This document shows positions 1 to 64,000 of a stretch of 64,000 nucleotides of DNA, in pieces (within the stretch, counting starts at the first letter, position 1; each line of letters begins with the position of its first letter). Under the pieces are notes generated by a model that made no database searches, was not told the origin of the DNA, and saw only the letters and a list, made by a program, of their open reading frames with translations. The position numbers were made by a program, and so were the translations under genes. Origin of the DNA: Liolophura sinensis (lineage: Eukaryota; Mollusca; Polyplacophora; Chitonida; Chitonidae). Location of the stretch: assembly GCF_032854445.1 (NCBI RefSeq), contig NC_088295.1:33469385-33533384 (forward strand), written 5' to 3'.

Positions 1-1110
1 GAAGAGCCATCTACTGCTCAACCTGTTGAAACAGACGAACCATCTACTGCTCAACCTGTTGTAACAGACGAACCATCAACAGCACAGCCTATTGTAACGG
101 AAGGCCCACCAACTGCACAGCCTGCTGTTACAGACGACTCAACTATTCAGCCTAGTGTAACGGAAGGACCATCAACTGTTCAACCTGTTGTAACAGAAGG
201 ACCTTCTTCTGTTCAACCTGTTGTAGCGGAAGGGCCATCAACTGTTCAACCTGTTGTAACAGAAGGACCGTCACCGGTTCAGCCTATCGTAACAGACGAA
301 CCATCAACTGCTCAACCTGTTGTAACAGACGAACCATCAACTGCTCAACCTGTTGCAACAGAAGGACCGTCACCAGTTCAGCCTATTGTAACAGACGCAT
401 CATCTACTGCTCAACCTGTTGTAACAGACGAACCATCTACTGCTCTACCTGTTGTAACAGACGAACCATCAACTGCTCAACCTGTTGTAACAGACGAAAC
501 ATCAACTGCTCAACCTGTTGCAACAGAAGGACCGTCACCGGTTCAGCCTATCGTAACAGACGCATCATCTACTGCTCAACCTGTTGTAACAGACGAACCA
601 TCAACTGCTCAACCGGTTGTAACAGACGAACCATCAACTGTTCAACCTGTTGTAACAGACGAACCATCAACTGCTCAGCCGGTTGTAACAGACGAACCAT
701 CAACTGCTCAACCTGTTGTAACAGAAGGACCATCTACTGCTCAACCTGTTGTAACAGATGTCTCTGTCGTAACGGAAGCACCAACCACTGCCCAACCTGT
801 TGTAACAGATGCACCAAGCACTGCAAGACCTGTGATAACAGATGCACAAACCACCGCAAGACCTGTGGTAACAGATGCACAAACCACCGCAAGACCTGTG
901 GTAACAGATGCACCAACCACTGCAAGACCTGTGGTAACAGATGCACCAACCACTGCAAGACCTGTGCTAACAGATGCACCACCCACTGCAAGACCTGTGG
1001 TGACAGATGCACCAACCACGGCTCGTCCTGTTACAACAGATGCACCAACCACTGTCCGACGTGTTGTTACAGATACACCAACCAGAGTCCCTACTGCAAC
1101 GCCACGGCCA
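1..1110 (+). repeat. 33-bp coding minisatellite
   Basis: Tandem 33-bp units (gaaccatcaactgctcaacc...) encode the Thr/Ser/Pro repeat of the mucin. Two sub-types occur: EPSTAQPVVTD units up to about 760, and APTTARPVVTD units from about 775 to 1060, so the array grew in at least two waves. All units are 33 bp and preserve the frame. Confidence 0.95.
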
Positions 1111-1818
1111 GCATCACCATCTACCACACGTCGATTGCCGACAACCGTTACTACCCGTCGGCAGTTCGTGAACACAGCTTCACCACTACAAACTACTGTC
1201 AAGTCAATCACAACAAGCCCGAGAAGGACTGGCAGCGAAACAGGTTAGTCTTAATTCCGCAACATCATATCGACTCGGACTCTTTGAAGACAAAACATAA
1301 CTTAAGCACAATACAGAACAAAACACTCATTACTGAAGAACTGTGTTTAACACAGGCTAGTCTTGGCCATGTTCCCAACATTACATTTACGCATTTCTAC
1401 GATGTTTTTATATACGTGGATCCAATGTCAACCCATCTTACAACCGTAAAACACATTCAGTCAAAACTGGATATGGCTATAATGCATTGTGCTGTAATAA
1501 TAATAATAAAGCCAGTAAGTGTTATTTTGTTTTGCTGTATAATAATCATCTGTGTTGTTTTATTATAACGTTGATAACGTTCTGTTTCTTGTTTGTTTTG
1601 CAGCCTTCAAATGCTTACAGGCTGGACTGTTTGCGGATCCGTTCGACTGCAATGCTTTCCATATGTGCGTAGGCATGAACTACAAAAATTATTTCATAGA
1701 CTATAAAATGGCTTGTCCAGTCTCCCTGGTATTTGACGACAACATGGATCGCTGTCAATGGCCACAGCTGGCAAAGCACGTTAGCTGTAATTACGATGAA
1801 GACAAGGCGCTACCCTAG
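1..1818 (+). CDS. Mucin-like chitin-binding protein, 3' two exons (5' end outside window)
   Basis: The frame is open from base 1 to a GT donor after 1243 (cag|gttagt) and resumes at 1604 after a tttgcag acceptor. The intron is phase 1 and the stop is at 1816-1818. The first exon encodes over 30 copies of an 11-residue unit like EPSTAQPVVTD, passing into APTTARPVVTD and a Thr/Pro/Arg-rich tail, which suggests a heavily O-glycosylated mucin stalk. The last exon encodes a complete peritrophin-A (CBM14) module: six cysteines spaced C-11-C-5-C-15-C-12-C-10-C, which fits the family pattern, with aromatic residues between Cys3 and Cys4. Known members bind chitin in extracellular matrix, gut lining or shell. 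I infer a secreted chitin-binding mucin. The N-terminus, signal peptide and any further CBM14 modules lie upstream of the window. Confidence 0.88.
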
Positions 1819-2199
1819 ATACACTTTAGCGTCTTATTACAGTGCCGAGAAGTAAAACGGCTGTGTTAGATGCGCCGTACTTTGTTCAGGGCGTTCTGGG
1901 GACGAGAGTCCAGTAAAAACACTACATTTGTATTAACGTAAAGCCTTGCTCAGAAACAATTGTATACCCTGTGTTAAAAGACTGAGTGTCATTTCACTTT
2001 TGATTTGTGTCCTTTATTCTGATGGAACTAAATTCTGGCAGGCCAGTAAAGTCCACAGTTTATTTGGCGTCCACCAAGAAATTCTTGTTAACAAGGGACC
2101 GATAGATACTACGGTTAGTCATTTTTTTGTTTGACATGTTTTATCTGTTTAATAAAATGTTAACTGTGCTCTCCCGTCTTTGTTGCATTTATTAATAAA
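1819..2199 (+). terminator. 3' UTR with poly(A) signals
   Basis: Non-coding after the mucin stop codon. AATAAA hexamers lie at 2151-2156 and 2194-2199, both suitable to end this transcript. Confidence 0.55.
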
Positions 2200-2568
2200 C
2201 CTATATTAACAACACGATATATAACCAAGGTGTACACGAGTGTAACTTGAAAGCAGGCTCAGAACGCCTAGATGTTGGCTGTACAAATTGTAGACGAAGT
2301 TGGAAGTATTTTCTGTGGCATCTAATCCTTTCCATATGTGTACACACATCATAATTACTGTACCAGGAAACATGACTGAACAAATAAATGGGTTGTACTC
2401 CCCAGTAATATGCACACTGCTGTTAGGAGGAAGTCATCTTGGAAAAATCAGAGACAACTAAACTTCTGCTCTGTGATTTGTTAGTAGTTGCATGGACAAC
2501 GGCAAGTTATTATAGGATGGAGAAAACACATATATTTATTTAGTAAACATTTTTCAGTTTTTCCTTCT

Positions 2569-2759
2569 GGGGCCTCCGTGGCTCAGTTGGTTAGCGCGCT
2601 AGCGCCGCATAATGACCCAGTGCGGTCGATGTGAGCTCAAGTCCAACTCATGCTGGCTTATGGTTACCCCCCCCCCCCCCCACTCACCATAATGCTGGCC
2701 GCCGTCGTATAAGTGAAATATTCTTGAGTACGGCTTAAAACACCAATTAATCAAATTAA
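2569..2759 (+). mobile_element. tRNA-derived SINE, family A, with 11-bp target-site duplication
   Basis: The head ggcctccgtggctcagttgg carries an RNA polymerase III A-box-like segment, with a B-box-like segment near 2625. The tail (ataagtgaaatattcttgag) is the 3' module shared by all family A copies in the window. It is flanked by direct repeats tttttccttct at 2558-2568 and 2760-2770. A 15-C run near 2669-2683 replaces the middle of the element. tRNA-headed SINEs with this tail are, as I recall, common in molluscs and related phyla. Confidence 0.9.
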
Positions 2760-2920
2760 TTTTTCCTTCTCACACACTGTGGTTGCCATTTCGGTTTAGG
2801 CAAAATGTCTAAATCTAATTTCTCATTTTAAACATTCCAAGTTTCTGAGATGTACATGAGGTATATCATCTCATATTCATTTTCTTGTATAGTTATGGTG
2901 TATTGGTGTCTTACACATTG

Positions 2921-3243
2921 ACTGAGTGAGTGCTTGAGGTTTAATGTCGTGCTTAACAATTTTTCAGTCATATGAGGACGAAGGAGTCCTTATAGTGCAT
3001 GTAATGTGCTTCCTTGTTGAAAGATGGATTTCCACCGCTCTTTTATCTAGTGCTTCTTCACTGAGGCGATTTGCCGTAGGCAAGTAAGCCGCCCGATCGT
3101 TGCACTATCCATTTAATGCTGAACGCCAAGCGAAGAAGTTACAACTTCCTCTTTTAAGGTCTTAGGTGTGACCCTACCCAGGATTGACCCTGGCTCTTCC
3201 TCTCCCCGAAGCGGACGCTATGCCAACCGTGCTATGGGGGCCG
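2921..3243 (-). mobile_element. tRNA-derived SINE, family B
   Basis: Read on the minus strand, the element begins with a tRNA-like head (gcttcggggagagga and flanks) and ends in a tail whose plus-strand form is gtgcttgaggtttaatgtcg. The same family recurs at 37.5, 58.6 and 59.9 kb. It is a different family from A. Confidence 0.8.
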
Positions 3244-3246
3244 GTA

Positions 3247-4700
3247 TATTTAAAATTGACACCGGTAAGGTGTACACATCATTCATAACTCACACTGAAG
3301 TGTGAATGAAGTGTGTATACCTTATGATGACGTGTACACCTCATCTCTGTAAGGGATGCCTTCCACCAAGATGGTTTACATATGCAAGTGACACGAATGA
3401 AAGTTCGTCAGAGACTGGTCAAAGGCCGGAGGTTTATCTCGGGCTCTCCAGTTTCCATCACCCATAAAACTGATTACCATCATCTAAATGAGCAATTCTT
3501 GAGTGTCCCGTTAAACAACAATCCAAAAAATAAATTAATAACTGTATCTGAAAGACGCTGTCACTCTTTGTAAAAAAAATGAATTCTGCACCAAACGTTG
3601 CACTACATGTAATTGTTTGAAACTATCCGTGCAGTTTTGAAAAATATAGTTTCGGGAAATTATCACTTTTGTGTTAATACTTCAGACTATTCAGCCTGCT
3701 GTATATCCATTTCATACATTCTGTTTGGTATAACGAAAAGAAAATCACATTTAATGTTTTTGTGACAGGGTATTATACACAGTGTTTATCCTTCTGGGTT
3801 ATTTATATTGATGATGTACAAGTGCTCAGAACTCCTATGTATTTGTGTTAGAAGTGTAATACTATTTTTTTTAATTACTTTTTCGTGTACACTATTGTGA
3901 CTATGATGCTTCCATTGGTAGAATAATTTGAACACTGCTGTTATGTGAGAAGGGAAGATTTAACTGCATCAGTATGTACACGGCCCGGTTTGGGTACGAG
4001 AGTATCCTTGACATGGCTGCTGCCCCGCCAAATGCGGTCGGTTTGAGTTAAGCTGTCGCTTATTTGCCTGTCATCGCTCTATGCTTGTATCTGTTATCCT
4101 TCCAGGGTTACATACTACTGCCACACGTACGAATGAGCCCAGTCCAAACGTAAAATCAGAGGAAAGAAATAAAAATCACAGTCACAAGCAATCCAGCGTT
4201 GTTCCCTCTGTGAAACTGAAAGGTCCGGTAAACCCCACTTCGGTTACATTTGGAAAGCGAGTGGAGTACATTTCTGTCCTGGTATCATGTCTATATCTGT
4301 AATGCTCTGATACTTCCGGGGCAGGTTGAATTCTGCTCAAAGCGCTTGTTTGGCCTGAATAATAGCTACAACCCAACGGTAATTTCAATTTGGGCTGAAT
4401 TATTTTTAAAATCAGATGGTGATTTAAAATTACCTGAAGACAAAGGGCGACATGTTTGCATGATGGGTTCCGAAAAGGATTATAATGGCCTTTCACAGCG
4501 ACTTCAGGTATGTATGTCTGCCGAGCATGAAAACCGGAAGTGACCATGCTCCTCGTCTGGGCACTGTTTAAAGTTTGTCGTACGTAACTGTAACGTCCGA
4601 ACTAAAGACAAAGCAAAGCTTAGATCAAAAGGGGTAAAAATAAAAATCGGCTAATAACACCGTGGATTATAACAGATTAGACACCAACTAGCTTGAAACT
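3247..4700. other. Intergenic, no gene seen
   Basis: Only an imperfect inverted repeat (3267-3346) stands out. Short open frames here look like chance: no splice signals, no recognisable protein, and both strands equally open around 4180-4550. Confidence 0.5.
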
Positions 4701-4707
4701 GGTTTTG

Positions 4708-4713
4708 TTTATT
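4708..4713 (-). terminator. Candidate poly(A) signal for the 15-exon minus-strand gene
   Basis: AATAAA on the minus strand, about 400 bases after the stop codon at 5119-5121. The 3' UTR between them contains no other clear hexamer on that strand that I noticed. Confidence 0.4.
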
Positions 4714-5118
4714 CTAAAATCTGTAATTTAACATTAATGTACACATCAGTAGATTACAACAAAGGTCATGTCTGAGGTTTCTTCCTGTGTTGGCTTAATT
4801 ATTTTTGGCATGCTGTGGAACGTAAGTATATTATATCAGACAAAGTTAATACATTGGTAAATATTCTATAGTAGAATAAACATTTTGAGGAAAATTGATC
4901 AAAGGAGATTACAGAGCTGATGGACATATTTACATGTACCTTTGTCTTTCCACCACTCATAAAGTTTGATTTCATTAATATTGACAATAATCATGTGGTC
5001 ACCATCGAAACATGTAGGCCTACTTTTGTCGTTGACCAGGCGGCTGAAGAAGCTTCGTTCATCCACATCCAATATATTTAAGCTCCTTTGAAAGTCAGGA
5101 CTGGGGCTAAAGCCTTGT

Positions 5119-8100
5119 TTAAAAATAATTTAGCAATGTCCAAGTTACAAGGATGATTCCAACTACACTTGTTACCTGAAACAGAAACAAAATTATTATA
5201 CTGCAGACTGAATATACATGAACCGGGTGGCTAGTGAAAGGAGACGAATCTGTGCGTAAAACACGTAGGGGAATAAAGTCAGTAGTTAGTCAAAAACGAG
5301 CCAGCAAATCAGGTATAGTTAATCGTTTGTGGCTATAAAGCTCATAGCTCTAACCTGATGTCTAATTGTTTCAGACACCGATCTTTGCTTTGATTCCGAC
5401 GACGTCCCTGTTCCAGCTTCATCGGTTGGTTGGATTTCCTGAAGTGAAAACACATATAATAATGTGGGTTTGGATACACTCTACAGTTATCTTTCTGATT
5501 TGAGAGGAAGTTCTAGGTATCTTTAGCACTGAATGTGGGGAGGTTTTTACCACAACTTCTAGCACTTTTCTATCTTGACTGGTGTCAATCTGCTGGAAGA
5601 GGGGTAAAAGTTCGCGTCACTGTTACCAAACCGTTACCTTCAGACTTTCGTTGGGTTTAATTCTGTTTAAGAAGTCGATACTAAAAATTTCTTTCAGCCT
5701 GCCCTTTTATTAAGTAATGTCTTTGGTGTCAACAGGCTAAGAGCGTTTCGGCCTTGCAGATTTAATGACTGCTCAGCCGAAACTGAATGTAACATGTGTG
5801 TGAATGGAAAACTAAATGCAATCTGAGCGTATAACTATTATCATTCTGTCACAGTTCTTGTTTCGTACTGCATCCAAGTAGAGGACACAGTCAGGTACAA
5901 CAATATACAAACAGGGGTAATACATGTAAATATGTGCAAAGCAAAACTCTTGGCTCTGAGTCACGAAGCTGTCTTAGACTTGAAAGAAAAGGCAGCCCTT
6001 TGCCAAATGTATACATACGCCCATAAGGTGTCCCACATCAAATTTACAAAGTAAATCTTTTTAGTATTGTGATGTCGTAAGAATTTTAGATTGAAAGTTA
6101 ATTTACAGAGTTAAAAGTTAATTCGTAAGAACAAAAATGCAATGACCGTTTAGATCTGTTTTCACTTTTCTTCTGAAAAAACTATGGTTAAATTGCTTGT
6201 TGTCTTTTCTTTTATGTCTGGCTTAGTCTTAATTTCAAAACAGTTGACTACGCTAATCTTGCAACTGACCAAAAGTATTTTTATTTTAATAATGGTACTA
6301 AGAGTTAGATCCTTCTGGCAAAAATGAAATGCAGCATTTACGTTCAACTGTAAGTTTGGGAACAGAATAGTACCAGAAATTAGGATTAAATGTGATTTAA
6401 GTTTAAGGCAGCTTCGCGATCCCCAGGCCAGAAGTTGAACTGTATGGTGTAATAGATTGACAACAATGACTTCACTGTTTGTTTGCCTTAATTAGACAAC
6501 ACAAACAAAACTTACCCCTAGCTTGGGAAGAGTACCATGGATAGTTCCCTGATCGTAAAATGATGTAAACACTGTTATTTTCACATTTCCTGTAGCTAAA
6601 GCGTTTACATCCACAACCGACATATCCAAGGATCCCTGCAAAAAAATAAGAATTAAGATTTACAGCAGACATTCAAAGAAAACAAAACACAAAATACCAA
6701 TTATTATTAATGATTACTATACACTACAAGAACAAATGTTTCATTTTTTAAAACATATTTCTGCTATAGTTTGGACAACCGTCAAATACCAAGGATCTCA
6801 TATGCTACAATGCATTAATTTATCTGGTAAGCGCTACATCGCCAAGGCTCATTATGGTCACCTGGTCCTCGTTTATCCTCATACGTGTAATACTCAACAC
6901 AAAGAGAAGGAGAAAAAAAAAACTTAAACGTTTAACTTTAATGTTTACGTCCAAATTCCTTCGGTGTGTTTTTCCCGATTTCACTGACATATACATCAAT
7001 TACCTCCGCTGTCACAGCTTTGCTAACATGTGCCGACGGTGAAAAATCTTCTTCGGAAATCGTAGTCAATATCTTCTCTTCATTTTGCAGGATTACAGAT
7101 GTCACTCTGTCAGCATCATGGAGGTCACGAACTGTAATACTGTAATAGAAGAATACGCTTGCACTACAAGGCCATAATAATATTCTATTCTATTCTATGT
7201 GATATGTAAATGCTGTTTTTTTTAACGCCGTTCACCAAAATTTCTTCTGATGCGATAGCGCTAGAAATCGGAGTGACCGGCGAAACCACCGACATTTGAC
7301 AAGTTACTGGCGAACTTTCCGTAGTGCGACATACAGTTATGCACATCTTGTTTGTAGAAGACAAGTTACCTTTAACGAAGATAACTCATGTATACAGTGG
7401 TCTGACCTTATGAAGGATATGAGTGAATGTCAGTAACTCACGTGAACAGTAGGCTGACCTTATGAAGGATATGAGTGAATGTAACAAACACATATATACA
7501 GTGAGCTGGCCTTATGAAGGATATGAGTGAATGTGACTAACTCACGTATACAGTAGGCTGACCTTATTAAGGATATGAGTGAATGTGACTAAGACATGTA
7601 TACAATGGACTGACCTTATGAAGGATACGAGCGAATGTCATTAACTCACGTGTACAATAGGCTGACCTTATGAAGGATATGAGTGAATGTGACTAACTCA
7701 CGTATACAGTAGGCTGACCTTATTAAGGATATGAGTGAATGTGACTAACACATGTATACAGTGGACTGACCTTATGAAGGACACGAGCGAATGTCATTAA
7801 CTCACGTGTAGAGTAGGCTGACCTTATGAAGGATATGAGTGAATGTAACAAACACATGTATACAGTGAGCTGACCTTATGAAGGATATGAGTGAATGTGA
7901 CTAACTCACGTATACAGTAGGCTGACCTTATTAAGGATATGAGTGAATGTGACTAACACATGTATACAGTGGACTGACCTTATGAAGGATACGAGCGAAT
8001 GTCATTAACTCACGTGTACAGTAGGCTGACCTTATGAAGGATATGAGTGAATGTCACTAACTTACGTGTAATGTAGGGTGCTGTCAGTCGGTTTATAGGC

Positions 8101-11100
8101 TGTCATAAAACCACTGGGTGTCACCAGAGGTAACCCTTTGTCCACAGGACCGCCTTCAGCGGAGAATGTACATATCCAGCCTGTGAATGGAGTATAGAAG
8201 ACTACACCATAAACAAAGCTCTCAGAGCAGCGACAACAGAGTGATAGTTGGCAAATGGTTACACGTAACCGGTGAATGAATGCTTATGGCTTAACGCCAC
8301 CTCGGCAATATTTCAGCCATATCGTGCCTCCTCAGGTAGGGTTTCCTTCCAAGTGTTCGTGTAAAAGGTTAAATACTAGCAATTTAAACAACCTTTGCAC
8401 CATGGCTTAAGCAGACTTAGGTAAACATTCTATCGATCGAAATGAAATTTACTTGCCTTCTTGGGACAAAGTAACCAGCGTGACAACGTTACACAGTAAT
8501 GTGATCAATTCACTGGGGCGCCTTGGCACCCGTGAAACGACATACATGATACATGTTTTTTTGTGTTTTGCAGAAGGAAGTGTAACATTTGTTTTGACAT
8601 CTTTACATTGCGTTTGGTGTAGTGTGGAAATGTACGTAAGACTGTATCTCAGAAGATACTTACAGATAGGCATATTGTTCCCAGCACAAAGCCAGTCGGT
8701 GATGGCATGAAACTTTGAAAAAAAATCCAAAAGAAAACATCTACATGTAATTTATAATGTCTGTCTATGCGAAGCTTAAGTAATGTTCTACAACTTTAAA
8801 CCAGAGTCTATACATGTACTGTTGTTTGCTTCTTGTCATTTGTAAAATCAGTCATACTCGCTACCCACATTGTCTTATGTCAGTGACACGAAGAAACAGA
8901 GCACTAATTCCAATTCACAATGTTAAATTACATAAGCTTTTTTTCCACACCAAGAACCCATTGCTTCAGGTGACGTCAAAAGTATTCAAAAACCAGTGGA
9001 ATGTTAGACAAGGAACGTGAAGTCACGTGCTTACGATAGTAGGACCTGATATGCTTAGAACAAATTCCACATACACTCAAAAAATTAATCTGATAATTTT
9101 AACAGAAAGTATGTTGTATGAGTGATGCTAAAATGTATCCTGTTATTATAACATAATATTCAGTCACATTTAACATAATATCCTGTTAGCCTAATAGAAT
9201 ATTTACGTTAAATTAATAGAATATGTGTGTTGTATTTAATAAAACATTCTGCTGTAATAACACAATGTATTCCAGCATCACTCAAACAACAGACTTTCTG
9301 TTAAAATTGACAGATTAATTTTTTAGTGTATTAACATATAACAATATTATCTCCCTGAATAGGCATTTTCATAACCAAATTTTCTAACATCCAATTTTAA
9401 TTTATTAAGGCTATATTGCACCATAGCTAGAAAACAATTTTAAATATGGCAGTTCTAAAACAGGGTTCTGTGTAATACTGATCACAGTTTATGTAACTGG
9501 TGTCGCTCTCCGTCCAAACTACTGGATCGCCCATTATCTAGCATGCGACTTGTTTCTATATAATTATGACGTCATCCGGGACATTGAGATCTTGGCGTCG
9601 AAAACAAAGTTACTTGGTTAAACGTTAGGAATAAGAGAAAATATTCCAACCGCATTTCTTTTGCAACATGCGTGTCTATGTGTAGAGCTTGTGGTGTTAC
9701 GTGTCGCGTAATTTTGACAATAAGTGTGGGTGATTTTACAGAGTGCTGAACACAACATAATTACAACAGCATGCATGCGTAAATAACCGTTCCAGTAAGA
9801 AACAAGACGAACGATGCTTACTACATATTTAATTCAACTGAATAAAAACAGTTCAGCGGAGAGCTAACGAGTTACGAATAGGTATGTAGAAGTAGTCAGC
9901 GTACTGAATCAAGCTGAAGGTCGTACATGTAGTCAGTACAATGTACTAAACAGCTATATAAGATTTACTACAGTGCGTTTCGTGGATAGAACACTGGGCC
10001 TTACCAGACTTGATAGTGAGGTTTGCTCAGGAAATGCTACTTCCAGTGATATCACACCAAGTCGCATGTAGTGTGGCAAAACGCTGTCTTTCACCTGGAA
10101 AGTTAAAGCATGTACATCCGTACTCGTATAATGTACTTCTGAATATTTATTTGTTTGTTTGATTGTTGTTTTGTGCCGTACCTAAGAATATCTCACTGAT
10201 ACGACGGCGGTCAGCTGGGAGAAAACCGGATAGAGCCCGGGGGAAACCCACGACCACATACGCAGGTTTTTGGCAGATTTTCCTACGCACATCCCGACAG
10301 GAAGGCGACATGAGATGGACTTGAACTCAGAAAGATGGCCCTTGTGTAATGCTAAATGTAATGCTTACAGTCACTGATTACCCGGTTGCACCCCAAAATT
10401 TTCATAAGCGTGCATGTACACTTTATAATCCTGGTTTTGTTCTTTTAAATCGTACAAAAATTACAGGATATATACATGTACAACAGAGCCGGAGTTATTT
10501 CGCAAAAAGCGAAAGTTACATGCATTCAAAACAGTTTTCACATCTGGCTACAATGAATTTCCATCCCATCAACAGATACTCCCATTTTGAATTAGGAAAA
10601 TGTGCAGTAATTAGAATAAATTCTTACACAGTCCGAAATTCAGTAGGCGTGCTTTGGTGTGATCATTTCGCTGCGTTCAGAGAAATACAGTCTGCGTGGC
10701 ACAGGCTATTGAAATAATGCAAATGTCTGTGGATGTTTTTTCCCAATCAATTTTGTTTTATTTAATGGAAAGGTACGTATGCAAATTGGGTTTTTCTTAA
10801 ATCCCTTTATAGACTTAATACTTTTTAACCCGTCTTTCAAATTTGAATCTCACGGTCGAAACTAGCTACACACGTGTCTTTGAAAAGCAAATGAAGACCT
10901 TTGGAACATTACTGCCAGCAATAACCACTAAAATTGTCTGAGGTAAAACAATGACAGTTCAGACAGTCTTTATTTCACTAGATATGAATAACAGTTACGA
11001 CTCATTAAAAACATGGCGTTTGCCGTGCTAATATTTTTGATGCCAACATAAAATATACTTTTATTTCCATCCAGTTCAAGCACAGTACGGAATTCCGAAT

Positions 11101-14100
11101 GTACAGTCCCCGATCTCAATGTTTGTAGGGCAATGGTCATCATAAACGGTAAACATTTGTTAAAGATCATTTGTCTTCCACCTATATTTGGCGTGTATGT
11201 CACATATGACAAGGTTCAACAGCAGCTTGCCAGAGGTCGCCATTCTGGTTTTCCCCACCCATAACTCACACAAGTTTTATACAGGAAATGGGGTGGGGTG
11301 GGGTGGGGGTTGGGGGTAGATTGAAAACATTAAAGAGCAAACAAATAAAAAAGTATATATACACACTGCGCATTCATCCCCTACAAAATATAAGGCAAAT
11401 ATTCGTACGTGGCGACAATTCATTGTTTTCTAGCTGTGTACTAGCTTTTGTACTGCAACATGTAACCAAAGAACGTCATGGCATGAAGTACATGACTATC
11501 CTATACAAACGAAGAGCAGTTACGTCTATTCAGCTTTGTAGACTTGTTTTGGAAAAGATTGTATTCGTACCGTAATCCGAGTGCTTCCAATCCACCCCCC
11601 GACATCATCGCTCTCGGTTCGATTGACAGGGATTTCAGTTTGCTCTGTGAAATTGCCCATAGGGTGTGGTCCTTTAATTTTTACATCCGCTTGAACGTGT
11701 CTCTCTCCAGTTTTATTTATAATCTACAAAAAAAAATTTGACAGTTGGAGACTTTCCCGCCTGAAGTCGTTCGGGTCCAATCCGTGTGGTTTAAACCCAG
11801 GTCGCTTTAATACCAGCCAAACTTCATTAAAACCTATGGGCATTGCTGTTAAAAATAAAAATAAGTATTCTTTTGGGGCATACAAGAACAATAATAAAAA
11901 ACTTTTCCACGGTCTTACGGACCTATAAAACAGCTAGTTCCCTGACAAATACAAAATAGAAGAAAGGAGGAATTCCAGTAACTATTTAGTTTTACCGCAA
12001 CGTTAACTTCCAAATCGCCAGTCTCGAGGAGACGAATAGTTCCCAATGCTGTGTGTAGGTCGTCTTTGTCATGAAGTACAGTCTGAAGGAAAATCAACAT
12101 GGAAGTCATCTTACAGTTATATAACTCAAACGAGGAGTGAACATTGAAATTATAATTGGCGGATTTTGTAATCCTGTAAAACTACAAGTGCATGTCAATG
12201 GTACCAGTAATAAATGTATATTATCCATATTGTATCATTGCATGTCCTCTCTTTTTTTATTTGTTTTACGTTTGGTAAAACAACAATAACAAAAAAACCC
12301 CAACCAAGTGCCCGGTTGCTCTTCGCTGTAAGCAACACTGACATCGCTTAAAGAAAAGTGAGATAAAACAATCACATACCATAACTGATCTGTAAGGCTC
12401 TGACGACACAAGAGTGTAATTGTCACTGATCTTAACCAACGCTGAAACGCTGTTCGGCACTACAAATGCAAACATAGCACAGGTACAGCCTGCATGTAAA
12501 CTTAAATAACTAAAACAGGGTGTCAGATTTCTCAAGATAAACTTTTGATGACACTGTATAGGCCTATAAAGCACATAATCACACACAAAAATCAATGAAA
12601 ACACCCACTTAAATGCGCTTAATGAAACCGAAAACATTGAACTCTTGTCTCAGTTAAACCAGCGGATATTGCTTTATAGTGTGCGAAAGAGTTACAAAAA
12701 GTTAAAGATAAGATAGACGTATTGCCTTTTTGTATAATTGATTTTAAACATCCACCCCTACCATTGATGTCAGATATGTTTTCAGGAGCGTGAAGGTTAC
12801 ATTTAATTACATTATCCCCAGAACTCTTGGATTTACAATGTGTACAGAGATTCTTTACGTACCCTCTTTACTCTGAAGAGCCACTGTTCCATGAGCGTAA
12901 TTTCTGGTAATAAATTTGCCCTCAAAGTCAGCCAGCTCAAGCTGTCCCGAAGCTGTAACTGATAGATAACACCAATTTACAACACAGAGATTATCTTGGC
13001 AATATGCTAATGGAATTTCTAGTAATAACTCTGAAAAGCAGTTAGATGAAGTTGTCGTGAAGATGTAAGCGTGATAGATAACATCACGCATAATATGTAT
13101 TACAATTATAATTTAATTTTAAATTTAATATTAAATTACTGGCTTAAATTCTAGTCATTACTGTGTCTTGAAGAAAATAATGGAATGTTTTATAAATGGT
13201 ATGTATCAATGGTATTATTAATACCAACAAATCACCTTTCTAAACTAACCTTTCGAAAAGCTGATGTTCTTGGCTGATCCTCTAGGGGAGATAACCACAC
13301 CGTCCAGATGCAGTCGCTCTCCCTGTACAAGTCCATACGTTATCAGAACACGTAAAACACCCAAGTTGTCTCTCAGTGTGGCCTAGAGCAAGACATACAA
13401 GGTGTATGCAACGATTTTGACTGTCTGTCCAACGGAAGATTTGTCTGGATCACATCACTGTAAAGGTGGTTCCAGTTTTGTATCATGTCAGCATGCTCAT
13501 TGTATAAGGCATTTTTATGCACATTCGAAAATACTGAACACAGTAATCAAGTTTTACCTACAGATGCACTGTTAAAGAATGTCGCAAGAGAGATTGATAT
13601 TGTTACTGTCACAAACATTTTGCATGTATTCCCTATGGCTTAGACGTACATATAGCAGTTAGGACTTACAGCGTACTGGTGTGGAGCAGGAGCACACATG
13701 CCGCTGGGAAGGACCGCCAGTGGATAACGTGCACTGGGACCCACAAAATCCGGACCGGTCAACCAGCCCGATGGGGAGTAGCGCATCCCATGCGGGAAAT
13801 ATATCCATGAAACGTAGTTCTGAAATCAGTTGTCAGTGAGACGAGTTAAGGAACCGTATAACCCTGTGCATGTTTTTGCCTTTGCCATTCTCATGTTTGA
13901 CTTACTAAAACTGAGAAACACTTCACAGTGAGAAAATGTAATTGATTAGTAACCCGCAAATAAACTTCAGAGATTGATACCACGAAGTCAAATCACGAGT
14001 TAAGATTTGAAGCATACATGGTATGTTAAGACAAGCCCTTGTCCATTTGAACTGTAGGTTAAGCATTATAAAGTATAACGTAAGTTAAGATTGACTTTGT

Positions 14101-17100
14101 AGAACACACCTAATTAAAGACAAATTTTGAAATGTCGTAAAACAGTTATAATTGTTATTACGTAATAATTATTATCAAAATTGTGTTATTTAATTGTGGG
14201 AATGGGTGTCAGATATTGAATATTAACAGTATAACCAACATATTGTGTTAAGCCTTCAGCTTCAACTTTCCTTCCACCATAATGCTGAATGCTGTTGTCA
14301 AAATATTCTTTAGATCGACATAAAACTCCGATCAAATAAATCAATAAATCAATCAATTTAGCCACCAAATGAATATTGATAGCGTACAAAGCATATACTT
14401 CAACACTTCCCTGTCATAGCAGGCATTTATGGTAGTGCATGGCAAGAGAACTATAGATGCAGATGTATAAACAGATTTCAGTTTCAATTTTCCATGAATC
14501 TTTGTGCTACATACGCTAACGTAACTGTGTAACTGACAAGTGTGACCACTAAAGAAGACAGACTATCACTCCTATAAAGAATGACGTAAACATGGGCTAG
14601 GGGCCAATTATTCATCGCGTCAAATTAGATCGCCACGTGTGATATATGAACAGTTGCAATCAAAGCGCAACTGAGATACATATTTTATTATCGACAATTT
14701 ATATACTAGCACGGTGCACGATTTGAATATTGAATTCACTCATTCGCCTAGAGCATTCCTTGCTTCTTTCCATCATCAATGAAAACTGTTGACTGTTTCT
14801 ATTTGCATGATTCCTATTTTCGTACTTTAAATATTTAGTTCTTTGGTAATTGTGTTAATCGTCATTTGGGGTACTGGCCATGGGATTGTTGGCCTAGAAC
14901 GCCCATTTAGGTTGACATACGAAAGTCTGTTTGAACACATAAATTTAAACCATTTTACCTGTTGTTTTTGTGTGATTTTCCGATACAAACTCTGTCCAGT
15001 GGCTCGCTTAATTTCCAAAACAAGCTGATCCTCCTGAAAAGAATGTTACATTTGGTGTTTGGTGTGGATAGCGTCAACCAGTTAGCCTATCGCATGCCCC
15101 TTAAATTTGAATCAGCCATACCCATAAATTATGGCGATTGTAGTGGAACTGAAAATTAAACAGTACAGTGAAGACAAAGCAATGAGAAATTCAATGACCA
15201 TAATTAAGTATTTGTACTTTATCAAGAAAGAAAGAGTTGTTCTTGAATCCTTAATAAAAACAGATTTGTGGAGGTATCTATATTAGCACTACTTTGCTAA
15301 TGATTTCAAGACACGCCAAGAAAACAATCACCATATATTGCATATTTCAACCTCCTGATCACCATTCTTTCAAGATGCTACAATGAACAGGCGCTACTTT
15401 GAAATGATGGAAAACAGAGCGCTCTTTTCATCGATTCAAACAGTGATTTACCAGTAAAAGATCTTTCAAAAACTGATCAAAGGATCCTAGTTCTCCCACC
15501 AGGCTGGTACCAGTCACGGGTATAGCCTGAACCCTAGAGTACCCCTCCTCAGAAGGTATGGTCATATAGATTTCATCTCGGCCTGGAACGGGGCTGTCAA
15601 TAAACATGGGATGAATATGCAGGCATTTACTTTACATAAATTGACTTATACAAAAATGTCATAAATGGTGTATGGAATACAAGGTTTAAGCATCTCCGAT
15701 TTTCGAGACGAATGTAATTCTGTGTATTTTAGGGTGTGAAGTCTTTTTTCGCTGCCTGCCCGCCATTTTTGATGTACGGGTGTATGCTTCGTATCAGAAT
15801 GATGGAAACTGTCTAAAATTTGGACAGGTGTGAGTTTTAATGACGAAAGTGTGAAGGGGATGAGAGGACACAAGGGTACAGGTGGTGATGAAACTGCGAG
15901 TGACGTTCCCTTGCCGTTGCCAGACACCCCTCCCAGCTGTTGGGGCAGAAAGATCCAGATTTTGCCAGTCAACCTATGCCAAACTTTTTATGGCTGCTTT
16001 CTCACAGGCTGGACCAGGTATGCACCAAAGTTTAATGGCCAGGGAATGTTTGGGGCTGAGTTACAATACTAAACCTTAACATCGCCGCGCATGGAAAATT
16101 AATAGTCGGAGGCCATGTGGCAATACACTGTACATATCAACTGGTCCTGAATAACTAATCAGTGTTTTATTTGTACATTTAACAGGCTTGATCCATAGCA
16201 ACTACATTGATGGGCATTTAGTCAGTTAATACTCTTAAAAAATCTGTTAAATTTAACAGAAAATCTGTTATCTGAGTGATGTTAGAATGTATTCTGTTAT
16301 TGCAGCAGATTACTCTGTGAACTATAACACAGATATTCTATTAATTCAACATAGCTACTCCATTAGACTGACAGGATATCATGTTGAATACATTCTATCA
16401 TCATTCAGACAGGCATTGTGTTAAATTTAACACGCTAAATTTTAGTGTAATATTCAAAGTATAACGAACACAGCAAATTCACTACATAAATGAGTCGAAC
16501 AATGATCTACTTATTTGTTAGAATTTGATAGCCAGTTGACACTTACATACACCATAACTGTTCAAACGTCAAGGCAAATGGATATCCCAGATTCAAGACA
16601 CATATTTTTATTAATCTTTGTTACTATGCTTGATGTTATTTGTCATTTTTAAAGCCGATGTATGTTTAATAAAACTCATATTGCCTTCGTCTTGACGTTA
16701 ACTCACATAACATTTCCCAGGCTGATGTTGTACTTGACAAGGTTCGAGTGATCTACTTCAAATCGTGCAAAACCGCCACTGAACTCAGATCCTCCCAAGC
16801 TAGCCTTTAAAACACAAAATCACAAATCACACTTACTACAATACATTTTACGTAAAAACCGCGTTAAATATGAGTGCACCTTACATCCTGTCGTGTGCAT
16901 ATTACAAATCAATCTAAACAAATATGAACTGATGTAGACGTTCACGTGTGCTTTATTACTGCGTGGTACCGATGAATCACTGTTAGATGATGTTATATAC
17001 GACTCAGTATAAGTGGCTCGCGATCAGTAAATGGCGACCAGCTTTGCCGAAGCCTCACTGAAGCATGACGTTTGCTATAGAATACACGTTACTGGAGCAA

Positions 17101-20100
17101 TAGCTCTTGGCCGTCCTGCTCTTGTTGTTAGTAAATATGACCTAAGGAGATGCATACCTGAAGCAAGTAGCTGTCAGTGAATTGCGATCGGTGATCCAAA
17201 TGGGCCACTTCTGGCAATGTCTGTGAACATTGGCTAAAGAGATACATACCTGAAGCAAGTAGCTCTATGCGAATGGCGATCGCTGGTCCCGATGGCCGAC
17301 TGCTGGTGTTGTCTGTAAACATTGCCTTATGAGATACATGTACATGCCTGAAGCAAGTACATGTCGGCAAATGGCGATCGAAGATGGTGGTCCAAATGGG
17401 CAAGTTCTGGTACAGAAATACATACCTGAAGCAAGTAGCTCTCAGCAAATGGCCATCGGCCTCCAAGATTGCCATCATAGTCTTGGCATCCCTCAAGTCC
17501 AATTCCAAGCCCGGCATCAGTCGGTCTGCAGAATCAGAAACGAACCACAGATATATACAGTTTACACATGTCTACGACTTATTCTAAATCTCTGTAAACA
17601 TTGTTTAAAATTTCTTAAAACTGTCTAGTGGGCCTACACAGACTTACAATTTTAAGGGTATTTATTTTGAACACATCAGATGTATACAAGCAAAACATAG
17701 GTCTACTGAACAAATTCCAAATGCTCGCAATTGACCAAAATAACGGTGTCCTGGTTTCAGCTCCACAAGGCCAAGGAAAGCTAGACGATAAGTTTATGTA
17801 TGAAGCATTTTATGGACATGTGGAAGACTTACAAAATCTTAATATTTGCACACGAATAGTTGGTGGTACAGTTGGATTCACTTTCCAACACAATACATGG
17901 TATCTCTCCTGCAATATAAAATCAAATATTATACTCAACTGAATATACATGCTATATACAATGTGTTCATTTCCCTCTCTTTCCGCTTCATTCAAAAGAA
18001 TTTACTACATAGAAATCTGTGGACTGGGTGCAGTGTTTACAGTTCAAAGTGCAGGGGATGCACACGAGCACAGTACACGTCACGTGAATACACGTCTTTC
18101 TGAGGGTCAAAACCTCTGGAAAATTTGCTTAAAACCAGCCTTAATATGATTGATTTTAAGTGTCACATTACTCATATTAATGTACCGTTTTTAATATTTT
18201 TAACGGAATTTAACAATATATACAGAGGGGGTTTCTCATCAATCATAAATCTGCGCACGAAACATTAACAAATGATTTTCGGCCAACTCGACAGTTTGAC
18301 CATTCCCTTATTCAGCTGGAATATACTCATCATGAAACAAGGTATAATTCGATGCTGATAAAGGTATAATTCACCTACGTGCGTACTGGGGATAGGTGTC
18401 CACGGTCATCAGCTGTAAGTAGCATTGTTCACATTCCACATCCGGGATGTTGACTGTGATGTACGAGTTTGATGAACATCGGCCTAATGGGTAGTCGTCC
18501 GCCTTCAGTGAAAGACATACAACAGATCTGACGGGATACCACTTTCCCGCAAAACAGCAAATCGGGTCCAAGCTGGACTGACCATTGTCCTCTTATAATA
18601 CATGAGTACCACGTCAGCAGTGTGTCCATAAAACGTGATCGCACAACTACGAAACAGACTACACAGCTTGGACCAGAAGTACTTCACAGCTGATATGGCT
18701 GCACACCATTTTGAACGTTAAATACCAGAACACACACAATATGTATATAAGCAATTATCATGCTAAATCAACAATCGTGTCATATAAATCAAATTAATAA
18801 ATGTGTTACGAGCTTCCACGAAATTTGAGGAAATTCAATTTGAAGAAACGCTTGAACCTGTCATCTTCAATCAGTTATTAAATAGCTTTTTACAACTTTT
18901 ACAAGCTACCTCTATAGCGACTATGGCAAACATTTATTTATTTATTTATTTGATTGGTGTTTTACGCCGTGCTCAAGAATATTTCACTTATAAGACGGGG
19001 ATCAGCATTATGGTGGGTGGAAACCGAGTAGAGCCCGGGGAAACTCACGACCATTCGCAGGTTGCTGTCAGACCTTTCCACTTACGGCCGGAGAGGAAGC
19101 CAGCATGTTTATGGCAAACAAATCGTATATCTGAACATAGCCCTCAATGCATAGAAAGACTTTTTTGTCAGATCAGGCCACGATGTTATTTGTACCTCGA
19201 TCGAGCTGGCAAAGACAACTCAACATTACCTTCAGAGGGTCAAGTGATGATGTTTGACCTGACACATTTTATTTACTTACTTGATTACTAGACAACAACA
19301 GCCAATTGTTTATTTATTTATTTACTTGACTGATTTTTTACGCCGTACTCAAGAACTCATCTTAACATGTGGGAGGAAAACGGGCAGGACCCCGAGACAA
19401 CCACTACCATCCGCAGGCTGGTGCCGACCTTCCCACGTACGACTGGAGAGCTGGACTTGAACTCACAGCGATGGCATTGGTGAGAGACGCCTGGATCATT
19501 GGGGTATAGAAAATCACAGCGCCCGAAGTGAAGTACCACATTTCATCGGGTACCTGACAAATTATGTAATCTACATTGCACTAAGCTAGTGATTCATAAT
19601 GCTCTTAGCAAACGCTTTGATTATGTGGCCGTTTGAGGATACGGTCATACCAGCAGTTACATGTAGGCCTACCTTACAGGCGGTGCTGCCTTCTGCCACT
19701 AACACGGCGTCGTTGTGAGGTATGTAGTTCAGTAATACACACGATGTGTTTGATCGCCACTGCATCAAGCTGATTCTCATTGGTCTGCCTGAAATTGGAA
19801 AAGTGCAACGTGTGCCAATAACTAGACAATATACACTCTGACGTAAGGACGATATGCGTCGACGTGGTTTTCACATTTATCATAGGGTACAAGTCGCTGA
19901 TGAGATATTTATTTTGTTATCAACACTTACACATTGAGGCAAAAACAGAGATTCGTATTGACCTACCTTTAAAGTTTTATTGGTAAGTTTTACCCTCTAC
20001 ATTTTCAATAAGCTCAGCGAAGAAGAACAGTGTTGTTGTTGTTGTTAATGTTGTTGTTGTAGCAAACTTTACCTATCCTGAAGGCTGTTTCCTCTATTTG

Positions 20101-23100
20101 CACTGTGAAGGGCCCGGGTCTAACTTCCGTGTATTCCGCGTTGAAGTCGTTCCTGAACCCGTCAGCTCCACAAGGATACTACAGAATACATTAACAGTTA
20201 CATTTGCTCATAACTATTATGGAGAGTTAGCCCAGTACGGAGACGACAGTATGGTAGTGGATAAATGGTCACAAGTGTCATTCTCTTGTGAATTCACCTC
20301 AGTCTACTCATGTGGATAAAATATACTATTCCTTGTTAACAAATATTTGAGCTTTCTAACACAATAACTTTTTAAATGAAATACAAGAAACTTTCCTGCT
20401 GTGGGAAGGTCTAATTTTACGTTTCCATAGTTAATCTTGTTGAGCTTTTCCCCGTCCGTTAACACAGACGTTTCACACTGGTTAGAGCGTGTGATTATTC
20501 CATTAATGCCAAGCATACTAGTCACTTTGCTAAACGTTGTGGCTAAGCATAAACCAATATCATTATAACAGTTCCACACAGAAAAGTTTCATGAGCAATA
20601 ATCAGTGTATGACCTGCTCGGAATTTCTAAAATATCTCATGACGTATCTAACTAATCATATCAGCCTACATGTACCGTAATTTTTAAGTCGTCGCATGCT
20701 ACCAGTATATACTCATGGTATAACCCTACCCTTCATGTAAATGTCCAGTTTTGATTGATATAGTAAAGCAACTCATGGTGTGTCAGTATACTCGCACAAT
20801 GCAATGTTCCCATTCCTCACATGATGCCTACATATACATGTACCCCTAGGTTTGCGTCAGACGAATATGAAGCCTAAGTGTCAAGGGCCAGCATAACCCG
20901 TGAAGGGTACCCGTAACTTGTAGGCTCGACCTGTATGTATGATGCGTAATCTCCTTTTGGCGTTAATCAACTCATAATTCGCTGGCCTACATACATGTAC
21001 GATGTTCAACTCCATTCACGAGACACTAGTTTATCCACGACATGTTCATGTGAGCTTATTTAGAGGCCGTTTTTCCAATACTCTGCATGAATAAAACAAC
21101 TGACCACGTGTAATTCCACTGGTACTGCTAACACGGAAGTCTACACATGATGCGTATGGAGAACTCATAAGTAACTCGTAATGTACTCGTAATGTGCTCC
21201 TGTACCGGTACTCCTAAAACGTGAGACCACAATGTATGAGGCAAAATTACTCCTGGCAGTAGCGAATACCCACAGTGCACTCGCCTGGCCATACGCCTAC
21301 TATGTAGCATAAAATCACTACAGTATAAAGGGTAAAACCAGAGCAGTGACGACAGTGTAATATAGTTGACAGATATAGTTGCCACATGTATTTCCGGTAA
21401 AATGTGGCGTCTTTACCTCAGTTGATCTCAGTAAGGGTTTTACTCTGAGTCTTCATGTATGTGAACTGTTCGTGTATGTGAACTGTTCATGTATGTGAAC
21501 TGTTCGTGTATGTGAACTGTTCATGTATGTGTACTGTTCATGTATGAGAGCTGTTCGGGTATATGAACTGTTCATGTATGTGAACTGTTCGTGTATGTGA
21601 ACTGTCCATGTATGTGTACTGTTCATGTATGAGAGCTGTTCGGGTATATGAACTGTTCATTTATGTGTACTGTTTATGTATGAGAGCTGTTCGTGTATAT
21701 GAACTGTTCGTGTATATTAGCTGTTCGTGGATGTGAACTGTCCATGTATGTGAGCTGTGCGTGTATGTGAACAGTTCGTGTATGTGAACGTCATATATGT
21801 GCCTGAAAACGTGCAATTTATTAGATGGTACTGGTCAAGAACTGCTCAAAATGCTGTGTTGTCAACACATTTAATATACACATATAATTTGAAATATAAT
21901 AAGGTTACACATAATATGGAAGCCAACCATACTTCTGGAACGCATGGACTACTCACCCTGTTCCCATTTACTCATTCGAACCCCGCGAGACCACGTAGGC
22001 CTATAATGAAAACTCACGCTGTGCTCATCTGCCAATACCCCTAACACACGTGTAATCCGTAAGACTACAAATAATGTGTAAGCAAACCACACTACTAGAT
22101 CTCATGTTGTGACCGATATTCCTATCCCGTAAGACCATGCTGGCTTCCTCTCCAGCCGTGCGTGATAAGGTCTGCTTACAAGCTGCGGATAGTCGTGGGT
22201 TTCTCTCTGGTTCCTCCCATCATAATGCTGGCTGACGTCGTCTAAGTGAAGTATTCTTGAGTACGGTGTAAAACACCAAAAAAGTAAACAAATAAATATC
22301 CCGTAAGACCACACATGATGCGGTAAGCAAGTAAGGACTACTTGCACAGTGCTCATCTACCGACATACCTATAACATAATTAACGGACAACACACAATAC
22401 GTGTATGCAAGCTATCGCCGATCTTTCTGGTTTTACTCTCTAAGTTGTTAAATCCTTTATATAAAGTATACTCCCTATGCCGACACTGGGCTGCATGTTT
22501 ATCGATGCTATTCATAACATGTAAGACCTAATCCTTAATTTGTGTGTAACCTTGGGTAGTTATTTTTTCTAATGTTTTAAAAAGCTGTTCTTACCTCCTT
22601 TGTATACTTGAGTAACCAGAGAAAGTTCAAGTTGCACTTATAAAAACCTGTTTCACTGTGACCATTATTTACAGGCCTTATTAGTCTTTCAGAGGCACCT
22701 ATACAACCCATGTGTACGAAATTGTCACAGCCAACCCACTATAACGTATGTAATAATAAGCGATCACGTGAGAACAGCGGCATTTTTTTCATTTATGCAT
22801 GATTATCCACAACAGAGGCTTTTTAATTTTTTTCAAATAAGACGAACCTATTTCCACCCTTGGTTTTTATTCCTTCACTACATGTTAACGCCATAATCAT
22901 AATCATAATAATAATAACACCGCCCTGCCCAGTGCCTGATATTAAGCCATGTCCTTAACAAAGAATTACTCATAAATGACCACTCGCATTTAGAGCTAAT
23001 TTGCTCGTACTTTTCATAGGCTGTTGACCATGACCCGTTCTGCATGGCTATAGACATTTTATATACCGTTCTACCCATCGTCGCTTTATACATATAATAG

Positions 23101-26100
23101 CTGACCATCAACATGGTGGTATGAAAACATATCCTTTTAAAAGCAAATCGACACTTTATGCGCTGAAGTTGGCGTCTGAATTTAAACAAGCAGTTATAAA
23201 GTATTAGCAATGGAGACTTGTTTAACTTCTGTAAATCATTGATATTTACTTCGTATATTTTACGCAGCACTCGAGTGTAATTCTTTTATATCATGGCGGC
23301 CAGCATTATGATCTACAGTATAAGAGTTTCAAGTATTTTAAGCAACTCTCCTTACGACATGTTTTGTTCACTCCTTTGACATCGGTATTAATTTTATCAT
23401 TTTGAGAGCTAACAACCGCGGGGTACACGAAAAAACAAATAAGATAAAAAAAAGTTGTTTTGGGACGATCTGTCAGACGTAACTATGAATCATACTCATA
23501 ACGTTAACAAGCTGGAATTTCTGGTTTTAGATTTTGCTTGGCCTCTAATATTACATTTTAATGATTTGAAATGACGTCTCTGTAATAACATATGATACAC
23601 ATTTAATAGCACAAATTGCTGGTGGTTGAGCTATACTGCATTTTTCTGTGGAAAAAACGTATACCGTTTTGACTGTAAACTTACTGCCGATTGCGTAGTT
23701 ACAAAGGAAAGTGGTTTACTTGTAAACATCTCATTTGCTATGAAGATAGAAACGCCAATAAAATGCACATGTATTTATTCACCATAAGAATATTTACAGT
23801 AAACATGTTTACAGAAAATAAAGCATGGCGGGAGTAAAGTCACATAAGGCTTGATCTATCCCGAGGAAGTACAAGTATAAAAGATGACGCTTGTTTTAGG
23901 TGAATTATAAGTAAATAATAACAAAGTAAACGTTTTACATATTTAAGAAAAACACAATGCAGTGTAACGTGCCAAAAGAAATGCTGTAGTGCATGGCTAT
24001 GAGACATTTATATGTTTGAAAATAAGTCAGAATTGTTTCATCAAGTAATCTTTTATTTTGGACTTAAACAGAGAAAGTGAGTCAGTAGATTTGAGAGAAA
24101 TCGGTAGCCTGTTCCATTCCCGGGGAATCATATTTTGAGTTGAGTAGAGAGACAGGTTGAGAGTAGAGAGAAGAGTGGAGGGGTCTAAATAAGTTAAGAC
24201 ACTATGATCTGGTTGGATAATTGTGTATATCTGATTGTTTTCGAAACATGTTACGGCAGTTCAGGGGTATTTTATAGGGGTGATATATATATTTATGAGC
24301 GATTAATAAAGAAGGCTGAAGGATAGAGAATTTTACCTGTAAAATATTAAGAGATCTGAAGAGAGGATCTATGTGCTCGAGTCGATTACATAGGGTTACT
24401 GAACGCACTGCGCGTTTTTGCAGCAGACTCAATGGTCTGAGATGAGACAGATAAGTGTCACCCCATAAAGCACAAGCATAGTTCAGAAATGCTGATATTA
24501 AGGAGTTCTAAAGTATTAGTAGAGTTGGTTTGTTTATAAAGTGTTTAATATGGTTAATTATGCCAATGTTGCAAGATACTTTTTGACATATGTAACTAAT
24601 ATGGAATGTTCAGAAAAGTTTGCTGTTAAACATTATACCCAAAAATTTAAATTCGGGAACACAGTCTATAACTGACCCTTGCTAAGAAAGCCGAGGAATG
24701 TGACTAGGAAAAGATGATACTGGTCTGATGGCCATACATTTGGTCTTGTTAATGTTTAACGATAGCCTGTTTGAAGTCATCAGGTCATGCACGAATCTTT
24801 ACGAGTTCACATACCAAGATGATGTAAAGTTAGAGCTAAAATGAGTATATATAATCTATGATATGTGAATACTTTCAACCTAGAACAGGTAGGCTTGTCT
24901 TATTCATACAGTAATATGTGCAGATCTAGTTCAATAATACATTTGTCCATGTAAAGTAGTTACAGTACTTTTTATGTTGTAAGCTAAATCGAAATGTATA
25001 TACAGAGATCTTATACAGCAAATTAACATCGCAGCTCGCCAGTTAAATTATACACACAAACCGAAGTGTGTCTGAAAATAAGAGAGTTTGGCGTTAAAGG
25101 TAAAGAAATTAATTTGAATCGATTACGGGTCTCTTTTTCTTCTAATTAACATTATTATGGCGTTGTGTGATGGCTCGTCGACCAGGATCAAACGGAAAAG
25201 TGATAATATAAATATAGGATGATAACAACTGTCATCGTTTAGAAATATTCTAAATTAAATGTCAAGACGATATCGTTTAAAGATAATCTCAGGGAAATCA
25301 AGCAGTGTCTCACTGACAGAAGGCGAAAAGGATATATCCATGCATTTAAAATCTTACTTGATGGCATCTGCCGTTATATGTGTTTCTCTTTACGCTAAAA
25401 GTTAAATTTCGCGAATGCTCGTCAGCTATCATCAGATTATTTACAACTGATTAACAACAGTTGTGCTAGTCGGTGGACATTTCATGGATTTAGGGGAAGC
25501 CGTGAAGAGGCCAGTGGACACCTTTGCACCTCTTCGGGCACCTGCTACTCCTCCATAAAGTATATTCACACGAGATCTAATCGGACAAAGATGACTGTTC
25601 AAACCTAAATGACGACAAACTATATTTAACCTACATCCTCCTCTTATAAAAGGTGTACTTCTTCAATAAGTTATGTTTATTTCTTTTTTGCCTGTGGGAA
25701 AACACATGCATGTTGCTATGCTTGTGATCGTCTTTGACCACTTAAAACAGATGGCCACATAAATATGCATGTATGTGTTACCTGAAAATTGCTTGAGTGT
25801 AGTCATGCGCAGAGTCTAACCTATATTTTCAATGTCGCCTGGCTATATCAAATTAATTTTTCGTGTAGTTAGTGTATGTAAAAAAAAGAAAGCCTTCTTT
25901 TTTCTTGATGCATTTACGTGTGGTACGTTATGTTTACGTGTGTCTATCTTGCATTGTTTTCTTGTTGACCTTTAGTTATGTAACCTGGGCTAAAACTAAA
26001 GAGTAACTGCGGAAATAATTTTGATTTTCGATTCCACGTGCCACTTGATGATATCACGATGAAAAGCATACCAGATGTTACCCATAATATTAGAATACCA

Positions 26101-26589
26101 CAGTGTTCGCACGCATTGGAACCCTTAGGCTATACACATACGATACTGCACATTTTAGTTTAAAAGCCATATATTTGCAGTAACGGGGCGGGGGAGGGGT
26201 AAAAACATGGTATATTACCTACATTTATTGCTTTCTGTGGGAAACTCAAAGAATTTAAATATCAACACAGTTGTAAACATGGAAAACCTTTTGTGATTTA
26301 TAACACCAAAAGAAATTGATCAACTAACAAAAATATCAGACTTTTGCACCAAGCATCTAACATCTCACTCAAAAACAAGATTGTATTTGGTTTTGATAAA
26401 GTTCACTAACTCAGGCCACGAACAAAGGAATGAGTCGTTCTTATAGGAATGCAGTTTTACCTGTGACGATCTCGACGATGGGTGCTGAGGACGGGGACAG
26501 ACAAATCTCATTTCGGCCAGGACGGGTAACAGCTGTGGAAACAAGAGTGAAGGGACAACCCAAGCTGTAACAAGCATCATGTTAGCCAT
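5119..26589 (-). CDS. 15-exon secreted, probably GPI-anchored protein with a Cys-rich N-domain and CHRD-like beta-repeats
   Basis: Exons in transcript order: 26589-26461, 20178-20073, 19788-19673, 18577-18379, 17525-17426, 16799-16707, 15593-15452, 13819-13670, 13382-13250, 12952-12863, 12459-12380, 12082-11996, 6635-6516, 5438-5355, 5175-5119. All junctions are AG/GT and all phases match, giving about 561 aa. Residues 1-25 form a signal peptide. Residues about 30-185 are Cys-rich, with YPCG near 44 and IPDVECEQCYLQL near 162, recalling beta-sandwich modules related to LPMO/X325; no N-terminal copper-binding His is present. The middle has beta-rich segments such as GGFARFEVDHSNLVKYNISL that resemble CHRD domains. 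The last exon (VTSVVGIILVTWTLLNYF) is hydrophobic and ends the protein, as in a GPI signal. The start was chosen as the first Met before the hydrophobic run. The exon 4 acceptor (GGTCAG) is the weakest. Function is unknown; family names are tentative. Confidence 0.75.
5176..5354 (-). other. Last intron of the 15-exon gene
   Basis: Bounded on the minus strand by CAG|GTTAGAG and TTTCAG|GTAACAAG. Both flanking exons are phase 0. No features inside. Confidence 0.6.
7381..8076 (+). repeat. 52-bp tandem repeat with higher-order structure
   Basis: About 13 copies of a unit containing ctgaccttatgaaggatatg at an exact 52-bp spacing (7402, 7454, 7506, 7558, 7610 ...). The ttattaagg variant recurs at 7564, 7720 and 7928, that is after 3 and then 4 units, so multi-unit blocks were duplicated together. 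Confidence 0.93.
8190..8420 (-). repeat. Dispersed repeat R1 copy interrupted by a SINE-like fragment
   Basis: Matches on the minus strand the R1 signature (ccaactatcacactgtcgtc, then gctctggttttactctctat) also found near 21.4, 28.5, 30.4, 31.5, 31.8, 37.8, 38.1, 38.8 and 44.8 kb. Inserted at 8285-8335 is a fragment with cggcaatatttcagccatat, the same core seen in the satellite at the right end. Confidence 0.65.
9074..9328. mobile_element. MITE with long terminal inverted repeats, copy 1
   Basis: 255 bp flanked by TA at 9072-9073 and 9329-9330. The ends are inverted repeats of roughly 60-100 bp: cactcaaaaaattaatctg at the left matches the complement of the right end, and both arms carry the gagtgatgct motif. 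There is no coding capacity. TA duplication fits a Tc1/mariner-type transposase acting in trans. Confidence 0.85.
10140..10350 (-). mobile_element. Family A SINE
   Basis: The tail module (ttgttttgtgccgtaccta), gacggcggtcagctgg and gagcccgggggaaaccca identify a family A copy in minus orientation. The head is decayed. Confidence 0.8.
11290..11316 (+). other. Potential G-quadruplex
   Basis: Five G-runs (4, 4, 4, 5 and 5 G) separated by one or two T. This satisfies the simple G4 pattern on the plus strand, which is the non-template strand for neither known gene product. It sits in an intron of the minus-strand gene. Confidence 0.6.
14262..14350 (+). mobile_element. Family A SINE fragment (5'-truncated)
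   Basis: Retains the 3' module: ccaccataatgctgaatgct, then aaaatattctttagatcgac, then an AAAT-rich tail. Confidence 0.6.
14595..14935 (+). repeat. Dispersed repeat R2 copy
   Basis: Shares aacagttgcaatcaaagcgc, tcatcaatgaaaactgttga and tagttctttggtaattgtg with five other loci (28.7, 31.3, 33.4, 39.7 and 59.2 kb). Conservation over about 330 bp makes this an interspersed element rather than chance similarity. Confidence 0.75.
16232..16447. mobile_element. MITE, copy 2 of the 9.07-kb family
   Basis: 216 bp flanked by TA (16230-16231 and 16448-16449). Shares with copy 1 the end motif, the gagtgatg...gaatgtattctgttat segment and the ctaaattttagtg terminus. More diverged than copy 1. Confidence 0.75.
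17158..17220 (-). other. Candidate 63-nt cassette exon (alpha)
   Basis: On the minus strand: acceptor TTCACAG, 63 nt, then donor CTTCAG|GTATGC. In the phase 2 left by exon 5 it is fully open and ends in phase 2, so inclusion adds 21 residues without a frameshift. The last 17 nt are identical to the end of exon 5. Confidence 0.5.
17250..17312 (-). other. Candidate 63-nt cassette exon (beta)
   Basis: Acceptor TTTACAG, exactly 63 nt, then donor CTTCAG|GTATGT. Open in phase 2 and ends in phase 2, like alpha. Its sequence differs from alpha over the first 45 nt but ends with the same AGCTACTTGCTTCAG. Confidence 0.5.
17348..17406 (-). pseudogene. Degenerate third cassette (59 nt, GC donor)
   Basis: Same repeat unit as the two cassettes, but the best acceptor (TACCAG) gives 59 nt, which would shift the frame, and the donor reads CAG|GCATG. 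Probably inactive, or a frame-breaking switch. Confidence 0.4.
17628..17942 (+). other. Unassigned plus-strand open frame (104 aa)
   Basis: Open on the strand opposite the host gene, inside its intron. The segment KFQMLAIDQNNGVLVSAPQG looks protein-like, and the minus strand is full of stops here. No family recognised, no clear splice sites. It could be a decayed element or a nested exon. Confidence 0.2.
18933..19109 (-). mobile_element. Family A SINE, 5'-truncated, 11-bp TSD
   Basis: Flanked by tatggcaaaca at 18922-18932 and 19110-19120. Starts at the (TTTA)n tail and ends before the tRNA head, as expected for LINE-driven truncated insertion. It lies in an intron of the 15-exon gene. Confidence 0.9.
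19305..19515 (-). mobile_element. Family A SINE, divergent
   Basis: Tail ttttacgccgtactcaagaa, a gggcaggaccccgagacaac region and a ttgaactcacagcgatggca B-box side, in the same orientation as the copy 200 bp away. Confidence 0.8.
20018..20061 (+). repeat. GTT microsatellite
   Basis: Interrupted (GTT)n run immediately downstream of the donor of exon 2. Confidence 0.8.
21300..21440 (-). repeat. R1 copy
   Basis: Carries taaaaccagagcagtgacga and the gtttacctcag end of R1, minus orientation. Confidence 0.6.
21453..21790 (+). repeat. 17-bp tandem repeat
   Basis: About 20 copies of gtatgtgaactgttcat and variants, in the first intron of the 15-exon gene. Confidence 0.9.
22138..22296 (+). mobile_element. 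Family A SINE, 5'-truncated, 15-bp TSD
   Basis: Perfect direct repeats tatcccgtaagacca at 22123-22137 and 22297-22311 bracket the element, which ends in an A-rich tail. The intact duplication indicates a young insertion. Confidence 0.92.
23258..23302 (-). mobile_element. Family A SINE fragment
   Basis: Only ttacgcagcactcgagtgta and atggcggccagcattatg remain. Confidence 0.55.
24010..24810 (-). mobile_element. LINE reverse-transcriptase 3' relic
   Basis: Minus-strand translation gives, in order and across several frames, LSLNINKTKCMAI, FKFLGIMF, NYACALWGDTYLSHL, LQKRAVRSVTL, EHIDPLFRSL, HNYPTRS and a final EWNRLPISLK segment. This is the familiar order of the thumb and post-RT region in CR1/Jockey-like non-LTR retrotransposons. 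Stops and frameshifts show it is dead. It occupies the first intron of the 15-exon gene. Confidence 0.8.
26461..26589 (-). CDS. Exon 1 (signal peptide) of the 15-exon gene
   Basis: Encodes 43 residues: MANMMLVTAW, then a hydrophobic core (LLFPQLLPVLA), then a Cys-Pro segment. It ends TCACAG|GTAAAA in phase 0, matching the phase needed by the YPCG exon 6.3 kb away. No promoter motif upstream is convincing. Confidence 0.7.
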
Positions 26590-27449
26590 CCCGAGAAGTC
26601 TTACCCGCGAACAATTATCCCAGTTGTGACCGACACAAGTCAGTGACCATGAGTAAACTAAGGCTTGGTAAATTCTTACTACCTCTAAAAGATACCATTT
26701 ACACTTTTCAAAAAAATGGAGACAAAATAACCACTAGCGACAAATTTATGGTCACGTCGTTTCTCGCGAACGCCTGGCTTCACACGAGATTTAAAACGAG
26801 ATGGCACATTTCACCTAACTCAGCGAGGATCATTTTGTCTCAGAGCATAACGTCTGAAGGACAGCAGAAAGTCAACACCTCAAGTTGAGACTCTTCGGGT
26901 AAACTTTCATGCAGGAATTACTGGAGCGTAACGGGATGATTAACGATAATCTCATCACTTGCTTTTACAGGGCAGAGAAGAGTAAATCGTCTTATTATTC
27001 GCATTCATTATAACCTGACTTCCCGGTAACGTTATAAACTGTGCACTGGTACTTAAACCGTCTGTGGATCAGGTTTTGTATTTTAAACCTTAGTTTTCAG
27101 CGGGACATAATTTAGAACATAATGAAGGCAGAGTAGATAGAGCAGTGACAACGATGAGATACTTTAAACAGATAATCAGTTGATTTATAATGTAAAGATT
27201 AGGAGATTATAACATATGTAATAGTCAATTACAACAGAAATTAAATACACACAAACAAATGATCAACCATACATGATCAATAACCAGACGAGCCATGGGA
27301 CAGAATTTCCTGACACTGATTCTGATCTAACTCCCTGAATGAAGTTACTGATGGCTTGAGATTTCCGATTTACCGTGTAGCCTGCTGTACATCTAACTAT
27401 GAAGGTATGAATCTCTATATGTCTGACCTTCGACTGTAATTACAACCAT

Positions 27450-27797
27450 TCATCTGGCCGCCTTCAAGTACTAATCTCCGCCTCGAAGTCGGGATAACCC
27501 AGAATCGAACCCGGGTCGGGTCATACCAAAGACTTTAACAATGGCACTTGCTGTTGCCTCCCTTGGCGCTCAGCACTAACAAGGAAACTTAACGTTGGCA
27601 CGGTGTCAGTATAATGTGACTGGGTGGGGTGTCAATCCTGGTGTCTTCGACATGACACCAATGACGGCAGCACTTTGGCGGCCCTGGAACAAGAAGATCC
27701 AGTATATGTACACACACCTATTGACTCCTCGTTGTCATAAGGCTGCAAAAAGTGCTAAGTACGACGTTAAAATCCCAAGCATTTATTCGTTCACTCA
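27450..27797 (+). mobile_element. tRNA-derived SINE, family C
   Basis: The head contains ctccgcctcgaagtcgggat and gaatcgaacccgggtcgggt (B-box-like). The body has gtgtcagtataatgtgactg, and the tail ctaagtacgacgttaaaatc. Related copies lie at 45.0 and 54.1 kb. Confidence 0.8.
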
Positions 27798-27799
27798 AG

Positions 27800-28420
27800 T
27801 AGTAATCTATCAAGTGTCGACATACTGTGGTTGGGTGAGGCGTCATATCTGCCTGTTGTTGGCATAGAGTTCAAGTGAGGCAGCGCTATATAGTCAGGTT
27901 TGCCGCAAAGGGACACACTCCTGATATGATCGAAATAATCAAAGTCAAAGATAAGCCACATTCTATTAATAAATCCGTCAATCTCAGGGGTAAAAAATAG
28001 TGCTATAGAACATAACATTTTGATTATAGTATGTTTCCTTTAATAAGTCTTTTAATTGTCTCTAAACTCTGTCATATTCGCATATAAATATGTAGAACTT
28101 GTAGTTTTACGAGCCACTAACGAAAGACAATTTTGATAGTGAGTATGACAGATTTTACAGATAGCTGAATATAGGCGACAAGCTAACAGAAGTACTTTGG
28201 GTAATGTTTTCCCCATAAAACCTATCTACCTAAGGTCATATGCGAATATGTGTTTGTTGTCTGGATACAATTTATGACTGGATAAGAGGATTTGAATTCA
28301 GCACTTAGGTTTATTGTGCAATTGACATCATGTAAAGAATGAGGGGGTGTGATAATATGTTACTGTTCGGCAGTTATAGCTCATTAGGGATTATTAGGCT
28401 GCACTTCTGGCCTATTGCCA
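27800..28420. other. Intergenic, no gene seen
   Basis: AT-rich sequence without recognisable repeats, splice-bounded frames or RNA genes. Confidence 0.4.
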
Positions 28421-28610
28421 TGCTTTCATAGTGCTGGTTATCGGCCTTTGGCATATTTAAGTTGCTATTTTTAAGCATTTGCATGAACATTTAGAATAAA
28501 AGCCTAAATGAAGTAAACTGACTACAGGCCGGATTCCACTGGTTACATGCAATTGTGGTGATTTCCCATTTATCACAATGTCGTCGCTGCTCATTTTTTT
28601 CTTTCAATAC
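28420..28610 (+). repeat. R1 copy
   Basis: Contains catgctttcatagtgctggt, cctaaatgaagtaaactgac and tatcacaatgtcgtcgctgc in R1 order. Confidence 0.65.
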
Positions 28611-28689
28611 TGTGATCTGTTAAATGTCTCGTATTTTGAAAAAAGTAAAAAATGTGTACCCTGTGAGGTTCCGTTGTTCAGTCTGTGAC

Positions 28690-29015
28690 TTTTGTGTACC
28701 AGCCGTCAACCAAAACTGACCCTCCACGTCAGGGCCATTTCCTATAACGACGTTTAACACAAAACACCAAAGAATTAAGAAAGTATCTAAAGTACGAAAT
28801 GAAGAAGAGGAAGAGCATTCAACAGTTTTTTAGAAAGACGCAAGGCGAATGAGTGAAATTAGTATTCAAATCGTGTACCATGATAGCATATAAGTTGTCG
28901 ATAGTAAAATAGGTATCTCAGTAGCGCTGTGATTGCAACTGGTCATATTGTCAGCGTGGCGATTTAGTTCAACACGATGAATATAAATCAGTATTCCCTG
29001 GCTAAGCAGAATTAA
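28690..29015 (-). repeat. R2 copy
   Basis: Minus-strand match to R2: accagccgtcaaccaaaac at one end, and taagttgtcgatagtaaaat and gattgcaactg toward the other. Confidence 0.75.
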
Positions 29016-29624
29016 ACACAGCAGAACAACACACCGACCCGCTGCATTTTATTAGGCAGGATTGTTAAGTAGATTATGCAATTAACTATATAATCACAGT
29101 GCACAGTTTGCTCTGTTCTCGATACTGTCGCTATGACCTTTCCCATGCCAGTAGCATTATTGTAACCCCCATCTCACCCCCACCCTCGCCTCCACACAAC
29201 TACCGATCGGCTTACAGACCTTGTGTTTTTTATCGTTGCAGTCAAAGTTCAGAAGGCCAAACAGCTGTGAATACGGATAAACAGCCTTGTATAGTGACCA
29301 ATCTCATGTACAAATTGGTGTTTAATGACTGAACATATTCGCAGATCGATGTATATGGCATTATCAGAATGTACTATAACATGTAAAACTATATGTATAT
29401 TATGTTACTGTGTGATTTATTTGTATATAAATGTTGATAATGTTAAGAGGATGAATAACTGTTGAACGCTGAGGACCTCAAACTTCCGTTTGACATCTCT
29501 GTACTCTGGAGGAAATTTCCGGATTCATATAAACAGAATGGGGTCATGTCCTTGTTTTACCTAATCCCAAAGTTAAGGGTGATGCAATACTGATGCAATA
29601 GTGAAATCATGTTTACGACTAACA

Positions 29625-30300
29625 TTAGAAGGAAGATGAAATCTGTGCAGAGGTCATGCAGTATGTACCCTCCCAACTGTCCTCCGCATACACACTGTCT
29701 GTACGTCCAACTGCTACGAGGCGAGATATGTACACGCCATATGCAGAACCCTTCGGTATATCGCTGTCCACGTAAGGATAATTTACAGTGTAAACATTCA
29801 AATTGTTGTTTCGACTCTTGTCGTAAAGTCTTCGAAAGAGGAAACCGTTTTGATCTTTGTACAAATATAGGTCCACATAAGATGTACTGTCTGGAGAGTC
29901 TGTGGTTACTTTTGAATCCATTGAAGGTGGGTAAATATCTTTCACAGCCTTTGTTATATATGAATTGTTTAAAGCTAGCAGATCATCAGTTTATTTATCT
30001 ATTTGATTGGTGTTTTACGCCGTACTCAAGGATATTTCACTTATACGATGAGAGAGGCTCCAGGGTCATTACTCTAGCATTACGCGCTAACCAACTGAGC
30101 CACGGAGCAGATCATCAATATACCGTTTAGTCGTATTTATAGGAGAACAGGTATAGGTCGTCCAACAGGAGGGCGCAGTTTGTACCCATCGGAATACCTA
30201 TACACTATATGGTTTCCCCTAATTTCACATAGATATTAATCATATTAATGAAAAATTCAAGCAACTGAATGCAGGTCCAAACATCCCATGAATGATAGCC
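29625..30300 (-). mobile_element. Reverse-transcriptase retroelement relic, copy 1
   Basis: Minus-strand translation gives FFINMINIYVKLGETI, IGIPMGTNCA, the catalytic-box remnant RYIDDL (30109-30125), then DLYLYKDQNGFLFRRLYDK and IPKGSAYGVYISRL. The order matches a reverse-transcriptase palm and the following conserved block seen in many invertebrate retroelements. I cannot decide between a Penelope-like and a non-LTR type. A SINE interrupts it just after the YIDD box. Confidence 0.8.
29989..30105 (-). mobile_element. Family A SINE inserted in the reverse transcriptase, 12-bp TSD
   Basis: Bracketed by agcagatcatca at 29977-29988 and 30106-30117. The element keeps the tail and the tRNA head (aaccaactgagccacgga) with a large internal deletion. 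The target is the YIDD coding sequence, so the SINE is younger than the retroelement. Confidence 0.92.
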
Positions 30301-30399
30301 CTTGTAGGAGGTGGAACTCAAGAAGGCTCTGTTACACCTGACGTTAATAAAGCGGTGACCGGTCTTGTTAAATATAATTAAAGACGTACAGCATAGAGA

Positions 30400-30520
30400 G
30401 TGAAAGCAGAGCATGGACAGCAGTGTGATAGTGTTTACCTCAGTCAGTTTTTTATTCTAACTGTTCGTGCAATTGCATAAATAGCACTAATTTACGTGCC
30501 CCCTAGCACCATGGCTTAAG
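30400..30520 (-). repeat. R1 copy
   Basis: gagcatggacagcagtgtga and gtttacctcagtcag match R1 in minus orientation. It abuts the 5' side of the reverse-transcriptase relic. Confidence 0.55.
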
Positions 30521-31294
30521 CAGAATTTTGTTAAAAATTACAGTGATTTTGACTGGGATCACATTAAAACAATGCGAAGAGATGCTTTTTTTTATTAAAA
30601 CACTGAAACAATTAGTGATGAAATTCTGTCTGTTAAATCCGTGTGAGGAATAGTAGTATAGTCAGTGGAGAAATTCCAAGTAGATATGTCCTTATACTGT
30701 ACGTGTGTGGGCGTCCAGTTCTTGATTGTTTTTAAGTATCTACGTACAGCTAACATCTGAAATTTTTTTGCAATTGTACTTGTTCCTTCGCTAAGAGAGT
30801 GGACACAAAATTGGTAGTACAGCTTCTTGACCCCGCAAACAAAGCGAGCTTTGTATGGGGATTTATAGATTTTTGGAATCAGTAAAGTTGTGGTATGTCG
30901 GTGTATCGGGGATGCACGGATATTCTCCTCTGTTTGAGAAAGGACTGATGTTTTTTTTTAAAGTTACTCCAGAGTATAGGTGGTTACGGAATACGTTGAT
31001 GTTGCGATAGTTGTGATGATAAGCCCCTCCACAAGAAACTGATAGTAACAATTACTGCAGACAAATATAAACCCTCTCTGAACCCAGTGTGTACATTCTC
31101 TTCTACATAGGCATACATGCACCCTTTTCAATCTAACAGTTGACTGTAACTAAAAGCTTATATTTAGCAATGCTTTCAGTACTCATCAAGTACATACGGA
31201 TGCAAAACTAAACAGGTAATATAAGCGTGTTAGATTTTCCTGCAAATGAATCCTAAAACCCTAGCAGAGGCGGTTAAACAGACGTTTGTATAGC

Positions 31295-31445
31295 AGCCCT
31301 CAGCCAAAGCGGACGTTGCAGGTCTACAATCGCAAGGTAAATTCCCAAAATAACACAAACCATCCAAGTACACAAGACCTAAGTACACAAAGTATGAAAT
31401 TAAGATAGATTCATACAAATAAAAGCAGCCCACAGTCCTCAATGG
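31295..31445 (-). repeat. R2 copy, partial
   Basis: aatcgcaaggtaaattccca and the cagccctcagccaaagcgga end match the R2 copy at 39.7 kb. Confidence 0.6.
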
Positions 31446-31489
31446 CAAACTAGGAATGTTTTAAGCATAATCGTAATAAGACATAGAGA

Positions 31490-31915
31490 TATGAGACCAG
31501 ATTTAACCCGTAATACCTGTGACCATATGCCAACTATCACATTGGCGTCACTGCTCTGGTTTTACTTTCTATGATGTAAGCTTTTATATTGTAATCCTGC
31601 ATACATAGGATTCTGCTGATGGACTACGCCTTCCCGGGGTCTGGTATTTTTGCATTGTTCATTGTGTTTGTAGATTAAATATACTGAAAGCATTTTGAGT
31701 AATTCTATGGACGAATGACGTCTAATAAATTGCAACTAACATCACTGCGTGTTTTACCTGCTGCTTAAGTCATTGTGCTAGAGAATGAATGAGATAGTGT
31801 CACACTATCGTCATTGCTCTGGTTTTACTCTATATGCTGTGCCGCAATCCTTTATATCCCACACTACGTTTCTACATCTGCGGCAAACTGATACATGTGA
31901 TGGAGTTATAAATTA
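31490..31915 (+). repeat. Two R1 copies in tandem
   Basis: gtcactgctctggttttact (about 31548) and gtcattgctctggttttact (about 31812) head two R1 copies in direct orientation. Confidence 0.65.
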
Positions 31916-33017
31916 AAGGGATAGCCGTCGGGGTCGAGTAGTAGGACTGTCAATGGCTAGGACACATGTGGTCCGGGTTCAACCCCAGCCTTGGACAAGG
32001 TTTATCAGCTCTAACTGTTTGTTGGGAATTAGTGGGTATAAGCATCTGACGACACTCGAATGTCATTTTCCACAGTCTAACGTTTAATAAGGAAGAGATG
32101 TCTTCTGCTAATATTTTGTGCATATCCCAATATATCATACTCGCGAGAGTTCACCAAGAAACTGCCCAAGGTCAGTGGTTTACAGCAGCATGGTGAACAT
32201 GACGTTATACAGTAATAAAATTTTATGTACAACCACCATTCATTGCATACGTAAACCATAATCTGACCCAAATTCTAAACCATACTCTGTTACATGAGTA
32301 TATCCTGTTTTGTACCTTTCACAGACTACCATATGTTGAGACATGTTTTCAAACTAAACACCTACTTTACATTGGTGGCAAATAGTCTATACTATAGAGT
32401 ATGGAATATAATATCTCTTACTGAATATTGAACTGATAAGTATTCACATAGATGGGTTGTGTCACGCAGAGCCATGATAATCCTCTCAAACGCACCAATT
32501 CTTGACACGACCTTTTGCATAACATGCACCGGAATCTCAATTTCGCATTAAATTCCCCATAGAGTGTATTCTGCTTAATTTACGACTAAAACTTCAACGT
32601 ATTTCGCTTTGAGCTGAATCCTTACCTAATGACACGTGTTCAAGGTTTATGTGTCAATGGCTTTGAGAGATTCACACAAGACAGAGCTGCTGCACTAACC
32701 CTTGGTGTATCACAGTCAGGAATAAGCAGATTTGGGACACCTAATAACGCACTAGTTGAACATCACTTCTATCAAGCTGGCAATTTCTGATATCCCATTC
32801 CTCAACATGCACTATCTGTATATTGTGTATGATGCTGATGTTTACATTGTAATTTTTATCATCGAATATATTGCAGTTATCGATAAATGTATTGTTCAGT
32901 ATTTAGTTTTAGTAATATTAAGCATTGATAGCCAATAAATACCTAGATACGATTTAATATCCACACAATGATGTCCAGTAGATATCCACAGATAATGCTG
33001 ATTGCTGCATTTAAAGG

Positions 33018-33410
33018 AAACCACAGACTCTCCAGACGGTACATCTTATCTGGACCTATCTTTGTAGGTTTCCAAAACGGTTTCCTCTCTCGCGGATTTT
33101 ATGACAAGAGAGATAGCTTTAATTCTGACATTGTAAATTAGCCTTACGTGAAAAGCAATATACCGAAGGGCTCTATATATGGCTTGTACTCGCCTAGTAG
33201 CATTTGTTGGATCCTGTGTGTCGTGGGACGATTTCGATCGTCACACAACTTCACAAGTTATTTCGTGTGTTTAGGTTATACTATCGAACACCTTCACTCC
33301 AGGTTTGTTAGAATTTACAATGAGTATAATTCTCATGTAAGTAAATATGGACAAACCAGAATCTCTGGCGTTCTATTTCATGAATGTGTCTTATTCTGCT
33401 TAACTTGGAG
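33018..33410 (+). mobile_element. Reverse-transcriptase retroelement relic, copy 2
   Basis: Homologous to the 29.6-kb relic but on the other strand: aaaccacagactctccagac, then YDKR, IVN, SNIPKGSIYGLY and a downstream tract. Several stops and frameshifts. An R2 copy follows immediately in the same orientation. Confidence 0.75.
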
Positions 33411-33439
33411 CTAGGTGAGCTATATTCCCCGTGTTGCAT

Positions 33440-33790
33440 GAGATCACCGCGTTGGATTTATGAACAGTTGCAATCAAAGCGTAACTGAGACACATATTTT
33501 TTATCGACAACCGATATTCTTGTATGGTACACTATCTGAATACTGATTTCACTGTGGCCTAGATAATACCTCGCGTCTTTCCAACATCAATGAAAACTGT
33601 TCCATGCTTCTCTTTGCATTATTCCGTCTTGCTATATACTTTATATACATGGTTAGTTCTTTGGTGTTTTGTGTTATACGTTGTTTTTGGAACTGGCCTT
33701 GCGATTATTGACCTGGTACCTTCATATTGGTTGACGACAGGTGTACGAATCTCTGTTTCGACGCATAGATACAGTGATTTTGAGATAATT
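33440..33790 (+). repeat. R2 copy
   Basis: Near full-length match to the 14.6-kb copy, beginning tttatgaacagttgcaatca. It ends 600 bp upstream of the GGDEF gene, which shows that the gene sits in host repeat DNA. Confidence 0.8.
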
Positions 33791-34086
33791 TGAACTCGAT
33801 AGACCAGGTCATATCTTACCTTTTAAATTGTTTTCAACTCCTCTGATTTTCCGCTATTAGGAAATACTTTAAAGAAAGCTGCTAATGTCTTGATGGGCGT
33901 CTTTGGCTAATTACATATAGTTTCAACCCAAGGTTTCAAGGACTCAGTATGGGAGGTCATCCATTCCATAGCTATTATCCGATTACAATCGTCCTTATAG
34001 TTTGTTCCATAAGGCTGTTGAATGATACTTTCTATAATGACAGTTTAGCATTGAATTAAGCTGTTTTCTTTCTTTTTTATTTACAG

Positions 34087-34206
34087 TTTGAAATGATACC
34101 GGACGCCGTTTCTTCATTACCAGAGCTACGTGCATCACAAATGGTGGACAGCTTCTATAAAAGGGTTATTCTGAGACACAAGTGTGATGTTAAGACAGTG
34201 AATTGA
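34087..34206 (+). other. Candidate exon upstream of the GGDEF gene
   Basis: A strong acceptor (ttttttatttacag) at 34086 is followed by an open frame starting FEMIPDAVSSLPELRASQMV and ending in TGA at 34204-34206. It could be a 5'-UTR exon of the GGDEF transcript (with a short upstream ORF), or the last exon of another gene. Confidence 0.3.
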
Positions 34207-34374
34207 GTGAAAGGCATTCAGATGTAAAATATGCGAGCCCTCAGTCATACGCAAAATATTGGCATCAAAGGTTGTGTCTCAGATTTATGATTTCCAAGTT
34301 TTGCTCCCAGTTTTTGTTCTGAATTGCGAAGAAAAAAACCCCTGAGATGTCATTGTCCGTGTGAATGACTGAAA

Positions 34375-35079
34375 ATGTCTATTCACCAGCTGTGCGGGAT
34401 GTTCGCAGTTGTTTTTGTAGGCAACATCGTTATGGTGTTATATATCTTAGAAATTCGTGACCAGGAATTAAAAGATCTAAAACAGCGATGTGAAACGTTC
34501 AGGCGGGCGGCCATGACTGACTTGTTAACAGGTCTTCATAACAGACGCTACATAAAAGAGGAATGGCTTCCCAGGATCAGTAACTCTGGAGATAACCGAG
34601 AGCAAGCTCTGGTGTGTTTAATAGACGTCGATAATTTCAAGTGGTTCAACGATGCCCATTCATACCACACAGGGGACAGAGTATTAATAAGGGTGGGAAG
34701 GCACATTAGGAAGCAGTCCTGTTCAGGAGACAGCATTATCCGATGGGGAGGGGATGAGTTTGTATGGGTGATCACATCTCCAAACCAAATCAACATATCA
34801 TCTTGGGAAACGACGTTCAATTATCATGATGGTAACGGTACTCTGGTAGAGTCTGGGTTTGGAAAAAATTCCCAAGGATCGCCATGGATTCCACACAAGG
34901 TTGAGGAACAAGTTTCGGAATGTAAGGGTTTAACTTGCTCCGACAAAAATGAATTCCATGTATCGTTGTCTGTCGGTTGTTCACTGCTTGGGGGATCCTG
35001 GAAAAATACATTTGCTCGATGTGATGACGCCCTAAAGAGAAGCAAACGGCTAGGCAAACGTCGAGTGACTATTCTCTGA
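34375..35079 (+). CDS. Membrane-anchored GGDEF-domain protein (putative diguanylate cyclase)
   Basis: Intronless frame of 234 aa, with an in-frame TGA three codons before the ATG. Residues 8-26 form one transmembrane helix, 27-47 a charged linker helix, and 48-234 a complete GGDEF fold: DLLTGLHNRR (49-58), DVDNFKWFND (84-93, with the metal-binding Asp), RWGGDEFVW (123-131, intact signature), SLSVGCS (197-203) and CDDALKRSKRLGKRRV (216-231). Enzymes of this family condense two GTP into cyclic di-GMP. Oddities: the GH of the NDxxGHxxGD motif reads SY; the inhibitory I-site RxxD reads CSGD, so Arg is lost; and about 68 residues separate GGDEF from SVG, much longer than usual. Host repeat R2 lies 0.6 kb upstream, so contamination is unlikely. 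I infer horizontal acquisition from bacteria or an ancient retained gene. Activity is plausible, not proven. Confidence 0.9.
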   Translation: MSIHQLCGMFAVVFVGNIVMVLYILEIRDQELKDLKQRCETFRRAAMTDLLTGLHNRRYIKEEWLPRISNSGDNREQALVCLIDVDNFKWFNDAHSYHTGDRVLIRVGRHIRKQSCSGDSIIRWGGDEFVWVITSPNQINISSWETTFNYHDGNGTLVESGFGKNSQGSPWIPHKVEEQVSECKGLTCSDKNEFHVSLSVGCSLLGGSWKNTFARCDDALKRSKRLGKRRVTIL

Positions 35080-36105
35080 CAATCACTAAATGACCGTGAT
35101 TCAGGGCTTTCATATTCATGGTCATGCCTTTATCTGATTAATAATGATGCTGCATACAATGCCCTTTTAGCAACTTGCAACCGAGTTCATTTTAAAAAAG
35201 GAAATATTCTCAAAATATTAAAGTCTTCCCGACCATGATTTTTGCTCAAAGGTCTATATGGTTAAGAAAACCCCACGACAAAAGATATTTTCACATAGAA
35301 TAGATTGATGTACACTTTACCTAAAATGATCACATAATTAGCAGGCAATAGAAATTACAAGAAAATACTCAAAAAGTTTTCAGGCAATAATTTAGAGATT
35401 CACCTTTCCGGCCTGCTACAAATCGTCTGTTTTTAATGTTAAAAAAAAAAAATTCAGCTTACGTTGAGCCCACATTGGAGAACTAATTGTATTTAGTGTC
35501 TCGGGGTCAGCAACACCTCCCACTTTATTTGGCTTTTTAGCGAGGAACCCCAAAATCTCTCAGTGTAGTGAAATCATTCTTAATTACAATAAGACAATAA
35601 ACAAGATTGGCCTCGTCCAGAGAAAAATGAACCCAGATCATACCAATGAGCTCTCACTCATCAAAAACGATTGCATGATTAAATATTACGCTCACCGGGT
35701 TAATCTACCGCTGACGATCACTCAGATACATAATGGCAGTATATCTATATATACACTCGGTATAATGTGAGTATTTGTCTTACACTAAGCTGAACACTAA
35801 GATCCAAACACTAAGCAACAAAACTTGCCTAGTTCTCTGTTCTCTGATGGATCTTCTATCTAGACTTACATGATACCAGCTTACAAATATTGATTTGAAT
35901 GCTTATATTTTGTTTTGCATTATGTAAATTGTAAGACCCATTGTATGTGCACGTTATATTAGCAAAATGTTTAGCAGGATTACTATCCTTGCCATTGGCC
36001 ATGAATAACGAAAAATGGAACAAGAGGCTTGCGAAAGTTTGGACATTATAACTTAATGCCAAATCGTTTTTGTCTTTATTTGTGATACTTTATAACAACT
36101 GATTG
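35080..36105. other. Downstream flank of the GGDEF gene
   Basis: Non-coding. A 12-A run lies at about 35441 and an AATAAA at 35596-35601. Either could mark the transcript end. No other gene seen. Confidence 0.4.
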
Positions 36106-36258
36106 TTAAAATGGCTTATATCCACAAGTATAAACTTGCGACTGGGTCTCACAGACGTCAGACCAAGTCACCATATACGACGTGTTCCGAGAACCCGATA
36201 TTACGAAAATATTTCGTCCGTTGCAAATATCTTGTTCTGTAGTAAAATTAAAGCAATT
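36106..36258 (-). other. Candidate Cys-rich terminal exon
   Basis: On the minus strand an acceptor (TTTTACTACAG) precedes a frame with EQDICNGRNIFVISGSRNTS and VTWSDVCETQSQVYTCGYKP, ending in a stop at about 36108. It lies downstream of the Ig-like exon at 36.6 kb on the same strand and could be its last exon. Confidence 0.3.
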
Positions 36259-36549
36259 TGAGAAACAGCTCTCCGATTTGTTGAAATAAACACTCACTCA
36301 CTTGAACACAACATCAGAGGAAGACAAAACATTACCTCAAGCTTACCATCAGTGTTTTCACAAATAACGGGGTCCAGTTGAAGACTACAGCTCATGCGGA
36401 CATTCATCTAAGCTGCGGTTATATTGGATACTGTGTCCCATTGGTAGGGACACGGGGTTTAGAAACGAGTTAAAACTAGGGTAGCAAACAATTCCAACCA
36501 AACGCTACTAATAATACTTCTACCTGTATTTGGTCGCATATATCCTACC

Positions 36550-36745
36550 AATCTGTGACATGAACTTTGGCGAACTCCTTTGTGGTCTAGCTGTACTTCC
36601 ATCGGCGATGCACACGTATGTCCCTGAGTAGCAGGGCCTGATATCCGTCAGTGTGAAGTTTGTCAGCGGGGACACTATATCCCCTGTATCTCTTCTCCAA
36701 ATCGCTTCATTTCCTGGATTTGCCTCATCTGTAACATTTTCCAGA
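36550..36745 (-). pseudogene. Ig-domain exon, minus-strand copy
   Basis: Encodes WRRDTGDIVSPLTNFTLTDI and then SGTYVCIADGSTARP, the typical end of an Ig V/I-type domain with the second cysteine, followed by a donor (GATTG|GTAGGA). It is homologous to the plus-strand copy at 46.5 kb. The Asp-Ser of the usual DSGTYxC reads YSGTYVC. I cannot tell whether it is functional. Confidence 0.55.
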
Positions 36746-36779
36746 CGTTTTTACGCCTTTACTGCCGGGATTTTCGAGC

Positions 36780-37090
36780 TGCAGAGCATGAAGTACTAGA
36801 TGTGTAAAATCTCCAGTACAGAGTGACTTTTGAGGTGAGATGGTTCATGTTGCTAAAATAAGCCTTACATAAAGAGATTGTCATGATAATGTGGATGTCA
36901 TCCGCGATGATGTATCATCACGAGTTGTCTGAGGTCGGCCTGTAATAACAACCGTGCTCGGAAAAGGGTATTTTGAATGTAAACAGTGAAAGTATTTCAT
37001 GTGGATATACGCTGAATATACGAACCATCGTATACGGAGATATAAAGAGTACCTCTGTGTCAGGTTGGAAATATATATTCATATCTCACA
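36780..37090 (+). repeat. Segmental duplicate of 44355-44680
   Basis: Shares gatgtgtaaaatc, ttttgaggtgagatggttca, aagtcggcctg-type blocks and a final run to atatattc with 44.4-44.7 kb, in direct orientation. Confidence 0.6.
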
Positions 37091-37527
37091 ATCTGAAGAC
37101 AACTCTAGTCTTCTGACTGGTTAATCTGTCTTGGATAAGCGTCCGCATTCGCCGAAAAGGTGAGGAATACATTCTAACGCTTTGGATACTTTTTTTCTGA
37201 ATACCTACGAAGTCACGGACGCCGGCTGAAAGCAACGATGGTCGACAGTGTACTAGTCAATAACTTTCGTGCCTTCGTTTTCGAAAGAGCTCTTATGATT
37301 CAGCAGTTAAAATAACACCATGTGGAAAACTTCTCGTAATACGTTTCTGAGACAATTGAATTACACACCCATTAAAACTGCATCGACAATTGCCATTAGC
37401 ACTTCACCGATATCATATCAACTAAAGTCAGGCCTCTTGCTCTTCTGCCATCATGATGTCGGTCTCAGTCGCACATTGACACAAGCGTGTGTGTTGGCTA
37501 AAGGGCCGGTATTGCTTCAAGGAGAGG

Positions 37528-37585
37528 GTGAGTGCTTGAGGTTTAACGTCGTACTCAACAATTTTTCAGTCATATGACGACGATA
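37528..37585 (-). mobile_element. Family B SINE 3' fragment
   Basis: gagtgcttgaggtttaacgtcgtactcaac and the following tcatatgacgacga match the B tail. Confidence 0.65.
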
Positions 37586-37729
37586 CTTCAAGGAAAGTTG
37601 CCCGTAAAGTTCTTTGTGATGAATTCGGTATACCAGCGTTTTGCGTGGAATAAGGCCCGATTCTTCTGGCGCGTAGTGATAGTGATCTTCTCAACAAAAT
37701 ATCAGGCCGCATTCCCACGCAACACGCCG

Positions 37730-38130
37730 GTATGACTTAAGATATTGAATGATACTGAACGTACATGTATGTTAGCTAAACCAAAGCAGCGACGACAGCG
37801 TGATACATAATAATGAATACAAGGATGTATTGTTTGGACTATAGGTTGGTAAGAGAATAGGCCTTTAACCACTACTAATTGAGCAATTCTAGACCGGTGA
37901 CGTCTAATGAATTGCAATTAACATCACTGCATGTTTTTACCTAATTCTGGTCAAGCCATGGTGCTAGGGCCCGTCTAAGTTGCTACTATTTATGCATTTA
38001 CATGAATAGTTAGAATAAAACCCTGATTGAGGTAAATTGACAAGAGGCCGTATTTCACATGTTACGTGTGACCATTTCCCAGCTATCACACTTTCGTCGA
38101 TGCTCTGGTTTTACTCTCTATGCTGCACGT
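37730..38130. repeat. Inverted pair of R1 copies
   Basis: 37730-37870 carries R1 in minus orientation (aaaccaaagcagcgacgaca). 37885-38130 carries it in plus orientation (ttcgtcgatgctctggtttt). The minus part recurs at 44805-44925. Confidence 0.6.
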
Positions 38131-38177
38131 CTCTCTATGCTGTACGTCTTCAATTACATGATTTCTTCCCAACCTAA

Positions 38178-38225
38178 TGCTGTGAAATATTCTTACGTAC
38201 GGCGTAAAGCCCCGATAAAAAATAA
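38178..38225 (+). mobile_element. Family A SINE 3' fragment
   Basis: gtgaaatattcttacgtacg followed by gcgtaaagccccgataaaaa. Confidence 0.5.
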
Positions 38226-38734
38226 ATTTGTTAATATTATTATTATTTATTGAGCTTAAAGGAAAATAACTCTAAATTTTATGTCGGCTTCACTAAATAG
38301 ACCGTTTAAAACTATGCATAAATATACTTTCAATTATTTTTTTAGATTTTTGTGATAAGAGTTAAAGGCGCTCAAACATTTAAATTTAAAGGTGGGATTT
38401 ATGGACCATACTACCAGAGGTTAGGAACTCTGAAGTCACGGGAAGTTTATCCAACTCTAATCACGACACTGAATGTTGAAATACCTCTTTTTACACATGA
38501 GTAAAAAGATTACTGAAATAATGTTTTCAAAAATTCATTCCTTTTGGTGAACATTAGGTAAAAAAGGTGAGGTGACATCAGAGTTCCTAGATACCGTCAA
38601 TACGGTTTATAAAGCCCACCGTAGTATTCAAATATTTGAATGCCTTTCAACATGTCTTTAAAAAATCTAAAAAAATAAATGAAAGTATTTTTACGCATAG
38701 TTTCCTTTATATTTCAGCTTTCTTTAATTTTAAG

Positions 38735-38935
38735 CTATGGTGCTGAGAGGTGTAAGTTATTACTTTTATAGAATAATACCCTAACTGAGGTAAAATGACA
38801 AAAGGCTGGGTTTTACCGGTTATGTGTGACCATTTTGCCAACACTGCTCGCTGCTCTGGTTTTCTCTCTGTGCTGTCGTCCTTTATATCACACCAATTTA
38901 GTTCATAGCATCATCGGACAGATCAAAATGTCTTC
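38735..38935 (+). repeat. R1 copy
   Basis: Order of agctatggtgctgagagg, gaggtaaaatgacaaaaggc and gctgctctggttttctctct as in other R1 copies. Confidence 0.65.
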
Positions 38936-39202
38936 TAAATCTTATTCCAGATGAACCATAACTAGTCTCCAAAACTAGATTATTGTATATACGAATATAC
39001 AAAACATACAATGCTGACATGGGACAAATTTTTCTTTTAAATAAGTGGTCTCAATATGGCCCATCGGTAACACTAGAACACTGAATAATAGAAAATCAAC
39101 TAGAATTGTCTCGCGCAGTCCTTACAGTTAGTGTTAATATAAGACGAATACAAGAGGGATACATAAAACATACCAAACCGACAACACTCGCCTCAAGAAA
39201 AT

Positions 39203-39365
39203 TTTTTATTTATCTATTTGATTGGTGTTTTACGCCGTACTCAAGAATATTTCACTTATACGATGGCGGCCAGCATTATGGTGGGTGGAAACCGGGCACA
39301 GCCCGGGGGAAACCCACGACCATCCGCAGGTTGCGCCTCAACAAAATACCGACAGGATTTCGCCA
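39203..39365 (-). mobile_element. Family A SINE
   Basis: Well-conserved tail and centre (gtgttttacgccgtactcaa, then gatggcggccagcattatgg, then cacagcccgggggaaaccca); truncated before the head. Confidence 0.9.
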
Positions 39366-39704
39366 CTAAGAAGTTAAAAAATCCTGTCCTGCCATTACCA
39401 TGTACGATCTCTTCATAAAGACCACATTTGCTAAAACCGTACCTTAAATGGCACTGCTGGATAAACTGTGACTGTGACTAACGTTCCGTTAGAGAGATAA
39501 AAGAATTGAAATCGCATTATATTTAACACGACTTAAAGAAAATTGGATTTCTTGGCTTAAACTGTCGGACATTGGACACGGTTTATTAAATCTGCAATAA
39601 CAATTTATCATTTAGGCTAGGACTAAATCACACGGGAAAATCAACGGTATATGGTAAATTACTTTATCCTGTGCGATCTCAATCTATGCATCGGAACAGA
39701 GATT

Positions 39705-40005
39705 CACATAGGCCTACCAGCCGTCAACCATTAAGGACGTTCCAGATCAGTAATCGCCAGGTAAATTCCCAAAACGACGTATATCACAAACCACCACAGA
39801 ACTAAGTAAGCACATAATGTATGAAAATGGGATGGAATCATTCACAGAAAATCAGTCATCAAGGGACAATGATGTTGAAATGACGCAAGCTATGTTCTAA
39901 GCGACTTGGTTAAATCAGTATTCAAACTGTGTACCTTGCTCGAACATAAGTTGTCGATAATAAAATAGGTATCTCAGCTGCGCTTTGATTGCATATTTTC
40001 ATATC
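39705..40005 (-). repeat. R2 copy
   Basis: accagccgtcaaccattaag at one end, ataagttgtcgataataaaa and gctttgattgca at the other. Confidence 0.7.
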
Positions 40006-42086
40006 TTCAACCTGTTCAAATAGACACAGTCATGAAGCAGAGCGCCAGAGATTCTGGACGATCTGTTCATATTTATTGAGACTTTCCTGTAGCGTTGATA
40101 TTTTGATTTTTTCACATTGTATCATGTTCTGTGTGAAAAATCACATATAACCAGTAGAAAAAATCGAAATATATTCAGGTACTTTTGAACAAGAGCTCAT
40201 CCTGAGTATGGAATAATACTGAATTCCTCGTGAATACTTAAGTCATGAATAAAAAAATAAAAGAAATATTTATTGCCCCGTAATCATCCATATAACGAAC
40301 AAGAAAACAAACTCATCATTCCAATGCTTGAAATTCACCCAATCTGTTAGCATGCTTTCAGTTCACACATCTTAATACCTCTTTTATACTTTTACCCATA
40401 TGCTCCAGGGAATAAATCTCAGCAAAGCTACATAAAATGTTCTCTTAATACAGTTTCAGCACTGCAGAGCTTATATAAAGTACTTTACATATTTCAAGAC
40501 CCATCGACCAATCAATGACCGCCATGGCTCATACAATAGTAAGAGGAATGTACGTCCACATAACTTTGTGCCGTGTGTCATGAATGTTGTGTGTAATAAC
40601 TGTATGCAGCATTAATCAAATAACCTTAGTTCAACAACTCAGTTGAGTTAAGCAATGAAGCATATAATAACACGACTTTACAAATTTGATCTTTATGCCA
40701 CGTGGTGGAGTGCCGCCAATTCATTGATGATTCTGCCTTTTGGCACTGCGATTTTGAGAAGCGAGTTAGCAGCAATCGAAGACATCAACCTTGTCTTTAC
40801 AACAGCCAAGATTTTTTCACCTATATCCAAGTCCTATATTAATGCAGTCAGTTTCATGAGTAAATAAAACCAGGATAAGCCGCCATGGGCAAGTTACTGC
40901 TGACGTTTAGCTTTAATACACAAATATACACACCATATTGCTGTACTAAAAGTGGTCTCCATGGAATGATACATTAGGCAAACAGCGACGTATCTCATTT
41001 ATGTGGAGGGGGCCGAAAGCAAAATGCTCGTGCCGTAGTACGAAGAGGGAGGCATTAATGCTTTGAAAGTGCCCTCTGTTGTCACATTGTCACATCATTT
41101 TCGGCTGAGTCGTATCAGGATAGTCTAGAAGCAAAATGCTAATGTTCAGAGTACGAAGAGGGAAGCGTTTTAGAATTCACCGGCATGTGTCACAAGTTAT
41201 AATGGACAATACACAAAGGATAAAGCGTATAGAAGAAAGGGTTAGACAACTTGACACAACGCACGACACTAAGCAAGCCTAATGCAACATGACAGAATGG
41301 AATTTTGGCGGACATCCCCCTCCATGCTTATGTTTTGTACCAGGCGAAATTTTGGAGGAACTCACACCTACATATCTTTCCATTCAGGTATTTGTTAGCC
41401 ACCATGGTGCGGCTTTTCAACGCCTTGTCTCGGATGACAACCTGCTGATGAGTTCTACATTGTCTACAACATGCGATTTCACAGTACCACTGACACCTGG
41501 GTGGTTTTTCCATCTTGCGCTTCTCTGAGGAACATGTTACTGTGATGTGTCACCCTCCTTACCAAGGTTGGTAGATGCTGTGAAAACCACAGGTTGTTCG
41601 GCATGTGGTGCTGTCACAAAAGAAAAAGTGAACAACAAGACACGATATACTGCTATATTGATTTTCTGTGACTATGGATCTGTCTTGAAACTCACTTTTT
41701 CTATGATATGTGGACATTAAAAATTCCGCATCGTAGCGCGGTCGAATATATGGACCCGTATATATCAGGTAACTTGAACTTGTCATAAGACTTGTCATAA
41801 ATTGCAAGTGCCTAAAAATGCAAGAATCAAACTGTGGTTAGCATATTGTTCTGCCCTAATGAATCGGTGTTCAAATTTTACACTTCCTAGAGCAAATCAT
41901 TTTAACTGTAGTTGTGTTGAATTGTTAACACGTATTAAGACCCTTTGTAAGTATGGGCCCTGGGCTAGTTTATTCACGGTAGTCGTGGAAAATAAGGCTT
42001 AAGTTTACAGACAACACTTACTCTATTCAAAAACATGTCTTTTTGTCAGTTTTAAATGTTGAAACTGTTTAAAAAGAATATCTTAC

Positions 42087-45000
42087 ATGAGTGGCACCGT
42101 ATCCAGGCTCGATTTCCTTAGCGGATATATTTTCTCTCCCATTAAGCAGTCTTCGAATCGAGTTTCCTTTACGTCGGAAATCAGCAGACAACACATATCC
42201 AGTAGACATCGAGTTGTAATAATAGCTCGGGAAAGCCTCTTTGAAGTACATCTCACCTCTAAAACAGTTCCGATCTACCATCAGAATACATGGGGCGCCT
42301 TTTGAAGTGAAAGGCCTCTAACTGGATAAGCAATCGCAATATTATTAAACAACAAATCAGAATAAATGAAAAAAAAATATGTTTAATAAACACAGAATGC
42401 ATTCAATAAGTAATATATGCTCTCCCCTAATAGTGGTACCAATGGTGACACCAAATTAAGAGGTCAACGTCCAGTTGTAATCCTAACTGTGTCATCATAA
42501 TCCTGACATTCTATCTCATGGTATTATGTGGCTGCACATGACAGCCTAATATACCCCCCCTCCCACCCCCCACCTCTTTTCCCAATTTTTCTACAGCTGA
42601 TTCTCGTGGGGAAATAGATATTTTTAAATCATTTTTCATTTTGAAATACAAAATCGCAAAGATTGATCGCATAATCGTTAAATTACCCTGAGGTGAAAAT
42701 ACGCGTTATATATCTGGACTTCTTGGGACCCTAGGGAGGGCATCATTCAGATTCAGTAGAGAATATTTCACTTATACTGTGACTTTGGCATCATTTTATA
42801 CTTTATCTTTAATACTACGATCGTGATCTTACATTCAACTGAGGCCTGCGATCCCTTTGTGCATTCATCGCCAGATAACTAGAAGTCAATCAACCTGTGC
42901 TTGGTGCTTGGTCTCGGTATTATCCCACCAGAAAATAATAAAAATTCGAGATCATGGAGAAACCTTAAAGCAAAGATCAATCGTAAAAAGAATCCCTAGA
43001 GTAAAAAAAAATGATAATTTTTTATAATAATAAGTCACCAACCTAGATCACATATTACTCCGACCATCCTCTTGTCAGTACAGGCGGTGTTTCTCCATGG
43101 CCTATATATACAATCTGATGTGAAATTTCCCTGGCAGGAGACGAGCTCGTGTCACACTTTTCTCTCTCCCAGTGGAAACGTTCTGAATACCACCCAGTAT
43201 ACTATTGTTGATGCTTATGTTTCAGTGCCTATTCCGTTCTCAAGAATAGTACATGTGCGAGTACAGCTGCACTTGTACCATTACTGGTCCAGAGGAACCA
43301 GCTGGAACTGTTTTATAACTGGTCCAACCAAACAAGATAGAGTAATGTCTTAATGCAACAGACGAACCAGATGTAGGTGTGTTTTATCAGGGATCTGTAG
43401 TTTTGCCTGTGGTGTATAAAATAACGTATGTTGCATCCCACATCAAACATTCGTTTTAACCTAACTATACCGTAAAGAAATGACATAACAAAATATCACA
43501 AACAAATGTCATCATATTACCCAGAAGAGCCGAGTTTCTTCGTGACGTATTTTCCTGTTTTTTATTGGTGGAACCATTCGGTACATCACAAATATACAAT
43601 ACTTCAATCTGACCATTAAATTCAAGAAGGAAGCGTTACACGTTGAAGCCGGGTTGCTTGCAGACTGAGCGGTGTTATCTTGGTCCCAATATGAGTCACA
43701 CAACCGACCCAACTTGCCCTGTCAGTAGATGGAGACTGTCCCTTGAGACGGCGGCTTCCTCCGAGCAGAACGATATCCCCTTCCTTGGAATATAGCCTCA
43801 CTGGCAATTAACACATACAAGGATACAGTTATTGTCATTTTCCGTGTTATGTTCCTCTTATTTGAACATAATAAATTTTCGAGATATTTTAGTATCACAA
43901 CACACAGTATAGTAAGTAATAGTACACACAGTAATAGTAATTCAAAATGAACGGAGATCTTTCCATCCTTTCCTGCTTTGGAATAACTATCAGCACTATC
44001 CCAGCCAAGTTAAGTTTTAGTGTTTTCTTCTAATAGGTCGATCTAATATTTCTAGTTACGCATCTTTGGACAGCTGTAAAGACACCAGACAGGACACCTC
44101 ACATAATCATAGTGTACTAGCACTTCAACGACCAGAAACCAGACCTAACAATCACACACACAGACTGGGTGCTGACCAGACACCAGATATAACGCCAAGG
44201 ATCCATGACGTATTTTCACTTCCAGGATTGGCGGTAATGGTTTATTTAGTCTTCTACAACGGTGACATAGAGATGTTCGGTGACTTTGGGGCAATCCAAT
44301 AATGTCGCAACACCACTTCGGCACTTTGATGTTAGACAGTGTCAGTGCATGGTGGATCTCTCACTGGATGTGTAAAATCACTAGTCATGAAATGAATCGG
44401 TTTACTGAGTGAATTTTGAGGTGAGATGATTCATGTTGCTACTATTAACATATATTATCATAATACACTGTGTGATGCGCGATGATGCTCCTGTTATCCG
44501 AAGTCGGCCTGTCGTACACTCCAAGCTTGAAGCAAATGTTTCCCTAGTACAGGACGCTTTCACTGTAAATACTGAAAGTAGTTCATATTTTCTGAGTTCA
44601 GAAGGATGCATATAGACGAACCACCTTGTACGGAAAATATAGCGTGCCTCAGTATCACCTTGTTAATATATATTCCTTTATTTTATAGCTAAATAAATGC
44701 GGTCCAATGAAGTTACTGTCTCGTCCAGAACGAATTCTCAACACAAGGAATCGTGCAGTACCACTCAATAATGTACAAAACACTTCAAAATATCCTGATA
44801 ATATTAAATGATAATGTATGTTAGCCGATCCAAAGCAGCAGCGACAGTGTGATAATTAATGTGATAATGAATCCAAAAACGCAGGCTTGGACCAGGGTGG
44901 CATGAGAATAGGCCTACGTAAGTACAGGGATTCTCACACTCAGCTTTATAATCATTTAGTTCATAGACATCAAATGACAGGCACATCGCACGGATAGAAT

Positions 45001-45784
45001 CTGGACAAAGCCAAACCCCGCTTCGGTGGCATAGTGGTTAGAGTTTCCGCCTCGAAGTCGGGAGACCCGGGATGAAACACACATCGGGTCATACCAAAGA
45101 TTTTTAAAATAGTATTTGTTTGTGCCTCGCTTTGTGTTCACCACTAAGAGGTTAGAGCAAGGAAACAATTGTAATGTGATTGGTGTCATGTCATTTTTGG
45201 TGTCTTCGGCATGATACTTCAGTGGCGGTAGCACTTTGGGCTTGCCTTGCCACAAGAAAACACAGTATATGTACATCGCCATACATCGCCATATGATTGA
45301 AAAATCGTAAACGTAAAACACCAAGCATACATATATACAAACCCGAACATACAATAAACATCGGGGACGACTCCTTTGCGAATGGTTTTCCCATCCCTCT
45401 GGTTGTAAACTACACACGAGATACGCTTCCCCGAGTACCATCGTTTGGCGATGAATATGTAGTCCTGGATCACATTGAACCATCCCGTATAATCCTTTTT
45501 GATATTGAATTCCAATTGAATAGCTGACAAGTGGATGGTGGCAGATGATACGTGTGATGTCTTCTAAATGGAAAGAAAACATTAATCTGGCGGCACAGTT
45601 TCATGAGGCTTAACTGCCATTACACCGTATGTTACGGAGATCTGAAGTACACTTACCTTAAGGCTTCTTAATTCTAAGTACTCTTCGTGAAATTGACTCG
45701 TCGCCATGACAGTTACGTTAAAAGGGCTGTGTGAAAATCCACACTGGTAAAGTACGTCGCGTGCAATGGCGTCAAATAATTCTT
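42087..45784 (-). CDS. Three splice-compatible exons of an unidentified extracellular-type protein (Ig-like?)
   Basis: Minus-strand exons 45784-45657, 45563-45353 and 42274-42087 join in phases 0 and 1 with good sites (TTTCCATTTAG acceptor, AAG|GTAAGT and CAT|GTAAGA donors) and no stop, giving about 176 residues. The first has DVLYQCGFSHSPFNVTVMA and ends ELRSLK. The second has DYIFIAKRWYSGKRISCVVY. The third has YFKEAFPSYYYNSMSTGYV. The Cys pair and the strand-like spacing suggest an Ig-like beta-domain in exons 1 and 2; I do not recognise the third. Broken SRCR exons lie in its second intron on the same strand. Both ends of the gene are unknown. Confidence 0.45.
43020..43210 (-). pseudogene. 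SRCR second-half exon, pseudogene copy
   Basis: On the minus strand closely resembles the 61.13-kb exon: ccactgggagagagaaaagt, then RPWRNTACTDKRMVGVICDL and a gttggt donor. A TGA stands where the intact exon has Trp in KVWHE, and bases are deleted before the third Cys. Confidence 0.75.
43625..43810 (-). pseudogene. SRCR first-half exon, pseudogene copy
   Basis: Minus-strand copy of the 52.34-kb exon: YSKEGDIVLLGGSRRLKGQS, then TGA in place of the Trp of SIYWKG, then GRLCDSYWDQDNTA. It is about 430 bp from the second-half copy, whereas the intact pair is 8.6 kb apart. Confidence 0.75.
44355..44925 (+). repeat. Duplicated segment plus R1 (-)
   Basis: 44355-44680 matches 36780-37090 in direct orientation. 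44805-44925 matches the R1 segment at 37730-37870. Confidence 0.55.
45013..45325 (+). mobile_element. Family C SINE, full-length
   Basis: Intact tRNA-like head gcttcggtggcatagtggtt with A-box, then tccgcctcgaagtcggga, the body with gtgattggtgtcatgtc, and the tail gaaaaatcgtaaacgtaaaa. It lies directly downstream of the minus-strand exon at 45.35 kb. Confidence 0.85.
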
Positions 45785-45825
45785 CTAAACCTTTATGTTT
45801 TAGGTCAGAATATATTTTGATAGGG

Positions 45826-46470
45826 TTGGGTGTCATGTCCGTTGTCTGGTTGACCCGGTGTTAGTATACTCTGACAGGGCTGGGTTTCATGTCTGTATTG
45901 GTCACTATACACTCTGGCTTGGTGGGCGTCATGTCTTATGTCTGGTTGGTCCGTTGTCAGTATGCCCGGAATCGGTGAGGCTGATACGTTATGGCTGGTA
46001 TCTGGTCTGATCAGTATCAGTAAACTGTGGGTGGTAGGGGCGTCATATCTCGTCGACCTGTTGTAAGTATTGCTGCCTTTCTGACTGTGTGTATAAATAC
46101 TGTGATTGGAAGGGGTTGCCCAGGTGTCAGTATTCTGTGACAGGCTGAGGCGTTATGTCTGATACCGTTATGTCTGTTATGTCATACTGACCGGTATCAG
46201 TATGATGTGTCTAGTATGTTGTTTGATTTGTCTAGTGTCAGTATACACCCTGATTTACTTAGGCATCATGTCTGATGTCTGCATTGTTGGACTGTGTATG
46301 ACCGCGGCGTTATGTCTGTTGTCTGGTCAGCCCGGTATCAGGCGGCCTATAGTGTGTATAGGTGGACCACCTTTTGTTGTACCCTCAAAATCAGTATGAC
46401 TGCATGTGTTTCTGACTCGGTGTCAGTATGCAACCACTTGGTGGGGTGTCATGTCGTGTGTCTGGTCGCA
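45826..46470 (+). repeat. Degenerate minisatellite derived from the family C SINE core
   Basis: Roughly 50-65-bp units built from gtcagtatac, tctgacagggctggg, gtcatgtctgatgtctggtt and ggcccg. The same words occur in the same order inside family C SINEs (for example 54198-54260). Confidence 0.75.
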
Positions 46471-46489
46471 TGGATTCGTTATACAAATC

Positions 46490-47320
46490 TAGGAGCTATA
46501 GCGTTACAGGGGATGTAGTGTCCCCGCTGTCAAATTTCACATTAATGGTTATTAGGCCCTCCGACTCAGGGACATACGTGTGCATTGCCAATGTGAAGTG
46601 CAGCGAGACAACTAATGCATTAGCCAAAGTTAATGACATCACAGATGGGTAGAATATATACGACAAAAAAGAAGTAAGAATATTATTGGTAGTTTTTGGC
46701 TAGAGTAGTTTGTTGTGCTATAGGCCTATTTAACATATCCCTTCCGTTTAATCACTAGTGACCCATTCTAAAAAGATGTAACATGACCGCATATCTCATC
46801 ACTTTATGTTGTTATGAAAATTACGCCAGGCCCAGTTTGCGAGTGTTTCATGCAACGGTCCCCATGGCCTTAAATCCATGTGTATGGGTTTGTAGCTGGT
46901 GAATAAAGTAGCTGGTTTACTGTAGTAAGTACAACACACTTTGTTCACAACTTAGAAACCACTACATATTCTGATGGTGATGTTTCGATGTATTCCTAAA
47001 TTGGCCGGCCTCATGAAGAGGCTATTACTGTACATCATGGACAAAGATAAAAAAAGCGGCCTACTACTTCATTACACGTTCACAAATACGCTTGTTTTTC
47101 TAACGTTGGTTATTCCATTTACACGCCTGTTATTTTTTTTGGTATCAGTATGCATTCTTTTAATTACCGATTTAATTGGAGTAAAATTAGATTCAATATC
47201 CAGGTAATGAGATGGAATTCTTTAATTAATGATTCTGTGTTATGTTTCAGATACTCTTATAAAGAGATCAATACCTCCAGTCATTCAAGGGCCAATGACT
47301 ACAACAGATCAAGAATGACT
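46490..47320 (+). pseudogene. Ig-domain gene fragment, plus-strand copy
   Basis: 46500-46651 encodes TGDVVSPLSNFTLMVIRPSD and DSGTYVCIANVKCSETTNAL, a good Ig I/V-type end, then a donor (gatgg|gtagaa). At 47251 a tgtttcag acceptor starts a short frame, TLIKRSIPPVIQGP, which looks like the start of the next Ig domain but stops after 24 residues. The first half of the Ig domain is missing because the minisatellite lies there. A hydrophobic frame at 46974-47203 with a donor could be a TM exon. Likely a broken gene. Confidence 0.5.
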
Positions 47321-47597
47321 TTGCTATGAACCAAGGCACCAGACAATAAACATATATTTGGGAAACCTTGCCACTTTTAAACTGTAATTTCCGTAGCCTG
47401 AAAAATGAGAAGATTCGGACCGTGTAGTTTTTGCATATTCTACGTGGAAATGGAGGTCAAGATCGTGGAAATTTGATGAATGTCGGGGAATAGTTACTGG
47501 GCCTTTGTGTAGCCGTTTGATTCTATTCAGCGCGTCATCGCATCGAGCAAATGCGTGTGTCCAGTGCCCCCCATATTCCGAGTCTTATTTCTCAGGC

Positions 47598-47712
47598 AGG
47601 GCCCCGTGGCTCAGTTGGTTAGCGCGCTAGCGCAGCGTAATGACCAAGGATCCTCTCACCAATGTGGTCGTTGTGAGTTCAAGTCCGGCTCATGCTGGCT
47701 TTCTCTCCGCAG
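47598..47712 (+). mobile_element. Family A SINE, 5' half only
   Basis: Head ggccccgtggctcagttggt with gcgcgctagcgc, the B-box side gtggtcgttgtgagttcaag, then loss of the 3' module. It retains both polymerase III boxes. Confidence 0.85.
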
Positions 47713-48703
47713 ATGCTGAGGCTTAATTGGTTGATCCATTAATCTCAGAGCCATCCCAACGTATACAAGGGATATATAAAAGAGGGCAGATGGGGAAAAA
47801 TAATTTGAGAATAGAAAGAAGTTTTTGGATGTACTTGTAATGTCACTTTTATAGACTATGCATGAGGGACATAAATCAAGTAAATATATACTTTGCAATC
47901 AGAATGTGTTGCAGGCTGCCAATTCATTAACCTCAGTGACATTATATTCTTTCTTATTCGTCTGTCCGCCCATATTCCGTACCTTGTCTGGTTTCTCTTA
48001 TCTTCTCTGACTTATATTTTTAACATCTATCAGCAATGGCTAAGATACATGTGTGTAGGTACCAGACAAATGATAGTCTTCAATATTCTTTTTCTTTTTA
48101 AGTTCCTTGATATTCTTTATAAGAATTCTTTATATGAACATGCTGCAAAGCATATAAAAATACTTCCTGTAGATTTGATTGATGGGTAACTGTTTTACTT
48201 GTGTAATTCACAATATAAACCGTCAAAAATCTTTCGGTGGACAGGTGGATTACCAACTGCAATATTTTTACCCATAAAATTTTTCGATAAGATATAAGTG
48301 AAATATGGGAAAAACACGACAGGATAAATAAAAATTGACATATCAACTAGTTTTTTTTAAATACTTATCTAGGCATTACAAAAGAGCAAAAAATGTGGAT
48401 GTTGACAATGAAAGCCCAAGTAATTAACCATTTATAGATGCTTTCCGAAGTTAGACACAGCGGAAGTATATTTTTTCTTTTACCGCTTGAAGTGTTGGTG
48501 CAGTTGTTGGTCGGATGGTCGTGATTTTTACCCTGGCTGTGCCCAGTTTCCTCCTAAAGTGGGAATACCTCGTTCAGGTCACCGTCTTCGGAGACGTGAT
48601 ACTGCCGACTTTAACCCCGAAGTAGTTGTTTACATAATTACAACCGAATTGTTGTAGGTTTGTGTTCATATTAAATTTTCGAAACAAGGAAATAAATCTC
48701 AAC

Positions 48704-49030
48704 CCAGCTGGAGTTAATAACACAGGTGTACACATTCTTTCTTCCTGACCTATTTATTGAAAGGATCTCGGTATCGACTCCAACAATGAGCTTGAATAGT
48801 TTTACTGCTTTTTCTGAAACTAAAATAGAAAAAAATCCTTGGCGTTTTAGAAAGACAAATGAGCCAAATTGAGAATCTTCAGTCATTTCAAATCTGATTT
48901 ATATAGGGAAAAAATTATTACAATTAAAGTTAAGAAAAAAATGTAAATACTACCTGTTAACGATGAGATGTCGTCTTCAACTTCCAATAAACCTTCGAGT
49001 CCCCATGAGGACTTTTTCAATGACTGTCTT
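48704..49030 (-). other. Candidate Ig-like exon pair
   Basis: Minus-strand exon ending at 48954 (SLKKSSWGLEGLLEVEDDIS, ACAG|GTAGTA, phase 1) is phase-compatible with exon 48813-48704 (TTTCAG acceptor; TEILSINRSGRKNVYTCVIN; TGG|GTTGAG). SGRKNVYTCVIN resembles SGKRISCVVYN of the 45.4-kb exon. Upstream start not found. Confidence 0.3.
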
Positions 49031-50439
49031 ATGTAAGTAGATCTGTGTTATCAGCTATTCATAGACGCCGTATAATGTCGTATGTATGGCGGCAATATGG
49101 TTGAGAGGTTCATTTAACATGATCTCGTGGACAGAGTGGCAGAGATTTACATCATTGGTGCTTACAAGAGAAGGCAATGCACGTAATAGCCAAGAAGTAG
49201 GCTGCCAACTTTTAATACTTTGTAAGGTCTAGACTACAGTCGAGGCGAGGTTCACAGTAAAATTCCTGTATTGTAACAGAGCCTTCCGACAAGTACGTCA
49301 GCGGAACGCAAAATATCTACCAAAACTAACGTGTGATGGCAAACATCAGGTGAATTACATTCGCCATGTCCTTACCTAGCATGAACCAGTGCTACTCCGA
49401 AGACATGTCACTTTTTTGTTCTACTCATAACTGTCACGACAATGACAATTTACACGCGATGCTCTTGTTTTCGCGCGCTTCGCACCCGTGTTTGTCTTTT
49501 TGTGTGGCGGCACATCAGCTGGCCGTCAAAGCGTCAATTTGTTGTCATTTTAACAGCATCTGGTACCTCATTCCAGAATAAGAATTCAAAACAAAATCAC
49601 AGTACAATTGTGCATTGTCTATAGCTTGGCATATATAGGTAAGGCCATAAAATATTTATATAAAATGTCAATTTCACATTTTGACGTACCAAGTGGTCAA
49701 TCGGAAAGACACGGCTTCACGCGCAAAAACAGGTTCTATTTTGAGTTTGACTGAGATCTTCTAGGGAATTACCATCCAAAGGTCGGCGCCTTGCTGCAAG
49801 ACGTACGGAAATGCCTCCGCCTGTGGGAGTGCATTAAGTGGATTTAGGTATTATGTAACGTTTATGTAACGACTTTTGCTCATACAGTACATAAATACTG
49901 ATACCTACATTAGTAAATACATATATAAATACATACGCCTTCCTTGGGTCGGATGGCCGCGCTACAGCTAATAGAAAATCCACGAACAAGTTGATGTCAA
50001 TCTCTCTGTCCCTGAAGGGTGTCTATGAAATGTATCCCAAATGTGTCATCCCACACGGCGAGTTGAAACTGATACCAGATCCCCTAAAGTATCAGCGCGT
50101 ATACTTGGTCGCATCGGTTTACCATTAACTGGAGCAGTGAGATTTTCGTGAATACCAGTCATTCTGAGGCCAGTGTATACACAGATCTGTCTCTTAACAC
50201 ACACAAGTGAGGTAAGTTAGAATAAGCGTGGACGTGATTGAGACTATTAGCCATGTCGGACAGCAGTTTTCTTAGTACACGTGCAAAGTGATGGGCGATT
50301 AGTGTGTGACAGTTTCCTTCATTGCTGATATCATTATCACAGTCTTTCGCATTCGTTAATGTATTATGTTTCATCTGGAATCAAAATAAACTCTTTACAG
50401 AAGTTTCGTATGGTGTCATTAAAACAAGACGTGCATGTA

Positions 50440-51285
50440 TACAGACATGTATGTCTATAAGGGATACACGTTTAGCTAAAATTGCATGCTGTTTTGTCAT
50501 CGTTTCATAGGTAGGTTAACGCTCCATGTACAACTATATACATGTATGCCTAAAAGGGTACACGTTCGACTAAAATTGCGTGCAGTCTTGTCATCGTTTC
50601 ATCGGTTAGTTAACGCTGCATATACAGCTATGTACATGTATGTCTTTAAGGGATGCACGTTTGGTTAAGGTTGTATGCTGTCTTTTCATCGTGTCAAAGG
50701 TAGGTTAACGCTGCATATACAGCTATATACATGTGTGTCTAAAAGGGTACACGTTTGGCTAATATTGCATGCTGTCTTGTCCTCGTTTCATAGGTAGGTT
50801 AACGCCCCATGTACAGCTATGTACATGTATGTCTATAAGGGATACACATTTGGCTAAGATTGCATGCTGTCTTGTCATCGTTACATAGGTAGGTTAACGC
50901 TGCATACAGAGCTATGTACATGTATGTCTATAAGGGATACGGGTTTGGCTAAGGTTGCATGTTGTTTTGTCATCGTTCAACAGCTAGGTTAACGCTGCAT
51001 ATACAGCTATATACATGTATGTCTATAAGGGATACGCGTTTGGCTAAGATTGTATGTTGTCTTGTCATTGCATATACAACTATATATGTCTATAAGGGAT
51101 ACACGTCTTGGCTAAGGTTGCATGCTGTCTTGTTATCGTTTCATAGGTAGGTTAACGCTGCATATACAGATATATACATGTATGTCTATAAGGGATACAC
51201 GTTTGACTAAGGTTGCATGCTGTCTTGTCATTGTTTCATAGGTAGGTTAACGCTCCATACACAGGGGTATACGTGTATGTCTATA
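50440..51285 (+). repeat. 94-bp tandem repeat
   Basis: About nine units containing ggttaacgctgcatatacag, tacatgtatgtctataaggg and tgcatgctgtcttgtcatcg at 94-95-bp spacing, ending 170 bp before the SRCR start codon. Confidence 0.9.
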
Positions 51286-51454
51286 CAGATTGGCTTTCGA
51301 TAGGGAATTGGTATTTTCATAACTACAGTTTATGTGTGTTTACATAACAGGCTATCTTAAAAAATAGACATTTCTTTAGTTTGTTATTGAGCTTACCTAT
51401 AATTGTATTCTTTTAACCAAAAATAATTAGGCCTATATACTTGATATGTTTCAG

Positions 51455-54400
51455 ATGTCGCTCAGTAGGCCTACATATCGGTGTCTCCAGGTTGTCATTT
51501 TTGCTGTATTATCCCCAGGTAAGAATAAGTTGACAAGACATATTTTTCTGCAAAAGGACAATATCAGACAAGCAAACCGCCATACCATTTAACTACCACG
51601 TGTGAGATATTTCGATGTTGTCGGAACATATATACCTGACATTCGGGTAACATTGGGGAAATGTGTAAAAGTGACGGTGACTTGTGTACATTAATTCCTA
51701 TAACAGATATATTTTAAAATGATATTACTTATGTTTCATTTGGGTATCTGATAGAGGCATGGTTGTCAATAAGATACGTGTGGTTTGAATTAAAGGGAAA
51801 GGAGACATAAAAATGAAGTAATCATCGGTAGGAAAGACAAATACCAACGATATCAGAAAGTACACAGACAAGTTTTTTAAAGTTTGAAATACAGTCAAAC
51901 ATATGGATTGAAAGTATTCTTCAGGGAGCACACTTTACGTCGCCTTGGCAGTTTTATGAACAGGTCTTTCTAAAGCTGATAGCTGAAGCTCCACTTCCAA
52001 ACGTTTGACGTCTGATTCAGTGAAAACAAAAGTAAATGAAATGAGAAATGAGATAACATGCAGTTTTTTATGGTCCTTCTACTGATGCTCGCTTCCTTCT
52101 TCTGTTTTCGTGCCCTGATGTCTGGTATAAATTTCAGCCCTGGGTAATGTTAGCGGGTGGGACGATTGCCTCTTATATGGTAGAGTCGGTGACAGGATAC
52201 TGTAATCCTCATACATGTACCTTGTGACTGGTCAGCCCGCTGTGGTGTTTTATCTATCGGGGCGGGTTATATACAAATAGGAGAAAAGATAACACTGAAT
52301 AATGAAAATAATATCACCTCTCCTTCATGGATTGATTGCCAGTGGCGCTCTGCTACAAGGAAGGGGATATCGTTCTCCTTGGAGGAAGCCGGCCTTCTCA
52401 GGGGACAGTCTCTATTTACTGGAAGGGCAGGTGGGGCACGTTGTGTGACGAAGGCTGGGACCAAGATAAGACCGCCACAGTGTGTCAGCAACTCGGCTTC
52501 AATTGGTAAAGCTTTTTCTTTAATTTATTGAATAAATAAAGTTATCTGTTTAACTTGGTTCCAATAAGAAAACTTGCATTTCTACCAATCTTTGGACTAA
52601 TTTTTCTACGACTTTGAACCAGTAAGAGAAGACCTTTTCTTATCCTCACTAGCTCACTAAATATAGTGAAGCTCTTCCGGCACCATGCGTCTGTGACCAA
52701 CAGCATGGAGCAAACTGCGAAAAGTTCATGCATAACGTTATATTCGCCCTCCTAGTTTTGTGGAAAATGGCAGTTACGTAACGTCATACGTTACGTCATA
52801 CATGGCTAAGGAAGAATGCTTTGCTACTTTAGTACCATATTTTATTTCAGAAGAGAGGACGCTCAGGGATACTCCATCTGTTAGCTGCATGCTCACATAT
52901 AACGGGTTCCAAGCACATTATCAGTTATAGACTTGTACACACGCTGTTATTAAAGCTTCTGTCTGGAGTAATGTCAGTTTATCTTGCGCATGACTGAAAG
53001 GTAGAGTTCAGTTCGGTAGTGCCACTTATAGATGAAGTCTTGAATTATGGGAGCTAGATGCGGCCATCACCGTATTATCGCTACATCGTCCCATCGGCCA
53101 GCAATAGCACAAAGCGATGGTACCATGATACGAAGAGATTACACGATGGCACGAAGCGATGTCACGATGGTTTGAAGCGATGACACGACGGCATGAAACG
53201 ATGGTAGCATCGTACCAGCATCGGACGACCAGAGCAGGGCATTGTGGTCTTTGGTTTCATTTTCCGCTATTGATACGTCTCCAAATTTTTTTATTTGGGT
53301 TTGTTTAGCGTCGAGCGTTTATGCTTGAAGGTGGAGAAAACATAAAAATGACATGATGAAAGAGTGCGAAAAGTTACTCCTAAATATGGTTTTTAATATT
53401 TCTTCCAATTTTTCATTAAGGAGAAAAAGACACTTAAAAATAATTTTTGTATGGTGAGTATTTGGGGCCATCTTTTGGTATTTATATTCTTTGTTTAATA
53501 ATGTCAATGAGGATGTAACACAGGTTTAATAAATTCTATGCACTAGAATTTGTTCTTTTTAGCTAACAAATGTATTAAACCTCAATTTGGATCATATTTA
53601 TATTTTTGATATGTTCATAAATATTATCATAATTTATCGATATAAACAACAAATTTACATCCGAATAAATTTATTAGACAATCATCATATCCTTATTTAG
53701 AACATTATTATGCAACAACGATAAATACCAAAAGTTGGTCCCTAATACCCACCATACAAAAATATTTTCAAATACCCTTTTCTTTTGAAAAAAAAAATCC
53801 AAAAAATATTAAAGATCATATTTGCAAAAAAAAATTTTTTCTTTCATCTGATTTTGGCACCATTATTATGTTTTCTTCTCACACTTGTACACCAGTACAC
53901 ATTTGAATCGAAATTATAGTCTATTTGTTTAAGCCAGTCGCCTACATATAGCTGTCTGTAAAATCCTTCACATTAGCTACCAAAATTACCTTTAGTCAGT
54001 GACACGTAAAACCAAAAGCTATACACATGTATATGTTGAGATCCATATTCTTGCACAGAAAATGAAGTTAAAGCACTATTTCTAATTCATAATGTTACAC
54101 TGTATAAGCTTGGTTTCGACGGTAAAAATGATGCTTCTTGCTGCCTCGACCGCTGGCACTCAGGATTGAGAGGGTTACAGCGAGGAAATAGGACTGGTTG
54201 GCTCGATGTCAGTATACCGTGACTGGTTGTGGTGTCATGTCTGGTGTCTTGGACATGATACTTCAGCGACGACAGTACTTTGTCAGCATGAATTCGTACT
54301 GCCACAAGAAGACACAGTATATGCACACACACCCACTGACACTTCATCTTTATTTGACTGAAATAAATTTACGTACTATGGAAGGAAAAGATCGCCAAAA

Positions 54401-57400
54401 ATACACCTCCCAAATTATATGAGCATCTCCGAAATCAAACAAACACCTCCCAATGCAAATAAGCATATCTCAAACCAAATAAACATCTCTCAAACCGAAT
54501 AAGGATCTCCCAATCCAAATAAGCATCTACGGCAATGCCAAATAAGCATCTCCCAAACCAGACGAATAACTCCCAAACCAAAAAAGCATCTCCCAAACCA
54601 AACAAGCATGTCCCACACCAAATAAGCATCTACGGCCATACCAAATAAGCATCTCCCAAAACAAACAAGCATATGCAAAACATAAAGGCATCTGCAAAAC
54701 CAAACAAGACTCTCTCAAACCAAAGAAATATCCACTAAATACGCAGCTACCAAACCGAATAAAGGTCTGGCAAACACGCATCTTGTAAACCAAACAAGCA
54801 TCTCCCGATTTAGGCTAAGCGGAAGAAGCAACTTTCGTAAAACAAGCATTATCGAAGAAACTGAGATCTTCCTTGTTCTTCAACAATGATTGGTGTCGCA
54901 TGTTTTGTACAATGGGCGACTACTCCGTCAAGCACAGGACAGCATGTTGGAAAAGACTAATCGCCTGGTTAACCTTTTTTCAGTAGAATTTAAATCAATA
55001 TAATTTGACAAGTTACAGGTTAAATGTTTATTGTGCATCTAAACTGCAGTGTTTGTTGCATTTTAGCATACAACTTTTTTCTCGCCGCACTGAACCAATC
55101 AGTCGACAGGATTTCCCTAATAGTATCCATGGTCTTTGAAAGTTAGATATCCAGTAGTGCAATAAATTGAGTATGATATTTTGTTTGCTCGAAAAGCACG
55201 GTATGTGCTAACTAGGGTAGTCCATGATTTGCCAGGGCCACACAACAGTGCATCGAGGCGAAAAATACAATCTAAATAGTATACTTTTACAGCATATCTG
55301 ATGTTCTGGGGTATATAAACATAGTATTGGTAACAATCTTTTATTACCTTTTTTAACCTTGGACATACCATTGGGCATTTACTGACTGTTGATTTACAGT
55401 GCACACACAGTTACAGCTCATACCACCCATAGGTTACTGTTCAAAACGTTGTCAGAAATAATCCTGACCTATCTATAGAATGTTCCTGTCATAGTGTTTG
55501 GAAGTTAGAAGTATTAATCTATCAGCATTACCGCCATTATATCAGTGAGATCTTGCTGATTACGGTGTTAAACACTTAGGTACAAATCATTCAGTCAATC
55601 AACGCAGGGAGGTTTGTTCTTATATTTCCTGCTCTTCTTATAACTGACAAGCCCTTAAGGGACAAAACAAAATGCCTACGATCTCATGTCGGTGTGACTG
55701 CGTTCGTCATGAGTCTCCAAAAGCATCAATACTGAGCTGGTCTCTCAGTTAATGGTTAATGGATTTGAGCTGTAGGCCTATGTTGTCTAGCAAGGATGTG
55801 AGCAGTTATGAATCAAGCAACAAGTTTCATGTATCAACGAAACAGTAACTAAATTTCCAGGCATTTAATTTCCATGTACATGTTCTTTCTGTCACGAAGT
55901 TATTAAATCATTTATAATTTAGGACAAATGCACTTCCAGCCACAAATGGCTTCTTTGGACGAAGCAAGAATATGAAGCCACATAAAGTTTATTTCTACTG
56001 CCCTCGAGTGAAGACAAAACTAAAGTACTGTAGAAAATCCTACAGGCACCAGGAATGTGATGGAGACAACGTGGCAGGATTGGATTGTGAGCCAGACTTA
56101 GGTATGTCTGCTATATCTCTTTTCATACTGTGTAAGCTTGATTCTGATTGTTGTGAGATACAACATATGACGTAAGCAGAAATCAATGCGATATGTAAGG
56201 TAAATATACTTTTAAGCTACTTGAAGTAATAGTTTTATTTGAAGTAAAAATGTCTTGAAAAATAAAATATCGAACGTTTTATTAGAAGTGTTTTTTCATG
56301 TGAACGTACTAATGCATCTGATAATGCAAGTAACAGTCTACACGAATATTGTATCCGAGGGCCCCTTACACGCTTCATTGTGGAGATGTTCTAATGCATA
56401 TACGTGATTGCCTTATATGAAATCAGACCGAAAAGAGGCCTGTAAGTCTTCAAAGCAAAACTCAAATGTAATTAGTTTTAAAGACTATTATCTCGACTTG
56501 AAAAAACATATTTTAGCTCACCTGTGCAACGTAGAGGCGGCGTAACACTAACATCACATCTTTAGAGTGGGCATCGGCGGGAAATAACACCGGTAAATGT
56601 TATTGGTGGTAACATAAAAAGTGTTGCATGTATTGAATCGGGTTTTGCATACATGTAAAGAACTATAACAGGAGGGGATGCTCCATATTTATTACTGTAC
56701 ATTACAAAATTCACGACTTATCTTATTCTGGATTAGAATAAATGTTGAGGTATATACGATGGGTCATGTTTCATAAAGTATTATGTATAATATTGAGCTC
56801 AAAGTTTCCATACATGTAAAGTACAGTTACACGATGAGGTGTTCCATCGTGATGCTCATTGTTGAATTAATTGTCGTAAACTACAAAACTCACGACTTGG
56901 TGTCTTGTGAGCAATGGAATAAATGTTAATGTAAATCTTAGGGGTGGCAACTCAAAAAATTCTGCATGTGTTGAGCTTTTGCATTCATAAAAAGCACAAT
57001 AACATGAAGGGTGGTCCATTGTTAATTATCTGCATTTTTGTTAATTGCTGTAAATAACCAAACTCAAGACCTTCACGCATGTTTTGTGTAGCCTATTAGA
57101 ACCCATGCTGAGGTAAATTTGTAAGTACTTTATGTATTGAGCTGCATCTATGTCTACTAAATGCTCGTGGAATTTTTTGGCACTGTTATAAAGATGAATT
57201 TAATTTTGTACCTTTTTCTATATATTAAAGGTGACCAGTGGGTTTTATCCAGGTTAATTTCAATAAAATCTACAACGAAAAAAGAGATAAAAGAAACAGC
57301 TGCATTATATGAACTAAATTATAGACGTGCACATCCTCTTATTTTTGTTTGTTGTTATTGAATTCTTGGCGATCTAGGGACATAGTAACATGCCTTATTC

Positions 57401-57430
57401 GTTGTTTAGACATTTTATTATTATTACTTG

Positions 57431-57502
<72 letters not shown>

Positions 57503-60500
57503 AAGATCGGTTCCAGTAGGTGAGGTAGGGAAAACCTTGTTACATGAACATTATTTTGTGACAATCCGTCTCTTACCATTTTGACTTGACATCAGTGAGG
57601 AAAACTAAACAGTTTTAAATATTATCTGTTATGACCATTGTTCCTCTGCTGTTGCAGAATACAACGAAACTGCTATACAAGTTCGTCTGGTAAACGCCAT
57701 CACCCCGAATGCCGGGGCTATTGAAATCCTGTACCAGGGGACTTGGGGTGCAGTGTGTGACTCATCATTTCACCCAAACTACTGGGGCCATAGTGCCGCG
57801 CAATGGGCCTGCAAGAAACTCGGATTCTCGGGGTAATGCTATATATTTTTCTCATTTTCTGACGTTGTTTTCAGTATTGGGTTAAAAGTAATGTTAATCA
57901 CATCACAGAGAAGACAGGTCATGAACCCCGTCCCAAACAATCCAGCTGATTACATTGGCTCACATTGGTAAGTCCTGGGATATGAGGATACGGGGACGCT
58001 CTCCGGGAAAATGAACAGATACAATCGATTGAATGGGTGGGTGGAAAGGGCAGAGACTTTCACATTACATCATTTTTCAGTTAAATGACCATTCCAAGTA
58101 CATATCTCGTCGTTCTCAGAGCTAACACCACATCCCTATCACGTCGTTCCATGCACATCCTTTCTCTGTGCTTCTAACTCTGAATACTGCCTCGATCTCA
58201 TTTTACCGCTAGATGCCGCTGGCGATTTGACCCAAGTAACCTCCAGCGGATTATATTGCTCACATTGTTAAGCTCTGAGATATTAGGATATGGAGTCTCA
58301 GGAATCGTGCTAGGTTGAAGCTGATAACTACCGTCTACCTACCTTCTATTGCACAGAATTTGTAAAGCCTCTTCCCAACACTGTTTTATAATTCTGTTTT
58401 ATCTAGTCTTCGTATATCCCAACAACACAACCTATCAAAATTTTATCATTTTACTCAATCTTAGCACACAGCTTTGCACTGAAGACAAGTAATAACCGTT
58501 GTACAGTAATAAACTTTTAATAATGGACAAAAAACTGACAAAGAGAAACCACAATGTAACTGTACAGAATAAACCTGTATGTTACTTGCCCATAAGCAGC
58601 ACACTGTTTCAGTGATCATATCGGTACCGATAGCACAGTTGGTAGAGCGTCCGCTTCGGGAGCGGTAGATCCACGATCAATCCTGGGTCGAATCACACCT
58701 AAAACCTTAAGAGGGTAGTTGTGACTCGCTTGGCGTTCAGCAAGAAGAGAACGTGCAACGACCGGTTGACTCGTATCGGTATAATGGCTCGGGTGGGTGG
58801 CTTACTTGCCTTCGGTAAGCCGTCTCAGTGAAGCAGCAATAGATAAAAAAGCAACGTCCTGCAACAAGGACGCACATTACATACGCTATAAGGATTCCTT
58901 CGTCGTCATATGACTGAAACATTGTTAAGTACGACGCGAAAATGCGACTTATAGCTATGCAAAATTTAACAGATGTTGATTTTCTTGTCAATATCTGCGA
59001 CAGAAGCTACCAAATCATTTGCTACTTTTCTAGCATCATTCAGCATTGCTGGACCAGCTGTAATAATTTGCACTGTCCTTAGAAAACCATCCAGTATGTT
59101 TCCTCTGTCGTTTATCTAATACCCTAGGCGGTTCCATGGGTAGGCGGAACATGTAATCTTACCTAATATAAGCGTCGTGCCCGACATTCATATACCATTC
59201 GTAGTCCGTAAAAGTCGATAATTGCAAGATCCAGTTCCAAAACAACGTTTAACACTAGCTTCCAAATGCGTTTAACACTAACTTCTGTTAGAAATTATAC
59301 AAATAGGAAATAAAGCCGGTAACACACAAGAGAGAAGCGATCATCAGTTTTCAATGATGCCGGGCAGACAGCGGATATTCCAGGCATGAATTCCATATCA
59401 AAGTTCAAATTCGTAGTCCATGAATGTCCCAGGTCAAATAACAATTAAACAAGGTCTCTCAGTCGCGCTTTGATTGAAACTGTTCATAAAGGCATCATGC
59501 AGATGTAATGAGCACGACTAACTGTACGGCCCCTAGCCCCAGGTAAAGCGGTATTAGATACATTTCGAAAACGACGAGCGTTACAGATCTTAACTGAACA
59601 GATTTTGATTCAAAAGTAACGCCTTTCCCGTTAAGGATCTCATACTACAAGAGGCGCCATCTATGATGTTACACATGACATGCTGGCCTGTATAAAAGCT
59701 GTGTACGACATAGACGGTTACGCTCGGCAACCAGCGCCATCTATGTTGTTAAATAGCATTTACGCGATAGATATGTACATAAGGATAACAGGGTCGTCTA
59801 TGTGGTTGATCACAATGCAGATCGCCAGAGATTCTAATAACCAAATGTTACCAAATAATTACCTAAACTTTCGAAGGGGTTTAATGTCGTACTTAACAAT
59901 GTTTCAGGTTTTGATGACGATGAATGCATGTAATACGCCTCCTTGATGCAGGACGGATTTCCACCGCTCTTTTACCTAGTGCTGCTTGACTGAGATGACC
60001 TACCGAATGCAAGCAGGCTGTCACCCACAAGCCATTATACTGATACTGGTCCACCAGTCGTTGTACTATCCCCTTAATGCCCTTAATCCCACACTCCCTA
60101 GACCTAAGGGGTCGCATGTTCGGCCTGGTGTAGCACATCTGATTTATTTCATTGGTGTTTTATGCAGTACTCAAGAAAATTTCACTTATACGACTGCGGC
60201 CAGCATAATGGTCGGAGGTAACCGGGCAGAGCAAGCCAATATCAGCTGGACTTGAACTCACAGCGACTGCATTGGTGAGAGGATCATGTGTCATTGAGCC
60301 GAGCTGGCGTGCCAATCCCTCGGCCATGAAAGCATATCCATAGCGCATATCAGGTTATTGGTAAAAAACGTGTGGCATGCCAGGTACCCAACGTTGATGT
60401 TGGAAGGTGGAGGCTGTATAGTGGTGACTGTGGCCTTGTCTGTGGAACCTTACTACTCCGCTCGGGAGGTGGTGGTTCAAGCTGCTTTTCTTTTAGGCAC

Positions 60501-61309
60501 TTTGCCAACGCCTTAGATATTCCGTCTGATGCATGTCCTCCTAGAACAGGTCAACACAGACTTAAGATACTTTTCCCTGATGTTTCGATGCCTGTCCAGA
60601 TAATTCTTCAACGATTTTAGCCTCTAAATGTTCTTTCCGACCAGCCATCCTTGCCAACTTACCCAGAGTCATCAGAATAACTAGCTCACTTGGATAGGTT
60701 AGTAGTGTAAGTGACCTCACCTTTGACTTAGGTGATTCAACAGAATTCATATTCTGATGTTCCAGCAATTAGATATGTCGTTCTATGTCAGGGTCACTTA
60801 TGGTACATGTACTTCTCTCTCCTGTTTCTTATTAGGTGCTTTAGGGTCCTCTGTTGCCTGCAATTCACAAGAACATGGGCTTGTCAAGATAGCACCCAGA
60901 TCATATCATTCTATTTATCATTACCCAACACAATAGAGTATTTAAATTAAAATACTGTAAACACCACAAAATATCCAGCCATCTAGATCATAGCATTTCA
61001 TGGTATTTAAATGCCCTCTTAACGTGTGAATAAAGTTTTCTTATCAAATTATAGCAGCTGGTTTGTGTTGAATAGATTCCTTGTTTTGCTTTCTTTCCTC
61101 TAACGCACATGTTTTTATTGTCTACCATAGAGAGGGCACCCCGATGTCATTGCCTCTGACGAATATGTTTCCACTAGGGGAGAGAAAAGTCTGGCACGAG
61201 TTCGTCGCCTGCCAGGACGAATTCACATCTTTTTCACAATGTATAAAAAGGCCATGGGGAAACGCCATATGCAAGGACAAGAGGATGGTCGGGGTAATAT
61301 GTGATCCAG
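51455..61309 (+). CDS. Secreted protein with two SRCR domains, five exons
   Basis: Exons 51455-51518, 52343-52505, 55923-56101, 57658-57832 and 61131-61309; intron phases 1, 2, 1, 2, all with AG/GT ends, about 253 aa. Exon 1 is a signal peptide (MSLSRPTYRC and a LQVVIFAVL core). Exons 2+3 form SRCR 1 (GDIVLLGGS, GRWGTLCDEGWD, TVCQQLGFNW, then six-Cys spacing to VAGLDCE). Exons 4+5 form SRCR 2 (IQVRLVNA, GTWGAVCDSS, WACKKLGFSG, VWHEFVACQDE, MVGVICD). Each domain has the six cysteines of the group A type and is split at the same place. SRCR proteins are secreted or membrane receptors that bind microbial and other ligands. After 61309 either a GTTTGT donor is used or the frame reads two codons to TGA at 61316, so this may be a complete two-domain protein. 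Confidence 0.85.
53096..53220 (+). repeat. Short cgatgg-rich tandem repeat
   Basis: Imperfect units of about 21 bp (cgatggcacgaagcgatgtc) in the first SRCR intron pair. Confidence 0.6.
54107..54365 (+). mobile_element. Family C SINE, head decayed
   Basis: Body gtcagtataccgtgactggt, then gtcatgtctggtgtcttgga, and tail ccacaagaagacacagtata match the 45.0-kb copy. The tRNA head is not recognisable. Confidence 0.75.
54424..54800 (+). repeat. 20-bp tandem repeat
   Basis: Units like gcatctcccaaaccaaacaa with 20-23-bp spacing. The array begins about 60 bp after the family C SINE tail. Minus-strand frames through it are an artefact of the repeat. Confidence 0.85.
56580..57135 (+). repeat. Imperfect triplication, about 165 bp per unit
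   Basis: Three units with tttgcatacatgtaaagaac, tttccatacatgtaaagtac and tttgcattcataaaaagcac as anchors, and shared caaaactcacgact words. Intronic. Confidence 0.6.
57435..57500 (+). repeat. (AT)n microsatellite
   Basis: Uninterrupted AT dinucleotides for about 66 bp. Confidence 0.98.
58618..58945 (+). mobile_element. Family B SINE, near full-length
   Basis: Head cgatagcacagttggtagag and gtccgcttcgggagcggtag with polymerase III-type boxes. The tail gtacgacgcgaaaatgcg matches the minus-oriented copies at 2.9 and 59.9 kb. Confidence 0.85.
59200..59525 (-). repeat. R2 copy, divergent
   Basis: Shares ttccaaaacaacgtttaaca, cgcgctttgattgaaactgt and the ggcccctagcccc end with R2. Confidence 0.6.
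59868..60130 (-). mobile_element. Family B SINE
   Basis: aggggtttaatgtcgtactt and gacggatttccaccgctctt match the 2.9-kb copy. The tRNA end is decayed. Confidence 0.8.
60139..60330 (-). mobile_element. Family A SINE with internal deletion
   Basis: Tail attggtgttttatgcagtac, then gactgcggccagcataatgg, then directly gctggacttgaactcacagc. It lies head-to-tail against a family B copy. Confidence 0.85.
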
Positions 61310-61561
61310 GTTTGTGATGAACTCCTACAGTAAAACATAGGACTATGTAGGTCAGTCGTACAACTATTTTTACTGTAGAGATCGGATATTTACAAATTCT
61401 GTTGTGATTTAGTTTTTATGAGTTACCTCACGTTGACTGTTGTTTTTACTGCTCCTCCACGATAGGCAATTCCAGGGAATAACGCAGTAAATCGCACTGG
61501 TGATTGATTCATCATGTAACATCAAATATAAACAATCCCGAATGGACGAAGGATAAAATTC

Positions 61562-64000
61562 AAGGGGTGACTTGGGGAATGCGACATTGGCAGTATTTCA
61601 TCCATATCGTGGTGATAAGTAATTCTGAGTGGATGCCCGGGAAATGCCACATTGGCAGTATTTCATCCATATCCTGGTGATAAGTAATCCTGAGTGGATG
61701 CCCGGGAAATGCCACACTGGCAGGATTTTATCCATATCGTGGTGATAAGTAATCCTGAGTGGATGCCCGGGAAATGCCACATTGGCAGTATTTCATCCAT
61801 ATCCTGGTGATAAGTAATCCTGAGTGGATGCCCGGGAAATGCCACACTGGCAGGATTTTATCCATATCGTGGTGATAAGTAATTCTGAGTGGATGCCCGG
61901 GAAATGCCACATTGGCAGTATTTCATCCATATCGTGGTGATAAGTAATTCTGAGTGGATGCCCGGGAAATGCCACATTGGCAGTATTTCATCCATATCGT
62001 GGTGATAAGTAATCCTGAGTGGATGCCCGGGAAATGCCACACTGGCAGGATTTTATCCATATCGTGGTGATAAGCAAGTCTGAATGGATGACCGGAAATT
62101 TAATTCCACACGGGCAGTATTTCGGCCAAATAGCGGTGATAAACAATCCTGAATGAATGCCCGGGGATTTAATGCCACACTGGCGGCATTTCGGTCATAT
62201 CGTGGTAATGAGCAATCATGAATGGATGACTAGGAGGAATGCCACACCGGCGGCATTTCGGTCATATCGTGGTAATAAGTAATCTTGAATGGATGACTAG
62301 GAGGAATGGCACACCGGCGGCATTTCCGTCATATCGTGGTAATGAGCAATCTTGAATGGATGATTAGGAGGAATGGCACACTGGCGGCATTTCGGTCATA
62401 TCGTGGTAATGAGCAATCTTGAATGGATGACTAGGAGGAATGGTACACTGGCGGCATTTCAGTCATATCGTGGTAATGAGCAATCTTGAATGGATGACTA
62501 GGAGAAATGCCACACTGGCGGCATTTCCGTCATATCGTGGTAATGAGCAATCTTGAATGGATGACTAGGAGGAATGCCACACTGGCGGTATTTCGGTCAT
62601 ATCGTGGTAATGAGCAATCTTGAATGGATGACTAGGAGGAATGGCACACTGGCGGCATTTCCGTCATATCGTGGTAATGAGCAATCTTGAATGGATGACT
62701 AGGAGGAATGCCACACTGGCGGCATTTCGGTCATATCGTGGTAATGAGCAATCTTGAATGGATGATTAGGAGGAATGGCACACTGGCGGCATTTCGGTCA
62801 TATCGTGGTAATGAGCAATCTTGAATGGATGACTAGGAGGAATGCCACACTGGCGGTATTTCGGTCATATCGTGGTAATGAGCAATCTTGAATGGATGAC
62901 TAGGAGGAATGGTACACTGGCGGCATTTCAGTCATATCGTGGTAATAAGTAATCTTGAATGGATGACTAGGAGGAATGGCACACTGGCAGCATTTCGGTC
63001 GTATCGTGGTAATGAGCAATCATGAATGGATGATTAGGAGGAATGGCACACCGGCGGCATTTCGGTCATATCGTGGTAATGAGCAATCTTGAATGGATGA
63101 CTAGGAGGAATGGTACACTGGCGGCATTTCAGTCATATCGTGGTAATGAGCAATCTTGAATGGATGATTAGGAGAAATGCCACACTGGCGGCATTTCAGT
63201 CATATCGTGGTAATGAGCAATCTTGAATGGATGACTAGGAGGAATGCCACACTGGCGGTATTTCGGTCATATCGTGGTAATGAGGAATCTTGAATGGATG
63301 ACTAGGAGGAATGGCACACCGGCGGCATTTCCGTCATATCGTGGTAATGAGCAATCTTGAATGGATGACTAGGAGGAATGGCACACTGGCGGCATTTCAG
63401 TCATATCGTGGTAATGAGCAATCTTGAATGGATGACTAGGAGGAATGGCACACTGGCGGCATTTCGGTCATATCGTGGTAATGAGCAATCTTGAATGGAT
63501 GACTAGGAGGAATGCCACACTGGCGGTATTTCGGTCATATCGTGGTAATGAGCAATCTTGAATGGATGACTAGGAGGAATGGTACACTGGCGGCATTTCG
63601 GTCATATCGTGGTAATGAGCAATCTTGAATGGATGATTAGGAGGAATGGCACACTGGCGGCATTTCGGTCATATCGTGGTAATGAGCAACCTTGAATGGA
63701 TGACTAGGAGGAATGCCACACTGGCGGTATTTCGGTCATATCGTGGTAATGAGCAATCTTGAATGGATGACTAGGAGGAATGGTACACTGGCGGCATTTC
63801 AGTCATATCGTGGTAATAAGCAATCTTGAATGGATGACTAGGAGGAATGCCACACTGGCAGCATTTCGGTCATATCGTGGTAATGAGCAATCATGAATGG
63901 ATGACTAGGAGGAATGGTACACTGGCGGCATTTCCGTCATATCGTGGTAATGAGAAATCTTGAATGGATGACTAGGGGGAATGGCACACTGGCAGCATTT
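61562..64000 (+). repeat. 65/67-bp satellite array running off the window
   Basis: 61562 to about 62100: about 8 units of exactly 65 bp (gagtggatgcccgggaaatg...). From about 62220: about 26 units of 67 bp (gaatggatgactaggaggaa...), with about two transitional units between. Both types share gccacactggc, atttc and catatcgtggt. The array is uninterrupted to the last base. Confidence 0.96.

Follow-up and report, generated by a model that had tools for sequence, protein, structure and literature searches.

Does an animal chromosome encode, and has it kept, a diguanylate cyclase of its own? The question is raised by a single open reading frame in a 64-kb stretch of DNA (the window, meaning the whole of the stretch that was analysed) from a chiton genome that was published under the name Liolophura japonica (PMC11068029), a species assignment since corrected to L. 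sinensis (PMC12441733). GGDEF domains were described in 2010, before the Dictyostelium enzyme DgcA, as entirely absent from eukaryotes (PMC2904730), and DgcA was introduced as the first putative eukaryotic cyclase (PMC4686194). One account has GGDEF domains "strictly excluded from eukaryotes" (PMC12657218), and another names Dictyostelium as the only eukaryote that makes cyclic di-GMP (c-di-GMP; PMC10399225). Among the papers listed by searches of the open-licence PMC literature, titles and abstracts revealed no recognised report of an animal GGDEF cyclase, and unremarked orthologues may exist in sequence databases; the words GGDEF and diguanylate do not occur in the Acanthopleura genome paper. 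A mollusc that bears STING and has a GGDEF gene, intact and to all appearance under constraint, contradicts the statement of exclusion and widens the statement that confines c-di-GMP synthesis to Dictyostelium.

The Gene and Its Domain Architecture

The encoded protein of 234 residues is read from a single exon (Table 1), exactly the intronless frame of the original prediction. A TGA at 34366–34368 closes the frame upstream, and because no AG occurs between this stop and the ATG, an upstream exon cannot contribute coding sequence, which rules out the upstream coding exon that was considered and leaves a coding sequence of one exon. An A occupies position −3 relative to the ATG. The putative splice site and exon start some 0.3 kb upstream would belong to the same transcript.

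Table 1. Coordinates of the GGDEF gene, its parts, its decayed copies, and the associated exons (window positions unless a scaffold is named)
Feature	Position	Strand	Basis or similarity
Putative 3′ splice site TTTACAG (34080–34086) and start of an exon for the 5′ UTR	34080..34145	+	Similar stretch beside relic 2
GGDEF protein coding sequence, 234 residues, ATG to TGA, single exon	34375..35079	+	Open frame and Pfam match
Predicted membrane helix, residues 7–25	34393..34449	+	Kyte-Doolittle mean/maximum 2.4; AF2 helix 3–46
Predicted helical stalk, residues 26–46, continuous with the membrane helix	34450..34512	+	AF2 helix 3–46
DVDNFKWFND, with D84 (metal), K89, and N92 (guanine contact)	34624..34653	+	D84, K89, N92, and D93 invariant in the 7-row and 12-row alignments
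GGDEF signature, residues 125–129	34747..34761	+	Pfam match; 7-row alignment
About 28–30 extra residues after the GGDEF strand	34789..34878	+	Found in none of the other six sequences in the 7-row alignment; low-confidence model
DDALKRSK block with K224	35023..35046	+	7-row alignment; direct residue reading
Candidate poly(A) signal ATTAAA	35217..35222	+	Sequence motif
Ig-like exon in the block of the gene, convergent with the GGDEF gene	36485..36733	−	80–82% to 46712–46505 and to the copy beyond the window
Paralogous Ig-like exon, block of relic 1	46505..46712	+	Pfam Ig_3 at E 0.0047, short of the curated cut-off
Relic 1, decayed inverted copy of the 3′ end of the gene, stop lost	47471..47573	−	77.7% over 103 bp
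Relic 2, decayed inverted copy of the 3′ end	C1:33539736–33539648, 6.3 kb past the window	inverted	83% over 89 bp

The Pfam GGDEF profile (PF00990) matches residues 46–138 far beyond chance (E 4.4e-25; 88.8 bits, with the cut-off at 23.8), and the NCBIfam profile TIGR00254 is likewise above its cut-off (89.4 bits against 37.4). The best-scoring NCBIfam model is that of SiaD (NF038266, E 9.3e-27), and with 94 bits the chiton protein does not reach the 290 bits that mark a SiaD-type equivalog. The Pfam match covers positions 1–93 of the 161 in the profile and stops halfway because the extra residues, about 28 in number at roughly 139–168, come after the GGDEF strand. Sequence similarity is weak in the C-terminal half, although a few bacterial alignments extend to residues 231–233, and this half is otherwise identified from the predicted structure and from the motifs SVG and DDALKRSK. 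These two motifs had been noted at the outset together with DVDNFKWFND and RWGGDEF, and all four are present. The hydrophobic segment near the N terminus agrees with the one transmembrane helix that had been proposed, and the stalk that continues it would, by analogy with the DgcB, SiaD, and WspR structures that it matches, be the expected dimerising signalling helix. No sensor domain was found in the protein.

The AF2 model (pLDDT 80.7, pTM 0.73; 12 alignment rows) comprises a helix at residues 3–46 and structural elements up to residue 233, with the insert after the GGDEF strand modelled poorly (pLDDT ~50). All 50 matches listed by Foldseek are GGDEF-domain proteins, with E values of 3.9e-15 to a WspR fusion and 4.2e-15 to SiaD. 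In VIA-align, for which all 50 matches listed are again GGDEF-domain proteins, the best among them is SiaD (7e6g; Z 21.3, 201 aligned, rmsd 3.6), and DgcB (6ttr) gives a Z of 20.8 (189 aligned, rmsd 1.8). DosP and FimX, both with a GGDEF domain, are counted among them. The complete GGDEF fold of the original prediction is therefore upheld in the predicted structure, in which the domain includes its C-terminal half, with structural alignments that run to residue 234 at Z values of about 20, whereas the Pfam profile is matched in its first part only.

The Predicted Active Site

Residues D84, K89, N92, D93, D101, R123, G125, G126, E128, F129, D217, and K224 are invariant in the 7-row alignment. 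In the 12-row alignment, which consists of the query, six bacterial sequences, and five of the 13 viral-contig loci and also served for the structure model, D84, K89, N92, D93, D101, G125, G126, F129, and K224 are still invariant. D327, K332, N335, D344, E370, and K442 of PleD are the equivalents of D84, K89, N92, D101, D127, and K224, respectively, and R446 of PleD corresponds to K228, an arginine-to-lysine change. By analogy with PleD, D84, K89, N92, D101, D127, E128, and K224 would contact metal, guanine, or phosphate; all are kept, as is the GG[DE]EF signature, in line with an intact-looking GTP site. The RxxD motif of product inhibition reads CSGD in the chiton protein, with C and D at residues 116 and 119, and feedback by the product is therefore not expected there. 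Such an inhibition site is present in many GGDEF cyclases but not in all, and it does not define them. These residues thus suggest a GTP site that could work and a loss of product control at RxxD.

Taken with the predicted fold, the protein is quite probably a functional, anciently acquired, membrane-anchored diguanylate cyclase of the chiton. The protein would begin with a short N terminus and a single membrane helix, and its helical stalk would bring two subunits together as a dimer. In each subunit, the GGDEF domain would bind one GTP, with N92 and D101 as contacts and metal bound at D84 and D127, and the two GTP molecules would then be joined by the dimer into 3′3′-cyclic di-GMP. A resident protein that is catalytically dead or repurposed, acting as a sensor of GTP or cyclic dinucleotides or as a membrane scaffold and making no c-di-GMP, is an unlikely alternative: degenerate GGDEF domains commonly serve as sensors in bacteria, and the change at the PleD R446 position, the divergent C-terminal half, and the 28-residue insert would fit this reading, but the acidic, lysine, and guanine-contact residues are kept, and a sensor of this sort would require the product-binding RxxD motif, which has been lost. 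The K228 change and the insert, lying in a divergent half of a model that cannot show product specificity, could also point to an active enzyme with another product, either 3′3′-cGAMP or a linear dinucleotide. This outcome is highly improbable in view of the guanine contacts N92 and D101, both kept, and GGDEF variants known to make cGAMP have serine at the position equivalent to D101.

The orientation of a membrane-anchored cyclase would bear on its access to substrate. The charge is +1 N-terminal to the membrane helix; C-terminal to it, the sum is −1 for the 15 residues that come first and +1 over 21, a balance that is ambiguous and leans weakly towards a lumenal GGDEF domain. The lumenal side is poor in GTP, so this lean counts against an active cyclase. 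The insert contains two N-X-S/T sites, and the shuffled protein gives 1.7 by chance. If the domain were lumenal or outside the cell, the mechanism would change, perhaps to a secreted signal by analogy with Dictyostelium.

A Duplicated Block in the Host Chromosome

Two decayed copies of the 3′ end of the gene occur downstream of it on its own scaffold (C1, 96,433,062 bases), at distances of 12.4 and 35.2 kb, each found by DNA search to comprise the last codons and 12–16 bases past the position of the stop. A multi-copy repeat (47599–47709) starts about 25 bases upstream of relic 1 and has another copy at 66551–66440 (93%). Relic 2 adjoins a stretch that resembles 34080–34145, including the 3′ splice site; the blastn match (72%, E 1.8) is weak alone, but order and strand are as expected and the alignment near the splice site is good. 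On this pairing, relic 2 would lack some 800 bp, almost all of the GGDEF body. The gene and both relics are accompanied, in matching order, by an Ig-like exon encoded on the other strand, so that a block of the GGDEF gene and the Ig-like exon was duplicated within the animal lineage. Seven frames of the window were compared with Pfam and none scored above the cut-off, the best being the Ig_3 match of Table 1. The block with the Ig-like exon is present three times, twice in the window and once farther along C1, and two of the three carry GGDEF relics.

The gene is fixed in the host chromosome and has a history in the host lineage, and it is very likely a genuine host gene of the GGDEF type. As had been noted, a host repeat lies 0.6 kb upstream (33451–33770), with further copies in the window. 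Membership in a bacterial-type family and the lack of introns might suggest contamination or an assembly chimera, a possibility that accompanied the original prediction. It is dismissed because the decayed copies sit downstream in a repeated block of the same chromosome, and its probability is close to nil; the 64-kb window contains no N bases, and the identity to bacterial and viral sequences is only 25–43%. A multi-copy mobile element that carries the GGDEF gene was also considered and rejected, the DNA search of 33900–35500, which passes over very common words, having matched the gene and the two relics only.

Probable Constraint on the Intact Copy

The 73 bases that are present in all three copies permit a comparison of their rates of change. 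The gene is identical to relic 1 at 58 of these sites (79%) and to relic 2 at 62 (85%), and the relics are alike at 53 (73%). Private changes number two in the gene, 11 in relic 1, and seven in relic 2, with two sites different in all three; by codon reading, one of the two changes in the gene is silent and the other a replacement. A one-sided binomial for a gene share of changes below one third gives 0.018, and the Tajima statistic is 6.2 for the gene against relic 1 and 2.78 for the gene against relic 2, the latter not significant alone. Past the stop, the flanks of the two relics are 79% alike. The flank of the gene is 44% alike to that of relic 1, which is chance level (57 of 100 shuffles score as high), and 51% alike to that of relic 2, which one of 100 shuffles reaches, slightly above chance.

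In a neutral simulation with a simple uniform mutation model, and with an indel rate taken from 10 gap runs over 535 aligned sites of one alignment, a branch of 0.14 (half the relic–relic distance) leaves the frame free of stops with a probability of 0.02 and free of indels with a probability of 0.0014. From this small sample of 73 bases, the intact gene has probably been kept under constraint beside its decayed copies, and its slower change relative to the relics makes unlikely the neutral persistence of the frame that the original prediction had allowed for. The alternative that an old transfer left a gene without function, on its way to decay but by luck still open, would fit the decay of the two other copies and the lack of introns. 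It is nevertheless very unlikely, given two private changes against 11 and seven and a product of the neutral no-stop and no-indel chances of about 3e-5.

The distance between the relics is 0.28–0.36. At assumed rates of 2–5e-9 per site per year, which were not measured in chitons, the relics would have split, as a rough estimate, some 28–90 million years ago, and the separation of the gene itself would be older if the relics are sisters.

Relatives and Origin of the Gene

The chiton gene is the only GGDEF match found in the genome (632 contigs, 609,464,459 bases). Bacterial and viral relatives reach 25–43% identity to it, and the rows of the 7- and 12-row alignments 21–30%. Among GTDB contigs, six of 20 pattern-matching stretches are GGDEF relatives (25–35%). 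The 2117 plasmid records are all below 60% identity, with 28.5–30% among the 15 matches listed. Viral contigs gave one of three stretches in one search, in which L008 proved to be a chance motif outside the GGDEF family, and 13 of 47 in another (29–41%). All five bacterial genomes that were searched directly have a GGDEF match, and within one phylum at least 196 of 398 genomes match at an E value of 1e-14 or better, with a best score of 71.3 bits among the matches listed. Across these five genomes and this phylum, from which most of the bacterial sampling comes, identities are 24–43% among the matches listed, mostly over residues 30–140.

A tree of 22 rows, from which L008, the presumed duplicates with identical match values (L012, L014, and L019–L022), and four loci with no motif in the searched stretch (L004, L005, L017, and L023) were left out, has two starred branches of 19. 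No starred set includes the query, which lies on a long branch, and no supported sister group of the chiton protein was found in this tree. The original prediction that the lineage had acquired a bacterial cyclase thus stands in so far as a bacterial-type GGDEF gene resides in a lophotrochozoan chromosome, whereas for the transfer itself the searches and the tree point to no donor. The GGDEF family is described as encompassing prokaryotic proteins and is set apart from the cGAS-like family in the account that treats both (PMC8204762). Given the range of the family, a bacterial origin is the simplest reading, and the gene would have been acquired by transfer from a bacterium before the block was duplicated. 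Alternatively, there would have been no transfer from bacterium to mollusc: the gene would have descended vertically from an early eukaryote, or have been passed on by some other one (an amoebozoan, for instance), with losses elsewhere, an origin compatible with an active enzyme. The tree places the gene beside no bacterium and Dictyostelium has a GGDEF cyclase (PMC4686194), but many losses would be needed if GGDEF proteins are as rare in eukaryotes as the literature has it, and this origin is rather improbable.

STING and Other Parts of a Possible Signalling Pathway

The chiton genome contains STING exons: a search gave five matches to exons of the STING ligand domain on C12, one of which matches solved STING chains, including a metazoan TIR-STING fusion. 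The region C12:21312000–21371400 (L041–L044) contains several such exons, distributed over both strands in less than 60 kb, and the STING genes of the chiton may form a cluster there. STING and PilZ were the receptor families searched, and STING alone gave matches; neither PilZ nor an EAL phosphodiesterase had a match in the genome. The single GGDEF match and the absence of an EAL match are counted against an active cyclase.

Oyster STING is reported to bind 3′3′ cyclic dinucleotides (PMC8204762). Mussel STING is reported to bind c-di-GMP with a K_D of 42.7 micromolar, RNA interference points to a role in metamorphosis, and bacterial c-di-GMP is reported in the same source as a trigger of metamorphosis in a mollusc (PMC11190208). 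If the chiton protein is an active cyclase, its product may be read by the STING of the host. A pathway of a mollusc lineage's own can be proposed tentatively, in which a bacterial cyclase, acquired some tens of millions of years before the present and maintained by selection, would supply c-di-GMP as a second messenger of the animal itself, read through STING in settlement, development, or immunity. One molecule would then be both a bacterial cue and an internal signal. Whether the animal makes c-di-GMP becomes testable, and the answer matters for how the biology of mollusc STING is read.

Comparison with Known Systems

Similar to the solved bacterial cyclases with a stalk or membrane anchor, namely, DgcB, SadC, YfiN/TpbB, SiaD, and WspR, the chiton protein combines a stalk helix with a GGDEF domain in its predicted fold (VIA Z 19–21) and has the GTP and metal residues. 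The main differences are that the chiton protein is encoded in an animal chromosome, is 21–30% identical to the aligned rows, has about 28 extra residues after the GGDEF motif, and lacks both an RxxD motif and any sensor domain that could be found. As with animal cGAS and cGAS-like receptors that feed STING, the chiton enzyme would give an animal with STING a cyclic dinucleotide of its own; those receptors differ in having an unrelated nucleotidyltransferase fold and other products. DgcA of Dictyostelium is, as described, also a eukaryotic GGDEF cyclase encoded by a single gene (PMC4686194), although it is amoebozoan and is likened here by description. In the mussel, too, a mollusc STING is reported to bind c-di-GMP and to act in metamorphosis (PMC11190208), but there the c-di-GMP is of bacterial source, whereas the chiton has a candidate synthase of its own.

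Other Features of the Window and Assembly

At 156–1568 of the window, a long open frame encodes CNRRTINCST-like units again and again; it overlies a tandem repeat that steps by about 33 bp and is probably low-complexity sequence rather than a gene. Outside the window, contig C99 carries seven copies of mitochondrial COX1 about 15.5 kb apart, which probably represent mitochondrial units in tandem that stayed in the assembly; the gene order of the mitochondrial contig is that of chitons such as Katharina. Self-comparison of the window also revealed tandem arrays at 61559–64000 and 7382–8080, with units of about 67 bp and 52 bp, respectively.
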